Source: Sulfitobacter brevis
GTDB lineage: Bacteria; Pseudomonadota; Alphaproteobacteria; Rhodobacterales; Rhodobacteraceae
DNA length: 64,000 nt
Direction of reading: 5' to 3'
Assembly (NCBI RefSeq): GCF_900112755.1
Contig: NZ_FOMW01000007.1
Location: forward strand, 62,001 to 126,000
In this document: positions 1 through 64,000 of the stretch, in pieces
Position numbering within the stretch: the first letter of the stretch is position 1
Layout of the letters: each line of letters begins with the position of its first letter
Position numbers and translations under genes: made by a program
Notes under the pieces: model-generated
What the model was told of the DNA's origin: nothing
The model's input: the letters and a program-made list of their open reading frames with translations, nothing else
The model's database searches: none

Positions 1-2424
1 GAACAAGGTGTTGGATGCCTGCGCGCCACCGTTGAAGGTCAGGTGGCCACCACCCGGCGTGCGGTCCTGCACGACGAAACTGGCTATATCCTCTGCCCCG
101 TCCAGATCGCGGAAGGTGAACAGGTCCGTCAGGGCAATTGATGTCCCGACGTCTGCAGTGGCATTGGTGGCCGTGGCCATCGGCGAACGGTTTGGGGAAA
201 CACCGGGCCCGTTGGCGGTGAGGCTGACTTGATAGGCACCTGTGTCGTTCATCCAGTCGCCAGTTCCACCGGCACTGACTGCGAGGTAGTAGGTCGTCGA
301 ACCGGTTCCCGGCGCAGTGAACGTGAAGCCGGGCATCGCACCCTCGACAAGTTGGGTGACCGAAGTCGAGTTGTCGAGATACAGTCGCAGCGCAATGGCG
401 TCGAGGCTGTCTGAAGTGCTCACATTGGCCGAGCCATCGAAGGTATAGGCCGTACCCCCCTGCAAGGCGACCTGAAACCAGTCCTTGTCGATATGGGGTG
501 TCGGTCCGTTGATACCATCCTGTTCGATGGCACCTGAAACCGTTCCGGCAACCGCGAGTGTGTGCGTTGTTGTCTCACCCCATAGAATGCTATCGGGTTG
601 TGTCGCTCCGACCAGACCACTTGCATCAAAAATCTGCGCGCGGATGGAAGTTCCTGATGAATCGCCGCCCGTTTGACTAAAGTCGTGCCACGCCACCACA
701 AAGCGACCATTTTCTAACGCCGTGACGGTGGGACAGAACTGATCACTATTCGTTGTGGTGTTAACGAGTAGTTCGCTTCCTGACTTGTTGCCATCGGCAT
801 TGAACACCTGCGCGCGGATTGAGAAGCTATATGTCTCGCCGTCCAACTGGCTATCGTCGTGCCAGGCTATCACAAAGCGGCCGTCGCTCAGAGCGGCGAT
901 AGTCGGATCAGACTGTTGGGATACCGTCGTGGTATTGACGAGAAACTCATCGCCTTTCTTCTGGCCACTGACATCAAATATCTGCGCTCGTACGGATCCA
1001 CCAGATGTATCAGGGCCTGTCTGACTTCTGTCTTCCCATGCTAGGACGAAACTGCCGTCGCTCAGCGTGGCGGCGGCAGGGGAGGATTGCCAATCATGCG
1101 TTGAGCTATTAACGAGAAACTCGCTACCTGCTTTGGCGCCTTGTGAGTCGAACACCTGCGCGCGGACGGATCCACCAGATGTATCGCCGTCCCCTACATT
1201 CCAGTCATCCCAAGCTACCACAAAGCCCCCCTCGTTAAGCCCAGTGATCGTGGGTGCACGCTGCAAGTCATACGTCCTTGTGTTAACTACAATTTCATCA
1301 CCTATCTTTGTGCCACTGGCGTCGAACATTTGCGCGTGGATATCCCAGACCGAGCGACTTCCCCGAAACTCGCTGACGTCGGTCCATGCAGCGACGAAAT
1401 GCCCATCACTCAGCGCGGTGATGGACGGAAAGCGCTGATCTCCATACGTCATAGTGTTGACCAGAAACTCACTGCCTGTTTTGGTACCATTTGCTTCGAA
1501 TAACTGCGCGCGGATCGCATATCCTGATGTATCGCCACCCGTTCCACTTTTATCTTCCCACGCGACCACAAAGCGGCCATCGTTCAACGTGGTCACGGTT
1601 GAAAGACGCTGATCACCATACGTCGTGCTGTTGACGAGAAATTCGCCGTCTATTTTAACGCCATTGTCATCGAACAACTGTGCGCGGATTGCATGGCCCG
1701 ATATATCGCTACCGGTTTGACTGTTGTCATCCCACACCACTACGAATCGCCCGTCGCTTAGCATAGCGGCGGCGGGATACGTCTGATCGTCCGTAGTTGT
1801 GGTGTTCACCAGAATTTCGCTGCCTACCTTCATCGGCTCATCCGAAAATTGCGGCGTCCCGTGCGCCTCCACAAACGCCACCGGATCGACCCACCCCGCT
1901 GGTGCCCCAGCAGGATTATAACCATCATCCACCGTTGGCAGCACATCGCCCAGCGTGACCTCCAAATGCAGATGCGCGAGATCGGCAAAACCGCTCTTGC
2001 CCAGCGTGCCGATCTGCTGGCCCATGCTCACCGCTTGGCCCACCGTCAGCCCCGTCACGCTGTCTAGATGCGCATAAAGACTGTTGACGTAGGTTACCGT
2101 CTCACCGTTCAGCGTGATCTGCTGCGGCAGGTGATGCCGGATAACGACGTAGTTCCCGAAGCCCGTGGTCGCACCGCCCTGGTGGCTTACAACCGCCCGA
2201 ACCTCGCCATTGCCGATGGCGTTCACACGTTCGCCCAGGTCGCTGTCGCCCCCTCCTTCGCCGTTCCAGTCCACACCTAGATGGCGCGAATTGCCGATAG
2301 CGGCGTTTGGTTCATTGAAGCCGAACGCAACGTAATACCCATCGCCATCATTGGCTGGTGTGGTCAGGCCATCCCCCAGCGGATGGCGGAAACCAGTGGC
2401 TATGAAGCGCGGGTCAATGGGCAT
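1..2424 (-). CDS. M23-family peptidase with seven ~58-residue repeats (3' truncated by window edge)
   Basis: The reading frame runs from an ATG at 2424, preceded by GAGAGAGG, to the window edge without a stop: 808 codons visible, C terminus missing. Residues about 25-190 form an M23 (LytM-like) peptidase domain, with HLGVDW as the first zinc motif and HLHLEV as the second. Next come seven tandem repeats of about 58 residues built on GRFVVAW and RAQxFDxxGxKxGxEFLVN. A bacterial pre-peptidase C-terminal (PPC)-like beta domain and the start of a further beta domain (DLDGAEDIASF) follow. I see no classical Sec signal. Large repeat proteins of this style in Roseobacters are often secreted by type I systems through C-terminal RTX motifs, but that end is outside the window. 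A role in cell-wall or surface processing is inferred. Confidence 0.8.
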   Translation of the reverse strand, partial: MPIDPRFIATGFRHPLGDGLTTPANDGDGYYVAFGFNEPNAAIGNSRHLGVDWNGEGGGDSDLGERVNAIGNGEVRAVVSHQGGATTGFGNYVVIRHHLPQQITLNGETVTYVNSLYAHLDSVTGLTVGQAVSMGQQIGTLGKSGFADLAHLHLEVTLGDVLPTVDDGYNPAGAPAGWVDPVAFVEAHGTPQFSDEPMKVGSEILVNTTTTDDQTYPAAAMLSDGRFVVVWDDNSQTGSDISGHAIRAQLFDDNGVKIDGEFLVNSTTYGDQRLSTVTTLNDGRFVVAWEDKSGTGGDTSGYAIRAQLFEANGTKTGSEFLVNTMTYGDQRFPSITALSDGHFVAAWTDVSEFRGSRSVWDIHAQMFDASGTKIGDEIVVNTRTYDLQRAPTITGLNEGGFVVAWDDWNVGDGDTSGGSVRAQVFDSQGAKAGSEFLVNSSTHDWQSSPAAATLSDGSFVLAWEDRSQTGPDTSGGSVRAQIFDVSGQKKGDEFLVNTTTVSQQSDPTIAALSDGRFVIAWHDDSQLDGETYSFSIRAQVFNADGNKSGSELLVNTTTNSDQFCPTVTALENGRFVVAWHDFSQTGGDSSGTSIRAQIFDASGLVGATQPDSILWGETTTHTLAVAGTVSGAIEQDGINGPTPHIDKDWFQVALQGGTAYTFDGSANVSTSDSLDAIALRLYLDNSTSVTQLVEGAMPGFTFTAPGTGSTTYYLAVSAGGTGDWMNDTGAYQVSLTANGPGVSPNRSPMATATNATADVGTSIALTDLFTFRDLDGAEDIASFVVQDRTPGGGHLTFNGGAQASNTLF
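616..1824 (-). repeat. Seven tandem coding repeats of about 174 bp
   Basis: These are in-frame repeats inside the M23-family gene. Each unit encodes about 58 residues with a conserved core: EFLVNTTT, a DQ pair, ALSDGRFVVAW, a D-rich linker and IRAQxFDxxG. Units are diverged at DNA level, so this is an old protein repeat and not a recent tandem duplication. The pattern suggests beta-propeller or beta-sandwich blades. Confidence 0.75.
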
Positions 2425-2797
2425 GGGTAACCTCTCTCAACCGACATTCCACAAATGTCCTGCCATTCGACGTTAAGATTGCCTGATCGGGCCAGCGGAT
2501 CAAGCGTTTTTCGTGCCGAGCGGCGTGCGCGGTCGGGTAGAAGAACTTGGGCTTGCATCACTCGGGCTCTGCAACCACATTTTCCTGCGCGGCGGACAAT
2601 GAATCGCCCCGAGTTTGTCGCTGAAGCACCGTCCTGTGTCGGAACACGGTATCTTCATGAGGAAGACATCCTTGACCGCCCCACTTAGGCAGGCGAAATC
2701 GACAAGTACGGCTGCCATCCCGGGTGGGTTAAAAGGTGGATACGAATTGCTCATAAACGCCTAAACAATTAATATATTTAAATAAATAAAAGTGAAT
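2425..2797. other. Intergenic region without a supported gene; AT-rich end
   Basis: This 373 bp stretch lies between the start of the M23-family gene and tRNA-Leu. Two overlapping open frames (2455-2688 plus and 2500-2754 minus) show no recognisable motif or convincing ribosome-binding site. The final ~35 bp (about 2763-2797) is strikingly AT-rich compared with the surroundings. The promoter of the minus-strand gene should lie here, but I see no clear -35/-10 pair. Confidence 0.5.
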
Positions 2798-2884
2798 TGG
2801 TGCGGGTGGTGGGACTCGAACCCACACGGGGCTAGGCCCCAACAGATTTTAAGTCTGGTATGTCTACCATTCCATCACACCCGC
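2798..2884 (-). tRNA. tRNA-Leu (anticodon UAA)
   Basis: On the minus strand the 5' acceptor arm GCGGGTG (2884-2878) pairs with CACCCGC, followed by discriminator A and an encoded CCA (2800-2798). The anticodon loop CTTAAAA carries TAA. A long variable arm (TTGGGGCCTAGCCCCG region) and the T-loop GTTCGAGTC are typical of a class II leucine tRNA. Confidence 0.96.
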
Positions 2885-3050
2885 AACCGGCCAGTGGCCT
2901 TGGCCGCACAATAGCCATGACGCGGGCGGTGTAAATGGTCAGAAACCCCTCTTGGCGGCTCAAGTTCGGCATTTTTTCAGATCGTCTGTGAGGGAGCGGT
3001 TGGCCTTTGTGCCGCCGCTCCCTTTCTTGGTGCCTTGCGACCAGTCACAG

Positions 3051-3506
3051 TTACACCCCCTCGGCCAGCATGATCTCCTTGACCGCCTCCATCGCCACAT
3101 AGGTCGAGGTATTGGCGACATGGGGCAGCGTCGAGATTTTCTCGGCCATGAACTGACGGTACTCGGCCATATTTCGGGTGCGAACCTTCAGCAGGTAATC
3201 GAAATGTCCTGCGATCATATGCGCCTGTTCAATCTCGGGCACTCGCGCCACGGCGGCGTTAAAAGCACGCAGGGCAGAATCGCGGGTATCGCTGAGCCGG
3301 ACCTCGACGAATGCCACATGATCCAGTCCCAGCCGGATCGGGTCTAGCAGAGCGCGATACCCCAAGATCACCCCGATCTGCTCCAGCCGCCGCAGCCGTG
3401 CCTGCGTAGGCGATTTGGACAATCCGATGCGCCGCGCCAGATCAGCCACACTGATCCTGCCATCCTCCGCCAACACATTGAGAATCGCTATATCAAAGCG
3501 ATCCAT
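3051..3506 (-). CDS. putR: Lrp/AsnC-family regulator, PutR-like activator of proline catabolism
   Basis: A 151-residue protein starting MDRFDIAIL. It has an N-terminal winged helix-turn-helix (about residues 5-60; DLARRIGLSKSPTQARLRRL is the HTH) and a C-terminal RAM/AsnC ligand-binding domain (about 65-145; AGHFDYLLKV). It is divergent from putA across a 129 bp gap, the classic arrangement for PutR, which activates putA in response to proline in alphaproteobacteria. The start is not certain: an in-frame TTG at 3527 lies 8 bases after AAGGA and would add seven residues. A much longer open frame upstream is antisense to putA and is not part of the gene. Confidence 0.9.
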   Translation of the reverse strand: MDRFDIAILNVLAEDGRISVADLARRIGLSKSPTQARLRRLEQIGVILGYRALLDPIRLGLDHVAFVEVRLSDTRDSALRAFNAAVARVPEIEQAHMIAGHFDYLLKVRTRNMAEYRQFMAEKISTLPHVANTSTYVAMEAVKEIMLAEGV

Positions 3507-3551
3507 GCCAGAATGATCGTTTTTCAAACATTTTTCCTTACAATCGGAACA

Positions 3552-3564
3552 TCCGCCTAGCGGA
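3552..3564. promoter_or_regulatory. Candidate operator dyad in the putR-putA intergenic region
   Basis: The perfect inverted repeat TCCGC-CTA-GCGGA sits in the middle of the divergent putR/putA promoter region. Position and symmetry suit an Lrp-type regulator site. Binding by PutR is inference. Confidence 0.35.
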
Positions 3565-3635
3565 AGATATATCATAAGGCGAAACGACTTTTCGAGATAG
3601 GATAATGCTGGCAAATCATTTTCGGAGTTTGCCCC

Positions 3636-6600
3636 ATGGCCCGCCTTACCAATACCCCCGATTCCCTGCGCCACCAGATCGATACCGGCACCTATGCCGA
3701 AACCACGGATGTGCTTCAGGGCCTGATTGATACAGCGCAGCTCAGCGCCGAAGATCGCGCCAAGATCAGCGCCGAGGCGGCTGAGCTTGTGCGTGCGATC
3801 CGTAACTCCACCTCGCCAGGGATGATGGAAGTGTTTTTGGCCGAATATGGTCTTTCCACCGATGAAGGCGTGGCGCTGATGTGTCTCGCCGAAGCACTGC
3901 TGCGTGTACCCGATGCCGACACCATCGATGCGCTGATCGAAGACAAGATCGCTCCCTCCGACTGGGGTCGCCATATGGGCCACTCGACCTCCAGCCTCGT
4001 CAATGCCTCGACATGGGCGCTGATGCTGACAGGCCGTGTGCTGGATGACGACCAGCCCGGCCCCGTGCGCCACCTGCGCGCCGCGATCAAACGTTTGGGC
4101 GAGCCGGTGATCCGAACCGCTGTGACCCGCGCAATGAAGGAGATGGGCCGCCAGTTCGTGCTGGGCGAAAACATCACCGCCGCGATGGAACGTGCCAAGG
4201 GCATGGAGAAAAAGGGCTTCACCTATAGCTATGATATGCTGGGCGAAGCCGCGCGTACCGAGGCCGACGCCAAACGCTATCACCTGAGCTATAGCCGCGC
4301 GATTTCGGCAATCGCCACCGCCTGCAACGATGCCGACTTGCGCCGCAATCCGGGAATTTCGGTAAAACTTTCGGCACTGCACCCGCGCTATGAAATTGCG
4401 CAGGAAAAGGCAGTGATGCGCGATCTTGTGCCGCGCCTGCGGGCCTTGGCGCTGCTCGCGAAATCGGCTGGCATGGGCCTGAACATCGACGCCGAAGAAG
4501 CCGACCGCCTCGCCCTGTCGCTCGACGTGATTGACACCGTGCTTTCCGAGCCTGCCCTGTCGGGTTGGGATGGGCTGGGCATCGTGGTACAGGCCTACGG
4601 CCCCCGTGCCGGATCGGTGATCGACGCCCTTTATGAAATGGCCGTACGCCATGACCGCAAAATCATGGTGCGGCTGGTCAAAGGCGCCTATTGGGATACC
4701 GAGATCAAACGTGCCCAAGTCAAAGGCATCGATGGTTTTCCGGTCTTTACCCAGAAGGCGGTGACGGACGTGTCCTACATCGCCAACGCCCGCAAGCTGC
4801 TGTCGATGACCGACCGGATCTATCCGCAGTTCGCCACCCACAACGCCCATACGGTCAGCGCGATTCTGCACATGTCCGATGACAAAGAGAAGTTCGAGTT
4901 CCAGCGCCTGCATGGCATGGGCGAGACCCTGCATAATCTGGTGATGAAACAGCACGGCACTCATTGCCGCATCTATGCCCCCGTCGGTGCGCACCGCGAT
5001 CTGCTAGCCTATCTGGTGCGGCGCTTGCTTGAAAACGGCGCCAACTCCAGCTTCGTCAACCAAATTGTCGATGAAGATGTGGCCCCCGAAGAGGTCGCCG
5101 CCGATCCGTTTGCCCAGCTGAATGCCGTCGCCTCCGACATCCCGACCGGACCGGAATTGTTCAAACCCCTGCGCGCCAATGCCAAGGGGTTTGATCTGAC
5201 CCACACCCCGACCCTGGCATCGATCGAAGAGGCCCGCAGCCCCTTCCACACCCATCAGTGGCAGGCCGGACCGATGCTCGCCGGCGCCGCTCAACCGGAT
5301 GAAACGCTAAAGGTGAGCAACCCTGCCAACCCCGATGACGCAGTTGGCACTGTCAGCCCCGCATCGCTCGCCGATGTCGCCACAGCAATCAAATCCGCGC
5401 AGGTCTGGGACGCGCCGCTGTCCGAGCGCAGCGATATCCTGCGCGCGGTCGCCGACCTGTTGGAGGAGAACTACGGCGAGATTTTCGCACTGCTGGCCCG
5501 CGAAGCTGGCAAGGGGTTGCCCGATTGCGTAGCCGAGCTGCGCGAAGCCGTGGATTTCCTGCACTACTATGCCGCTCAGGCGACCAATATGCCGCCCGCT
5601 GGCATCTTTACCTGCATCTCGCCGTGGAACTTCCCGCTCGCGATTTTCATCGGGCAGGTTTCAGCGGCTTTGGCCGCAGGCAACGCAGTATTGGCAAAAC
5701 CGGCAGAACAAACCCCGCTGGTCGCCGCGCTGACCGTAAAGCTGATGCACCGCGCTGGCGTTCCGCAGACCGCACTGCAACTCTTGCCCGGTGGTGCTAG
5801 GATCGGCGCGGCTCTGACCTCTGATCCTTCGATCGGTGGCGTGGCCTTTACCGGCTCCACGGGCACTGCGCTGCGCATCCGCGCCGCCATGGCCGAACAC
5901 TGCGCACCCGGCACACCGCTGATCGCGGAAACCGGCGGCATCAACGCGATGATCGTCGACAGCACCGCGCTGCCCGAACAAGTTGTTCAATCCATCGTTG
6001 AAAGCGGTTTTCAATCCGCCGGACAGCGATGCTCGGCCCTGCGCTGCCTCTATGTGCAGCAAGACATCGCCGAAGATCTGGTGAAAATGCTGATCGGCGC
6101 GATGCAGGCGCTGAATATGGGCGATCCGTGGCACCTGTCGACCGATGTCGGACCAGTGATCGACCAGACCGCGCGCAAGGTCATCACCGACCATATTGAG
6201 GCCGCGCGCAGCGAGGGCCGCATCATGGCCGAACTGACCGCGCCCCAACACGGTACCTTTGTCGCCCCGACGATCATCAAGATCGACGGTATTGCCGATC
6301 TCGACAAGGAAATCTTTGGCCCCGTACTGCATATCGCCACCTTCAAAGGTGGGCAAATCGACAAGGTCATCGATGCGATCAACGCGACCGGCTACGGGCT
6401 GACCTTTGGCTTGCACACCCGCATCGACGACCGCGTCCAGCACGTCTGCGAGCGGGTGGAGGCGGGCAACCTCTATGTCAACCGCAACCAGATTGGCGCG
6501 ATTGTCGGCAGCCAGCCATTCGGCGGCGAAGGCCTGTCCGGCACCGGCCCCAAAGCGGGTGGCCCGAACTACCTACCTCGCTTTGCCGAGCCTGATGTCG

Positions 6601-7061
6601 AAGTGGCGGAAGCCACGTGGGGCGAGGCACAAGCCAAACTGCCTGCGCTGCCACCCCATGATCCCACCCCAGCCGAGACGCTGTCTTTGCCGGGCCCTAC
6701 GGGCGAATCGAACCGCCTGACCACTCTGCCCCGCCCCGCGCTGCTGTGCATGGGTCCGGGCGCTGAAACAGCGGCCGCTCAGGCCCGTGCCATCAGGGCC
6801 TTGGGCGGTCATGCGGTAGAGACGACAGGCACGATCAATCCCGCTGATCTGACCGATGGTCCGGCTTATGGCGGCGTGCTGTGGTGGGGCGACACCGACA
6901 CGGCCCGCGCTGTCGAAATGGCGCTAGCCAAGCGCAACGGGCTGATTATCCCACTGATCCGCGGCCTGCCCGACACCGCCCGCGTCCGCGCCGAAAGGCA
7001 TGTCTGCGTTGACACAACCGCCGCTGGCGGCAACGCGGCGCTTCTTGGCGCGATGGATTAA
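3636..7061 (+). CDS. putA: Bifunctional proline dehydrogenase / L-glutamate gamma-semialdehyde dehydrogenase
   Basis: A 1141-residue PutA that oxidises proline to glutamate in two steps with FAD and then NAD+. The start ATG is preceded by GGAG. An arm region (about 1-110) is followed by the FAD-binding PRODH barrel (about 170-480; MVRLVKGAYWD and ATHNAHT). The aldehyde dehydrogenase domain (about 545-1000) has PWNFPLA, the FTGSTGTA cofactor loop, Glu765 in AETGG and catalytic Cys799 in GQRCSAL. The C-terminal stretch carries the LPGPTGESNR motif typical of PutA. No N-terminal ribbon-helix-helix domain is present, so this PutA should not repress itself; control falls to the divergent Lrp-type PutR. 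Confidence 0.97.
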   Translation: MARLTNTPDSLRHQIDTGTYAETTDVLQGLIDTAQLSAEDRAKISAEAAELVRAIRNSTSPGMMEVFLAEYGLSTDEGVALMCLAEALLRVPDADTIDALIEDKIAPSDWGRHMGHSTSSLVNASTWALMLTGRVLDDDQPGPVRHLRAAIKRLGEPVIRTAVTRAMKEMGRQFVLGENITAAMERAKGMEKKGFTYSYDMLGEAARTEADAKRYHLSYSRAISAIATACNDADLRRNPGISVKLSALHPRYEIAQEKAVMRDLVPRLRALALLAKSAGMGLNIDAEEADRLALSLDVIDTVLSEPALSGWDGLGIVVQAYGPRAGSVIDALYEMAVRHDRKIMVRLVKGAYWDTEIKRAQVKGIDGFPVFTQKAVTDVSYIANARKLLSMTDRIYPQFATHNAHTVSAILHMSDDKEKFEFQRLHGMGETLHNLVMKQHGTHCRIYAPVGAHRDLLAYLVRRLLENGANSSFVNQIVDEDVAPEEVAADPFAQLNAVASDIPTGPELFKPLRANAKGFDLTHTPTLASIEEARSPFHTHQWQAGPMLAGAAQPDETLKVSNPANPDDAVGTVSPASLADVATAIKSAQVWDAPLSERSDILRAVADLLEENYGEIFALLAREAGKGLPDCVAELREAVDFLHYYAAQATNMPPAGIFTCISPWNFPLAIFIGQVSAALAAGNAVLAKPAEQTPLVAALTVKLMHRAGVPQTALQLLPGGARIGAALTSDPSIGGVAFTGSTGTALRIRAAMAEHCAPGTPLIAETGGINAMIVDSTALPEQVVQSIVESGFQSAGQRCSALRCLYVQQDIAEDLVKMLIGAMQALNMGDPWHLSTDVGPVIDQTARKVITDHIEAARSEGRIMAELTAPQHGTFVAPTIIKIDGIADLDKEIFGPVLHIATFKGGQIDKVIDAINATGYGLTFGLHTRIDDRVQHVCERVEAGNLYVNRNQIGAIVGSQPFGGEGLSGTGPKAGGPNYLPRFAEPDVEVAEATWGEAQAKLPALPPHDPTPAETLSLPGPTGESNRLTTLPRPALLCMGPGAETAAAQARAIRALGGHAVETTGTINPADLTDGPAYGGVLWWGDTDTARAVEMALAKRNGLIIPLIRGLPDTARVRAERHVCVDTTAAGGNAALLGAMD

Positions 7062-7069
7062 ACCCTCAT

Positions 7070-7091
7070 GGGTCGGGCACCAGCCCGACCC
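7070..7091 (+). terminator. Strong GC hairpin after putA
   Basis: GGGTCGGGC and GCCCGACCC form a perfect 9 bp stem with an ACCA loop, nine bases after the putA stop codon. There is no T-tract, so it may be a 3'-end stabiliser or a Rho-assisted terminator instead of a classical intrinsic terminator. Confidence 0.5.
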
Positions 7092-7129
7092 GTCTTGACG
7101 CCGCCGCGCCAATCGCGGAGCGTAGCCGC

Positions 7130-7873
7130 ATGTTTCCTATTCGCGACCATAACCCTTCAGGGCGCATACCCTATGTGACCTACGCGCTGATGCTCGCGAA
7201 TATCGCGATCTTTGTCAGCTATTCCGGCCTGCTCAGCGACGACCGCGCCGCCTATCTGTTTTACAACACTTGGGCGTTGGTCCCCGCACAGATCAGCACC
7301 GGCGAGGGCATTACGGGGCTTTTCACCTCGATGTTCCTGCATGGTGGCTGGATGCACCTTGCCGGTAACATGCTATTTCTATGGATTTTCGGCGACAACG
7401 TCGAAGACGAGCTGGGCCACCTGCGGTATTTGGGGTTCTACCTGCTTTGCGGGATTGCCGCAGGGCTGGCGCAGGTCATCACCGCGCCTTATTCGATGGT
7501 CCCGATGGTCGGCGCATCTGGCGCCATTGCTGGCGTAATGGGTGGCTACCTGCTGCTTTTCCCCAAGGCCAAGGTCGATATCCTGATCATCTTCATCGTA
7601 TTTTTCCGCATCTTCCCGATCCCTGCTTGGATCGTCCTGATGGTCTGGTTCGGGATGCAATTTCTAGGCGGTATCGGGTCCGACCCCGACATCGGCGGCG
7701 TCGCATACTGGGCGCATACTGGAGGCTTTGTCGCGGGGTTGCTGATGATCTTGCCGCTGTGGCTTGGCCTTGGCGGAGCGCGCTTCTGGCGCCAGACAGA
7801 AGGCCACCCGCCGCATCCGGCAGCCACCTATCCCGCCCTGCCCAGCCGCATCCCGAAGGTACGCCATAAATGA
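7130..7873 (+). CDS. Rhomboid-family intramembrane serine protease
   Basis: A 247-residue polytopic membrane protein with about six hydrophobic segments. The catalytic serine is in GASGAIAG (Ser130) and the catalytic histidine in AHTGGFVAG (His196). The HLAGNMLFLW element in the second core helix is also typical. Rhomboids cleave transmembrane substrates within the bilayer. The stop codon overlaps the start of the next gene in ATGA, so the two are translationally coupled. The substrate cannot be read from sequence. Confidence 0.93.
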   Translation: MFPIRDHNPSGRIPYVTYALMLANIAIFVSYSGLLSDDRAAYLFYNTWALVPAQISTGEGITGLFTSMFLHGGWMHLAGNMLFLWIFGDNVEDELGHLRYLGFYLLCGIAAGLAQVITAPYSMVPMVGASGAIAGVMGGYLLLFPKAKVDILIIFIVFFRIFPIPAWIVLMVWFGMQFLGGIGSDPDIGGVAYWAHTGGFVAGLLMILPLWLGLGGARFWRQTEGHPPHPAATYPALPSRIPKVRHK

Positions 7874-8238
7874 ACACCCCCGTCACAGCTTCGTGCCACT
7901 GCGGCGCCGTCGAACTCTCGGCAATCCTGCCGAACGGGCTAAAAAACCCCAGCCGGTGCACTTGTTCATTCTGCGCACGGCGGCAGGCCGCGAACGTCAC
8001 TGCACTGGCCACCTCGGTGAAAGTCCTCAAAGGCGCGGACAACCTGACGCTCTACAGCTGGAACACCCACACCGCGAAACACTATTTCTGCAAGACCTGT
8101 GGCATCTACACCCACCACCAGCGCCGCGCGGATCCCAGCCAGTCAGGTATAAACCTCGGCTGTATCCACGGCGCGCAGCCTTGGGATCATGAACCGATCC
8201 CGTGGACAGATGGCATCAACCACCCGTCCGACAGGTGA
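7870..8238 (+). CDS. GFA-family (glutathione-dependent formaldehyde-activating-like) zinc protein
   Basis: A 122-residue protein with the CENP-V/GFA fold. It has a CHCG motif near the N terminus, CTCSFC about 25 residues later and CKTCG near residue 77, which together bind the structural and catalytic zincs of the family. It starts on the ATGA overlap with the rhomboid gene. Most GFA-family members have no proven activity, so the formaldehyde role is only a family label. Confidence 0.85.
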   Translation: MNTPVTASCHCGAVELSAILPNGLKNPSRCTCSFCARRQAANVTALATSVKVLKGADNLTLYSWNTHTAKHYFCKTCGIYTHHQRRADPSQSGINLGCIHGAQPWDHEPIPWTDGINHPSDR

Positions 8239-8299
8239 CGCAGCCCGCGCCCCTGTTTCATTTGGCAAAGTAAACTCAAATCCAACCACGCAACGCGCG

Positions 8300-9085
8300 T
8301 CAGTTGCGAATGACTTTCGCAAAGCTCGTAAAGATCGCCTCGTTCGAACAGACGACTTCGCCGTCGGCCAGAATGTCGCCGGTGCGGTTGATCGGCTCGA
8401 CAAACCCGCCTGCTTCTTTGACGATGATCACGCCCGCTGCGAGGTCCCAGGCGTTCAACCGACGCTCCCAGAATCCCTCATATCGACCCGCAGCCACATA
8501 GGCCAAATCAAGCGAAGCAGCCCCGAAACGCCGCACACCGGCACAGACCGGCAGCAATCGCCCCAGATCCTTCAGCGTGTCCGGCAGGTCGGCACGTCCG
8601 GCAAATGGCAACCCGGTGGCAAAGATCGATTCGATCATCCGCGACCGGCCCGAAACCCGCAAACGGGTCTCGTTCATCCACGCGCCCGAGCCTTTTTCAG
8701 CAAAGAACATCTCGTCCTTGGCAGGGTCAAAGATTACACCGGCAACGACTTGGCCTTTATGCTCCAGCCCGATCGAAATCGCCCAGTGCGGCAGGCCGTG
8801 CAGAAAGTTGGTGGTCCCGTCCAGCGGATCAACGATCCAGCGGCGCGTGGGGTCTTGGCCCTCTTGCCCGCCGCCTTCTTCGGCCAACCAGCCATAGGTC
8901 GGACGCGCGCCCATCAACTCGTCTTTGATAATTTTTTCCGCACCAATGTCGGCACGGCTGACGAAATCACCCGCCCCTTTGACCGAAACCTGAAGGTTCT
9001 CCACTTCGCGGAAATCCTTGGTCAGTGCACGCCCTGCCTTGCGGGCTGCCTTGATCATGATATTGAGATTCGCACTGCCGATCAT
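8300..9085 (-). CDS. suhB: Inositol-1-monophosphatase family protein
   Basis: A 261-residue protein. The start MIGSANLNIMIKAARKAG is chosen because AAGGA lies about 9 bases upstream; a longer frame to 9160 has no better site. Mg2+-dependent phosphatase signatures are present: LAEEGG, WIVDPLDGTTNFLHG and NAWDLAAGVIIVKEAGG. The family hydrolyses inositol phosphates, and SuhB also acts in rRNA transcription antitermination in some bacteria. It is convergent with the GFA gene across about 60 bp. Confidence 0.93.
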   Translation of the reverse strand: MIGSANLNIMIKAARKAGRALTKDFREVENLQVSVKGAGDFVSRADIGAEKIIKDELMGARPTYGWLAEEGGGQEGQDPTRRWIVDPLDGTTNFLHGLPHWAISIGLEHKGQVVAGVIFDPAKDEMFFAEKGSGAWMNETRLRVSGRSRMIESIFATGLPFAGRADLPDTLKDLGRLLPVCAGVRRFGAASLDLAYVAAGRYEGFWERRLNAWDLAAGVIIVKEAGGFVEPINRTGDILADGEVVCSNEAIFTSFAKVIRN

Positions 9086-9235
9086 TGCGCATGTCCTTTG
9101 ATGGATCAGGCGCTGCGTATATGCGGCACAGCGCCGAATGCCAAGGGGGCCAAGCCGCATTGACCGACCTTAGTTAAACGCGCCCGCAAGATGCGCGCTC
9201 CGTCCCGTCCGACAGCCACTTTAAAAGGAACCGAT

Positions 9236-10276
9236 ATGACAGATCAAATGCAACGCATCGTACTGGCCAGCCGCCCTGACGGCACCCCCACTGCGGATAA
9301 CTTCCGGCTCGAAACCGCAGCCTTGCCCACGCCCGCCGAGGGCGAAATTCTGGTGCGCGTCGAGTTCATGTCGCTTGATCCCTATATGCGCGGCCGGATG
9401 GATGATGCGAAGTCCTATGCAAAGCCGGTACCCGTGGGCGGGCTGATGGAGGGCGGCTCGGTCGGCGAGGTCCTCGTTTCCAACAGCAAAGACTTCGCGC
9501 CCGGCGACAAGGTTTTCGGCCCCTTTGGATGGGCTACCCACGCTGCTGCACCCGCCAGCCTCTGCCGCAAGGTTGATCCCGACCTCGCGCCGATCACCAC
9601 GTCGCTGGGCGCACTCGGGATGCCCGGCTTTACCGGATGGCTCGGCCTGACCGAATTCGGACGTCCGAAGAAAGGCGAGACCCTCGTCGTCGCTGCGGCA
9701 ACCGGTCCTGTCGGCTCGATGGTCGGGCAGATCGCCAAATCGCTGGGCTTGCGCACCGTGGGTATCGCGGGCGGCGCCGACAAATGCGCACTTGCGACCG
9801 ATCACTTCGGTTTTGATGCCTGTCTTGATCACAGCGCCTATGACGATGCGAAATCACTTCGCGCGGCGATTAAGGACGCCTGCCCTGACGGCGTCGATAT
9901 CTACTTCGAAAATGTCGGCGGCAAGGTGCTGGACGCAGTGCTGCCGCTGATGAACCCACATGGCCGCATCCCGATTTGCGGCATGATCGCGTGGTATAAC
10001 GCAGGCGGGCTTGGCGCAAATGCCCAATCCGAAGCGCTGACAGCCCCGCGTCTGTGGCGCACCATTCTTGTCAACTTCCTCAGCGTGAACGGCTTCATCA
10101 TCTCCAACCACTGGAACCGCTTCCCCGAGTTTCTGGCCGAGGTCGGCCCCAAGGTTGGCAGTGGCGAGATCTCCATTCAGGAAGACATCACCGAAGGGCT
10201 CGAAAATGCGCCGCAAGCCTTCATCGACCTGTTGACCGGCGGCAATGTCGGCAAGGCCATCGTTAAGGTCGGATAA
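9236..10276 (+). CDS. NADP-dependent medium-chain oxidoreductase (CurA/leukotriene B4 dehydrogenase-like)
   Basis: A 346-residue protein with the start set by AAAAGGAA six bases before the ATG at 9236. SLDPYMRGRM near the N terminus and the nucleotide loop AAATGPVGSMVGQIAK are hallmarks of the zinc-independent MDR subfamily that reduces alkenal or enone double bonds with NADPH. NVGGKVLDAVLPLM is another family motif. No zinc ligands are seen. The physiological substrate is unknown. Confidence 0.9.
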   Translation: MTDQMQRIVLASRPDGTPTADNFRLETAALPTPAEGEILVRVEFMSLDPYMRGRMDDAKSYAKPVPVGGLMEGGSVGEVLVSNSKDFAPGDKVFGPFGWATHAAAPASLCRKVDPDLAPITTSLGALGMPGFTGWLGLTEFGRPKKGETLVVAAATGPVGSMVGQIAKSLGLRTVGIAGGADKCALATDHFGFDACLDHSAYDDAKSLRAAIKDACPDGVDIYFENVGGKVLDAVLPLMNPHGRIPICGMIAWYNAGGLGANAQSEALTAPRLWRTILVNFLSVNGFIISNHWNRFPEFLAEVGPKVGSGEISIQEDITEGLENAPQAFIDLLTGGNVGKAIVKVG

Positions 10277-10282
10277 TCTGCC

Positions 10283-10305
10283 AAGGGGGCGCCAGCCGCC
10301 CCCTT
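10283..10305. terminator. Shared hairpin between convergent reductase and metR genes
   Basis: GGGGGCG and CGCCCCC form a 7 bp stem around CCAGC, extended by AA/TT. It lies directly between two convergent genes and touches the metR stop codon at 10304. A bidirectional terminator is likely, although the T-run is short. Confidence 0.55.
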
Positions 10306-11209
10306 ACGCCTGCTGCAGCTTGCGCGCTTCTTGCCCTGCCAGCTTTAGCAGCTGATCCATGAACGGTTTATCCAGATCATCGCTGCGCACCGCCGCATAA
10401 AGACGTCGGGTGATGCCCTGCTCGGTCAATGGCCGCGTGACGTAATCCGAGGAATATTTGACCTCGCGCACCACCCAATCGGGCAGCACTGACACGCCGC
10501 GATTGGAAGCGACCAACAACAAGATCACCGCCGTCAACTCGACTTGCCGGATCGCGGCGGGTTCGACCTTGGCGGGGATCAGCAACTGGCTAAACACATC
10601 CAGCCGCGTACGTTCCACCGGATAGGTGATCAAAGTCTCCGTCCTGAAATCGGCCGCCTCGACAAAGGGTTTCGCCGCCAGAGGATGCGAACTCGCCGCG
10701 ACAAACACCGCCTTGTAATCGAACAATTCCACAAATGTGATGCCGGGAAGGTCCTCGGGGTCCGACGACACCACAAGATCAACTTCCTCACGTAGCAGCG
10801 CTGGCAAGGCGTCGAACGCCAGACCGGGGCGGATATCGACATCCACATCCGGCCAAGCCTTGCGGAAATGCTCCAAAACCGGAAATAGCCATTCAAAACA
10901 AGCGTGGCACTCAATGGCGATATGCATCCGCCCCGTGCTGCCTGCACGCAGACCGGAGAACTCGGCCTGCAAGGCTTCGATCTGCGGCAAAACCTGTTGT
11001 GCGAGTTTCAGCAAGCGCTGCCCCGCTGGCGACAGTTTCAGCGGTTTCGAGCGGCGCACGAACAATTCAACGCCCGCCTGATCCTCCAAACCCTTCACCT
11101 GATGGCTCAACGCCGACTGGGTAATATTCATCTGTTCGGCGGCCCGCGCCAGCCCGCCCGCCTCATGAATCGCCTGAATGGTCCGAAGATGTCTGAATTC
11201 AATATGCAT
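10304..11209 (-). CDS. metR: LysR-family regulator, MetR-like
   Basis: A 301-residue LysR protein. The N-terminal winged helix (about 1-60) contains RAAEQMNITQSALSHQVKGL, and a co-inducer domain follows. The segment AIECHACFEWLFPVLEHF resembles the MetR homocysteine-sensing region. It is divergent from metF, the normal MetR target, across 78 bp. It probably activates methionine-cycle genes in response to homocysteine. The MetR identity rests on similarity plus context. Confidence 0.88.
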   Translation of the reverse strand: MHIEFRHLRTIQAIHEAGGLARAAEQMNITQSALSHQVKGLEDQAGVELFVRRSKPLKLSPAGQRLLKLAQQVLPQIEALQAEFSGLRAGSTGRMHIAIECHACFEWLFPVLEHFRKAWPDVDVDIRPGLAFDALPALLREEVDLVVSSDPEDLPGITFVELFDYKAVFVAASSHPLAAKPFVEAADFRTETLITYPVERTRLDVFSQLLIPAKVEPAAIRQVELTAVILLLVASNRGVSVLPDWVVREVKYSSDYVTRPLTEQGITRRLYAAVRSDDLDKPFMDQLLKLAGQEARKLQQA

Positions 11210-11256
11210 ATGAGGTGGAACTCATGTTGAAGATGAAAGTTATGAGTTTGTCTCAC
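11210..11256. promoter_or_regulatory. Candidate LysR/MetR operators between metR and metF
   Basis: ATGAG-N6-CTCAT (11210-11225) abuts the metR start codon. A second related element, ATGAG-N5-CTCAC (11242-11256), lies 16 bases further, next to the metF leader. Two similar dyads on a divergent LysR promoter fit autorepression plus activation of metF. I saw no SAM riboswitch motif here. Confidence 0.45.
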
Positions 11257-11287
11257 ATCGCAATCTAGGAGACAAGCAGGACAACCG

Positions 11288-12178
11288 ATGATGAGGAACT
11301 TATCCATGACCGCGCCAAATGTCTCTTTCGAAGTCTTCCCGCCCCGCACAGTTGATGCGGCTTTCAAGCTGTGGGATACGGCTCAGGCACTGGCACCGCT
11401 GGCCCCGCGCTTCTTTTCGGTCACTTACGGCGCGGGTGGCTCGACCCGCGATATCACCCATGACGCGGCCCACGTGCTGCGCCGCACCTCTGGCCTTCCC
11501 GTCGCGGCACATCTTACTTGCGTCGGTGCCAGCCGTACTGAAACACTGGAAGTCGCTGAAAGCTTTGCGGAAATTGGTGTGACAGACATCGTCGCCCTGC
11601 GCGGCGATCCAGCCGATGGCGCCGCCACTTTTACCCCACACCCCGACGGCTTTGCCGATAGCTGCGAGCTGATCGAGGCGCTGGCCAAAACTGGCAAGTT
11701 TAACATCCGCGTTGGTGCCTACCCCGATCCACATCCGGAATCGACCGACGTTCAAGCCAATGTCGACTGGTTGAAGCGCAAATTTGAAGCCGGTGCGGAT
11801 GAGGCGATCACGCAGTTCTTCTTCGAGCCAGAGACATTTCTGCGGTTCCGTGATGCCTGCGACAAGGCGGGGATCACCAAGCCGATCACGCCGGGCATTC
11901 TGCCGGTTGTGAACTGGACATCTGCGCGCAAATTCGCGAATCGCTGCGGGGCATTCATTCCTGATTGGGTCGATCAAGCCTTTGATGCGGCTCTGCGCGA
12001 TGGTGACGACCGTCATGATCTGCTCGCTACGGCAATTTGCACCGAATTGTGCAGCGATCTGATGAATGAAGGCGTTGAAAACCTGCATTTCTACACGCTC
12101 AACCGCTCTGACCTGACACGCAATGTCTGCCGTGCGCTGGGTGTGCTGCCTAAGGTTGCCCTATCAGACGTCGCGTAA
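11288..12178 (+). CDS. metF: Methylenetetrahydrofolate reductase
   Basis: A 296-residue FAD-dependent TIM barrel that reduces 5,10-methylene-THF to 5-methyl-THF for methionine synthesis. SFEVFPPRT at the N terminus carries the catalytic glutamate, and FFSVTYGAGGSTRD, LRGDP and ITQFFFEP are family motifs. AGGA lies about 6 bases before the ATG at 11288; ATGs at 11291 and 11306 are alternatives. The gene ends at an intrinsic terminator. Confidence 0.97.
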   Translation: MMRNLSMTAPNVSFEVFPPRTVDAAFKLWDTAQALAPLAPRFFSVTYGAGGSTRDITHDAAHVLRRTSGLPVAAHLTCVGASRTETLEVAESFAEIGVTDIVALRGDPADGAATFTPHPDGFADSCELIEALAKTGKFNIRVGAYPDPHPESTDVQANVDWLKRKFEAGADEAITQFFFEPETFLRFRDACDKAGITKPITPGILPVVNWTSARKFANRCGAFIPDWVDQAFDAALRDGDDRHDLLATAICTELCSDLMNEGVENLHFYTLNRSDLTRNVCRALGVLPKVALSDVA

Positions 12179-12209
12179 GACCTTGTTCACAGCGGCAATT
12201 CTAATACGG

Positions 12210-12240
12210 TCTCCGGCAGCACCCCTGCCGGAGATTTTTT
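12210..12240 (+). terminator. Intrinsic terminator of metF overlapping the next gene's ribosome-binding site
   Basis: TCTCCGGCAG pairs with CTGCCGGAGA (10 bp stem, loop CACCC) and is followed by six T. The start codon of the thioesterase gene follows after one base, and the only Shine-Dalgarno-like sequence for it (CCGGAG) is the 3' arm of the hairpin. Confidence 0.88.
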
Positions 12241-12241
12241 A

Positions 12242-12724
12242 ATGCCTCGTATCGCCCAAAGCCCGCAAGACCTGCTTACTCCCGCCGAGGCGGTCAAGCT
12301 TTCAGGTCTCGAATTCATGCAGCGCATATTGGACGGCACCAACCCCGGCCCGCCGATTGGCGCAACGATGGGTTACGCCTTGCACAGCGTCGATGCAGGC
12401 AAAGTGGTGTTTCGCGGGGCACCGTCATTCAAGATGACCAACCCAATGGGAAGCGTGCATGGCGGCTGGTATGGCACGCTTCTCGATAGTGCGATGGCCT
12501 GCGCCGTGATGACGCGCGTGCCGCTAGGCTCGGTCTATACGACGTTGGAATACAAAATAAATATCCTGCGCGCGATCCCGCTCGACATGGACATCGACTG
12601 CACTGGAGAGATCGATCACGTAGGCCGTTCCACCGGTGTGGCGCATGGCGAAATTCGAGGGGTCGAGGACGGCAAGCTCTATGCGACCGGATCGACAACC
12701 TGCCTGATCATGAAGATCGCGTGA
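12242..12724 (+). CDS. PaaI-type hotdog thioesterase
   Basis: A 160-residue single hotdog-fold protein. The segment NPMGSVHGGWYGTLLDSAMA contains the HGG(W/A) element and the helix aspartate used for thioester hydrolysis in the PaaI/YbgC families. It probably hydrolyses an acyl- or aryl-CoA in the cytoplasm; the substrate is unknown. Its start lies directly on the metF terminator, so it depends on read-through, or on a start site I cannot see. Confidence 0.85.
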   Translation: MPRIAQSPQDLLTPAEAVKLSGLEFMQRILDGTNPGPPIGATMGYALHSVDAGKVVFRGAPSFKMTNPMGSVHGGWYGTLLDSAMACAVMTRVPLGSVYTTLEYKINILRAIPLDMDIDCTGEIDHVGRSTGVAHGEIRGVEDGKLYATGSTTCLIMKIA

Positions 12725-12754
12725 CCGCGCGGGGCTGATCGCCGCCAGACAGCC

Positions 12755-13861
12755 TTACGCGCCAGTGGATTGGCCTGTTTGCGCAGGCATCGCCTGAATT
12801 CTGCGCAGAAAGCCGGTTTTTGCCGCTGCATTCTGACGCGGGGCCACCGTCTCGTGCATCCGCTCTGACCTGTCGGCGCCGATCACGCGCCGGCGCCGTG
12901 TCATGAAAATCTTGCCATAGCCGCGCCATGTCCCTTGCGAGGGCGCATGCGGGTCTTGCACAAACCTGTCTCGCCATCCGCTCGGCAGCGGCAAGCCGAC
13001 TTCTTCGGCGCAGCCCAGCATCCAGACCAGCGCGATATTGGCCAGCGGGCGGGCGGGTTCAAACCCGCCAAGCTGCCCGCCGATGTCGCCGTGTGTTCCC
13101 GCAAACCAGACCTGCTCAAGCCGTCCGGTGAAAGCGTCATCCGAAGACCACATCACCGGCGCATAGGCTTCGCGGGTTTCGTCAATGGCCAAGGCGTGAA
13201 ATCCGTTTTTGACGATCGTGCTGATATCGTGGTTGTGGAAGGAATGGGCCTGTTCAGAAAGCCGCCATAGCATCGGGGCATTCAAACCCAGCGATTTGAC
13301 AGTATCCCAGACGCCAATCATCTCGATCTCAATCCGCTGGTGACAATTTGCCATCCGAAACGTCTGCGCCGCATCACTTTCCGAGCCATGCTCGTAGTAG
13401 CGGTAGATATCCCGCACGTTCCGCTCGGTCGCAACATCGGCACGCAGCAGGCCCATCAAATCGATCACACCGGCAAGGCTGCGCACCGCATAGGCACCGC
13501 GCGAATAGCCCATCAGAAAGATCCGATCGCCGGGCCGGTAACGCGAGGCGAGATAGCCGTAGGCACGCCGGATTTGACGGTTGATGCCCCTGCCTGTCGC
13601 GATATCGCGGGCCGAGCGCCACGTGCGCCATTGCAAACCCGGCTCATAGTAGATCGAAAGGGCGCTGCCCATCTCGCGAGCGAGTTTATAGGCGATGCCG
13701 GCGTTGGTTTCGCCGCCGGGCTCAAGCGAAGACATGGTGCCGTCCAGAATAACCAGATGCGTAACCGCACCCCGCCGCGGTCCGAAATCAGTCGCGGGTC
13801 TGCGCCAGATCCGCCCGAACAGGCGGCCGAGCAGGCTCTTATTCTGCCGCGTGTTTGGCAC
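12755..13861 (-). CDS. DUF2235 alpha/beta-hydrolase
   Basis: A 368-residue protein with a GTG start preceded by GGGAG. The DUF2235 domain (about 30-330) begins LVILDGTMSS and contains the nucleophile elbow GYSRGAYAVRSLAG and the late motif THGDIGG, as in Tle1-type phospholipases. No signal peptide is seen. The gene overlaps the 3' end of the upstream CoxL-like gene by 23 bp, indicating coupled translation. DUF2235 proteins include type VI lipase effectors, but no VgrG or immunity gene is nearby, so an effector role is not supported here. Confidence 0.85.
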   Translation of the reverse strand: MPNTRQNKSLLGRLFGRIWRRPATDFGPRRGAVTHLVILDGTMSSLEPGGETNAGIAYKLAREMGSALSIYYEPGLQWRTWRSARDIATGRGINRQIRRAYGYLASRYRPGDRIFLMGYSRGAYAVRSLAGVIDLMGLLRADVATERNVRDIYRYYEHGSESDAAQTFRMANCHQRIEIEMIGVWDTVKSLGLNAPMLWRLSEQAHSFHNHDISTIVKNGFHALAIDETREAYAPVMWSSDDAFTGRLEQVWFAGTHGDIGGQLGGFEPARPLANIALVWMLGCAEEVGLPLPSGWRDRFVQDPHAPSQGTWRGYGKIFMTRRRRVIGADRSERMHETVAPRQNAAAKTGFLRRIQAMPAQTGQSTGA

Positions 13862-16136
13862 CGTTCAACAACTCCCATACCCGATGCGGGGTGAATGGCA
13901 TATCAGCCTGCCGCACCCCATGCTCCCACAACGCGTCCTGCACGGCGTTGGAGATCGCCGCCAAAGCCCCAACGGTGCCCGCCTCACCACAGCCCTTCAT
14001 GCCCATGATATTTGCCGTCGAGGGCACAGGTTCAGAATGGAAAGCAAAGTTTGGCACATCAGCGGCACGGGGCAGCGAATAATCCATAAACGAGGCCGTC
14101 AACAACTGCCCGTCTTCGTCGTAAACCACACGCTCCTGCACCGCTTGGCCGATCCCTTGAACAATCCCGCCATGCACCTGACCTTCGGCCAGCATCGGGT
14201 TGATAAGGTTACCAAAATCGTCAACGACCGTGTATGTTTCGGTGGTGACAACACCGGTTGCCGCGTCCACCACAACCTCGGCAATATGACAGCCATTGGG
14301 GAAACTACGCCCCGGCAGCGTTGCGCGTTCGTGATGGGTGAGCAAATCATCGCGGCCCTTTTCTCGGGCCATTTCGGCGACTTCTAGCATCGTTGGCGTC
14401 GCGTTGGTGCCCTCCACGCGGAACCGCTCATCATCAAAGTTGACGGCGCTGGCTGCCACACCATGCTCTTCGGCCAAAAACGCGCTGAAAACTTCCGTCA
14501 GCTTGGCCACCGTTGCCAGTGTTGCCGTGTTTTGTGTTGTGACCGAGCGCGATCCGCCTGTACCGCCGCCTTGGGCGATCAAATCAGAATCGCCCTGCAC
14601 CACGTTTATCTGGCTTGCCGGAATGCCAGTCTGGTCGCTCAAAAACTGTGCGTAAACAGTCTCATGCCCCTGCCCGTTGCTCTGTGTGCCCACATAGATC
14701 GTCACGGTGCCATCCTGTTCAAAGACCACCTTGGCCCCTTCGGAAGGATCGCCCAAAATACTTTCGATATAGTAACAGATCCCCTGCCCGCGCAGCAGGC
14801 CGCGTTTGGCATCCGCCGCTTTGCGCACGGCAAAGCCCTTATTGTCGGCCTCCCGGGCGGCACGGGTCAGCAAACGGTCAAACTCGCCCACATCATAGGT
14901 TTCGTCAGTGGCGGAGATATAGGGAAACTGGTCAGGCTTGATAAAGTTGATGCGCCGCAATTCCATCGGATCGATACCCAACTCACGCGCGGCGCGGTCC
15001 ATCAGACGCTCTAACACATAAATCGCCTCAGGGCGGCCAGCGCCGCGGTAGGCATCGGTCTGCACGGTGTTGGTGTAAAACCCCTCCACCCGCAAATAAG
15101 TGGTCTGCACATCATAGACGCCCATCAGAACCCGCGAAAACAGCTTGGTCTGGATCGGCTGGCCGAACTGCGAGTTATAGGCCCCAAGGTTGCAGCGGGT
15201 ATGCACGCGATAGGCGGTGATCTTGTTGTTCGCGTCAAAGGCAAACTCCGCGAGGGAAGTCAGGTCACGCCCGCCATTATCGCTCAACATGCTTTCAGTC
15301 CGTTCGGCCATCCAACGCACGGGACGACCCAAGGCACGCGCGGCCTGCGCGACAGAGAAATACTCGGGGTGCGCCATCGCCTTCATGCCGAAACCACCGC
15401 CCACATCGGGGTTGGTGACCCGCACATTCTCGGCCTCAAGCCCGAAGGCTTTGACCAAGTTGTCCTTGTGAATCCACACACCCTGCCCGTTGTTGGCGAC
15501 ATGCATCCGCGTGCCGTCCCATTCGGCATAGCAGCCGCGCGGCTCCATCGGATTCACGATCACGCGGTTATCATCTATTTGGAGCGAGACGGTGCGCGCC
15601 GCCGTCTCAAAAGCCGCGTCGGTGGCTGCTTCATCTCCCAGCCCCCAATCAAAGGCGCGGTTATCCGGCGCCTCATCATGCAAGGTCTCGCCGCCCGCCA
15701 TCACATCTACTTTGGCGGGCAAGTCATCGGCCTCGAACATGATCAGCTCGGCGGCATCGCGGGCTTGGTCCAGCGTTTCCGCGACGATCAGCGCGACCGG
15801 CTCCCCGACATAGCGGACCTTACCCTTGGCGAGCATCGGGCGCAGCGGCTTGGCTGCGCGGGTACCATCGCGGTTTTCCAACACGGCCCCCGCCATCGAG
15901 ATATTCACACCAGCGGCTTCAAGGTCGGCGCAGGTCAGCACCAGATGCACGCCTTCAGCCTCGGCGGCGTCGGATACGTCCAACTCTGTGATTACGCCAT
16001 GGGCGGCAGGCGCGCGAAAGAAAAAGCCGTGCAGGGCATCACGCGGTGCAATATCATCGACATAGCGCCCCTCACCGGTCAGGAACCTCACATCCTCGGT
16101 CCGTTTAACCGATTGGCTTTTCCCGAATTTTTCCAT
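13839..16136 (-). CDS. Xanthine dehydrogenase-family molybdopterin subunit (CoxL form II-like)
   Basis: A 765-residue large subunit. The N-terminal aldehyde oxidase a/b hammerhead is at about 15-125, followed by the two molybdopterin-binding domains. The active-site loop reads AYRGAGR (about residues 362-368), as in form II CoxL, not the AYxCSFR of true CO dehydrogenase. The catalytic glutamate is in GCGEAGTVGA (Glu718). Partners normally encoded beside it (FAD subunit CoxM, [2Fe-2S] subunit CoxS) are absent here. The natural substrate is unknown, probably an aldehyde or N-heterocycle. Confidence 0.92.
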   Translation of the reverse strand: MEKFGKSQSVKRTEDVRFLTGEGRYVDDIAPRDALHGFFFRAPAAHGVITELDVSDAAEAEGVHLVLTCADLEAAGVNISMAGAVLENRDGTRAAKPLRPMLAKGKVRYVGEPVALIVAETLDQARDAAELIMFEADDLPAKVDVMAGGETLHDEAPDNRAFDWGLGDEAATDAAFETAARTVSLQIDDNRVIVNPMEPRGCYAEWDGTRMHVANNGQGVWIHKDNLVKAFGLEAENVRVTNPDVGGGFGMKAMAHPEYFSVAQAARALGRPVRWMAERTESMLSDNGGRDLTSLAEFAFDANNKITAYRVHTRCNLGAYNSQFGQPIQTKLFSRVLMGVYDVQTTYLRVEGFYTNTVQTDAYRGAGRPEAIYVLERLMDRAARELGIDPMELRRINFIKPDQFPYISATDETYDVGEFDRLLTRAAREADNKGFAVRKAADAKRGLLRGQGICYYIESILGDPSEGAKVVFEQDGTVTIYVGTQSNGQGHETVYAQFLSDQTGIPASQINVVQGDSDLIAQGGGTGGSRSVTTQNTATLATVAKLTEVFSAFLAEEHGVAASAVNFDDERFRVEGTNATPTMLEVAEMAREKGRDDLLTHHERATLPGRSFPNGCHIAEVVVDAATGVVTTETYTVVDDFGNLINPMLAEGQVHGGIVQGIGQAVQERVVYDEDGQLLTASFMDYSLPRAADVPNFAFHSEPVPSTANIMGMKGCGEAGTVGALAAISNAVQDALWEHGVRQADMPFTPHRVWELLNGAKHAAE

Positions 16137-16199
16137 GCTGCTCTGCCCTTGCCACGCTTAATCTGTCGAAGCTGACAGTAGCGTTCCGCAAGGTGGTGT

Positions 16200-16217
16200 C
16201 CAGCCCGCGAGGGCTGG
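16200..16217 (-). terminator. Hairpin after the ODC-like gene
   Basis: CCAGCCC and GGGCTGG form a 7 bp stem with a four-base loop, between the minus-strand decarboxylase gene and the CoxL-like gene. No T-tract follows, so terminator function is tentative. Confidence 0.35.
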
Positions 16218-16233
16218 AAAGGGCCGTGTGTTC

Positions 16234-17367
16234 TCAGGAAAGCTCAGAGACCATTTCGATCTGGTGCAGCCCGTAGCCGTTGAACTTGGTGCTCATCGCA
16301 ATTGAATAGGCGCCCATGCCGCCGAAAAGCACATAGTCGCCCTCCTCCGCATCTTGCGATAACATTAACCCGTCTGGCAAACGGTCGAGCGAATCGCAAG
16401 TCGGGCCAAACACGACACGCGGGGTTGCCGTGCTGCGGCGCGGGCCTTTCGGCCCCAGTACCCGCACTGGACCGGGCAGGCCCATATCGCGGATGTCTAC
16501 CAAGCCGCCATAAATGCCATCATTCAAAAACACAGTCTGACCTGCCGCACGCACGGCTTTGATACGGGCCGCCAATACGCAAGAGGCTGCGACCATCGCC
16601 CGACCGGGTTCGCAAAGCAGCTTGGGCCCTGCCGCGCCAAAGGCAGACAGCTTTGCGGCTTTGACGGCATTGAAAACCGCTTCATGATCGGGCGCGCCCA
16701 ACCCGCGATCTGCGGCGAACCCGCCGCCGATGTTAATGCGTGCCGGCTGCACACCCGCAATCGCCGCAATCCGCGACGCTTCGATCAGATAACTGGCCCA
16801 AGCGCGCGGGTCTTCGCACTGGGTACCAGGGTGGAAGCACAGACTGGGGACGAACCCCATCCGCGCCACTTCGCGCAAAAGCACCGCCGCGTTCTGCGGT
16901 GTCGCACCAAACTTAGCCCCGAAATCATAGGCCGCGCCCTTGACGGGCAAGGCAAAACGCACGGCGACCTCAGCGCTGCGCGGCACAGCGTCAAGCTTGC
17001 GCAGCGCGTCACTGTCGTCCACCGACCAGCTTGCCACTCCAGCCGTGATCCCTGCGGCGATCTCCTCCGTTGAGCGGACCGGATTGTTATAGTGCAGGAC
17101 CGCCGTCGCATCTGCGGCACGCACAGCAAGCATCTCGGCGGGCGAAGCGACGTCGAATGCAGTGATCCCCGCTGTCACAAGGTTGGAGAGCACTTCGGGC
17201 CGGTCATTGGCCTTGACCGCATAAGTCACCAAACCGTCAAACCCGTCGATGAAACTGCGGGCCGTGGCCTGAAGCACCGAAGGCGCAAAATAGAGGACCG
17301 GCGCGTCGGGCCGGTGTCGCATCAGGTGGTCGCTGATGGTGCGGTTCATCGGAATGGTATGCTGCAT
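16234..17367 (-). CDS. Fold-type III PLP-dependent decarboxylase (ornithine/lysine decarboxylase-like)
   Basis: A 377-residue alanine-racemase-fold decarboxylase. The PLP lysine is in TYAVKAND (Lys52), the phosphate-binding loop is INIGGGF, and the second-subunit active-site cysteine is in GPTCDSLDRL. Size and motifs fit the short eukaryotic-type ODC subgroup that makes putrescine (or cadaverine). It is divergent from an Lrp-type regulator, which probably controls it. Together with the potABCD operon it suggests active polyamine metabolism, although the two loci lie far apart. Confidence 0.88.
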   Translation of the reverse strand: MQHTIPMNRTISDHLMRHRPDAPVLYFAPSVLQATARSFIDGFDGLVTYAVKANDRPEVLSNLVTAGITAFDVASPAEMLAVRAADATAVLHYNNPVRSTEEIAAGITAGVASWSVDDSDALRKLDAVPRSAEVAVRFALPVKGAAYDFGAKFGATPQNAAVLLREVARMGFVPSLCFHPGTQCEDPRAWASYLIEASRIAAIAGVQPARINIGGGFAADRGLGAPDHEAVFNAVKAAKLSAFGAAGPKLLCEPGRAMVAASCVLAARIKAVRAAGQTVFLNDGIYGGLVDIRDMGLPGPVRVLGPKGPRRSTATPRVVFGPTCDSLDRLPDGLMLSQDAEEGDYVLFGGMGAYSIAMSTKFNGYGLHQIEMVSELS

Positions 17368-17450
17368 CGTCGCCTCGCATGTTACTTTCTTACAGAAAAC
17401 GCCAAATACCTGTCGATCTCATCAATCAAAGCGCCCATAATGTCGGAAAC

Positions 17451-17466
17451 TTTAGGCATTTAGGCG
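17451..17466 (+). promoter_or_regulatory. Tandem TTTAGGC repeat at the Lrp-type gene leader
   Basis: TTTAGGCA is followed directly by TTTAGGCG, ending two bases before the ATG at 17469. The second copy doubles as a weak ribosome-binding site (AGGCG). It may be part of a regulator site in the divergent promoter region. Confidence 0.3.
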
Positions 17467-17468
17467 AT

Positions 17469-17909
17469 ATGACCCTACAAATTGACGAAACTGACCGCCA
17501 ACTGGTCCAAGCGCTTCAGGCAAATGCGCGTCAGTCAATTGCCGATCTGGCGCGCCATCTGGGCCTAGCGCGCACAACGGTGCAGGCACGGCTGGACCGG
17601 TTGGAGCGTAGTGGCGCGATTGTCGGCTATACCGCGATCCTCGGCGCCTCGGCCAAAGCGCCGCTGCGGGCCACCGCATTGGTGAGCATCGAGCCGCGCA
17701 GCGCGCCTGCGGTCTTGGCGCGAATGCGGCAGCTCTCGGGCGTGCTGGTGGTGCATACCACCTCGGGGCGCTTTGATTTTCTGATCGAAATCGCCGCACG
17801 CACCACGCAAGAGCTGGATGAAACCCTTGACCGGATCGTAGATACACGCGGTGTCAAAAGCTCCGAAAGCCTGATCCACCTCAGCACCAAGCTGGATCGG
17901 CGCGGCTGA
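17469..17909 (+). CDS. Lrp/AsnC-family transcriptional regulator
   Basis: A 146-residue protein starting [19 protein letters not shown]. The HTH is at about 20-55 ([20 protein letters not shown]) and the RAM domain at about 65-140 ([11 protein letters not shown]). A frame extending upstream to 17379 is not needed. It is divergent from the ODC-like decarboxylase gene across about 100 bp, so it is a likely local regulator responding to an amino acid or polyamine. Confidence 0.9.
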
Positions 17910-17995
17910 TCCCGCTCCCTTGCTTTTCGTGCTGCCCTTTTCCTTTGCGCGAACCTTCGTTAGATCAGCACCTGACGCAGACAGGATGGATCACC

Positions 17996-20887
<2,892 letters not shown>

Positions 20888-20908
20888 GCGATATTCGCCC
20901 GATAATAA

Positions 20909-20929
20909 CGAGGGGGCTTTGCCCCCTCG
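20909..20929. terminator. GC hairpin between convergent valS and crotonase gene
   Basis: CGAGGGGGC-TTT-GCCCCCTCG is a perfect 9 bp stem with a three-base loop, between two convergent stop codons. No T-tract is present on either strand. It probably protects or terminates both transcripts. Confidence 0.5.
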
Positions 20930-20947
20930 TCGGCGCCCATGATATTT

Positions 20948-21736
20948 TCAGTCGAAGACGGCGGGGCGTTTGCCGAATTCGGCGGCGATAACTTCCATTT
21001 GATGCGGTTTGCCAATGAGATCGGCTTGGATGCGGGATTCTGCGTTGAGGACCGTGGTTTGGTCTTCTACTTCAGCCAGTGCGATGAGCTGTTTTGCGGC
21101 GCGGATCGCTGAGGGACTTTTGCCTGCAATGGTGGCGGCGAGCGCCATGGCAGTGGCCAGCGGATCGGCGGCGATTTCGGTGATCAGGCCCCAGCGCTCG
21201 GCTTGTTCGGCGGGGATCGTCTCGGCTGTGTAGGTCAAGCGGCGCAACACATCGCTGCGCACCAGTCGTGGCAGCAGCACCATACCGCCCATGTCGGGCA
21301 CAATGCCCCATTTCATTTCCATCACGGCCATTTTGGTATCAGGCGCTGCGATCCGGATGTCTGCGCCGAGTGCGAGTTGCAGCCCCGCACCATAGACCGC
21401 GCCGTGCAGCGCCGTGATGACGGGCACGCCGACGCGGGTCCAGACCATCGCGACCTCTTGCCATTGATTGGTGGTGCCTTCGCCGTGAGTGCGGGGCATC
21501 AGCAGGTCTGATGGATCCTTGCCGATCATGCCGGACAGGCTGGTGATATCGATGCCAGCGCAGAAGGATTTCCCCTCCCCAGAAAGGACGACAACGCGGG
21601 CGTCGGAAGCTGCGACCTCGTTTCCGGCGGCGATGATGGCATCGATCATTTGCTGGTCCACCGCGTTCATTTTGTCAGCGCGGGTGAGGCGGACATGGGC
21701 GATGTGGTTTTCGTAGGTGATGGTGAGGCGGGCCAT
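20948..21736 (-). CDS. Enoyl-CoA hydratase/isomerase (crotonase) family protein
   Basis: A 262-residue protein with the start MARLTITYEN preceded by AGGAG at 8 bases. The oxyanion-hole elements are GKSFCAGIDI and HGAVYGAGLQLAL. At the position of the second catalytic glutamate of hydratases the protein has WGIVPDMGG, with aspartate, as in dienoyl-CoA isomerase-like crotonases. An isomerase is therefore as likely as a hydratase. It acts on acyl-CoA intermediates of fatty-acid or aromatic degradation. Confidence 0.88.
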   Translation of the reverse strand: MARLTITYENHIAHVRLTRADKMNAVDQQMIDAIIAAGNEVAASDARVVVLSGEGKSFCAGIDITSLSGMIGKDPSDLLMPRTHGEGTTNQWQEVAMVWTRVGVPVITALHGAVYGAGLQLALGADIRIAAPDTKMAVMEMKWGIVPDMGGMVLLPRLVRSDVLRRLTYTAETIPAEQAERWGLITEIAADPLATAMALAATIAGKSPSAIRAAKQLIALAEVEDQTTVLNAESRIQADLIGKPHQMEVIAAEFGKRPAVFD

Positions 21737-21921
21737 TGCGAAGTCTCCTGCTGGGTTGCTCGTATAACACTGCAAAAGCGCGGGTCAGACCAGTGCTACG
21801 TCACGGCAGTTCGGCAGCCAGCGAGGATGCCTCGCCCTACCGCCCCCTCACGCGATGATCTTGACCAAACGGTGTTATCTAGGCTCTTGCCGCAGCGCAG
21901 ATGTGGTCCTATCACTCCGGC

Positions 21922-23025
21922 ATGACAGAATATCGCCTCACCCCGCTTGCCCAATCCTTACCCGCCACGGTGCCCTTTGTCGGCCCCGAAACGCAGGAGC
22001 GTGCGCAGGGGCGCGGCTTTGTTGCGCGGTTGGGCGCGAACGAGAATGTCTTTGGCCCCTCGCCCGCCGCGATCGAGGCTATCGCGCAGGCTGACCACTG
22101 GATGTATGGCGATCCGGAGAGTTTTGAGCTGCGCCAAGCTTTGGCCCAGCGACTGGGTGTGTCCATGGAGCATATTGTCGTTGGCGAAGGCATCGACGGG
22201 CTGTTGAGCTATCTGGTGCGGTTATTTGTTGGCGATGGCGACGCGGTCGTGACCTCTGACGGGGCTTATCCGACGTTCAACTATCATGTCGCAGGCTTCG
22301 GTGGCGTGCTGCACAAAGTGCCCTATAGCGCAGATCACGAAGACCCGCTGGCGCTGTTTGCCAAGGCGGCGGAGGTGGATGCAAAACTGGTCTATCTCGC
22401 CAATCCCGACAACCCGATGGGCAGCTGGCATGAAGGCGCTGCACTGACTGCTGCATTGGCGCATTTACCGCAAGGCACGCTGCTGGTGCTGGACGAAGCC
22501 TATATCGAGACCGCGCCGGCGGGCACCTCACCAGAAGTGCCACTGGATGATCCGCGCCTGATCCGGCTGCGGACTTTCTCCAAAGCCTACGGTTTGGCGG
22601 GGGCGCGGGTCGGCTATGCCATCGGCGCGCCAGAACTGATCACCGCCTTTCATAAAGTGCGCAACCATTTCGGCATGAACCGATCGGCGCAAGCTGGCGC
22701 TCTGGCCGCTCTGGGCGACCAGGGCTGGCTGGGCCATGTGCAGCATCAGGTCGCGGATGCGCGTGACCGGATAGCGCAAATTGCGCGCAACAACGGGCTG
22801 GTGCCGCTTCCCTCGGCGGCGAATTTCGTGGCGGTCGATTGCGGGCGCGATGGTGCATTTGCCAAAGCTGTGCTGGACGGGTTGCTGGCGCGGGGCATCT
22901 TTGTGAGGATGCCATTTGTCGCGCCGCAAAACCGCTGCATCCGGATCAGTTGCGGCACCACAGAACAGCTCGATGCCTTCGCCGCGGCTTTGCCCGCCGC
23001 ACTCAGCGACGCGATAAAAAGCTGA
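21922..23025 (+). CDS. Class I/II PLP-dependent aminotransferase (histidinol-phosphate aminotransferase-like)
   Basis: A 367-residue fold-type I enzyme starting MTEYRLTPLAQ. It contains GANENVFGPS near the N terminus, the Asp-bearing ANPDNPMG motif, DEAYIE, the PLP lysine in RTFSKAYGLAGARVGY, and the substrate-carboxylate arginine near RCIRISCG. It is HisC-like in sequence but lies away from any his operon. An aromatic or broad-range aminotransferase is possible. Confidence 0.88.
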   Translation: MTEYRLTPLAQSLPATVPFVGPETQERAQGRGFVARLGANENVFGPSPAAIEAIAQADHWMYGDPESFELRQALAQRLGVSMEHIVVGEGIDGLLSYLVRLFVGDGDAVVTSDGAYPTFNYHVAGFGGVLHKVPYSADHEDPLALFAKAAEVDAKLVYLANPDNPMGSWHEGAALTAALAHLPQGTLLVLDEAYIETAPAGTSPEVPLDDPRLIRLRTFSKAYGLAGARVGYAIGAPELITAFHKVRNHFGMNRSAQAGALAALGDQGWLGHVQHQVADARDRIAQIARNNGLVPLPSAANFVAVDCGRDGAFAKAVLDGLLARGIFVRMPFVAPQNRCIRISCGTTEQLDAFAAALPAALSDAIKS

Positions 23026-23077
23026 CGACCGAACCGGCAGCACTACATTCAAGCTCGATCGATTTCTGAGAGACCGG

Positions 23078-23260
23078 ATGTTTGGCCCGCACCGCCAAAA
23101 CGTCGCGCCTGACTATACGCCTGCCTGCATCGCGATGTTTGGCGTTAATCTTGTCTGGATGCTGTTTCTGGTCTGGGCAATCTGGGGATTGATCGCAGCC
23201 GGATTGGCCGGCTGGATCGTTCACAAACTTATTGACCGGATCGACGTGAGGACCCGTTAG
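23078..23260 (+). CDS. Small single- or two-pass membrane protein
   Basis: A 60-residue protein with a charged N terminus (FGPHRQNVAPDYTP), a hydrophobic centre rich in Trp, Leu and Ile (about residues 20-50, NLVWMLFLVWAIWG), and a basic end (DRIDVRTR). A GAGAG sequence lies shortly upstream. Its 3' end overlaps the convergent aminotransferase gene by 4 bp. Similar short proteins next to HisC-like genes occur in Roseobacters as I recall, sometimes mislabelled as aminotransferase. Function unknown. Confidence 0.6.
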   Translation: MFGPHRQNVAPDYTPACIAMFGVNLVWMLFLVWAIWGLIAAGLAGWIVHKLIDRIDVRTR

Positions 23261-24468
23261 GCGGTGCCAGAGATGACTTTTGCCGCAGCGTCCAGTGCGC
23301 CGGTGCCATGCTCAACGCCAAGCGCGGTCATCCCCGCCTCAAGCCCGCCGAGCAGCCCCATGATCATCTGCCCGTTCACATGCCCCATATGCCCGAGCCG
23401 GAAAAAGCCGTCACGGGCCGGATCGGTTGGGGCGGCCATACCTAGACCGATGCCCAAGGTCAGCCCGAGGTTCTTCTCGACCCAATTGCGCAATTCGGTT
23501 GCCATCGGGGCCTGAAGCCGCAACGCGGTGACGGCGTGGCTGCGATAAGCGGGGTCGGCGATATTCATCGCAAAACTGCCACGTTGTGACCACGCATCAC
23601 ATGCCGCCCAGACCGCACGGGCCAGTACCGCATGGCGTTGCCAGACCGCCTCGATCCCTTCGGCGTGGATCATATCGAGCGATGCCCGCAGACCGTAGAT
23701 GTGATGGGTCGGCGCGGTGCCACCGTGATATTGATAGAACTCCTGCGGGTGCGCGCGCGGCGACCAATCCCAATAGCGGCTGACCCGCGCTACCTTTGCG
23801 CGCGCGGCCTCGGCCTTGTCGTTGAAAAACACAAAGCCCAAGCCGGGTGGGACCATCAGCCCCTTTTGGCAGGCAGTCACCATGACATCGACGCCCCATG
23901 CATCCATCTCGAAGGTGTCACAGCCTAGCGACGCGATGCAATCGGCCATCAGCAGCGCAGGATGTTCCGCCGCATCGAGTACTTTCCGCAGGGAGGCGAT
24001 ATCGTTGCGCACCGAGGTCGAGGTATCAACATGCACGCCAAGTACCGCCTTGATGCTGTGATCGCGATCTTCGCGCAGCCGCTCGGCAATCCGGTCCATG
24101 TCCATCGGTGCCGAAAGGCCAAAGTCGAGCACTTCGACATCCGCGCCAAGGCCGGTGGCCATTTCGCCCCAACCGATGCCAAACCGCCCCGTCGCAGGGA
24201 CCAAGACCTTGTCGCCGACATTCAGGATATTGCTCAGCGCCGCTTCCCATGCCGCGTGACCGTTGCCGATATACATCGCGACATGGTGCTCGGTGCGGGC
24301 GACGCGGCGCAGATCGGTCATCAGGGCGGGCATCATGTCGACCAATTCGCCCGAATAGATATTGGGCGCGGCGCGGTGCATCGCGCTCAGCACGGCATCG
24401 GGCATCACCGAGGGGCCGGGAATCGCGAGATAGGGCCGGCCCTGTGCCAGAATGGGGGATTGGGTCAT
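23257..24468 (-). CDS. Class V aminotransferase (pyridoxamine-pyruvate / serine-glyoxylate type)
   Basis: A 403-residue fold-type I enzyme. The N-terminal IPGPSVMPDAVL and NGHAAWEAALSN loops and the PLP lysine in TACQKGLMVPPG place it with alanine-glyoxylate, serine-glyoxylate and pyridoxamine-pyruvate aminotransferases. HHIYGLRASLDMI is another family motif. Substrate choice between these cannot be settled from motifs alone. Confidence 0.87.
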   Translation of the reverse strand: MTQSPILAQGRPYLAIPGPSVMPDAVLSAMHRAAPNIYSGELVDMMPALMTDLRRVARTEHHVAMYIGNGHAAWEAALSNILNVGDKVLVPATGRFGIGWGEMATGLGADVEVLDFGLSAPMDMDRIAERLREDRDHSIKAVLGVHVDTSTSVRNDIASLRKVLDAAEHPALLMADCIASLGCDTFEMDAWGVDVMVTACQKGLMVPPGLGFVFFNDKAEAARAKVARVSRYWDWSPRAHPQEFYQYHGGTAPTHHIYGLRASLDMIHAEGIEAVWQRHAVLARAVWAACDAWSQRGSFAMNIADPAYRSHAVTALRLQAPMATELRNWVEKNLGLTLGIGLGMAAPTDPARDGFFRLGHMGHVNGQMIMGLLGGLEAGMTALGVEHGTGALDAAAKVISGTA

Positions 24469-24611
24469 GATGTGCCTCTGATCAATGTTTCGTGCACATT
24501 ATCCAGCCTTGCGCCTGCGTCAACACAGCATCATGCGCCGCCCCGCTTGCCCTGAACCTCCGGTTTCCTTACACCAAATCCAAGCGCTGCCAAAAGGACC
24601 ATGGCCGACAT

Positions 24612-26468
24612 ATGACCGACCAAACCTATACTTCGAAACAGCTGCTAGGCTGGCTGTGGCGCGACTACCTTAAAAAACACGTAGGGCTGATGGCCGTCGC
24701 GGTGTTCTTTATGATCATCGAAGGCAGCACGTTGGGCGCGCTCGCGCGGCTGATGGAGCCGATGTTCGACAAGGTGTTTGTCGCGGGCAACGAGGATGCG
24801 CTGATCACCGTCGGGCTGGTACTGGTCGGGATTTTCGTGCTGCGGGCAGTAGCGGGCGTCGCGCAGAAAGTCTTGCTGACCCGGATCGCGCAGCGCACGG
24901 CGGCGGACATGCGGCTTGACCTGCTCGACCGGATGATGCGGCAGGATGGCGCGTTCCACCAATCGCACCCCCCGGGTTTTCTGATCCAGCGCGTGCAATC
25001 GGACGTGAATGCGGTCGGCGATGTCTGGCGGGCCGTAATCACCGGCGCGGGGCGCGATTTCATCGGGCTTATCGTGCTATTGGGTGTTGCGATTTCGATT
25101 GACCCCATTTGGGCGCTTCTGGCCTGCGTCGGGGTGCCCGCCATGGTGCTCCCCGCAGCGCTGGCGCAACGATTTGTGCGCGCCCGTTCACGCGAGGCCC
25201 GCGATCTGGGTGCCAGTCTGGCCACACGGCTTGACGAAGTGTTCCATGGCATCGTCCAGATCAAGCTCAACGCGCTGGAGGCCTATCAAACCCGCCAATA
25301 CCGCGATCTGACCCGCATTTTTGTGCGCACCGAGGTCCGCGCCGCCTTTGGCAACTCCGCGCTGCCCGGTATGATCGATATTATGTCGGGCCTCGGGTTC
25401 GGGGCCGTTATCCTTTATGGCGGTTCCGAGATTATCTCGGGCGACAAAACCATCGGCGAGTTCATGACCTTTTTCACCGCGATGGGCTTTACCTTCAGCC
25501 CGCTGCGCCGCCTTGGCGGGGTCAGTGGCTTGTGGCAGATGGCCGCCGCAGCGCTTGAGCGGATCAAGGATCTCATGGATGCTCCGGTGAAGCTGAAAGA
25601 TCCCAAGACCCCCGTAACCACGCCCCTCGCCTCGACGGATATCGTCTTGAAGGATATTGAGCTTTCCTACGGCGATGCCAAGGTCCTGGAGGGCTTGAGC
25701 CTGACCGCCAAGACCGGCGAAACCACCGCCCTCGTCGGCGCCTCGGGTGCGGGCAAATCGACGATATTTAACCTGCTGACCCGCTTGATCGACCCGCAAG
25801 CGGGCGATGTGACCATCGGCGGCATCTCCACCCGTGATTTAACCATCGCCAAACTGCGCGGCTTGTTTTCGGTCGTAACCCAAGAGGCGCTGCTATTTGA
25901 CGAAACCCTACGCGAGAATATCGTGCTGGGTCGGACTGATGTCACCGAAGCCGAGCTTGACCGGGTGTTGAAAGCCGCCCATGTCGCGGACTTTCTGCCC
26001 AACCTTGAGAACGGGCTTGAGACCCGTGTCGGGCCGCGCGGCTCGGCCCTGTCGGGAGGACAACGCCAGCGCGTGGTGATTGCCCGCGCCCTGCTGCGCG
26101 ACACCCCGATCCTGTTGCTGGACGAGGCCACCAGCGCCTTGGATGCCCAATCGGAGCAGGTGGTGCAGGACGCGCTTGACCGTCTGTCCGAGGGCCGCAC
26201 CACCATCGTCATCGCCCACCGTCTGGCGACGATCCGCAGCGCCCACAAGATCGTCGTGATGGACCGTGGCCGTGTGATGGATGAAGGCACACATGAGGAA
26301 TTGCTCGCCCGTGGCGGTATCTATGCCGATCTTTACCGTCTGCAGTTTCAGGACGGCAAGACCGTCACCGACAGCCGTGGCATCCGCGCCCTGCGCGCCA
26401 AGGAACGCAGCGAAGCCGCCGCCCAACCAAACCTGTTGCAACGCATTAGCGAAAGACTGTTTGGCTGA
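24612..26468 (+). CDS. ABC exporter half-transporter, MsbA-like
   Basis: A 618-residue protein with a membrane domain (about 1-330, six hydrophobic segments) fused to an ATPase domain. Walker A is GASGAGKST, the signature is LSGGQRQR, Walker B is ILLLDEATSALD and the switch histidine is in IVIAHRLAT. The start MTDQTYTSKQ is chosen; AAAGGACC lies about 13 bases before it, slightly far. It probably flips lipid A, lipids or a peptide, working as a homodimer. The glycosyltransferase next door may share a role in envelope biogenesis. Confidence 0.92.
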   Translation: MTDQTYTSKQLLGWLWRDYLKKHVGLMAVAVFFMIIEGSTLGALARLMEPMFDKVFVAGNEDALITVGLVLVGIFVLRAVAGVAQKVLLTRIAQRTAADMRLDLLDRMMRQDGAFHQSHPPGFLIQRVQSDVNAVGDVWRAVITGAGRDFIGLIVLLGVAISIDPIWALLACVGVPAMVLPAALAQRFVRARSREARDLGASLATRLDEVFHGIVQIKLNALEAYQTRQYRDLTRIFVRTEVRAAFGNSALPGMIDIMSGLGFGAVILYGGSEIISGDKTIGEFMTFFTAMGFTFSPLRRLGGVSGLWQMAAAALERIKDLMDAPVKLKDPKTPVTTPLASTDIVLKDIELSYGDAKVLEGLSLTAKTGETTALVGASGAGKSTIFNLLTRLIDPQAGDVTIGGISTRDLTIAKLRGLFSVVTQEALLFDETLRENIVLGRTDVTEAELDRVLKAAHVADFLPNLENGLETRVGPRGSALSGGQRQRVVIARALLRDTPILLLDEATSALDAQSEQVVQDALDRLSEGRTTIVIAHRLATIRSAHKIVVMDRGRVMDEGTHEELLARGGIYADLYRLQFQDGKTVTDSRGIRALRAKERSEAAAQPNLLQRISERLFG

Positions 26469-26556
26469 TGCTTCCTGCTGAACGGCGATTTGAATAGACG
26501 CAGACCCGCCGCACAGAACCAATCAAAATAGCGTCGCGCCTTGCGCGTCCGTTGGA

Positions 26557-27234
26557 TCAGCGCTTGCGGTATTTTCGGGCCAGTACGTCGGGCGATGCAC
26601 CGATGAAATAGCGCGTCAGCAGCCACAGGTTACGCCCGCTGCGCCCGACCCAGCCTTGCTGTCGATACTTTTCTGCCGAGGTCACCGCTACCGCGTCGAG
26701 CGCGGTCATCTGTCCGCGCAGCGCCCGCGCCAGCGTGACGTCTTCCATCAAAGGCAGATCGGGATATCCCCCCAACCCGTCGAGCATCTGCGCCGATATC
26801 AGCAGACCCTGATCCCCGTAGGGCAACCCCAAGCGGCTGCGCAAATTGGCCCAGCCTGCTACCAGCCGCGCAGGCACGCCGCCGCGATCAAACCTCAGGC
26901 GGAACCACGCGGCTTTCGGGGCACCCAAGTGTGCCGCCACAGCTTCGCTCCACCCTGCCCCCAGTACGGTGTCTGCATGCAGCACCAGCAACCAATCGCC
27001 CTGCGCCGCCACACAACCGCGCCCGATTTGCGCCCCGCGTGAGGCTGGGCCTTCGACCCACTCGGCGCCCCACGCTTGTGCTATTGCGCCTGTGGCGTCG
27101 GTGGACCCGCCGTCACTGATGATCACCTCGCGGATCAAGCCTGCGTCGACCCCCTCCATCAAAGCGGCCAGACAGGCGGGCAGACCAGCTGACGCGTTGA
27201 GCGTCGGAATAACCACTGAGACCGGTGCGCGCAT
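26557..27234 (-). CDS. Family 2 glycosyltransferase (TIGR04283-like)
   Basis: A 225-residue GT-A protein. SVVIPTLNASAGLPACL starts the nucleotide-sugar fold, SDGGSTDAT and HADT supply the metal/donor motif, and GLPYGDQGLLI is typical of the TIGR04283 group linked to arsenosugar or related small-molecule glycosylation. It is convergent with the exporter gene. No arsenic genes are visible nearby, so the substrate is unknown. Confidence 0.87.
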   Translation of the reverse strand: MRAPVSVVIPTLNASAGLPACLAALMEGVDAGLIREVIISDGGSTDATGAIAQAWGAEWVEGPASRGAQIGRGCVAAQGDWLLVLHADTVLGAGWSEAVAAHLGAPKAAWFRLRFDRGGVPARLVAGWANLRSRLGLPYGDQGLLISAQMLDGLGGYPDLPLMEDVTLARALRGQMTALDAVAVTSAEKYRQQGWVGRSGRNLWLLTRYFIGASPDVLARKYRKR

Positions 27235-27297
27235 GGTTGCCTCTTTTGATGTGCCTTGTGAGGCTATATGTCATGGCCAGATCTGAAAGGACATATT

Positions 27298-28041
27298 ATG
27301 ACCGATCGCCGCATTCTCAAAGTCTCTGGCGCCGATAGCGAGGAATTCCTGCAAGGCCTCATCACCAACGATATGGCGAAACTGGCGCAGGGGCCGATCT
27401 ATGCCGCCTTGTTGACGCCGCAGGGCAAGTATCTGGCCGATTTCTTTGTAGTGCCCGCGCCCGATGGCATCCTGATCGATGTCGCTGCCGCGCTGGGTGA
27501 TATGCTCAAGCAGCGGCTGAGCATGTACAAGCTCCGCGCCAAAGTCGAGATCGCCGACACAGACCTGCATCTGCACCGGGGCACCGGGCCGGTCCCCGAG
27601 GACGGCTTTGCAGATCCGCGCACCGATGGCATGGGCTGGCGGGCGCTGCGCGACACGCCGCAGGACAGCACAGCGGATACCACCAATTGGGATGCCTTGC
27701 GTGTGGCGCATATCGTACCGGAAACGGGCATCGAACTGACCCCCGATACATTCCCGCTCGAAGTCGGGTTTGAACGGCTCAACGGGGTCGATTTCCGCAA
27801 GGGCTGTTATGTCGGGCAAGAGGTCACTGCGCGTATGAAGCACAAGACGACCCTGCGCAAAGGACTGGCGCGCGTTGCAATGGACGGAGAAGCGCCTGTG
27901 GGCACCGAGATAACCGCAGAGGGCAAAGCGGCGGGGACTTTACTGACGCAGGCAGGCGACCAAGCCCTCGCCTACCTGCGGTTCGACCGCGCGGCGGGAC
28001 CGATGCAGGCCGAAACTGCCAAGGTGACGTGGTCGCCCTAA
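27298..28041 (+). CDS. ygfZ: Folate-binding YgfZ-family protein
   Basis: A 247-residue GcvT-like protein acting in iron-sulfur cluster enzyme maintenance. The signature KGCYVGQE (Cys170) is present. The start ATG at 27298 follows AAAGGA by six bases. An upstream frame to 27268 overlaps the glycosyltransferase promoter and is not favoured. Confidence 0.93.
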   Translation: MTDRRILKVSGADSEEFLQGLITNDMAKLAQGPIYAALLTPQGKYLADFFVVPAPDGILIDVAAALGDMLKQRLSMYKLRAKVEIADTDLHLHRGTGPVPEDGFADPRTDGMGWRALRDTPQDSTADTTNWDALRVAHIVPETGIELTPDTFPLEVGFERLNGVDFRKGCYVGQEVTARMKHKTTLRKGLARVAMDGEAPVGTEITAEGKAAGTLLTQAGDQALAYLRFDRAAGPMQAETAKVTWSP

Positions 28042-28093
28042 GTATGATCAAGCCCGATAGGGCAGCGAATCTATACGGCATTTTAACGAAAAA

Positions 28094-28116
28094 GGCCCCG
28101 CAGCAACCGCGGGGCC
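28094..28116 (-). terminator. Intrinsic terminator of efp
   Basis: Read on the minus strand, GGCCCCGC and GCGGGGCC form an 8 bp stem around a 7-base loop, followed by TTTTTCGTT. It lies about 30 bases after the efp stop codon and also faces the ygfZ 3' end. Confidence 0.88.
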
Positions 28117-28147
28117 AATTTCGGGTCGAAGTGACGTTACGGAACGT

Positions 28148-28711
28148 TTAGGCGCGTTCAACGTATTCGAAGGTCTCTGTATTCACGATGATGTCCTCGT
28201 CCTGACCGACGAACGGCGGCACCGAGACGCGCACGCCACAATCAAGCAGCGCGGGTTTGAAAGAGTTGGCAGCAGTCTGCCCCTTCACAACCGGCTCGGT
28301 CTCGATGATCTTGCAGGTGACTTTTTGCGGCAGTGACGCGTTCAGCGCTTCGTCATTGTGATACTCGACAACGATCATCATGCCGTCTTGCAAAAACGGA
28401 CGACGGTCGCCCAAAAGCTCGGCAGGAAGCTGGACCTGTTCGTAGGTGTCCGTGTCCATCACCACCAGCATGCCACTGTCTTCATACAGAAATTGCTGAT
28501 CTTTCTGCTCAAGGCGGATCTTTTCGACCTTATCCGCCGAGCGGAAGCGCTCATTCAATTTGGAGCCGTTGCGCAGGTTGCGCATCTCGACTTGGGCAAA
28601 GGCGCCGCCCTTTCCGGGCTTCACGTGATCGACCTTTACCGCTGCCCACAGGCCACCGTTATGCTCCAGCACATTGCCGGGACGAATTTCGTTTCCGTTA
28701 ATTTTAGGCAT
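28148..28711 (-). CDS. efp: Translation elongation factor P
   Basis: A 187-residue EF-P with three beta domains (KOW-like about 1-63, OB about 65-127, C-terminal OB about 130-187). It relieves ribosome stalling at polyproline. The loop lysine is Lys34 in KPGKGGAF, the residue that is beta-lysylated in enterobacteria. No modification enzyme gene is visible nearby. It ends at its own intrinsic terminator. Confidence 0.98.
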
Positions 28712-28929
28712 TTATGAAACCCACCTGTGTGGTTGATGAAGAGTTGTTGCGCTCTATATCTGGAGGGATGGCCCCCTGCAAGGAGGCGATATCTAGTGCT
28801 GCACCTGCAGCAAGTCATGCAACAGTCACATAGGTGCTATGCGATAAAACGGTATCCGAATCGCAGAAGATAGGCCATAAGAGCCTTCACGCCGAAATGA
28901 CAAGAGCAAGAATAAGAAAGGACGACGAG

Positions 28930-29250
28930 ATGAAAGATTTCGTTGATGGCACCGCCTTCAATAACGAACAAGGCAACCGTGCCCGTAAACTTTTTGCAGC
29001 CGTTGTACTGGCTGCCCTCGACGACGCGATCGCCGATGACAAAAAGTATGGCAACGGTCCTGAGCAGATCGCCCGTTGGGCCCGCTCGCGCGATGGTCGC
29101 GAAGTGCTTAGCTGTGCTGGCATTGATCCCAACGAGCGTGTTGTAACCGGCCTGATGGATTTTGTCGGCAAAGGTATCCGCACGTCGGTCGCCCTGTCGC
29201 GCGAAGAATCCGAGCGTCGCAACGCAGCACTGCAGGCCGAAGCCGCCTGA
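28930..29250 (+). CDS. Small conserved protein, DUF6280-like
   Basis: A 106-residue soluble protein starting MKDFVDGTAFNNEQGNRARK, with AAGGA 8 bases upstream. The region ARWARSRDGREVLSCAGIDP is the most characteristic, and the C-terminal part is charged and helical. I recall this as a short family largely confined to Rhodobacterales (DUF6280). It is monocistronic: its own intrinsic terminator follows after about 20 bases. Function unknown. Confidence 0.75.
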   Translation: MKDFVDGTAFNNEQGNRARKLFAAVVLAALDDAIADDKKYGNGPEQIARWARSRDGREVLSCAGIDPNERVVTGLMDFVGKGIRTSVALSREESERRNAALQAEAA

Positions 29251-29270
29251 ACCATTACTGCTGCCGAAAC

Positions 29271-29306
29271 AAAAAAAGCGCAGCCCTGGGGGGCTGCGCT
29301 TTTTTG
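29271..29306. terminator. Bidirectional intrinsic terminator
   Basis: Seven A, then GCGCAGCCC-TGGG-GGGCTGCGC (9 bp stem), then seven T. It ends the DUF6280-like transcript; the A-run makes it work in the other direction as well. Confidence 0.95.
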
Positions 29307-29430
29307 TGTCTGACGTCTGGCAATTCCCGAACCACATTTCAGTACCAGCAACTGGCCAAAGCGGCACCTTGGCTCTTTTCCTTGGGCGCAATTTACGCCA
29401 GTTTCGCCTCGAACATTTGAGGGGCCACCT

Positions 29431-30888
29431 GTGACCAAAGCCATTATGATCCAAGGGACTGGCAGCAATGTCGGCAAGTCGATGATCGTGGCGGGTTTGC
29501 TGCGGGCCTGTGCACGGCGCGGGCTGCAGGTACGGCCGTTCAAGCCGCAGAATATGTCAAATAACGCTGCTGTAACTGTAAATGGTGGTGAGATCGGCCG
29601 CGCGCAGGCACTGCAAGCCCGCGCTGCCGGGGTCGAACCACATACGGATATGAACCCGATACTGCTAAAACCACAATCCGCAACCGGCGCGCAGGTGATC
29701 GTGCAAGGACAGGTCGCGGGCCATCAGGAGGCGGCGGCTTTTGGTGCCAATAAGGCCGCCCTGATGCCGGCTGTCCTACAATCTTTCCAGCGGTTGGCAA
29801 ACGATTGCGATTTGATCATTGTCGAAGGGGCTGGCAGCCCTGCCGAGACCAATCTGCGCACTGGTGACATCGCCAATATGGGTTTTGCCCGCGCCGCTGG
29901 CGTGCCGGTAATCTTGATGGGAGATATCGACCGTGGCGGGGTGATCGCCCAGATCGTCGGCACTCAGGCGGTGCTGGAGGAAGACGACAACGCCCTGATC
30001 CGTGGTTTTGCGGTAAATAAGTTTCGCGGGGATCGCAGCTTGTTCGACAAGGGCCGCGATGACATCGCGCGCCGTACCGGTTGGCCGTCCCTCGGTGTCA
30101 TCCCGTGGTTTGACAGCGCGCACCGCCTCCCGGCCGAAGACGTCATGGACCTGCCTGCAAGGTCGCGCTCGGGCGGTTCGGGCTGTGTGATCGCTGTGCC
30201 CCGTCTGCCACGGATTGCCAATTTCGACGATCTGGATCCGCTTGCTGCCGAACCCGGGGTTGACCTGAGGATGATTATGCCGGGAACCCCCCTGCCCGCT
30301 GAGGCCGATCTGGTGCTCTTGGTGGGAAGCAAAGCGACAATTTCCGACCTTGCGGCGTTTCGCGCGGAGGGCTGGGACATTGATCTGGCGGCGCACGTCA
30401 GGCGCGGCGGTCATGTTCTCGGCATCTGCGGCGGGTACCAGATGCTCGGGCGGACGCTGTCTGATCCTGATGGGCTGGAGGGACTGACGGGCATGGTTGA
30501 GGGCTTGGGGCATCTGGAGGTCGATACGATCATGGCGCCGTTAAAGCATCTTTCGCTCAAAACCGGCACGCACCCCGCCAGCGGCACTGCGCTTGAGGGC
30601 TACGAAATTCACATCGGTGAGACAACGGGCGCTGATTGCGCGGGCGCGTGGCTGAGCTTTGACGGGCTGCGAGAGGGGGCTGCGAGCAGGAATGGCCGCG
30701 TATCCGGCTGCTATATGCATGGGATTTTTAGCTCTGACGCCTTTCGCCGTGCTTATCTGGCGGGTTTTGGTGTCGAGTCGGCGCTTTCGTTCGAGGACGG
30801 CGTCGAAGATGCTTTGAACGCGCTGGCCGACCACGTTGAGCAGTTCATGGACGTGGATTTTCTGCTGGAGCTTGCGGAGGAAATCTAA
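29431..30888 (+). CDS. cobQ: Cobyric acid synthase
   Basis: A 485-residue amidotransferase of cobalamin biosynthesis that amidates four carboxylates of adenosylcobyrinic a,c-diamide. It starts with GTG preceded by GAGGGG. The N-terminal P-loop-like synthetase domain contains GTGSNVGKS and KPQNMSNNA. The class I glutaminase domain has the nucleophile in [10 protein letters not shown] and the histidine in GCYMHGIF. I saw no cobalamin riboswitch in the 120 bp leader. No other cob gene is in the window. Confidence 0.96.
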
Positions 30889-30969
30889 TTTCGGGCGAGA
30901 GCGAAAGACCGGGGGAGTTCCCTCCCCTGGCCCGTCCTCCGGATGTTTTTACTCGAAATGAGGTGTTCG

Positions 30970-32079
30970 CTATTCGAGCTCTTGAGCGGTCAGGGCGCGG
31001 TGGATTTCGCGCCGGACCAGCTTGCGCACATTGCGGGTTATCCGTTCGCCCAAGGCACCTTGTAGCTCGGCGCGGACGATCTCGCTCACCAGATCACGCA
31101 GCATTTCTTCGTCGATGATCTGGTCGTCGGCAGAGAGGCCCATGCGATCTTCGTTGTCCGGAGGGCTTGCAGATTGGGTCGCCGGTTCGGCAGTGGAAGC
31201 TGCTGGCGCTGCGGCCACATCCTCCGTGACATCGGGTTGATCCAGCCATGCGCCGGTGGCGTCACGCTCCATATCGTCTTCCCACGCCATCGCGGCGTCT
31301 TCGGTGCCGGAGTAGTCATCCGCACCGAGCGCGTCAGGCTCCCAACGGTCAGGGATATTGCCGATAGCGGTTTCCAACGCAGCTATTTTCGCGCTGAGCG
31401 GCGAACTTGCTTGTGGTGCAGTGGCCGACGTCACCTGCTCGGCGCCCCGATCTTGGGGCTGATCAAGATCATCTAGCTCGTCGGCATCATCCCATCCGGC
31501 GCGGGCATCCAGGCCCCGTGTCGGGGTTTCTTGGGGTGTATTATCGTCGTTCGCTTCGTCGTCGAAATTAAACGGATCGAAGGAGCCGCCATCATTGTCG
31601 GCAGGCGCTGAGTGATCATCCTGCGCGTCGTCTTCGGCAAAATCATAAGGGTCGGCGGAGTAATCCTGCGACGGATCAATCCCGCGTTTTGCTTCTGGCC
31701 GGTGTTTGTCGCGCAGGCTGGTAAACGCCTTCTCCATCGGTGGCGGAGCGGATGGCTCCACCGCGTCGGAAGGGGTAAGGCGCAAAGAGGCGGTATCTGG
31801 AGTACGAGAGGCCGCAGTGCTGTCGTCGCGGGCAGCGCTCGCGCGGGCGTTCTCTACAGGGCCAGCTTTCGACGCCAGAATATTTTCGGGCTTGGGCGGC
31901 GCGGGCGCAGGGGCGGCAGAAGATGGCGCTTCTGCCACGCGCAGCGCCGGTGTCAAAACCAACCGATCGCTTTGCGGCGCGGGCTTTTGCGTCTGCATAG
32001 GACGCTTGTCTTCGGACACCAATCGGCGAATCGAAGACAGGACATCTTCTACCTCGGCATTTGAGACGGGGTTTGACAT
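30970..32079 (-). CDS. PopZ/DUF2497-like acidic protein
   Basis: A 369-residue protein in three parts. The N-terminal helix AEVEDVLSSIRRLVSEDKRP (about 7-26) matches the pattern of the PopZ N terminus (EEILASIRRIISED). The middle (about 27-310) is rich in Asp, Glu, Pro and Ala and looks disordered. The C-terminal helices (about 318-366) begin DQIIDEEMLRDLVSEIV and include NVRKLVRREIHRAL. PopZ scaffolds the cell pole and anchors ParB-parS in Caulobacter. Upstream genes pcm and tolC match the popZ neighbourhood I recall in other alphaproteobacteria. Orthology is inferred. Confidence 0.7.
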   Translation of the reverse strand: MSNPVSNAEVEDVLSSIRRLVSEDKRPMQTQKPAPQSDRLVLTPALRVAEAPSSAAPAPAPPKPENILASKAGPVENARASAARDDSTAASRTPDTASLRLTPSDAVEPSAPPPMEKAFTSLRDKHRPEAKRGIDPSQDYSADPYDFAEDDAQDDHSAPADNDGGSFDPFNFDDEANDDNTPQETPTRGLDARAGWDDADELDDLDQPQDRGAEQVTSATAPQASSPLSAKIAALETAIGNIPDRWEPDALGADDYSGTEDAAMAWEDDMERDATGAWLDQPDVTEDVAAAPAASTAEPATQSASPPDNEDRMGLSADDQIIDEEMLRDLVSEIVRAELQGALGERITRNVRKLVRREIHRALTAQELE

Positions 32080-32108
32080 GTTATAATACCACTCTTTCCT
32101 CAGGCCCA

Positions 32109-32137
32109 AGTATAGCGTTTCGGAAAGATTCTCACAA
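32109..32137 (-). promoter_or_regulatory. Sigma-70-type promoter of the PopZ-like gene
   Basis: On the minus strand TTGTGA (32137-32132) and TATACT (32114-32109) are separated by exactly 17 bases. The predicted transcript would start about 22 bases before the ATG at 32079. Confidence 0.6.
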
Positions 32138-32154
32138 TGCCCCCGTGAAAATTG

Positions 32155-33570
32155 TCAGTCCTTTTGCAAAGCCCGCAATACACGGTCCAGTTGCTGCCCC
32201 TGTTTCGACAGCACTGCCGGGCTGTCTTTGACCAGATTGTAATAGGCAGCAGGATCATAAAGTTGCACGGGCAACTTGAGGTCCTTTGCGGTCAGCTGGC
32301 CTGTCGAGGCCAGCACCGCATAGGCCGCGACATAGAGGTTGGCGCGTGCCGACACGCGGGCAGATTCGGCATCAAGCAAGGATTGCTCTGCGTCCAGCAC
32401 ATCAAGCGTTGTACGGGCACCAAGGGTAGCCTCTTCGCGCACGCCACTAAAGGCAACACGGGCAGCACGGATCTGGCGGTCGCTGGCTTCCAGCACCGCG
32501 CGGGCGGAGGCGAGATTGGCATAGGCGTTGCCGACCTCTTGCTGGATGTTCTTGCTGACCACATGCAGGTTGGCGCGCTGCGCATCCCGCTGGGCCATGC
32601 CTTTGCGCACTCCAGAGGAAAGAGAGCCACCGCCATAGAGGGTCTGCCCAACCGAGACACCGACGCTGCCGGTATGTGAATAGGCTTGTGAATTAAACGT
32701 ATCGGTAAGCCCGTAGCTGCCGTTCACCGAGACCGTCGGGTACATCGCCGCTTCGCCTGCTTTGACCAGCAGGTCCGCCGCAGCGACCTGCCGCTGCGCG
32801 GCCAAAATCGCCGGATGTTGCCGCACTGCCAACGCCTTGGCGGTATCGAGGCTATTTGAAATGCTGGGCAATTGTGGTGGCTGGCTCAAGCTGGAAGGTT
32901 TGCGGCCCACCGCGTTGCGATACTCCTCAACAGCCCGTAATAGATCCCCTTCGGCCCCTGCGAGACCGCTGCGGGCCTGAGCAAGTTGCGCCTCGGCCAG
33001 CGCCACGTCAGTGCGTGTGACTTCACCGACTTCGAAACGGTCGCGCGCGGCGCGCAATTCCTGGGTGAGCAGGCGCACGTTGTTTTTGCGCAGTGCGACA
33101 AATTCCGACGCTTGCAACACGCCCATATAGGAGGCGACAGCGCGCAACAGGATGTTCTGCTCTACCGCGATCAGATTGTTGCGAGTGGCCAGCACTGTCT
33201 CTTTGGTCGCTTCAATCCGGTATTGGCTGGCGCCAAAATCCCAGACCAGCAGTTGCGCGGTGAGCGCGATGGACGCAGACAGCCGGTCCGCCCCAATCCC
33301 GGATATGCCACTGGCTGTTCCTGTGGTGCCGAAGGATTTGGTGATATCGCCAGACCAAGCAATTACTGGCTTGAGCGCAGCGCCCGCAGCAGCGACATCT
33401 TCATCGGCGGCACGCAATAGGGCGCGGTTCTGATCTAAAAGGCCCGATGTATTGTAGGCGCTCACCAAGGCATCGGCGAAAGTCTCTGCCTGTGCCTGCG
33501 GCGGGGCCGCCAGCCAGACTGTCATCGCAACAGCCGCCAGTCGTGATCCAGAGTTGAAGAGCCTGTTCAT
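32155..33570 (-). CDS. tolC: TolC-family outer membrane channel protein
   Basis: A 471-residue protein with a Sec signal peptide (about 1-29, ending AQA before ETFADA). Two duplicated outer-membrane efflux domains follow, each with long alpha-barrel helices (for example LRAARDRFEVGEVTRTDVAL). It forms the outer-membrane exit for type I secretion or RND efflux; no inner-membrane partner is adjacent. It may serve the large repeat protein at the window start, but this is only speculation. Confidence 0.94.
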   Translation of the reverse strand: MNRLFNSGSRLAAVAMTVWLAAPPQAQAETFADALVSAYNTSGLLDQNRALLRAADEDVAAAGAALKPVIAWSGDITKSFGTTGTASGISGIGADRLSASIALTAQLLVWDFGASQYRIEATKETVLATRNNLIAVEQNILLRAVASYMGVLQASEFVALRKNNVRLLTQELRAARDRFEVGEVTRTDVALAEAQLAQARSGLAGAEGDLLRAVEEYRNAVGRKPSSLSQPPQLPSISNSLDTAKALAVRQHPAILAAQRQVAAADLLVKAGEAAMYPTVSVNGSYGLTDTFNSQAYSHTGSVGVSVGQTLYGGGSLSSGVRKGMAQRDAQRANLHVVSKNIQQEVGNAYANLASARAVLEASDRQIRAARVAFSGVREEATLGARTTLDVLDAEQSLLDAESARVSARANLYVAAYAVLASTGQLTAKDLKLPVQLYDPAAYYNLVKDSPAVLSKQGQQLDRVLRALQKD

Positions 33571-33629
33571 TGTCGCACATCCTCGTGTCCGCCGGTTCTC
33601 GAGAGCGCGATCGACACGCTAGAGCCGAC

Positions 33630-34283
33630 TTATAGTTGAAATTCTACCTGCTGCGCGAACCCGGGCAAGATCGGGGCACTGGCATTGAAAGCCATGCGCC
33701 AGCTGATCTTTTCGCCACGCTTATGGCCGATCCGTACTTCACCAAGCGCGCCTTGCATGAACAGCGCAGCAACGCGGCCGCCGTCCTTGAGTTGCGCCAA
33801 TAAGGGGGCCGGAATCTCGGCCACACCGCCTTGCAGGATAATTACGTCATAAGGGCCGTGTTTGGCCGCACCCTCGGTCAACGCACCTTGATGCACAAAA
33901 GCATTGTCGGCCCCGTTTGCCACCAGCGCCTCCTGCGCCTCGACGGCGGTGGATTCGTCATCTTCCACAGCGACCACGGCCTCGGCCATATGGGCGATCA
34001 CAGCGGTCGAGTAACCCATGCCACAACCGATATCGAGCACCAGTTCCTTGTTGGAAATCGCCAGCGCATCGAGCATTTTTGCCAATGTCCGTGGTTCCAA
34101 CACGACGCGCCCGCCACCCAGATCGATGTTTTCACCCATATAAGCCGCCTCACGCTGGGCAGCAGGCACAAAGTCTTCGCGGGGCACGCTGAGCATCGCA
34201 TCGATAATCGGAAATTTGGTCACATCCGACGGGCGAACCTGCGTATCAACCATCATAATGCGGCGGGAAGTAAAATCGGTCAT
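33630..34283 (-). CDS. pcm: Protein-L-isoaspartate O-methyltransferase family protein
   Basis: A 217-residue SAM-dependent methyltransferase. LVLDIGCGMGYSTAVIA is motif I, and VEDDESTA is the acidic motif II. The N terminus (MMVDTQVRPSDVTKFPIIDAM) is typical of the alphaproteobacterial members upstream of tolC. It repairs isoaspartyl residues or methylates another protein. It lies 59 bp before tolC on the same strand, so probably in one transcript. Confidence 0.92.
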   Translation of the reverse strand: MTDFTSRRIMMVDTQVRPSDVTKFPIIDAMLSVPREDFVPAAQREAAYMGENIDLGGGRVVLEPRTLAKMLDALAISNKELVLDIGCGMGYSTAVIAHMAEAVVAVEDDESTAVEAQEALVANGADNAFVHQGALTEGAAKHGPYDVIILQGGVAEIPAPLLAQLKDGGRVAALFMQGALGEVRIGHKRGEKISWRMAFNASAPILPGFAQQVEFQL

Positions 34284-34427
34284 CAGCTAAACTCATCCGT
34301 TCAGATACTGTTATCGGGAGATGTGACACATTGTTGTCCGCTCAGCAACGGCTTGCAATGCATTTCACATCCCGCAGGGGCTTGCAGGTGACAGGGGGAT
34401 CGTTTAGCAGTGCGCACAATTAAGGCT

Positions 34428-34501
34428 GGCGAGTTGGCGGAGTGGTTACGCGCCGGATTGCAAATCCGTGTATGGGGGTTCGATTCCCCCACTCGCCTCC
34501 A
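34428..34501 (+). tRNA. tRNA-Cys (anticodon GCA)
   Basis: Acceptor stem GGCGAGT/ACTCGCC, anticodon loop TTGCAAA with GCA, T-arm GGGGGTTCGATTCCCCC, discriminator T, and encoded CCA (34499-34501). Confidence 0.96.
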
Positions 34502-34727
34502 CCTATCCCCTTGCCTTGAAGACAGTTCCAAATCGCAGTTTTGACCGCTGTTTAACTTTCTCCATCGACTGACGAGCATATCTGTCTTCGACAGAAATCT
34601 GCTGCTGGCTTGTTTGTTTGCCACGCCCCTCCTAGGTGTTCCCCCAAACCATTTACCATGTGGCGCCAGAATTGCGGTTGAAGCACAGCGGTGTCGGCCT
34701 GAAATTTAGCTAAAAGCGAGCGTATTG

Positions 34728-35741
34728 ATGCAAAAAGTTCTCGTGACCGGAACAGCGGGCTTTATCGGATTTCACCTTGCAAAACTGTTGCTGGCCGAAG
34801 GGTTTCAGGTGCACGGCTTTGACGGGATGAGCGATTACTACGATGTTGCGCTGAAAAAGCGCCGCCACGCGATGCTGCTGCAAAACCCGAACTTCGCCGC
34901 GACCGAGGCGCTGCTTGAGGAGGATGGCGCGGTAGACAGGGTTGCCGATGCCTTTCAGCCTGACATTATCGTGCACCTCGCGGCGCAGGCTGGCGTGCGC
35001 TACAGTCTTGAAAATCCACGCGCTTATATCGACGCCAACGTCGTCGGCACCTTCAATGTCATGGAGGCGGCGCGGCGTTTGGAGGTAAAGCACCTGCTAA
35101 TGGCCTCGACCTCTTCGGTTTACGGCGCCAACGAAGAGATGCCCTTCGTCGAGACAGAAAAAGCCGACACTCCGCTGACGATCTATGCCGCCACAAAAAA
35201 GGCGACCGAGGCGATGGGCCATTCCTACGCCCATCTGTGGAACCTGCCAACGACGATGTTCCGGTTTTTCACGGTCTATGGCACATGGGGGCGGCCCGAT
35301 TTGGCGCTTTATAAGTTCGTGGATGCGATACTCGATGACCGCCCGATCGACATCTACAACCATGGCGATATGTACCGCGATTTTACCTATGTTGACGATC
35401 TGGTGAAGGCGATCCGCCTGCTGATCGACACACCGCCCGTGCGCCCTGCCAGCCGTGAAGACGTGCCCGAATGGGACAGCCTGTCGCCCGTCGCCCCCTA
35501 CCGCGTGGTCAATATCGGCAACTCCGACAAGGTTCGCTTGCTGGATTTTATCGACGCCATTGAAGAAAGCCTCGGGAAAAAGGCGATCCGGAACTATATG
35601 GATATGCAGAAGGGCGATGTTCCGGCCACATGGGCCAATGCCGAGTTGCTGCAGAATCTGACTGGCTATCGCCCGCAAACCGATTTCAAAGATGGTATCG
35701 CCCGTTTTGTCGCGTGGTTCCGGGACTATTACGGGAAGTAA
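34728..35741 (+). CDS. NAD-dependent epimerase (UDP-glucuronate 4-epimerase-like)
   Basis: A 337-residue extended [17 protein letters not shown] is the NAD-binding loop, and STSSVYG and YAATKK supply the catalytic Ser and YxxxK. The sequence resembles CapI/LspL enzymes that convert UDP-GlcA to UDP-GalA. The ATG at 34728 is preferred to the TTG at 34725. It is followed five bases later by a UDP-sugar dehydrogenase, so the two form a small sugar-nucleotide operon. Confidence 0.9.
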
Positions 35742-35745
35742 GAGC

Positions 35746-37020
35746 GTGGGTACACAAGATCAGAAAATCGCGATCATCGGGTTGGGATATGTCGGCCTGC
35801 CACTGGCGCTGGAGTTTGGCAAGCGCCGCCAGACTGTGGGGTTTGATATCAACCATACCCGTATCGCGGAGCTCGTATCCGGCCACGACCGCACCCGCGA
35901 AACCACGCGCGACGAGCTTACCGCAGCCCAGCACCTGAGCTTTACCGCCGATATCGCGGATATTGCGGCCTGTACGATCTACATCGTCACCGTGCCGACG
36001 CCGATTGATGCGCACAAACGCCCTGACCTCACCCCCTTGCTCCGCGCCTCCGAGACTGTTGGCAGCGTGCTTAAAAAGGGCGATATCGTTATCTATGAAA
36101 GCACGGTCTACCCCGGTGCCACCGAAGAAGACTGCGTGCCGGTGTTGGAGCGTGTCTCCGGTCTCACGTTCAATCACGATTTCTTTTGCGGCTACAGCCC
36201 CGAGCGGATCAATCCCGGCGATAAAGACCATCGCCTGCCCAATATCCTCAAGGTCACCGCAGGCTCGACGCCCGAAGTGGCCGCGCAGGTGGATGCGCTT
36301 TACGGCGAGATCATCACCGCAGGCACCTACCGCGCACAGAGCATCAAGGTCGCTGAGGCGGCGAAAGTTATCGAGAATACGCAACGCGATCTTAACATTG
36401 CTCTCGTAAACGAACTTGCGATTATCTTTAACAAGATGGGGATTGATACGCAGACCGTGCTCGAAGCGGCGGGGACCAAATGGAATTTTCTGCCCTTCCG
36501 CCCCGGTCTTGTCGGAGGGCACTGTATTGGCGTCGATCCTTATTATCTGACCCACAAGGCCGAGGCATTGGGATATCAGCCGCAGGTTATTCTTGCGGGG
36601 CGGCGGATCAATGATGGCATGGGCGCCTATGTGGCGGGCCAAATGATCAAGGCGATGCTGAAAAAACGTATTCAGGTGCAAGGCGCGCGGGTTCTGGTGC
36701 TGGGCCTTGCGTTTAAAGAGAACTGTCCGGATTTGCGCAACACGCGGGTGATAGATGTGGTGCATGAGTTGCAGGAATACGGCGTTCAGGTAGATTTGCA
36801 CGATCCATGGGTAGATGCGGAGGAAGCGCAAGCGGAATACGGCATCGATTTGGTCAAAGCACCGGAGGCAAATACCTACGAAGGGGTAGTCCTCGCCGTA
36901 GCACATAGCCAGTTTCGCGACGCCGGTTTCGATGCTTTGTGCAGCTATGCCACGGCTGACTCAGTGTTCTTTGACCTGAAGTCAGTGTTCCCGACTGAAA
37001 TATCCACGCTACGCCTGTAA
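35746..37020 (+). CDS. Nucleotide sugar dehydrogenase (TviB/WbpA-like)
   Basis: A 424-residue UDP-sugar 6-dehydrogenase with a GTG start at 35746 preceded by [25 protein letters not shown] is the Rossmann fingerprint, catalytic Cys260 is in [12 protein letters not shown], and [10 protein letters not shown] is in the C-terminal UDP-binding domain. The close match to the TviB type suggests UDP-GlcNAc, not UDP-Glc, as substrate. It should supply uronic acids for surface polysaccharide. Confidence 0.92.
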
Positions 37021-37130
37021 GTACGTGGGCAAGCGCCGATGTCGGGCCTTTTAGTGACAGACCGCTTTGCCACGAATACGGGTTGTTCGAGACATATAGT
37101 GTACTGCTATCAAGCCGTTGCACAGGGTGT

Positions 37131-39377
37131 TTAAACCTGATGCTGGCTGCGGACATATTCCATTACAGCACTGCGCACTGACATTTCGCCCGCATCGCGT
37201 GCCTCGTTTATCACCTTGCGAACATCTTCAAGGTTGCAGCGCCGCAAAAGGCTTTTCACCGGCCCGATAGAGGCCGGGCGCATCGACAGCGTCCGCAGTC
37301 CGATCGCGGCAAAACACAGTGCTTCGACTGGGCGGCCCGCATCCTCACCACAAAACGAGACCGGCGTATCTGTCTCTTCGCAGCGTTTCACAATGCCTTC
37401 GAGGAAGGTCAGGAAACTGACGTTCAGGGTGTCATAGCGCCGCCGAACCCGCTCGTTCTCGCGGTCAGCCGCAAAGAAAAACTGCTTAAGGTCATTGCCG
37501 CCGATCGACAGAAACTCGACTTCCTCAAAGAACTTTTGCGGTGCGAAGGCAAGGCTAGGGGTTTCCAGCATCGCTCCGATTTCGAGCTTCTCGGGCAATG
37601 GGTGGCCCAATATCCGCTCCCGCTCCATCGCCTTGTCCACCTCCGCACGCGCGGCGCGGAATTCCTCGAACTGCGCAACAAAGGGGAACATTACGGTCAG
37701 CGAACGGCCATTTGCGGCACGGATCAACGCCTGAAGCTGCATGCGCATAACGCCGGGTTTGTCCAATCCTACGCGGATCGCACGCCAGCCCAGGGCCGGA
37801 TTGGGCTCGTCGTTGGGCTTCATGTAAGGCAGCACTTTGTCAGACCCGATGTCCAGCGTGCGAAACACCACCCGCTTGCCATGTGCTGCATCCAACACCC
37901 GCGCATAGAGCGCTGAAAGCTCGGACCGTTTTGGCATCTGGTTGCGCACCAGAAACTGCAACTCGGTGCGGAACAGGCCCACACCATCAGCACCCGATCC
38001 ATCCAGCGAAGGCAGATCCGCCATCAGCCCCGCATTCATTTGCAAGCTGACAACAGAGCCGCATCTCGCCTGGGCGGGCAGATCCCGGATCGACGTATAG
38101 CGTTCTTGCGCAGCAGCTTGCATCGCGATCTTATCGCGAAATGCGGTGGCCACCATGTCGTCGGGGCGCAGGTGAACAATGCCCTGTTCACCGTCCACCA
38201 TAATGTGATCGCCGTTTAGCGCATCAGTGGTAATCTGCCCTGCATGTACCACCAGCGGGATCGCCAGCGCCCGCGCCACGATGGCTGCATGGCTCCCGAC
38301 GGAGCCGCCCTCCAGTACAATACCCTTCAGCTTGCGCCCGTAGTCCAACAGTTCAGCGGGCCCGATATTGCGCGCTACCAGGATTGGATCAATCGGCATT
38401 TCCGCGCCAGTATCGTTACCCTGCCCCGTAAGTGTTCGCAGCAACCGGTTCGACAAATCGTCCAGATCGCTGAGCCGTTCGCGCAGATAGGCATCGCTCA
38501 CCTGCCCCATACGCGACCGCGCCACCGACTGTTCCTTTTCAACAGCTGCCTCCGCGCTCAACCCGCTGGCGATGCTGTCCTGCATCCGCCGCATCCAGCC
38601 CTTGGAGTTGGCGAACATGCGGTAGGCCTCGATAACCTGCTCTTGGTCCTTGTGGCCCGCTGACATTGACAACATCTGGTCAACGCTGACGCGCAAAAGC
38701 CCAACAGCAGTCTCAAGTCGCACCGCTTCGCGGACCGGATCATCCGCAATCGGGTTTGATACAACAACACGCGGCTCGTGCAGCCAAACATGGCCCTCTG
38801 CTACGCCTTCCTGACCAACGGTCCCGCGCAACAGCACAGGCTGCGAATGCCGCGCCGCCAGTGCAGCCCCCTCGCCGACAAAGGCCCCCAACTCGGTCAT
38901 TTCAGCCAATACCATGGCGACAACTTCCAAAGCGTAAACTTCATCCGCAGAAAATTCGCGTGCGGTTTTCGACTGCACGACCAAAACGCCAAGGGTTTCG
39001 CCCAAACGTTGCACCGGCACGCCTAAAAAGCTGGAGAAAATCTCCTCGCCGGTCTCTGGCATATAGCGAAAACCGGGCGCCTGCGGAGCATTTGGCGTAT
39101 TGATGACGCGCTTGCGCCGCGCCACGCGCCCTACCAGACCCTCGCCCATTTTCATGCGCGTCTGGTGCACCGCGTCCGCGTTCAACCCTTCTGTCGCACA
39201 AAGCTCAAGCGTGTCTTCGTCGCGAAACAGATAGATCGAGCAGACCTCACAGCCCATAGAGGTCGCGATCAGATGGGTGATCTTGTCGAGCCGCTCCTGA
39301 CCTGCGTCATCGCTGGCCATCGCGTCGCGCAACCGCCCCAAAAGCTTGCGGCTTTCCGTCTCGAAACGCTCTGCCAT
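37131..39377 (-). CDS. ptsP: Phosphoenolpyruvate-protein phosphotransferase, nitrogen PTS (EI-Ntr)
   Basis: A 748-residue protein with an N-terminal GAF domain (about 15-160), then the PTS enzyme I domains. The phosphorylated His363 is in GSVGSHAAIVARA, and the PEP-binding barrel has GVGLFRTELQFL and SIGGNDLKQF, with Cys in SFCGEDAG. It starts the PtsP-NPr-EIIA-Ntr chain that links nitrogen status to potassium and carbon control. The partner genes are not in the window. Confidence 0.96.
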   Translation of the reverse strand: MAERFETESRKLLGRLRDAMASDDAGQERLDKITHLIATSMGCEVCSIYLFRDEDTLELCATEGLNADAVHQTRMKMGEGLVGRVARRKRVINTPNAPQAPGFRYMPETGEEIFSSFLGVPVQRLGETLGVLVVQSKTAREFSADEVYALEVVAMVLAEMTELGAFVGEGAALAARHSQPVLLRGTVGQEGVAEGHVWLHEPRVVVSNPIADDPVREAVRLETAVGLLRVSVDQMLSMSAGHKDQEQVIEAYRMFANSKGWMRRMQDSIASGLSAEAAVEKEQSVARSRMGQVSDAYLRERLSDLDDLSNRLLRTLTGQGNDTGAEMPIDPILVARNIGPAELLDYGRKLKGIVLEGGSVGSHAAIVARALAIPLVVHAGQITTDALNGDHIMVDGEQGIVHLRPDDMVATAFRDKIAMQAAAQERYTSIRDLPAQARCGSVVSLQMNAGLMADLPSLDGSGADGVGLFRTELQFLVRNQMPKRSELSALYARVLDAAHGKRVVFRTLDIGSDKVLPYMKPNDEPNPALGWRAIRVGLDKPGVMRMQLQALIRAANGRSLTVMFPFVAQFEEFRAARAEVDKAMERERILGHPLPEKLEIGAMLETPSLAFAPQKFFEEVEFLSIGGNDLKQFFFAADRENERVRRRYDTLNVSFLTFLEGIVKRCEETDTPVSFCGEDAGRPVEALCFAAIGLRTLSMRPASIGPVKSLLRRCNLEDVRKVINEARDAGEMSVRSAVMEYVRSQHQV

Positions 39378-39477
39378 ATCGCTGCGGCCCCCCAGATAAC
39401 GATCCCTTGAAGCTTAGACCAGACGCGGCCTTCGAGCGATACGGGAATCGACGAAACAGGCCTCGGGAGCCAAAGGT

Positions 39478-40716
39478 TTACGCGGGCTTGTGCAACTCGA
39501 AGGCATCATGCAGTGCCTGAACCGCCAATTCCATGTATTTGCGGTCAATTAAGACGCTGATCTTGATCTCGGAGGTGGTAATCACCTTGATGTTGATTCC
39601 CTCACCCGACAGCACCTGGAACATCTTGGCGGCCACACCAGTGTGGCTGCGCATCCCGATCCCGACGACGCTCACCTTAGCAACCTCACGGTCTGCGATA
39701 AGTTCGTGATAGTTAATCACCCCGTCAGACTGCGCTTTTTCCACAGATTTTTCGGCGCGCATGACCTGATCGACAGGGCAGGACCAAGTCATATCGGTGC
39801 GACCCTCTTCGGAGATATTCTGCACGATCATGTCAACATTGACACCACCCTCGCTGAGCGCAGTGAAAATTGCCGCTGCAATGCCGGGACGGTCTGCCAC
39901 CGAAACCAGCGTCATCTTGGCCTCGTCGCGGCTGAACGCGACCCCTGAAACAACATTGGATTCCATGATTTCCTCCTCATCACAGACGAGCGTGCCAGCA
40001 TCGTCCGATTGTTCCTCAAAACTCGACAAAACCCGCAGCTTGACCTTGTAGCGCATTGCCAACTCGACCGAGCGGGTCTGCAACACCTTGGCACCCAGCG
40101 AGGCGAGCTCCAACATTTCCTCAAAAGCAATGCGGTCCAGCTTGCGTGCCTTGGATTCCACCCGCGGGTCGGTGGTATAAACCCCGTCCACATCAGTGTA
40201 GATATCACATCGCACAGCCTCAAACGCTGCCGCAAACGCCACTGCTGTAGTGTCCGATCCGCCGCGCCCCAAAGTAGTGATCCGCCCCTCGGGGCTCACC
40301 CCTTGGAAACCCGCAACCACTGCCACCTTCATGCCATCGGCAAAACGGCCCATGATATTGGCAGGCGGAATTTCCTCGATCCGCGCCGAAGCATGGGCGG
40401 AAGTCGTGCGCACCGGCACCTGCCACCCCTGCCAGGACCGCGCCGGAATATCCATTTCCTGCAACGTCAGCGCCATAAGCCCCGCCGTGACATTCTCACC
40501 GCTCGACACCACGGCATCATATTCGCGGGCATCATACATCGGCGAAGTCTCGTTCACCCAGCCGACCAACTCGTTGGTCTTGCCTGACATGGCCGAAACG
40601 ATGACGATGACATCATAGCCCTTCGCCACCTCAACGCCGACCCGCTTCGCCGCACGGCGGATACGGTCCAAAGTGGCCACCGAAGTGCCGCCAAATTTCA
40701 TCACCAGAACTGGCAT
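39478..40716 (-). CDS. lysC: Aspartate kinase
   Basis: A 412-residue enzyme of the aspartate pathway (lysine, threonine, methionine, DAP). The start MPVLVMKFGGTSV is chosen because GAGGGACTT lies directly before the ATG. The kinase domain (about 1-240) has KFGGTS and TLGRGGSDTTAVAFAAA. Two ACT regulatory domains follow (about 265-330 and 345-405). It is downstream of ptsP in map order but upstream in transcription, 100 bp apart on the same strand. Confidence 0.97.
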   Translation of the reverse strand: MPVLVMKFGGTSVATLDRIRRAAKRVGVEVAKGYDVIVIVSAMSGKTNELVGWVNETSPMYDAREYDAVVSSGENVTAGLMALTLQEMDIPARSWQGWQVPVRTTSAHASARIEEIPPANIMGRFADGMKVAVVAGFQGVSPEGRITTLGRGGSDTTAVAFAAAFEAVRCDIYTDVDGVYTTDPRVESKARKLDRIAFEEMLELASLGAKVLQTRSVELAMRYKVKLRVLSSFEEQSDDAGTLVCDEEEIMESNVVSGVAFSRDEAKMTLVSVADRPGIAAAIFTALSEGGVNVDMIVQNISEEGRTDMTWSCPVDQVMRAEKSVEKAQSDGVINYHELIADREVAKVSVVGIGMRSHTGVAAKMFQVLSGEGINIKVITTSEIKISVLIDRKYMELAVQALHDAFELHKPA

Positions 40717-40875
40717 AAGTCCCTCGCGCCTCAATACGGGCGCGGTTTACGCGCAAGCCCGCGCCAGCGCAAGGGCTGCAAGCCCGATCTTCTGACCACA
40801 AATATCCCGGCGCACGGGGCAGCGCCCCGAAATTCCTGACATATTAGAAAATTACGCCACCCATGGCACCCGCCT

Positions 40876-41520
40876 TCAAAACTGCAGCTGCTGCCCGTCC
40901 CACGCCTCATAGCATCCCGTCGTATCAAGGCTCAGATAATCAATTCGCGCGCCCAAGCCCTGCACGGCCTGTTCCACACCAATGTCAGCCGCGCCGCCGC
41001 CCATATCGGTGCGCACCCAGCCCGGATGGTAGATCCCCACCGCAATGCCGCGCGGCTTGAGGTCAACGGCCAAGTTGCGACCCAAGTTCAACACCGCAGC
41101 TTTGGAAGCCCGATAGATATAACTGCCCCCCGGCGCGCGGGCCGATGACGCCATCTGTGATGAAATAATCGCGATCTTAGGCACTTCGGCACGCTCAAGA
41201 TTCGGCAACAACGCCTGAATGCTTAGGAAAACCCCGGTCACATTGGTCGCGAAGGTCTGCGCCCAGAGGTCCACGCCATAGCCGTTCTTCAGGTCATGGC
41301 CTTTATCCAGGTAAACCCCCGCATTGCAAACCAGCAGCTCGACAGCCCTGTCTTCCAGTGAGGCCGCCAGCGCGTTGTGGCTATCAGGGCGCGTCACATC
41401 CAGATGGGTTTCCGCCTCCGGCGACCGGCTGGTGCCCACAACCTCATGGCCCTGCGCGCGGTACTGCGCTGCGAGCGCCGCACCAATGCCGCGGCTGGCG
41501 CCCGTGACGACTACCACCAT
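40876..41520 (-). CDS. Short-chain dehydrogenase/reductase
   Basis: A 214-residue classical SDR. VVVVTGASRGIGAAL is the cofactor loop, LVCNAGVY is the NAG motif, ISSQMAS supplies Ser, and YRASK is the catalytic YxxxK. The last 25 residues include GARIDYLSLDTTGCYEAWDG, similar to C-factor-like and carbonyl reductase SDRs. Substrate unknown. It is 15 bp downstream of the DUF1178 gene. Confidence 0.92.
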   Translation of the reverse strand: MVVVVTGASRGIGAALAAQYRAQGHEVVGTSRSPEAETHLDVTRPDSHNALAASLEDRAVELLVCNAGVYLDKGHDLKNGYGVDLWAQTFATNVTGVFLSIQALLPNLERAEVPKIAIISSQMASSARAPGGSYIYRASKAAVLNLGRNLAVDLKPRGIAVGIYHPGWVRTDMGGGAADIGVEQAVQGLGARIDYLSLDTTGCYEAWDGQQLQF

Positions 41521-41535
41521 AAGCGAATCCCTCTA

Positions 41536-41982
41536 CTAAGACATCTTGCGCCGCGGACGGAATGGCAAAGGCAACAAAGCAACGCCATCCGCGATCAAGC
41601 TCCGCGCCTGATCGGGACGCGCTTCGCCATAAATAGGGCGTTCAGGCGACTGCCCGAGATGAATTTCACGGGCCTGCCGTGTAAAATCCTGACCGACATA
41701 TTCAGCGCTTTCCTCGACCTTGCGGCGCAATTCGGCGATGGATTTCTCAATGTCGGACGGCGCGCCGCGCAAAACCGGTTCGGTTGACGATGCGGGAGCT
41801 GTTTCCGGCTTGCTCGCATTAGCGGCAATGCGCGGTGCCATGATTGCCTTGCTCACCTTACCCGACCCGCACTGGCTGCAACTTAAATGGCCGCCCCGCG
41901 CCAAGACCTCGAACGCAGCGGCGGACTGGAACCAACTGTCAAACCCGTGACCTTGATCACATTTGAGCGCATAGCTGATCAT
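41536..41982 (-). CDS. DUF1178 family protein
   Basis: A 148-residue protein. The N-terminal 45 residues hold a small zinc-ribbon-like module (MISYALKCDQGHGFDSWF, then CSQCGSG). A low-complexity linker follows, then a conserved C-terminal segment (GQDFTRQAREIHLG and PIYGEAR). This is the pattern of DUF1178 in alphaproteobacteria. Function unknown. Confidence 0.9.
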   Translation of the reverse strand: MISYALKCDQGHGFDSWFQSAAAFEVLARGGHLSCSQCGSGKVSKAIMAPRIAANASKPETAPASSTEPVLRGAPSDIEKSIAELRRKVEESAEYVGQDFTRQAREIHLGQSPERPIYGEARPDQARSLIADGVALLPLPFRPRRKMS

Positions 41983-42021
41983 CGAACCCGTGCAACCTTT
42001 TGATTATGTTCTTTTAGAAAT

Positions 42022-42040
42022 GGGGCCCTTGGGCCGCCCC
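42022..42040 (-). terminator. Possible terminator after the Nudix gene
   Basis: GGGGC and GCCCC arms flank a GC-rich centre between the Nudix and DUF1178 genes. On the minus strand it is followed by ATTTCT. Weak evidence. Confidence 0.3.
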
Positions 42041-42053
42041 GTCAAGGCGCAGG

Positions 42054-42530
42054 TCATGCGGCGACCTTTTTGCGCCGCGGGTCAAAATCCAAAATCAACT
42101 GCGCCAACTCACGCTCGGCGACCAGTCGCGCCGCCTTTTTGCGCGAGACCCAGCGCCGCCGCCTCTGGCCCGCTTCGGGGAAAACTTTGGCGAGCGATTT
42201 GACTTCCACTGGATACAAAACCGCGATGCAGGGCAGGTCATCGGTGCCACCAACATCCTTCGAATAAGAATAAACCCCGACACTCAGCCCCGTGGATTTG
42301 CCGGTCACGCCCGCCTCCTCCCACGCTTCTTGCAAGGCCGTTGCCGCTGGCGTGGCGCTGTCGATTGGCCAGCCCTTTGGCACGATCCAGCGTTTCGAGC
42401 GGCGCGAAGTCACCAGCAATATACGCAACTTGCCCTTTTTCACGCGGTAACACAGGGCTGCAAACTGGGTCCGTACCTCGCCCTTTCGGGCGCCATTCAC
42501 AGAAATCGGCAGTTGCTTGATCATCCGCAC
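42054..42530 (-). CDS. Nudix hydrolase with altered Nudix box
   Basis: A 158-residue Nudix protein starting MRMIKQLPIS. The Nudix box region reads GWPIDSATPAATALQEAWEE followed by AGV. The final EExG is intact, but the first glutamate of GX5E is Ala and the RE pair is QE. The RWIVPKGWP lead-in resembles diphosphoinositol-polyphosphate-type Nudix enzymes. Metal binding through EExxEE is probably kept, so activity is plausible. Substrate unknown. The gene is divergent from modA. Confidence 0.88.
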   Translation of the reverse strand: MRMIKQLPISVNGARKGEVRTQFAALCYRVKKGKLRILLVTSRRSKRWIVPKGWPIDSATPAATALQEAWEEAGVTGKSTGLSVGVYSYSKDVGGTDDLPCIAVLYPVEVKSLAKVFPEAGQRRRRWVSRKKAARLVAERELAQLILDFDPRRKKVAA

Positions 42531-42561
42531 GTGCTTCCCTGCACTCGTTCGGTTTTAATTT

Positions 42562-42582
42562 TCCTATGCTTTCAACATAGGA
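42562..42582. promoter_or_regulatory. Perfect dyad between Nudix gene and modABC
   Basis: TCCTATG-N7-CATAGGA is a 21 bp perfect inverted repeat in the 124 bp divergent promoter region. It has the size and position of a repressor operator and could control molybdate uptake. It does not match the classical ModE box closely. Confidence 0.5.
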
Positions 42583-42654
42583 GCCGCAATATCTCTTGGT
42601 CAGAATACAGCATGGGCCTTGTGGCAGCTTTATGCATCTAGGATAGTGGTGGGG

Positions 42655-43386
42655 ATGAAAAGTATCCTCGCGCTCCTTGCTATATTTACAACATTGGCCG
42701 CACCGCTGCAGGCGGAGCAGGCCCCCGTGACCGTTTTTGCTGCCGCGAGTCTGCGCGGCGCACTGGATAATATCGGTGCGGGCTATGACCTGCCAGTGGT
42801 GATCTCCTACGGCGGCTCTGGCACGATGGCGCGGCAGGTGGCCGCTGGTGCGCAAGCCGACCTGGTCATTCTGGCCAGTTCGACCTGGATGACATGGCTG
42901 CAAAATCAGTCGCTCCCCGACCTCTCCGACGCGCAGATTGTGGCGCAAAACACGCTCGTGGTGATCGCCCCTGTCGGCGCGCCTGCACTCGAAGATCCTG
43001 CCGATCTATTGGCGCGACTTAGCGGCGGGCGGCTGGCAATGGGCCAGCGCGACGCAGTCCCGGCTGGAACCTACGCCCGCCAATGGCTGGAAACCGCAGG
43101 CATCTGGAGCACGCTAATGCCCCATTTGGCCGAAACCGATAATGTGCGCGCCGCATTGGCATTGGTGGCACGGGCGCAGGCCGCGCTCGGGGTTGTCTAT
43201 GCCTCCGACGCCGCCGCTGAACCTGCGGTCGAGGTGATCTATACCGTGCCGGAAGACCACCACGATCCGATCCTGTATCCCGCTGCCTCCCTTAGCCCCG
43301 CCGGTGGAGCCTTGCTCGCGTTTATTCTGGCACCTGAAGCGCAGGCTGTTTTGCGTGACCACGGGTTCGCCCCGTTGCAACAGTGA
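42655..43386 (+). CDS. modA: Molybdate ABC transporter substrate-binding protein
   Basis: A 243-residue periplasmic protein with a signal peptide (about 1-20, ending LQAEQ). VTVFAAASLRGALDNI and SYGGSGTMARQVAAGAQADL are the oxyanion-binding motifs of ModA. The start MKSILALL is preferred over the longer frame to 42619, which has no signal context. Overlap with modB (GTGA) shows one operon. Confidence 0.95.
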   Translation: MKSILALLAIFTTLAAPLQAEQAPVTVFAAASLRGALDNIGAGYDLPVVISYGGSGTMARQVAAGAQADLVILASSTWMTWLQNQSLPDLSDAQIVAQNTLVVIAPVGAPALEDPADLLARLSGGRLAMGQRDAVPAGTYARQWLETAGIWSTLMPHLAETDNVRAALALVARAQAALGVVYASDAAAEPAVEVIYTVPEDHHDPILYPAASLSPAGGALLAFILAPEAQAVLRDHGFAPLQQ

Positions 43387-44072
43387 CAGCGGACGCAGCG
43401 GCATGGCAGGCATTGGGCTTGTCACTTTGGGTGGCTTTCTGGGCAACCCTGCTCGCGATGCCGCTCGCCCTTTGGGTCGCATGGTTGCTGGCGCGGGTGC
43501 CGTTTCGCGGCAAATGGCTTTTAAACGCGGCGGTACATTTGCCGCTGGTGTTGCCCCCCGTCGTTACCGGCTACCTGCTGCTGCTGAGTTTTGGCCGTTC
43601 CGCACCGCTAGGCCGCGCTTTGGAAGCGGTCGGATTACAACTGGCGTTTCACTGGACTGGTGCAGTGCTGGCGGCGATTGTCATGGGCTTTCCGCTGATG
43701 GTACGCGCCATGCGCCTCGCCATCGAAGCAGTGGACCCCAAGCTTGAAGCCGCTGCAGCCACCTTAGGCGCCCCGCGCACCCATGTTTTCGCCCGCGTGA
43801 CCCTGCCGCTGATCGCGCCGGGGATCCTTGCGGGTGCGGTCATGGGCTTTGCCAAGGCGATGGGCGAGTTTGGCGCCACCATCACCTTTGTCGCCAATAT
43901 TCCCGGCCAGACCCAGACCCTGCCCAGTGCAATCTGGACCGCCCTGCAAATTCCAGGGGGCGAGTCTGCGGCGCTGTTCATGGTGGCACTGGCCTGCCTT
44001 GTCGCGGTTGCGGCAGTGGTGATCTCCGAAGCGCTGGCCCGCCGCGTTGCTGCAAGGATCGCAGGCGCATGA
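43383..44072 (+). CDS. modB: Molybdate ABC transporter permease
   Basis: A 229-residue inner-membrane protein with about five hydrophobic segments. The EAA loop (EAAAATLGAPRTHVFARVTLP) contacts ModC, and AKAMGEFGATITFV is a ModB hallmark. GTG start within the modA stop (GTGA); its own stop overlaps modC (ATGA). Confidence 0.95.
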   Translation: MTADAAAWQALGLSLWVAFWATLLAMPLALWVAWLLARVPFRGKWLLNAAVHLPLVLPPVVTGYLLLLSFGRSAPLGRALEAVGLQLAFHWTGAVLAAIVMGFPLMVRAMRLAIEAVDPKLEAAAATLGAPRTHVFARVTLPLIAPGILAGAVMGFAKAMGEFGATITFVANIPGQTQTLPSAIWTALQIPGGESAALFMVALACLVAVAAVVISEALARRVAARIAGA

Positions 44073-45157
44073 GCCTTGATCTGCATATCAAACAACAGTT
44101 CGGCGATTTCGCGCTGGACGTGGCCTTTACCGCAGGCGCGGGCATAACCGCGCTCTTTGGACGCTCCGGCGCTGGTAAAACCACGGTGATAAATGCGGTG
44201 GCAGGCCTGCTGCGTCCCGAGGGCGGCCATGTGCATTTGCAGGGCGAAACCCTGTTTGACGCGACGCGCGGTATCTTTGTGCCGCCCGCGAAACGGCAGC
44301 TTGGCTATGTGTTTCAAGATGCGCGGCTGTTTCCGCACCTCAGCGTTGTCGATAACCTGACCTTTGGTGCGCGCTATGCGCCTTCAGGGGCCGCAGGGCC
44401 TGATCTGGCGGACGTTATTAAATTGCTCGGGCTCGAGCATGTGCAAAATCGCGCGCCGAACACGCTTTCAGGTGGGGAAAAACAACGAGTGGCACTAGGA
44501 CGCGCACTGCTGAGCCGCCCTCGCCTTTTGCTAATGGACGAGCCACTGGCGAGCCTCGATGGGCCGCGGAAGCAAGAAATTCTGCCCTATCTTGAGCGTT
44601 TGCGCGACGGACCGCTGGGCCTGCCGATCCTCTATGTCAGCCATGCGGTGGACGAAGTTGCGCGGCTTGCTGATACGCTGGTGTTGGTGCAGGACGGGCG
44701 GGTGCGTGCAGATGGGCCGCTTTTCGAGGTCATGTCAGACCCCGCCGCCGTACCCCTGCTGGGTGTGCGCGAGGCAGGGGCAGTGATTGAAGCTGATGTG
44801 CTCGAACATGCCGATGATGGCCTCTCGACGTTGCGGATCAGCGCTGGCCAATTGGAACTGCCCGGCGTGCAGGCCCCCGTCGGTGCGCGGGTCCGGCTAC
44901 GGGTGCTGGCGCAGGATGTGATCCTGTCGCTGGACCGCCCCGATGGGCTGTCATCGGTGAATATTCTGCCTGTTGTGATCGAAGCCGTGCATCCCGGTGA
45001 CGGACCGGGGGCCGCAATTGCGCTGAGGGCAGGCAACGACCGACTGTTGGCGCGGGTCACGGCCCGCGCAGTGGCCGAGCTGCGCCTTAAGCCCGGCCTG
45101 CATTGTCACGCGATCCTGAAGGCCACCACAGTAGCGCCGGGCAGCATCGGGCGCTGA
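44069..45157 (+). CDS. modC: Molybdate ABC transporter ATP-binding protein
   Basis: A 362-residue ATPase. Walker A is FGRSGAGKTTV, the signature is LSGGEKQR, Walker B is LLLMDEPLASLD, and the switch histidine is in YVSHAVDE. The C-terminal Mop/TOBE domain (about 285-360) binds molybdate and can inhibit transport. It completes modABC, which supplies molybdenum for enzymes such as the CoxL-like protein in this window. Confidence 0.96.
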   Translation: MSLDLHIKQQFGDFALDVAFTAGAGITALFGRSGAGKTTVINAVAGLLRPEGGHVHLQGETLFDATRGIFVPPAKRQLGYVFQDARLFPHLSVVDNLTFGARYAPSGAAGPDLADVIKLLGLEHVQNRAPNTLSGGEKQRVALGRALLSRPRLLLMDEPLASLDGPRKQEILPYLERLRDGPLGLPILYVSHAVDEVARLADTLVLVQDGRVRADGPLFEVMSDPAAVPLLGVREAGAVIEADVLEHADDGLSTLRISAGQLELPGVQAPVGARVRLRVLAQDVILSLDRPDGLSSVNILPVVIEAVHPGDGPGAAIALRAGNDRLLARVTARAVAELRLKPGLHCHAILKATTVAPGSIGR

Positions 45158-45922
45158 TTACCTAACCACGGCCCGGTTGACCTTCTGACGCAACCGCTCG
45201 ATCAGCTCGGCATGGGGGATATCGGCATCAATCGCCAGCTTGCGCAGGCCGAAATGCACATGCGCCATGTCTTGATAATAGCTGGTATAGGCATAGTTGG
45301 TCGCCGCCCCTGCCACGGCCCCCAACACCGGAACCGCCTGAGCCGCGAGCTTTTGCCCCAGCACCACGGCAAGCTTGGGCGCGACCTTGCTGATCACCGC
45401 CTGCATGGCCCGCCCCGACATGGCCAGACGCGCCGACAGAAAGCCAAGATCGGCCCCGTCATCGTCCGACAAGGGACCAGCAGCGGCAAAGACCTGCACG
45501 CAGTCGAACTGTACATTCTCGGCAGCAGCATCGAAGCCATGCTCGACCGCGACGCCCTGAATAACCCGCAACAGCAAGGTGGTCGTGACGGGCAATTCGG
45601 CCAGCGCGGTAGGCAGCCCACCTGCCCCGCCAGCGGCTCCCATTGCAACACTGGCCGCTTGGTTGAGCCAACTTTTCTGGTCCGGCACGATGCTTCGGCT
45701 GGAGTGCGCGGCCTTCATCGCGGCGTTCAGCGCCTTGACGGTCGCGGCCTCAAGATTGCGGCGCACGGCAGTGGGCAGGCGGTCGATCAACCCGTCTGCC
45801 TGACCGCCAATCAGGTTCAGCACATTGATGCCAACCCCGCCCGCCTGTTTATAGCGCTTCGCAATCTCGTTGAGACGCGCCTCGACATCGACGGTGGCGG
45901 GCACATTACTTTCGATCAGCAT
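45158..45922 (-). CDS. EcsC family protein
   Basis: A 254-residue protein with the EcsC domain over most of its length. Key features are the glycine-rich hydrophobic stretch MGAAGGAGGLPTALAELPVT, which may enter a membrane, and VLGAVAGAATNYAYTSYYQD near the C terminus. It abuts modC convergently with no gap. Function unknown; EcsC was named from an ABC transporter locus in Bacillus. Confidence 0.88.
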   Translation of the reverse strand: MLIESNVPATVDVEARLNEIAKRYKQAGGVGINVLNLIGGQADGLIDRLPTAVRRNLEAATVKALNAAMKAAHSSRSIVPDQKSWLNQAASVAMGAAGGAGGLPTALAELPVTTTLLLRVIQGVAVEHGFDAAAENVQFDCVQVFAAAGPLSDDDGADLGFLSARLAMSGRAMQAVISKVAPKLAVVLGQKLAAQAVPVLGAVAGAATNYAYTSYYQDMAHVHFGLRKLAIDADIPHAELIERLRQKVNRAVVR

Positions 45923-45972
45923 GTCTAACCTCTTGTTGACCTAAAGATTATGTGGGCTTCGCGGCGCAAAAA

Positions 45973-46461
45973 TCAATCCGGCCAGCGCAGGACTTCGCCT
46001 GTGACGCCGTCCCACGCGCCCTCGATGAGCGCGCGGCCCAAAACCCGTTCGGGGTTGGTAGGCGGCGGCATCAGCACGCCTTCGAGCAGGGTAAAGCCGA
46101 AACGGTTGTAGTAAGGCGCATCACCGACCAGCATGACACGGTCCCAGCCCTGCGGCTCGGCCCGTGCGAGGCTTTCGTCGATCAGCGCGCCGCCCAAACC
46201 CTCGCCCTGCCGTGTCGGGTGCACCGCAACGGGACCGAGCAGAAGCGCAGGTGCCGCATCAATCATCACAGGCCAATAGCGGATTGCCCCTGCAAGCGTG
46301 CCATCGCTGTCGCGCGCGACATGGCTCAGCCCCATCACCGGCGGCACGCCATCGCGCAAGCGGTAAGACGACAGCGCCGTTCGACCGGGCGCAAAACACA
46401 GGTCATACAGAGCCTCGACTTCCCAATAGTCGTCAGGGCGCTCGGGGAAAAGCTGATACAA
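45973..46461 (-). CDS. GNAT-family N-acetyltransferase
   Basis: A 162-residue YhbS-like acetyltransferase. LLGPVAVHPTRQGEGLGGAL carries the acetyl-CoA pyrophosphate loop (Q/RxxGxG/A), and YYNRFGF is typical of YhbS-like proteins. Substrate unknown. Confidence 0.9.
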   Translation of the reverse strand: MYQLFPERPDDYWEVEALYDLCFAPGRTALSSYRLRDGVPPVMGLSHVARDSDGTLAGAIRYWPVMIDAAPALLLGPVAVHPTRQGEGLGGALIDESLARAEPQGWDRVMLVGDAPYYNRFGFTLLEGVLMPPPTNPERVLGRALIEGAWDGVTGEVLRWPD

Positions 46462-46545
46462 GGTTGCAGGCTCCTCGACCCGGTTTGCTGTGGCATTGCC
46501 TCTAACATGGCGCTAGCCATGGTTCAAACAACACCGGAGAAATGA

Positions 46546-47151
46546 ATGTTCTATCGCCCCCAAGACGGCCACGGCCTGCCCCATAACCCGTTCAACGCGC
46601 TGATTACACCGCGCCCGATTGGCTGGATTTCGACCCGTGACGGCCAAGGCCGCGATAACCTGTCGCCCTATTCCTTCTTCAATGGAGCCGCCTACGACCC
46701 GCCGCAAGTAATGTTTTCCTCTACCGGCTCCAAGCCTGATGTGGGCGATACAAAAGACAACGTTGCCAATATCCGTGAGACCGGCGTGTTCTGCGTGAAT
46801 GTTTGTTCAGTCGCTCATAAGGACGCGATGAACGCCTCGTCCGCGACGCTGCCGCATGGCACCGACGAATTTGAATATGCGGGCCTAGACAAGGTCGACT
46901 GCGAATTGATCGCCTGTTCGCGCGTCGCCAACGCGCCTGCCAGTCTTGAGTGCAAAATGACCCAAATCATCAGGATTGAAGGGCCAAGCAATTTTGTCGT
47001 GATGGGCGAAGTGCTGGGTATCCATATGCGCGATGACTGCATCGTGGACGGCAAGTTCGATGCCACCAAATACATCCCGCTGTCGCGGATGGGATACCGC
47101 GATTACGCCGCCGTGCGCGAAGTCTTTGAGATGGCCCGCCCCGACGATTGA
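46546..47151 (+). CDS. Flavin reductase-like FMN-binding protein
   Basis: A 201-residue flavin reductase-domain protein. TPRPIGWISTRDGQGRDNLS and SYFFNG-type motifs (here PYSFFNGAAYDPPQVMFSS) bind FMN. It belongs to the FlaRed/DIM6 group that may reduce flavins or act as a dimeric flavoenzyme. Partner unknown. It is monocistronic, ending at a strong terminator. Confidence 0.9.
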   Translation: MFYRPQDGHGLPHNPFNALITPRPIGWISTRDGQGRDNLSPYSFFNGAAYDPPQVMFSSTGSKPDVGDTKDNVANIRETGVFCVNVCSVAHKDAMNASSATLPHGTDEFEYAGLDKVDCELIACSRVANAPASLECKMTQIIRIEGPSNFVVMGEVLGIHMRDDCIVDGKFDATKYIPLSRMGYRDYAAVREVFEMARPDD

Positions 47152-47168
47152 TCCGGCTGCGCGGCAAG

Positions 47169-47201
47169 AAAAAAGCGGGGCCATTCTGGCCCCGCTTTTT
47201 T
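47169..47201. terminator. Bidirectional intrinsic terminator between flavin reductase and SulP genes
   Basis: An A-run, then GCGGGGCCA-TTC-TGGCCCCGC (9 bp stem), then TTTTTT, lying between two convergent stop codons (47151 and 47207). Confidence 0.95.
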
Positions 47202-47206
47202 CGTCT

Positions 47207-48871
47207 CTAATGGCCGCCCAGAACGTTGGTGCGGACTGAATAATCCACCGCCAATTCGTAATCGGGGTCATCATCGCTATCCACCATCAGGTGGCCTGCA
47301 CGGGTCAGCAAGCGGTGGCAATCGTGGCTCAGATGGCGCAGGGCGATCTGTTTGCCCGCGTCCTCGTACTTACCTGCAATCGTCTCAATCGCCTGAAGGG
47401 CGGATTGATCAACCACACGGCTGTCGGCAAAGTCGATGATCACCTGATCAGGGTCATTCTCAATGTCAAAAAGCTCGGCGAAGCCGTCGCTAGAGCCGAA
47501 GAAAAGTGGCCCGTGGATTTCATAGACCTTGGCCCCTTCCTCGCGCACGGATTGACGGGTGGTGGCATGGATGCGCCGCGCATTGTTCCACGCATAGGCC
47601 AGCGCCGACACGATCACCCCGACCACAACAGCAACAGCAAGGTCTTTGTAAACGGTCACAACCGTGACCAGTAAGATTACGAATGAATCAGTCAGCGGCA
47701 CCTTGCGCAGGATGGTTAGCGAGTTCCACGCAAAGGTCCCGATCACCACCATGAACATCACGCCCACCAGCGCGGCCAGCGGAATCTGTTCGATCATCGG
47801 CGCGCCAACGAGAATGAAGAGCAGCAGAAAGATCGCCGCCGCAATCCCGGCAATGCGGGTGCGCCCGCCGGACTTCACGTTGATCATCGACTGACCGATC
47901 ATCGCGCAGCCGCCCATGCCGCCAAAGAAACCGGTCACGGTATTGGCGACGCCCTGTGCGATACATTCTTGCGAGGCACCGCCGCGCTTGTTGGTCAAAT
48001 CACCGACGAGGTTCAGCGTCAGCAGGCTTTCGATCAACCCGATTGCCGCGAGGATCACCGCGTAGGGCAGAATAATATAGAAGGTCTCAAGCGTTAGCGG
48101 TGCCATTGCGGTGCCGTAAATGCCAGTACCGGTGCCAAAGGGGTTATGAAATGCCGGAAAGCTGCCCTCAATCGAGGACAAATCCCCGACGCGCGGCACA
48201 TCCAAGCCTGTGAAGATCACCACGCCTGCCACGATCCCGATACCGGCAAGCGGAGCCGGAATGAACCGCGTGATGCGCGGCATTACCCAGATAATCGCCA
48301 TCGTTGCGGCGACCAGACCCAGCATCAACATCAGTGGCTGGCCTGACAGCCATTCACCACCCGACATGCCATGGCCGGTATCCACCATCGTGCCCGGCAC
48401 CTTGAACTGCCCCATCTGGGCCAGAAAGATCACAATCGCCAGACCGTTTACAAAGCCCAGCATCACCGGATGCGGCACCAGACGGATGAACTTGCCCCAC
48501 TGCATGACACCAGCAAAGACCTGTATCAGCCCCATCAACACCACGGTCGCAAACAGATATTCAACCCCGTGCTGGGCCACCAGTGCCACCATGACCACGG
48601 CCAAAGCGCCCGTCGCGCCCGAAATCATCCCGGGCCGCCCGCCGATCAACGCGGTGATCAGCCCGACGATAAAGGCCGCATAAAGCCCGACCAGCGGGTG
48701 CACCCCCGCAACAAAGGCAAAAGCCACCGCTTCGGGCACCAAGGCCAGTGCGACGGTCAAACCGGACAGAAGCTCGATCCGCAACCGACCGGCTGAAAAT
48801 TTCTCGTCGGGCATCCAGCGCAAATCTGTCACATCAAGATTTTTGGCAAATGCGTGAAGCGTCGCGCGCAT
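47207..48871 (-). CDS. SulP-family anion transporter with STAS domain (BicA-like)
   Basis: A 554-residue membrane protein. The start MRATLHAF is chosen because AAAGG lies at suitable distance; the ATG nine bases earlier overlaps the ribosome-binding site. The transport domain (about 25-400) has a first SulP motif (VPEAVAFAFVAGVHPLVGLYAA) and GGMGGCAMIGQSMINVKSGG, which resembles BicA-type bicarbonate carriers. A C-terminal STAS domain is at about 430-540. The substrate could be bicarbonate, sulfate or another anion. Confidence 0.9.
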   Translation of the reverse strand: MRATLHAFAKNLDVTDLRWMPDEKFSAGRLRIELLSGLTVALALVPEAVAFAFVAGVHPLVGLYAAFIVGLITALIGGRPGMISGATGALAVVMVALVAQHGVEYLFATVVLMGLIQVFAGVMQWGKFIRLVPHPVMLGFVNGLAIVIFLAQMGQFKVPGTMVDTGHGMSGGEWLSGQPLMLMLGLVAATMAIIWVMPRITRFIPAPLAGIGIVAGVVIFTGLDVPRVGDLSSIEGSFPAFHNPFGTGTGIYGTAMAPLTLETFYIILPYAVILAAIGLIESLLTLNLVGDLTNKRGGASQECIAQGVANTVTGFFGGMGGCAMIGQSMINVKSGGRTRIAGIAAAIFLLLFILVGAPMIEQIPLAALVGVMFMVVIGTFAWNSLTILRKVPLTDSFVILLVTVVTVYKDLAVAVVVGVIVSALAYAWNNARRIHATTRQSVREEGAKVYEIHGPLFFGSSDGFAELFDIENDPDQVIIDFADSRVVDQSALQAIETIAGKYEDAGKQIALRHLSHDCHRLLTRAGHLMVDSDDDPDYELAVDYSVRTNVLGGH

Positions 48872-49164
48872 GGGTGGCATCCTTTGTCAGGGCAGTGCAG
48901 GGAAATACCCGCAAACCGTCGGGTGTAATGCTGCGCTGCCTAGTCGGTTTTGCTGCGGTTGGAAACCCTCGCAGCGCCAAACTAGCCGCAGTCAGATTAG
49001 GGATTGGTAAATTGACACGGGCGAAATCGCAGGAAAGCCCCAAGTCTCGGGCATTCTATCAACAGTGTGATTGCCAAGGGCTTGCAGAGAAGCGCGGGTT
49101 CTGACCTCTTTGCGTCAGAACGACGCCCGCACCTGACGGGACCACCGAAAATCTGGGGATAGAC

Positions 49165-50037
49165 ATGACAGAGACAAGGATCGCCGTGATCGGCGGATCG
49201 GGGCTATACGATATTGCCGGATTGCAAGATGCCGAATGGGTCACGGTTGAAACTCCTTGGGGTGCGCCCTCGGATGCGATCATGTCTGGCACGCTGGACG
49301 GGGTGCCGATGGCGTTTCTGCCCCGCCATGGGCGCGGGCATGTGCATTCGCCCTCCTCCGTGCCCTACCGCGCCAATATCGATGCGCTCAAGCGGTTGGG
49401 GTGCACGGATGTAATCTCGGTCTCGGCCTGCGGGTCGTTCCGCGAGGAAATGGCGCCGGGGGATTTTGTGATCGTTGACCAGTTCATCGACCGCACCTTC
49501 GCGCGGGAAAAGTCGTTTTTTGGTGAAGGCTGCGTGGCACATGTGAGCGTGGCGCATCCAACCTGCCCACGGCTTGGCGATGCCTGTGAAACGGCGGCGC
49601 GCGCGGCGGACATCAAGGTGCACCGTGGCGGCACCTATCTGGCGATGGAAGGCCCGCAGTTCAGCACACTTGCGGAATCAAAGATGTACCGCGAAAGCTG
49701 GGGCGCTGATGTCATCGGTATGACCAATATGCCAGAGGCCAAGCTCGCCCGCGAGGCGGAGCTTTGCTACGCCTCTGTTGCGATGATCACCGATTATGAC
49801 AGCTGGCACCCCGATCACGGCGAAGTTGATGTAACCAAGATCATCGCCACGCTGATGGGCAATGCTGACAAGGCCCGCACGATGGTGGCCCGCTTACCTG
49901 AACTTTTGGGCGCGACCCGTGCGCCCTGCCCGCATGGCTGCGACCGCGCGTTGGAATACGCGATATTGACCCAACCGGACGCCCGCGACCCTGATCTGGT
50001 CGCCAAGCTGGATGCAGTTGCGGGACGAATGCTGTGA
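49165..50037 (+). CDS. mtnP: S-methyl-5'-thioadenosine phosphorylase
   Basis: A 290-residue purine nucleoside phosphorylase-family enzyme that cleaves methylthioadenosine, a by-product of polyamine synthesis. IAVIGGSGLYDI is the phosphate-binding start, LPRHGRGHVHSPSSVPYRAN and YLAMEGPQFST are MTAP motifs, and GMTNMPEAKLAREAELCYA ends the active site. GGGGATAGAC precedes the ATG. Confidence 0.95.
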   Translation: MTETRIAVIGGSGLYDIAGLQDAEWVTVETPWGAPSDAIMSGTLDGVPMAFLPRHGRGHVHSPSSVPYRANIDALKRLGCTDVISVSACGSFREEMAPGDFVIVDQFIDRTFAREKSFFGEGCVAHVSVAHPTCPRLGDACETAARAADIKVHRGGTYLAMEGPQFSTLAESKMYRESWGADVIGMTNMPEAKLAREAELCYASVAMITDYDSWHPDHGEVDVTKIIATLMGNADKARTMVARLPELLGATRAPCPHGCDRALEYAILTQPDARDPDLVAKLDAVAGRML

Positions 50038-50043
50038 ACTTAT

Positions 50044-50068
50044 CGGGTCACGCGAGGTGCGTGACCCG
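50044..50068. terminator. Perfect hairpin at the convergent mtnP/amidohydrolase end
   Basis: CGGGTCACGC-GAGGT-GCGTGACCCG has a 10 bp perfect stem. It starts seven bases after the mtnP stop and extends into the last codons of the opposite gene, which ends at 50048. No T-tract. Confidence 0.55.
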
Positions 50069-51715
50069 ACCGCCACAGATCGTCACCTGCGCGCGGGCTT
50101 GGGTGATCTCTGACGGCGGCAGCGCCGTCAGATCGTGGCTCATCACCACAACGTCGGCCATCATGCCTGCCTTCAATCGCCCCTTGCGGTCTTCGTTAAA
50201 TTCGACCCACGCGTTGCCGACAGTGTAGCTTTCGAGCGTTTCCATCAGCGTCTGGGTTTGGTCAGCCCAGCCTGCCCCCATATCCAGCGGCGCGATGGCG
50301 GCTTTGATGTTGGTCATCACTTCTACCCCCATCACCGGCCAATCGGTCGAGAAGATCACCGGCGCGCCGGTCTCGCGGATCTGGCGCCACGCATAGGCGC
50401 CCGCAATCTGGTGGTCGTGCAGGTATTTCGGCACCCCTTCGGACGGGAACACATGGCCAAACGGCGCGTGACCCGGCTGGATCGAGGCGACGGCATCAAG
50501 TGCGGCAATGCGCGGGATGTCGTCTGGGTGCATACACTCCAGATGCTCGATGCGGTGGCGGCTGTCGCGCACGCCATTGGCCTCGCGTGCGGCCTGATAG
50601 GCGTTGAGGGTGGCACGGATACCTGCATCCCCGATGGAATGGACCGCAATTTGCAGGCCCATCGCATCGGCGCGCTTGCAGGCTTTCGTAAAATGATCAA
50701 TCTCGAACACCGGATCGCCGTAGTTATCTTCGGTGCCGGGATAGGGCTGTAGCATCATCGCGGTGCGCCCCTCAATCACCCCGTCGATGAACATTTTGAC
50801 ATAGCCGGAAAACACCATGTCGCCCTGATACTGGGTCGCAAATTCCGCCGCCTCATCCAGTCGATCCAACGCATCGGCGCTTTTGAAGTGGAACGGCACG
50901 CCGGTGCGGCAGAGCAGCGTGCCCTCGGCCTCCATCTCGGTCAGCAATTCAAGCTGATAGCGGTTGCCATCCATGCAATGCAGGCCGGTGATGCCTTGGG
51001 CGGCGCAATGGCGCATACCGGCGGCGATCACCGCCTTGTCTTTTTCACGCTCGGCGGGTGTTGGCGTCGGCACCGGATCAGCACCGGTGACCAGCCCGGC
51101 CATATCGCGGCCGCCGTGGCGGGTGTGTTTGAGGATATAGGCGTAAGCCCCCGGCTCCCGCAACTCTCCGGTGGCCAGCCCGTCATCGCCCATCACGATC
51201 ATGCTGCCCGCATCAGTCGCGGCGCCGTGCAGGATGCCCGCCACTTCAAGAGCGGCGGTATTGGCCCACATGGTGTGGTGATCGGGCGCGAACATTGCGA
51301 ACGGGCGGTCGGGGCAGGCTTGGTCAAGCTCGTGGCGCATTGGCGTGCGGTCGTCATGCAGGATCGCGTAATCGGCCTGAACGGCAAAGACGATTTTATC
51401 GTCGGGATTGGCGGCAGCGTAGGGCGCAATGGCGGAGGTCAGCGCCTCAAGACCCATAACACGATAGAGGTCGAGGCAGCTCAACTCAACCGAGCCACCG
51501 AAGAGATGTACATGACTGTCGATAAAACTGGGCAATACGGTGCCACCTTGGGCGTCAAAAACCTGCGTATCGGGGCCTGTAGTCTCGTTCAGTTCCGCCC
51601 CGCCGACGGCGGTGATAAGACCTCGGGTCAAGGCAATTGCAGTGGCCTCCGGCGTGGCATCATCAAAGGTGATCAAACGGCCGTTGTGGATGAGAATATC
51701 GGGGAATTGGCCCAT
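50048..51715 (-). CDS. YtcJ-like metal-dependent amidohydrolase
   Basis: A 555-residue amidohydrolase 3-family enzyme starting MGQFPDILIHNGR. SFIDSHVHLFGG is the first metal motif (HxH), VHSIGDAGI and STDWPVMGV supply later ligands, and HRIEHLE is a family motif. No signal peptide. It is the last gene in the potABCD direction, 90 bp after potD, and may process the transported compound. A further in-frame start at 51784 is possible. Confidence 0.88.
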   Translation of the reverse strand: MGQFPDILIHNGRLITFDDATPEATAIALTRGLITAVGGAELNETTGPDTQVFDAQGGTVLPSFIDSHVHLFGGSVELSCLDLYRVMGLEALTSAIAPYAAANPDDKIVFAVQADYAILHDDRTPMRHELDQACPDRPFAMFAPDHHTMWANTAALEVAGILHGAATDAGSMIVMGDDGLATGELREPGAYAYILKHTRHGGRDMAGLVTGADPVPTPTPAEREKDKAVIAAGMRHCAAQGITGLHCMDGNRYQLELLTEMEAEGTLLCRTGVPFHFKSADALDRLDEAAEFATQYQGDMVFSGYVKMFIDGVIEGRTAMMLQPYPGTEDNYGDPVFEIDHFTKACKRADAMGLQIAVHSIGDAGIRATLNAYQAAREANGVRDSRHRIEHLECMHPDDIPRIAALDAVASIQPGHAPFGHVFPSEGVPKYLHDHQIAGAYAWRQIRETGAPVIFSTDWPVMGVEVMTNIKAAIAPLDMGAGWADQTQTLMETLESYTVGNAWVEFNEDRKGRLKAGMMADVVVMSHDLTALPPSEITQARAQVTICGGRVTHLA

Positions 51716-51805
51716 GGGCGCACCTGTCGAATAGGGGCGTAAAGCCCGCAATGTGGGGGGATCGAGGATCGGCGCGGCCCGCAATCAGGCCGCGCCGAGG
51801 GTCTG

Positions 51806-52828
51806 TTATTTCTGAAGTTCAGTCCAGATCTGGGTATAGATCTTGGAGACTTCCGGCGGGCAGGTTTCCGCAATATAGGCCGCGGACTTGAGATCAGCAG
51901 GCACCACGATTTCAGGCGCTGATTTCATCTCCTCGGGCATGAACTCTTCGGACCCTGCGATGCCATTGGCGTATTTTGCAAAGGCCGACAGCATCGCGGC
52001 GTTCTCGGGCTCCATGATGAAGTTGACAAACAGCTTGGCGTTATCGACGTTTTTGGCATCGGCAAGGATCGCAGCATTGTCCATCCAAACCGGATAGCCG
52101 GTTTTGGGATAGCCAAAGGCAATGTCTGCGTTCTGGTCACGTGCACGCATTGATGCGCCGTTCCAGTTCACGCCAGCGGCGAGGTCGCCCTTCGCGTATT
52201 TCTCGATATTGCCGTAATCCATCGACAACCAGTTTTTCTTGGCCTCGACCAATACGTCGCGCACTTTCTTGAGGACTTCCTTGTCGCCTGTGCAGGTCTC
52301 ACCGCCGACATAGTGGATCGCCATGCCCATCACGTCGTTCATTTCCGGCACGACGTTGATCTTGCCTTTCAGTTCTTCCGGCGGATCAAGGATGATCGCG
52401 GCGTCATTAATATCACCGCCATAGACGGCGGTGTTGACTGTCACACCGACCGTGCCCCACTGCCATGGCACCGAGAATTTGCGGCCCGGATCGAACTTCA
52501 CATCCATCCACTGCGGATCAATATTGCCGTGGTTGGACAGCTCGGACGGGTCAAGCTCCATCAGCAGGTTCTCCCCGACAAAGATCGGGATATACGTGCC
52601 GGAAGGGACAACGATATCAAAGCCGTGGCCGCCAGCCTTGATTTTGGCCAAGGCGGTATCATTGCTGTCATAGTCGGTTATCGTAACCTTGACGTCGTGT
52701 TCTTTTTCGAACTTCTCGATCATCTCGGGGCTGGTGTAGTTGCCCCAGTTGTAGATGTTCAATTCGCCCTCGGCCAGCGCGGCAGAGGCGACAGCAACAA
52801 GCGCTGTTGTGGTTAGAAAGGTCTTCAT
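51806..52828 (-). CDS. potD: Polyamine ABC transporter substrate-binding protein
   Basis: A 340-residue periplasmic protein with a signal peptide (about 1-19, ending ALAEG). LNIYNWGNYTSPEMIEKFEK and VPSGTYIPIF are typical of PotD/PotF. ALAKIKAGGHGFDIV contains the polyamine-pocket region. It follows potC by 31 bp and is the third to fifth element of a potABCD operon. Confidence 0.94.
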   Translation of the reverse strand: MKTFLTTTALVAVASAALAEGELNIYNWGNYTSPEMIEKFEKEHDVKVTITDYDSNDTALAKIKAGGHGFDIVVPSGTYIPIFVGENLLMELDPSELSNHGNIDPQWMDVKFDPGRKFSVPWQWGTVGVTVNTAVYGGDINDAAIILDPPEELKGKINVVPEMNDVMGMAIHYVGGETCTGDKEVLKKVRDVLVEAKKNWLSMDYGNIEKYAKGDLAAGVNWNGASMRARDQNADIAFGYPKTGYPVWMDNAAILADAKNVDNAKLFVNFIMEPENAAMLSAFAKYANGIAGSEEFMPEEMKSAPEIVVPADLKSAAYIAETCPPEVSKIYTQIWTELQK

Positions 52829-52859
52829 CTTCAGGCTCCCTTATTGGTTTTGGTTGGTA

Positions 52860-53669
52860 TTATTTTTTGACACGGCTGAGAAAGAAAAATGCAATGACCA
52901 TCGTGACCGAGATCGCCAGCAGCACGGTCGAGATGGCGTTCACCTCAGGCGTTACGACGCGCCGCAACTGTCCTAGCATGTAGGTCGGCAGTGTATCCTG
53001 CCCTGCGGATTTGACAAACTCCGTGATCACCACGTCATCAAGGCTGATCACGAAGGCCAGCATCGCCCCCGCAAGGATGCCGGGCCAGAGTTGCGGCAAC
53101 GTTATGCGACGAAACACTTGAAACGGGCTTGCGTAAAGGTCCGAGGCCGCCTGCTCCAGCGTCAGGTCCATACCCTGAAGGCGGGCGCGGATCGGCAAAT
53201 AGGCAAAGGGGATACAAAAGGCCGAGTGCGCGAGCACCAGATAGCCAAGTCCAGTGTAGCCGGTTTGAACCTTGATCCCCGCAAAGAGGATCAGCAACGC
53301 CACGGCGGTGACAATCTCGGGCACCATCAGCGGCTGGTTGATCGCGGCAAAGACGGTGGAATAGCCTTTGAACGGGCGCACCCGCGTTGTGGCGAGTGCT
53401 GCGAGCACCGCCGCCGAGGTCGCGATGAGCGAGGCCCAGAAAGCCAGAACGAGGCTGCGCACCGTCGCTTCTTGGACCTGCTGGTTGTCCCAAGCGCTGC
53501 GATACCATTGGAGCGAAAACCCCTCCCAAATAGCAACAGAGGTGCCTGCATTGAAGGAATATACCACCAGCAGCACGACCGGCAGATAAAGCAGCACGAA
53601 ACAGACCGCCGCGATGGTGGTGAAGCCCCATTGCTTGCGGACATCAAAGCCTTTTGCGGAATTAGCCAT
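52860..53669 (-). CDS. potC: Polyamine ABC transporter permease (PotC)
   Basis: A 269-residue inner-membrane permease with about six hydrophobic segments. The EAA loop (EQAASDLYASPFQVFRRITLP) contacts the ATPase. The start MANSAKGFD is preceded by AGGAGG and overlaps the potB stop by 8 bp, which marks coupled translation. Confidence 0.94.
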   Translation of the reverse strand: MANSAKGFDVRKQWGFTTIAAVCFVLLYLPVVLLVVYSFNAGTSVAIWEGFSLQWYRSAWDNQQVQEATVRSLVLAFWASLIATSAAVLAALATTRVRPFKGYSTVFAAINQPLMVPEIVTAVALLILFAGIKVQTGYTGLGYLVLAHSAFCIPFAYLPIRARLQGMDLTLEQAASDLYASPFQVFRRITLPQLWPGILAGAMLAFVISLDDVVITEFVKSAGQDTLPTYMLGQLRRVVTPEVNAISTVLLAISVTMVIAFFFLSRVKK

Positions 53670-54573
53670 GCCCCACCTCCTCGCGTCCCGCCGAGCGGAC
53701 ATAAAAGATCAGCGCGACCATCACGATGGCCAACAGGGTGATCGACAGCGCCGCCCCCAAGGGCCAGTTGCGCCCCTGCCCGAACTGCAATTCAATCAGG
53801 TTGCCCAGCATCAATTGCTTGCCGCCGCCCATCACCCGCGGCGTCACGTACGCCCCCAGCGACGGCACGAAAACAAGGATCGACCCTGCAATCAGCCCCG
53901 GCTTGACCAGTGGCAGGATGATCCGGCGCAGCACGGCAAAGCGGGTGGCGTAAAGGTCATAGCCCGCCTCGACAAGATTGAAATCCAACCGCTCCATGCT
54001 CGCATAAAGCGGCAGCACCATCAGCGGCAGATAGACATAAAGCATGCCGATCATGATCGCAGTTTCAGTGAACAGGATCTGGATCGGCTGGTCGATTACC
54101 CCCGACCAGATCAACAGCGAATTCACCGTGCCTTCGTTGCGGATCAACTCCATCACCGCAAAGGTGCGGATCAGCAGGTTGGTCCAGAACGGGATCATGA
54201 TCAGCAGCATCCAGATATCGCGACTGTGCGGCGGACGTGTGGCGATGAAATAGGCGGTCGGAAAGCCAAGGATCACCGCGCCGATGGTGGTCATCAACGA
54301 CAGCTTGACCGAGCGCCACAGGATCGACAGATGCGCATCGGCAAAGCCCAACGTGTCGTCGAAAATATCGCGCTGGAAAATGACGTTGAACCACGCCTCG
54401 GTGGAGAATCTCCACTCCACCCCGCCATAATCGCCCGGTGTCAGAAAGGAATAGGTCAGCGTGATTAGCAACGGCCCCGAGGCGGCGATCAGCAGTATAA
54501 CAAGGGCCGGTGTGAGCAAGAGCCAGCGGTTGCGCCGTTCCTGCTTTTCGCGTGACTGCGCCAGATCGCTCAT
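53662..54573 (-). CDS. potB: Polyamine ABC transporter permease (PotB)
   Basis: A 303-residue permease with about six hydrophobic segments and EAA loop VEAGYDLYATRFAVLRRIILP. The N-terminal cytoplasmic stretch (SDLAQSREKQERRNRWLLL) is basic. It follows potA by 4 bp. Confidence 0.94.
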   Translation of the reverse strand: MSDLAQSREKQERRNRWLLLTPALVILLIAASGPLLITLTYSFLTPGDYGGVEWRFSTEAWFNVIFQRDIFDDTLGFADAHLSILWRSVKLSLMTTIGAVILGFPTAYFIATRPPHSRDIWMLLIMIPFWTNLLIRTFAVMELIRNEGTVNSLLIWSGVIDQPIQILFTETAIMIGMLYVYLPLMVLPLYASMERLDFNLVEAGYDLYATRFAVLRRIILPLVKPGLIAGSILVFVPSLGAYVTPRVMGGGKQLMLGNLIELQFGQGRNWPLGAALSITLLAIVMVALIFYVRSAGREEVGHG

Positions 54574-54577
54574 TCCT

Positions 54578-55648
54578 TCAATCCTTCAGCACTTGGCCGA
54601 CGCCTGCCGGAAAATCCACGCCCACGGTGTCGCCTGTCTTGAACTGTGCAACGCTGCCGGGCAGGTTCTGGGCACGGGTGACGATGGTTTCGTCCTTGCC
54701 GATGGCCACGTGATAATGGGTGTCGGTGCCGAAATAGACCACGTTCTCCAGCCGCCCTTGCAGCAAACCCTGATCGGGCGGCACCAGTCGCGTGTGTTCG
54801 GGGCGGATCGCCAGCGTGGTGCCCCCGCCCTGCCCGCCTAATACGGCGCGCGCCGCAACCGTTTTGCCAGATGACAGCGTGACCTCGGCCATGTCGCCCT
54901 GCACGGTGCCGACCTGCACGGGCAAGAAATTGGTATCGCCGATAAAGTCCGCGACAAAGCGTTCGGCGGGTTGCTCATAGATGTCATGCGGGCTGCCGAT
55001 CTGGCGGATCGAACCTGCGCTCATCACCGCGATACGGTCCGACATCGTCAGCGCCTCTTCTTGGTCGTGGGTCACGAAGACAAAGGTAATACCTGTCTCG
55101 GTCTGCAGACGTTTGAGTTCGATCTGCATGTCTTTGCGTAGCTTGAAATCCAGCGCCGAGAGAGGCTCGTCCAGCAACAGCACTTTCGGCTTGGGGGCCA
55201 AAGCCCGCGCCAGCGCCACCCGTTGCTGCTGCCCGCCGGAGATTTGCCCAGTCTGGCGATCTGCCATTGCGGTCATCTGCACCAGCGCCATCATCTCGTC
55301 GACAGTCTGTGCGATTTCGGCCTTGGGTTTGCCCAGCATTTCCAGCCCGAAGGCGATATTCTGGCGAACGGTCAGGTGGGGAAACAGGGCGTAGCTTTGG
55401 AAAACCGTGTTTACCGGCCGGCGGTGAGGCGGCAAAACCAGCAGGTCTTGGCCGTCCATCGTGACGCTGCCCTCGGTTGGATCAACAAAGCCCGCAATCA
55501 CCCGCAAGAGGGTGGTTTTGCCACAGCCCGACGGGCCGAGAAGGGTGAAAAATTCGTTCTTTCGAATGGTGACCGAAACATCATTCAGCGCCATAAAACG
55601 CGACTTCCCCGCGCCGTATGCTTTGCTGACTTTATCAATTTCGATCAT
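54578..55648 (-). CDS. potA: Polyamine ABC transporter ATP-binding protein
   Basis: A 356-residue ATPase, first gene of the operon. Walker A is [10 protein letters not shown], the signature is ISGGQQQR, Walker B is [12 protein letters not shown], and the switch histidine is in [11 protein letters not shown]-terminal TOBE domain is at about 275-350. It powers uptake of putrescine or spermidine with PotBCD. Confidence 0.95.
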
Positions 55649-55737
55649 TTATTTTGCCCCTGTCGGTTGCAGAGTTGCCCCGCTTTGAGCCACGCTAGCC
55701 CGAAGATCAGCAATTAGGCAAGGCGTTCAAATAATTT

Positions 55738-55765
55738 TTTGATCAAATTCCCCGGTGGTCAAATT
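55738..55765. promoter_or_regulatory. Direct repeats in the potA upstream region
   Basis: GATCAAATT (55741-55749) and GGTCAAATT (55757-55765) are direct repeats 16 bp apart. The first lies inside the palindrome TTTGATCAAA (55738-55747). They are about 90 bp upstream of the potA start, a fitting place for a regulator site. No regulator gene is adjacent. Confidence 0.35.
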
Positions 55766-55859
55766 ATCTGCCTGATGAATATGCAGCAGATCAGAAAACA
55801 CGGCAAATGGTGAGGGTTGCTGGGCCCACCATTGCCTAAATTAGCGATTCTATCCAGCT

Positions 55860-57080
55860 TTAGAACAGGCCGCGCAATTGCGCACAGCCCCGCGCCGCGA
55901 AATCGGTTTCGCCCGCGGCAATGAAGGCCTCGATCCGGCGCAAAACCATGCCAGTACATTGCGGATCCAACAGATTTTCCTGCGCTGGCGCCGTACGGCG
56001 GGCCTCGAAATAAAGCACTTCGCGGTCTTGGGTGCCGTAGCCGTACTTATAGGGCTCGTTGCCATGGCCAAAATCATAAAGGCCCATGCCATTTTTAACC
56101 GCCCAATCAATGCTGAAAAAATGCAAGGCGGTGCCAACGAAGGGCTCGTCCGCCAGTTCGTCGCGGCCAACGATGATGAAATGCACCGACTTGCGGTCGT
56201 GATCAACGATATGGCCCAAGGCACCAAGGGGCCGGTCCCCGCGCCTGATAACCGGCAGCATCAACGCGCCAACCCGATGGGCGGCGGTAAGAACACCGCG
56301 GTAGGTTTCGGCCACGCTCGCGGCCTTTGTGCTGCCCTTCTCGGCGCGCCATTTTGCTTTCCATAAACCGAGCAGAGCATCGAGATCAGCGTCCAGCGTC
56401 CCAGCGTCAGAAATTCCGATGTTATAGTCGCCGCTATCGAGAAATTGGCGTTTGAACCTGTTGTACTGCTGGCGTTTGTTCCGGCTGATCGAGGTTTTCA
56501 TGAAGGTGTCGAAATCCTGCGGCAGCGCCACCTGCGGGCAAAGCAGATTGTTCGTCTCGCCGCGGTTGATCATATGGTCCTTGAACTTGATCGACACGCC
56601 CCGCGCCGCCAAAGCATCCGTGAAAATTCGGCAACGGCGGGTTTGCGCGATATAGCGCAACGACAAACGCACCCACGGCATTTGCGCCAGTTGGTTGGCG
56701 GCGGCGATCAGCCCCGCCTCCTCCACCGCCGGATCGCAGAGAAATCCGGTGTACTCACTCCACAACAATCTCCCGCCTGCCTGAAGCTCTGTCTGGAACG
56801 CACGGCGCGTGGTGCTCCAATGCACGCGAGCTTTGAGCGGCAGGACGCAGACAAGATGCTCTGGCGCGGCTGCACTGCGCACCACGATCACGCTCCATTG
56901 GTGCAAAGTATCTCGGAAAGCCTCCGCCATCCACGCCCAAGACAGGAAGAACGTGGCTTCTGGATCGCGCTGCTCAAGGTTCTGCCACGCTGTTTGGAGC
57001 GCGGAGAAGCCTGCATGATCGTTGATCACCTCGACGACAAAATCGCTGTCGGCTTGTCTGGTGATCGCTTGTTGTAACAT
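55860..57080 (-). CDS. CelD/BcsL- or FemAB-like GNAT acetyltransferase
   Basis: A 406-residue protein with the tandem-GNAT BioF2-like architecture. The first half contains FFLSWAWMAEAFRD, and the second has SISRNKRQQYNRFKRQF and DFGHGNEPYKYGYGTQ near residue 340-360. Related proteins transfer acyl or amino-acyl groups to exopolysaccharide, cellulose or peptidoglycan. Substrate unknown. It is a single gene between terminators. Confidence 0.85.
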   Translation of the reverse strand: MLQQAITRQADSDFVVEVINDHAGFSALQTAWQNLEQRDPEATFFLSWAWMAEAFRDTLHQWSVIVVRSAAAPEHLVCVLPLKARVHWSTTRRAFQTELQAGGRLLWSEYTGFLCDPAVEEAGLIAAANQLAQMPWVRLSLRYIAQTRRCRIFTDALAARGVSIKFKDHMINRGETNNLLCPQVALPQDFDTFMKTSISRNKRQQYNRFKRQFLDSGDYNIGISDAGTLDADLDALLGLWKAKWRAEKGSTKAASVAETYRGVLTAAHRVGALMLPVIRRGDRPLGALGHIVDHDRKSVHFIIVGRDELADEPFVGTALHFFSIDWAVKNGMGLYDFGHGNEPYKYGYGTQDREVLYFEARRTAPAQENLLDPQCTGMVLRRIEAFIAAGETDFAARGCAQLRGLF

Positions 57081-57193
57081 CTTCCGCTCCTCGCGTCCGA
57101 ACCGGCATTTATGAGAGCTGATAGAAGTAGATCACGGCAAATTTGAGGAAAAACGTGGAATATGCACCTATAACGGGCATGACAGATTGAAAA

Positions 57194-57220
57194 AAAGGGC
57201 CCCGCTTTACGAGGCCCTTT
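57194..57220 (-). terminator. Intrinsic terminator of the solute-binding protein gene
   Basis: On the minus strand AAAGGGCC and GGCCCTTT pair around a loop with a small inner stem, followed by a further T-run. It lies 14 bases after the stop codon at 57234. Confidence 0.88.
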
Positions 57221-57233
57221 GACGAGGGTGATA

Positions 57234-58853
57234 TTAGACGTCGCGATCAACCCAGACTTTTTCAAGGTGCATTTCGCGCAGCGGATGACGGACATAACCC
57301 TTCACAGCAGCCGTGTGGTGCATCGCCAGCTCGCGCCAGTAAGGCTGGATGATAACACCGCTGTCTTGCAGCATTTGTTCCAGTTCCGCCATCAATGGCT
57401 TACGCTCTTCGGGGTCGAAAATCCCCAGCGCTTCGGAAAGTTTTGCATCAAACTCGGGGTTGGAGTGGCCGCTCTCGTTCCAAGCCTCGCCAGTCTTATA
57501 GGCCAGCGCATAGACCTGAACGCCCAACGGACGCCCGCCCCATGAAGTCGTCGAGAACGGGTATTTGGTCCAATCATTCCAGAAGGTTGCCCCGGGCAGC
57601 GTGCGCCGCGAAATGTTGAAACCTGCATCGCGCATCTGCGCTGCAACGCTGTCGGCGAGATCTTTCAGCTCGCCTTCATCAATCGAAATCAGTTCTACCT
57701 CGCCGCTGAAACCGGAGGCGTCCAGAACTTCCTTGGCGCGCTGCGGGTCGGCCGGCGGCCGTGGAACTTCGGCATATTCAGGGTGCACAGGGGCCACATG
57801 GTGGTTATCGGCCACAGTGCCCAAGCTCGCGATCGCCAGCTCCAGACAGATAGAGTTATCAACGGCAAGCTGCACGGCGTTTCGTAGTTCCTTGTTGTCG
57901 AAGGGGGCGGCATTCACGTTCATCCGTGCCACGGCGGTGGTTGCGGTCAACGCCACAGCACGTTCCAACCCGATAGAATTGAACACTTCTTCGATATTGT
58001 TGGTAGTTTCGTCGTTCATGTCGATCTCGTCGGCCTCGAAAGAGGCGACAAAGGCCACATCGTCGCTGCCCAGATCAATGAACTCCAGCCCGTCGAGATA
58101 AACCTCGCCACCCCACCATTTGCCGTCTTCGCGGCGCTTGAGGACTGCTTTCTCGCCGACACCGAAAGAGACCAGTTCAAACCCGCCCGTGCCAATCGGC
58201 GCATCCTGCAACTGGCCAGCAAAGCTGGGGTGTACGCAAAGCGCGGGGTAGTCGCCAAATGAGGGGATCAGCGAGATATCGGGGGTGAAGAGGTTCAGCC
58301 GCACGGTGAAATCATCGACCTTTTCGATCGCGCCTTCTGCGGCTTCGGTCGCCTCGCCTTCGCGCAGTGCTGACAGACGCGCGGCCATCGAATTGCCTTC
58401 GGCTGTGCTGTCGGCCATGCGTTTGATGTTGAAAATCACATCCTCCGCGGTGAAGGCGTCGCCGTTATTCCAAACCGCATCCTGCCGGACCTTGAGCGTG
58501 TAGGTCTTGGCATCCTCGCTGACCTCCCAGCTTTCCAGCAGTGACGGTGAAAAGGATCCGTCCGCCTCCCAGCGCACCAGCGGTTCACAAAACTGCCGCG
58601 CCACGTTGGATTTTTGTGGCCAGTCATAGGTGCGCGGATCATTGATATCGAGAATCTGCTGACCGATCCGCAAGACACCACCCTTTTTGGGCTCCTCTTG
58701 CGCGGCGGCAGGTGTCGCGCCGATCAACCCATATGCCACCGGAGTCGCCACGCTGAAAATCGATGCAAGCGCCAGAAATTCACGTCGGTCGAGACGACCC
58801 GCCTTTACGTCCTGCGCCATCTTGGTGACGCGCGGATTGATGTCATGTGTCAT
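57234..58853 (-). CDS. Tat-exported family 5 (peptide/nickel-type) solute-binding protein
   Basis: A 539-residue periplasmic protein starting MTHDINPRVTK. LDRREFLALAS near residue 20 is a Tat-like twin-arginine motif, followed by a hydrophobic stretch and AAAQEEPKKGG. The mature part is SBP_bac_5 (KVRQDAVWNNGDAFTAEDV). No permease or ATPase gene is adjacent, so it is an orphan binding protein or works with a distant transporter. The longer frame to 58997 is not used. Confidence 0.9.
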   Translation of the reverse strand: MTHDINPRVTKMAQDVKAGRLDRREFLALASIFSVATPVAYGLIGATPAAAQEEPKKGGVLRIGQQILDINDPRTYDWPQKSNVARQFCEPLVRWEADGSFSPSLLESWEVSEDAKTYTLKVRQDAVWNNGDAFTAEDVIFNIKRMADSTAEGNSMAARLSALREGEATEAAEGAIEKVDDFTVRLNLFTPDISLIPSFGDYPALCVHPSFAGQLQDAPIGTGGFELVSFGVGEKAVLKRREDGKWWGGEVYLDGLEFIDLGSDDVAFVASFEADEIDMNDETTNNIEEVFNSIGLERAVALTATTAVARMNVNAAPFDNKELRNAVQLAVDNSICLELAIASLGTVADNHHVAPVHPEYAEVPRPPADPQRAKEVLDASGFSGEVELISIDEGELKDLADSVAAQMRDAGFNISRRTLPGATFWNDWTKYPFSTTSWGGRPLGVQVYALAYKTGEAWNESGHSNPEFDAKLSEALGIFDPEERKPLMAELEQMLQDSGVIIQPYWRELAMHHTAAVKGYVRHPLREMHLEKVWVDRDV

Positions 58854-59140
58854 GTGGGGATCCCCGTTGCTGAGCTTTTCGCGATCAACCTGCGCCTTTG
58901 CCAATGCGAAATCCCTGCAGGCTGCATCTGCAACCGACTCAAGGCATCGGATCAAACCCGCCGCTGATGAACCAAGAATTTGGCCCGCTGCGCGCAAATA
59001 TCAAGATAATTTTCCGCTGGGGTCGGCAGAACGAGTTACTCTGCGCCCCGGCTGCCGGTCACCGTATGCATATCCCGCAGATACTGGATGCCGCACATAA
59101 CACGCCGCACCCGCAGGTGCATTTTTCGAGTGAGGAAAAG

Positions 59141-59217
59141 TGGGGCGACCGACGGGGCTCGAACCCGCGACCACCTGGATCACAACCAGGGGCTCTACCA
59201 GCTGAGCTACGGCCGCC
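59141..59217 (-). tRNA. tRNA-His (anticodon GUG) with encoded G-1 and C73
   Basis: On the minus strand GCGGCCG (59216-59210) pairs with CGGTCGC, the anticodon loop TTGTGAT carries GTG, and the T-arm is GCGGGTTCGAGCCCCGT. The base before the acceptor stem is G (59217, G-1) and the discriminator is C73 (59144), followed by encoded CCA (59143-59141). It lies 62 bp downstream of hisS on the same strand. Confidence 0.96.
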
Positions 59218-59279
59218 TCAGCGCCGATGGGTCTAGCCTCTGATCCGGCTGCTGTCCATAGGCTTTGTCACAGTTTTTT

Positions 59280-60605
59280 TCAGCTTTCTGCAAACCTTTT
59301 GGCGAAACTGTCCAGGTCGATCTCGGACTGGGTGCCATTGCTCATGTCTTTAAGAAACGCAGTGCCGTCACGGGTCAGCCAGACGAAGGGAATGCCTTTG
59401 TCGTTGGCATATTTAAGTTGTTTATCCAGCCGCGCCACATCTGGCAAAACCTCGACATTGACGCCAAGCGCGCGGATTTGTGCCGCAAGCGCATGCGCCG
59501 TATCGCCCGCGCCTTCTTCTTCATTGGCCACCAGAACCTGTGTTGGGCTTTTGCGCCCCGGGGTGACCAGACCTTCCTTCAGCAGCTTGGTAAAGATACG
59601 CGTCAGACCGATGGAAATTCCGACCCCGGGCAATTTGCGCCGCATAAACGAGCTCACGAGATTTTCATAGCGCCCGCCCGCACAGATCGACGGGTAATCG
59701 GGGAAGTCGATGAACCGCGCCTCATAGACAACGCCGGTATAGTAATCGAACCCGCGCGAGATCGAGAGATCACCGTCGATGATGTAGTTTTCGGGACGCG
59801 TGGCCTCCACCCGGTCCAGCAGCGTACAGAGCTGGTCACGCCCCTCGCCTATTGCGTCGGCGTCGAGCTTCAACGCATCCAACCCGTTAGAGATCGCGTC
59901 TGCATTGCCGTAAACTTTGCAAAACGCGATGCAGGTGTCGATGGCACGCGTGTCCAGCGCCAACTCGGTGCTCAGCCGCTCTGCCAGTTGTTCGCCACTC
60001 AGCTTGTCAACCTTATCAAGGATACGCGCCAAACGGGTTGCGTCGGCGAGCCCCAAACTGCTCGCAAGCCCGTCCATGATCCGCCGGTTGCTCACCTGAA
60101 ACTTAACCGGCCCTACGTCGAGCGCCGTGAGCGCCACAACGGCCATTTCCAGCATCTCGGCGTCAAAGGCATGCGAAACCGTTTCGCTGTCGATCACATC
60201 GATATCGCATTGGGTAAACTCGCGGAAACGGCCTTCCTGTGGGCGTTCGCCGCGCCAGGCGCGTTGCATTTGATAGCGTTTGAAAGGGAATGTCAGGTTG
60301 GAATAATGTTTGGCCACATAGCGCGCTGTTGGCACGGTCAGGTCGTAGTGAAGCGCGAATTTGGGCGTGCTGCCAGCTTCGGCGGCCAGACGCGTCAGCG
60401 CGTAGATTTCCTTGTCGACATCCTCGCCCTTTGAGGCAAGCGTCGCAACCGTCTCAACCGAAGGAGTTTCGATATTCGCGTAGCCGTAGCTCTCGAAAAC
60501 CCGCGCCAGCTTGGCCAGCCACGCCTGTTCAAGCGCGCGTACTTCAGGCGTAAACTCAGGAAAACCGCTCATCGCGAAATCGAGTTTTTGGGCGTTATTG
60601 GCCAT
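59280..60605 (-). CDS. hisS: Histidyl-tRNA synthetase
   Basis: A 441-residue class II synthetase starting MANNAQKLDF, with AAGGA 10 bases upstream. The motif 2 loop reads RGERPQEGRFREFTQ (RPQ at residues 121-123), the form that contacts G-1:C73 in well-studied HisRS. The HisA/HisB motifs include ISRGFDYYTGVVYE and ICAGGRYENL, motif 3 is GVGISIGLTRI, and the anticodon-binding domain covers about 345-435. The typical Rhodobacterales HisRS, as I recall, has an EKPGPGR-type loop instead. Confidence 0.95.
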   Translation of the reverse strand: MANNAQKLDFAMSGFPEFTPEVRALEQAWLAKLARVFESYGYANIETPSVETVATLASKGEDVDKEIYALTRLAAEAGSTPKFALHYDLTVPTARYVAKHYSNLTFPFKRYQMQRAWRGERPQEGRFREFTQCDIDVIDSETVSHAFDAEMLEMAVVALTALDVGPVKFQVSNRRIMDGLASSLGLADATRLARILDKVDKLSGEQLAERLSTELALDTRAIDTCIAFCKVYGNADAISNGLDALKLDADAIGEGRDQLCTLLDRVEATRPENYIIDGDLSISRGFDYYTGVVYEARFIDFPDYPSICAGGRYENLVSSFMRRKLPGVGISIGLTRIFTKLLKEGLVTPGRKSPTQVLVANEEEGAGDTAHALAAQIRALGVNVEVLPDVARLDKQLKYANDKGIPFVWLTRDGTAFLKDMSNGTQSEIDLDSFAKRFAES

Positions 60606-60919
60606 GGCGGGGCGGTCCTTGCTAGGGCGGGAATGACGCCCGAACGGGGCCCCTTTCACCGCGAAAATCCGGCGACCTTATAGGACAGCCCCCCTGCGAC
60701 CACAACTGCCAATGGCGAGACGTGCCAGCCGCGCAACATGTGCTGGGTCGGCGGTTTGCCGGTTTGGTGCCCGCCAAGCATGAGAAAGCGTGCACAATTT
60801 TCCCGAAAAAAGTTCATTATTTCTTAATCTGCCCAAATTGCGCCATCTTTCCCCGTCAGGTTGATCAAAACGGGCTCCGCCAATCGCTGCCTAAGAACCC
60901 GAAGCTGGAGAGATGTGTG
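60606..60919. other. Divergent intergenic region between hisS and the receiver-GGDEF gene
   Basis: This 314 bp region must hold both promoters. An AT-rich stretch (TTCATTATTTCTTAATCTG, about 60811-60829) is the likely plus-strand promoter area. I see no RNA gene or clear terminator here. Confidence 0.4.
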
Positions 60920-61903
60920 ATGAAAATTCTTGCTGTTGACGATGATCCGATCATTCTCGAACTGCTCACCCAATTTGTGTCCGCTTTGGAAGGGCATACT
61001 GTCGTTACGGCAGAGTCTGCGATGGAGGCGCTTGAGCGCCTGAAAGACCCTGCCGTCGGCGAGTTCGACTGCTTCTTGCTGGATATCCAGATGCCTAAAA
61101 TGGATGGCATCACGCTGGCGGGCCGGATCCGTGAAACCGTACGATATGCGGATACGCCGATTCTGATGCTCACTGCGATGTCTGACAAACGCTATATCGA
61201 CGCCGCTTTCGCGGCTGGCGCTACCGATTATGTCACCAAACCATTCGATCCGCTGGAGCTAAAAGCGCGGATCAATCTGGTCGATGGACTGGTGAAAGCG
61301 CGTCAGGCACGGACCCGCAAAATCTTCGCGACCAAAACATTGAGTCCGCAGGTCACCCCGCTCGAAAAAGGCGTGGAGTTGCATGAGCCGATCTCGATCT
61401 TCGATGTGGAGAACGTGATCGATTTCACCGCGATGGAAAACTATGTCCAGCAGCTGAGCCGCGGATCGCTCTTCGGCTCGACCTGCTTTGCCTTTTCGAT
61501 CCGCGAAGTCGGCCAGTTCCACGGCTCGCTAAGCTCATTTGAATTTTACAGCCTGATCTCGGACGTTGCCGAGGTAATCTCCGACGCCCTTTCCGACCAT
61601 CAGTATCTGATGGCCTATGCGGGTAACGGCACATTCGTTTGCGTCACCGAAAGCGGCTGGCGTCCGGAAATGACCCGTTTGATGGATGGCATCAATCTGT
61701 CGCTGGCCCGCACCGAGCTTTTTGACAACAACGGCGCGAGCCTCAAACCGCGCGTCAGCGCCGGTGAAGCCGTGCGCTTGATCTGGAAATCAGGCCAGTC
61801 CATATTGGACGCCCTGGGGCATGCCCATGCCAGCGCCGAAAAGGCCTGCAAGGATTTCGAGAACGCGCAGAATGACTTTTGGTACCTAGGACGATCCGCA
61901 TGA
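60920..61903 (+). CDS. Response regulator with degenerate GGDEF-like domain
   Basis: A 327-residue protein. The receiver domain (about 1-120) has the acidic pocket VDDD, phosphoacceptor Asp55 in LLDIQMP and the switch lysine in TKPFDP. After a linker (about 125-160), a C-terminal domain of about 160 residues has the size and pattern of GGDEF, but the catalytic motif reads YAGNGTFVCV. It should bind or sense but not make c-di-GMP. The start ATG at 60920 follows GGAGAG by 7 bases. The stop overlaps the Hpt gene (ATGA). Confidence 0.85.
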   Translation: MKILAVDDDPIILELLTQFVSALEGHTVVTAESAMEALERLKDPAVGEFDCFLLDIQMPKMDGITLAGRIRETVRYADTPILMLTAMSDKRYIDAAFAAGATDYVTKPFDPLELKARINLVDGLVKARQARTRKIFATKTLSPQVTPLEKGVELHEPISIFDVENVIDFTAMENYVQQLSRGSLFGSTCFAFSIREVGQFHGSLSSFEFYSLISDVAEVISDALSDHQYLMAYAGNGTFVCVTESGWRPEMTRLMDGINLSLARTELFDNNGASLKPRVSAGEAVRLIWKSGQSILDALGHAHASAEKACKDFENAQNDFWYLGRSA

Positions 61904-62301
61904 CGATGATGCACAACCCTCCGCTTATGCCCGGGATCGAGGCGATCCAGCATCGCTTCGTGACGCTGCTTGAGGAACGTCAGGGCATCATCGCACAGCA
62001 CGCATTGAATGCATGGGAAGGCGAGACAGTTGAGCAAGTGAACAGCAACCTTGCTTCCGCACAGGCCACCTTGCACCAGATTGCAGGCAGTGCCGGTTCT
62101 TTAGGCTTTGGCGAGCTTGGGACTTGCGCGCGCAACTGTGAGATTGAGATTATTGCCCACCTTGATGGGCCCGATGCCGATTTGGCAATCTGTCCTGGCG
62201 AGCTGATGCACCATCTAGATTTGTTCATTTCCGATTGCCGAACCCTGATCGATACCTATGACATGCCGGTTGCACAGCCGGGCATGGCCACGGCGGTGTA
62301 G
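61900..62301 (+). CDS. Hpt (histidine phosphotransfer) protein
   Basis: A 133-residue four-helix Hpt protein. Active His59 is in LHQIAGSAGSLGF, and the preceding helix (LASAQATLHQI) is typical. It starts inside the stop codon of the receiver gene and so is made with it. It can pass phosphoryl groups between a hybrid or standard kinase and a receiver, such as the one encoded next to it. Confidence 0.87.
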   Translation: MTMMHNPPLMPGIEAIQHRFVTLLEERQGIIAQHALNAWEGETVEQVNSNLASAQATLHQIAGSAGSLGFGELGTCARNCEIEIIAHLDGPDADLAICPGELMHHLDLFISDCRTLIDTYDMPVAQPGMATAV

Positions 62302-62447
62302 TCGCCTGGGCGGCCACCCTGCCCGGCACAAATTTTGAACGCGAAATTTTCAGCCCTGCCGTTGCTATTGCTTCTGGCGGGGCATTTTCGTTTTCAGGGG
62401 CTGGCCCTGACATGGTGGCCAAGCCTGCGTGGTGGATTTGGCGATAC

Positions 62448-62479
62448 AAAAAAGCTGTAGACCGAGTAACGGCTACAGC
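62448..62479 (-). terminator. Intrinsic terminator of the kinase/receiver operon
   Basis: On the minus strand GCTGTAGCCG and CGGTCTACAGC pair (one bulge) around TTACT, followed by TTTTTT. It ends the minus-strand receiver transcript after its stop at 62527 and faces the Hpt gene. Confidence 0.88.
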
Positions 62480-62526
62480 GAATTTTACATTTGCTTTGCG
62501 TTTAGGATCGGCAGGAGCAGCTGGCC

Positions 62527-62889
62527 CTACATCGAGGACTTTATGCTGTCGGCCAGCGACATCGGATCGAACGGCTTGCTGATCACATCAACCGCCCCGA
62601 TTGACAAAAGCTCTTCGATTTCAGCGTGCTGGGCACGTGCTGTCATGAAAATTGCCGGGGTCTCTTTGAGACCGTCAAGCTGGCGGATCTCTTCGAGCGT
62701 CTGCCGGCCGGTCATGCCTGGCATCATCATATCCAGCAGGATAACGTCGGGCTTGAACCCCACCACAGTGGCAAGTGCTTCTTCGCCCGAGCTGCACTGG
62801 AGTACATCGAATTCACCGGACAACTCGAGCGCCATCTTAGCAATTTCGCGAATGTCCGCGTCATCTTCAACGTGCAATAATCTGATCAT
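62527..62889 (-). CDS. CheY-like single-domain response regulator
   Basis: A 120-residue receiver starting MIRLLHVEDDADIRE, with AAGGA 5 bases upstream. Asp53 in VILLDMMMPG is the phosphoacceptor, with the switch lysine in ISKPFDP. There is no output domain. It is encoded 10 bp after the kinase, its likely partner. A longer frame to 63006 overlaps the kinase and lacks support. Confidence 0.93.
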   Translation of the reverse strand: MIRLLHVEDDADIREIAKMALELSGEFDVLQCSSGEEALATVVGFKPDVILLDMMMPGMTGRQTLEEIRQLDGLKETPAIFMTARAQHAEIEELLSIGAVDVISKPFDPMSLADSIKSSM

Positions 62890-62899
62890 GATATCCTTC

Positions 62900-64000
62900 T
62901 CAGCCCGAAACACGACGCTGGGCTGCATGATTACCTTTTTCACGGTCATCTTTATCCGAAGGAAGTACGAAATGGAAAGAACTTCCTGACCCGGGATGGC
63001 TTTCAAAGCCTATCGATCCGCCGAGGCTCTCGACAATCGCTTTACAAATGCTCAACCCAAGCCCCGTTCCGCCTTTGCCACTTCGGTCCGAATTTGAAAG
63101 ATCGGCAAAACGTTTGAACACTTTATGCTGATCCTCAGCCGGAATGCCGGCTCCTTCATCACGCACTGTAAGTGTCATGCCGCGAGGACCTTCAACACAA
63201 CTTACGTGAATAATACCATTTGGGCGGGAAAATTTCGACGCATTCGAGATAAGATTAGTGAGAACCTGAATTATACGATTGGGATCGGTATAAATCACTT
63301 CACTACCTTGAACCCCGTCGAATAGAACCCGCTGACCGAAGTTCTTTGTCGTCACAGCACTGGCTGCAATCGCTTCTTTCACAAGCTCATCTAAATCTAC
63401 ATCACACATGGTAAACTCCATGCGACCCGTTGTGATTTTTTCGAGATCGAGAATATCGTTAATAATAAGAACCAATCGGTCCGCATTACGATGGGATATT
63501 TCCAATAGGCTTTTCGCTTTTGATGGCACGTCACCCGCGGCACCTGACAGCAGCAAACCCATCGATCCTTTGATTGACGTCAACGGTGACCGCAATTCGT
63601 GGCTTACCATCGAAATGAAGTCGGCCTTCAGCTGTTCTTGTGCCAGGCGATCCGAAATGTCGTTGAGCAAAATTAGGAAACGGCCACTGCTGCGTTTATT
63701 GCGCAGCAATTTAATGGTCACGTCAAAGTGCGAGCCCAGAACTGACATCTCGTGATGTGCAATTAACTCGCCAGTGCGGTGCAACGCGGCGCAAGCGTCC
63801 AGAATCGGGCCTGTTTCCTGCTCGACCGCCAGATCGACCAGTGATTTCTCGCTATACTCGTTCTCGCTCCAACCAAATCGCGCCATCGCTGTGCGGTTCA
63901 TGTAGCGGAAGTGCAATGTTTTTTCATCGACGATCCAGACGTCATCGCGCAATTCATGCAAAGTCAGGGCCGTATCCCGCTCAGCCAGTAGTTTTTTGTG
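62900..64000 (-). CDS. PAS-containing sensor histidine kinase (5' end beyond window)
   Basis: The frame is open to the window edge, so the N terminus is missing; 366 codons are visible. A PAS domain (from about VWIVDEKTLHFRYMNRTAM) is followed by the HisKA domain with the phosphorylated histidine in SMVSHELRSPLTSIKGS. The HATPase domain has the N box NLISNASKFS, G1 DEGAGIP and G2 GGTGLGLSI. No receiver is fused at the C terminus. Signal unknown. It probably phosphorylates the CheY-like protein encoded next. Confidence 0.93.
   Translation of the reverse strand, partial: HKKLLAERDTALTLHELRDDVWIVDEKTLHFRYMNRTAMARFGWSENEYSEKSLVDLAVEQETGPILDACAALHRTGELIAHHEMSVLGSHFDVTIKLLRNKRSSGRFLILLNDISDRLAQEQLKADFISMVSHELRSPLTSIKGSMGLLLSGAAGDVPSKAKSLLEISHRNADRLVLIINDILDLEKITTGRMEFTMCDVDLDELVKEAIAASAVTTKNFGQRVLFDGVQGSEVIYTDPNRIIQVLTNLISNASKFSRPNGIIHVSCVEGPRGMTLTVRDEGAGIPAEDQHKVFKRFADLSNSDRSGKGGTGLGLSICKAIVESLGGSIGFESHPGSGSSFHFVLPSDKDDREKGNHAAQRRVSG

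Follow-up and report, generated by a model that had tools for sequence, protein, structure and literature searches.

A histidyl-tRNA synthetase gene (hisS) and a tRNA-His gene lie side by side in the DNA analysed here, a 64,000-nucleotide stretch of the Sulfitobacter brevis genome (the window; G000:C23:62001-126000), with the tRNA 63 nt downstream of hisS and both genes on the minus strand (Table 1). The pair has the identity elements of a classical bacterial histidine pair and sits in a genus of the other kind, which raises the question of whether the two genes were acquired together and whether they replaced or joined the native pair, as an initial annotation of the locus had suggested. We find it very likely that a matched, probably orthogonal hisS/tRNA-His pair was transferred into this lineage and that both native genes were then lost.

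Table 1. Features of the hisS/tRNA-His locus (window coordinates)
Feature	Position	Strand	Evidence
hisS, histidyl-tRNA synthetase, 441 aa, very probably of acquired type; reading frame from ATG at 60605 to the stop at 59280	59280..60605	-	TIGR00442 over cut-off; trees
Codons 121-123, Arg-Pro-Gln of the motif-2 loop	60237..60245	-	Sequence; alignment A1
Probable promoter of tRNA-His, TGGACA-N17-TAGACC	59230..59258	-	13 nt before G1; conservation in cassettes
Encoded G-1 of tRNA-His	59217	-	Sequence
tRNA-His (GTG), C73, CCA encoded	59141..59216	-	ARAGORN; Rfam RF00005, 62.7 bits (Rfam span 59144-59216)

The synthetase is a clear member of its family. It scores 324 bits against TIGR00442 (profile positions 3-405 of 406; curated cut-off 286.75; score obtained with a longer GTG start), and the nearest solved structure by sequence, 3net, is also a HisRS (E 3.7e-79). 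Motif 2 reads RGERPQEGRFREF and contains Arg-Pro-Gln at residues 121-123, as the initial annotation stated; these three residues are invariant in alignment A1 (10/10 rows), and the loop form in the window HisRS is RPQEGR. In E. coli HisRS, C73 and G-1 are read by loop residues Gln118 and Arg123, according to PMC10100707. The glutamine of the classical motif-2 loop is present in the window HisRS as Gln123, and on the tRNA side the encoded G-1 and C73 noted earlier are both confirmed by sequence (G at base 59217; C as the discriminator). The window pair therefore has the identity elements, the RPQ loop and the above-cut-off TIGR00442 match of a classical bacterial pair, but unlike that pair it has the synthetase beside its tRNA and lies in a genus of the other kind.

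The native pair of the genus is of the derived kind. PMC3937112, citing Ardell & Andersson 2006 and Wang et al. 2007, describes the pair of the RRCH clade as lacking G-1 and having A73 and Gly123, and assigns this derived tRNA state to Rhodobacteraceae, Rhizobiales, Caulobacterales and Hyphomonadaceae; PMC9976931 confirms that the loop and base 73 covary. Using the window HisRS as a query, we found matches in 32 of 35 same-genus genomes, all at 33-39% identity, the three genomes with no match being 64-87% complete. Every HisRS read from these 32 genomes (23/23) has the EKPGPGR motif-2 loop, and every same-genus tRNA-His read (16/16 genomes) has T-1 and A73 with the acceptor strand GCCGCCU. The earlier statement that many Rhodobacterales are reported to use an EKPGPGR-type HisRS and to have lost G-1:C73 agrees with the genes read in the window genus, and close relatives sharing the window's own loop and tRNA did not occur there. 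RRCH-type features are absent from the window pair, which has C73, G-1 and Gln123 in place of A73, no G-1 and Gly, so that all three characters are in the opposite state. The RRCH pair is the native one of the genus, found at the expected place in relatives and lost in S. brevis.

The two-gene unit, or cassette, is not confined to one species. Of 394 genomes drawn from the family, two have a window-type HisRS at E 1e-60 or better, S. brevis and G507, and in all we find the unit in four other roseobacter-type genomes (G507, G840, G843 and Phaeobacter sp. CECT 5382), each time on one strand with hisS followed by the tRNA, which extends the proposed acquisition beyond the window species. The spacing between the genes is 63 nt in the window and 174, 175, 190 and 388 nt in the others, and all five tRNAs have G-1 and C73. 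Identity to the window HisRS is 73-75% in g342, the genus of G507, and 71% in the Phaeobacter strain, which has one HisRS over the TIGR00442 cut-off; the other loci listed in a scan of named genomes (80 loci kept) are all at 49% or less. The genus g342 holds both states, with the window type in three of five genomes and the native type in two, and each of the five has a single HisRS match at 1e-15, one type each. The foreign HisRS is at loci L307, L308 and L311, which share one cassette site, and the native type is at L309 and L310. None of the genomes examined has both a foreign and a native HisRS.

We examined the origin of this HisRS with a quick tree of 89 sequences and a careful tree of 45. 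In these trees, the five cassette HisRS form one clade (support 100/100) on a long stem (1.12), nested in a 14-row set (99/98) with G134, Rhodospirillaceae, Tagaea and SAR116-type alphaproteobacteria, and the native-type HisRS are separate from this set with support of 100/100. The sister of the cassette clade is, at a lesser support of 94/90, the HisRS of G134, an 84% complete genome from another family. The HisRS tree called for by the initial annotation hence separates the window HisRS from the native type with full support; more widely, its closest kin belong to other alphaproteobacteria whose tRNA-His is classical. By its same-genus matches, its loops and both trees, the gene conflicts with the kinship of its genome. 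Some other alphaproteobacteria have an E. coli-like HisRS, from which the branch of the window HisRS is widely separated. Of 385 genomes of the class, 42 carry a related HisRS, S. brevis among them, and the matches listed in the named-genome scan include Actinomycetota and Chloroflexota. The same broad type is seen in the actinomycetotal genera Streptomyces, Nocardiopsis and Frankia (L108, L110-L112, L118-L121, L127, L135 and others). A tRNA-His was recovered in 21 of 23 genomes with the window HisRS type, the other two giving no match, and all 21 have G-1 and C73.

Adjacency of the two genes is rare, as had been claimed, outside the cassette clade. With about 1.5 kb of flank, one of 29 class loci of related HisRS has a tRNA-His near the HisRS match; with up to 6 kb, one of 80 listed loci in the scan of named genomes does, versus five of five in the cassette clade. 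In G134, contig C48 (L103), positions 4330-5896, a tRNA-His stands beside hisS in divergent orientation. Since this linkage, divergent as it is, lies outside the roseobacters, linkage may predate the transfer or may have arisen twice.

The tRNA is 84-93% identical to the tRNA-His of classical alphaproteobacteria and of the other cassette carriers versus 71-74% to two native tRNAs of the genus, and its acceptor stem, GCGGCCG, differs throughout from the native GCCGCCU. Frequent transfer of synthetases is established, and transfer of single synthetase genes is common, according to PMC9839398, so hisS could in principle have come alone, with the native tRNA-His mutating to G-1/C73 and moving beside it. 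Against the tRNA identities and the wholly different acceptor stem, the lack of a tRNA at the native tRNA-His locus (see below) and the linkage of the pair in all five carriers, we regard this course of events as extremely improbable. The preferred reading is that hisS and tRNA-His would have arrived as one piece. All five cassettes keep TGGACA, a 17-nt spacer and a hexamer starting with TA, 12-13 nt 5' of the tRNA, and this conservation makes it probable that the tRNA-His of the cassette has its own promoter.

The initial annotation had asked for a second hisS and a second tRNA-His in the genome; neither was found, and it is the relatives that carry the EKPGPGR type. In a profile search of the genome, the window copy is the one HisRS over the TIGR00442 cut-off and no second was found. 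Weaker HisRS-like matches on contig C17 were considered as a second hisS and rejected, since they are hisZ, and further weak matches below the cut-off lie at C23:216724-217773. The genome gave 37 tRNA-family matches; ARAGORN confirms 36 of them as tRNAs, one being tRNA-His, whereas a weak match (32 bits) at G000:C41:13501-13570 (L042) is not called a tRNA by ARAGORN. A second tRNA-His was found neither in this Rfam/ARAGORN list, which lacks tRNA-Tyr and tRNA-Ile and is therefore incomplete, nor in two pattern searches, which likewise gave one tRNA-His in this genome and the first of which matched just 29 of 58 same-genus genomes, false matches among them, while the stricter missed the same-genus control G026. 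Because the patterns are insensitive, absence of the native tRNA-His is a weak observation for the Phaeobacter strain and G507, and for S. brevis it is based mainly on the scar described next.

Both native genes have left scars in S. brevis, the one carrier of the five that the scar analysis covers. The native order, as in G014, is dnaE, hisS, hisZ, hisG. On either side of the hisS position, contig C17 of S. brevis aligns collinearly with G014, G010, G008 and G026, and dnaE, hisZ and hisG are still there, but the aligned blocks are separated by 185 nt, versus about 1.66, 2.39, 1.60 and 1.67 kb in these relatives, respectively. A tblastn search with the native HisRS gave no meaningful match on C17:1-20000 that would represent a hisS remnant. 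Likewise, contig C37 is collinear with G420, G014, G008 and G015, each of which has its tRNA-His in a gap of the alignment; this gap measures 199 nt in G420 versus 36 nt in S. brevis, and 257 versus 27 nt in the comparison with G014, and no tRNA was found on C37:40000-57000. As the native hisS and tRNA-His are both gone from their collinear loci, the foreign pair is, on this genomic comparison, a replacement of the native pair and not an addition to it, which settles in favour of replacement the choice that the initial annotation left between replacing and joining.

The assembly is a draft of 4.24 Mb in 68 contigs and the genus holds no close relative of the pair, so one might suppose that contig C23, or the pair in it, comes from another organism through assembly error or contamination. 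The genome is, however, 99.98% complete with 0.28% contamination, C23 matches same-genus genomes on either side of the pair, and removing the pair would leave the genome with no HisRS at all. Moreover, both scars are internal to C17 and C37, away from contig gaps. We consider such an artefact very improbable.

A different account holds that a roseobacter ancestor carried both pairs, that each lineage kept one of them, and that the unit then moved within genomes. The cassettes do form one clade, and the HisRS of the window and g342 cassettes are 73-75% identical, close to the 75-80% between the native HisRS of the two genera, so that divergence alone also fits an old common presence. The unit is nevertheless present in just two of the 394 family genomes and absent from all 32 same-genus genomes that gave a match, both pairs occur together in no genome examined, and among the relatives compared the native hisS and tRNA hold collinear positions. 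The positions of the cassettes also differ: between the window, the Phaeobacter strain and g342 the alignable part is hisS and tRNA-His with little upstream DNA, which makes these three sites with unrelated flanks, the three g342 loci having flanks in common. An old presence would require many parallel losses and a long coexistence, and we judge it unlikely. The rarity of the unit, its different sites and the lack of any genome with both pairs argue instead that the units arrived separately and that the window pair came from a roseobacter-type source outside the sample.

The third-position GC of hisS is 68%, versus a window median of 69% (34 ORFs, real or not); this ordinary composition neither supports nor denies transfer. 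A histidine-kinase-like ORF at window positions 62900-63961 has a third-position GC of 49% against the same median. The window pair is flanked on the left by a peptide-binding protein gene and on the right by a response regulator gene, and the Phaeobacter cassette has an ABC ATPase and an error-prone DNA polymerase as neighbours; no integrase or transposase was seen among the neighbours identified. A second tRNA 3' end, with up to 6 mismatches in 26 allowed, was not found in the window. In eight same-genus genomes whose listed matches show both flanking genes of the window pair, the two are not adjacent, and hence we claim no empty insertion site.

Based on these data, we propose that an ancestor of the window species took up hisS and tRNA-His as a two-gene unit. 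Its ultimate source would be alphaproteobacteria with a classical G-1:C73 tRNA-His, and its more direct source would be another roseobacter-type bacterium. The incoming HisRS would read G-1 and C73 through Gln123 of RPQEGR, and the native EKPGPGR HisRS would read a tRNA that has A73 and lacks G-1. In Caulobacter, the E. coli HisRS/tRNA-His pair is orthogonal and works when both parts are present and not otherwise, as reported in PMC3875453; by analogy with this pair, which differs from the window pair, the window HisRS would charge only its own tRNA in its host. If the two pairs do not cross-charge, either gene alone should be useless, the two together should do no harm, and both pairs should be able to coexist. 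The presence of both would make the native pair redundant and leave its two genes free to go; loss of the native hisS and tRNA-His would then have followed the acquisition, with dnaE and hisZ-hisG kept. A recognition rule of its own would thus explain the linkage of the pair, the joint loss of the native genes and the either-or pattern among genomes.

A linked synthetase and tRNA are known from pyrrolysine, where the pyrrolysyl-tRNA synthetase and its tRNA are inherited and transferred as a pair. That pair adds an amino acid, whereas the window pair takes the place of existing machinery for a standard one. The Caulobacter crescentus construct of PMC3875453 likewise puts a G-1:C73 pair into a host whose own pair has A73; it was built in the laboratory with an amber anticodon and supplements the native pair, whereas the window pair is natural, reads histidine codons and stands in a genome from which the native pair is gone. 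In PMC3937112, the transfer of identity rules is held to be necessarily relatively rare, and a suggestion by Wang et al. is mentioned that the derived pair was co-transferred into a SAR11 ancestor. A prior report of a classical pair replacing a derived one was not found in the literature, within a scope that stops short of the founding papers of the topic.

More speculatively, a self-sufficient, promoter-carrying hisS/tRNA-His unit might have invaded roseobacters at least three times, each time displacing the resident pair and bringing its own identity rule, and it may spread because the switch pays, for example by evading an agent directed against the resident HisRS or tRNA-His; we offer this as a tentative possibility, on balance doubtful. 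In S. brevis, the transfer can be read step by step, from the donor type and the unit to the insertion and the two scars of the native genes. The derived rule, which is used as a clade marker, is here reversed in single species, and such a marker can therefore fail. Lastly, g342, a genus having both states, makes the process directly testable, including coexistence of the pairs, the order of gene loss and selection for the change.
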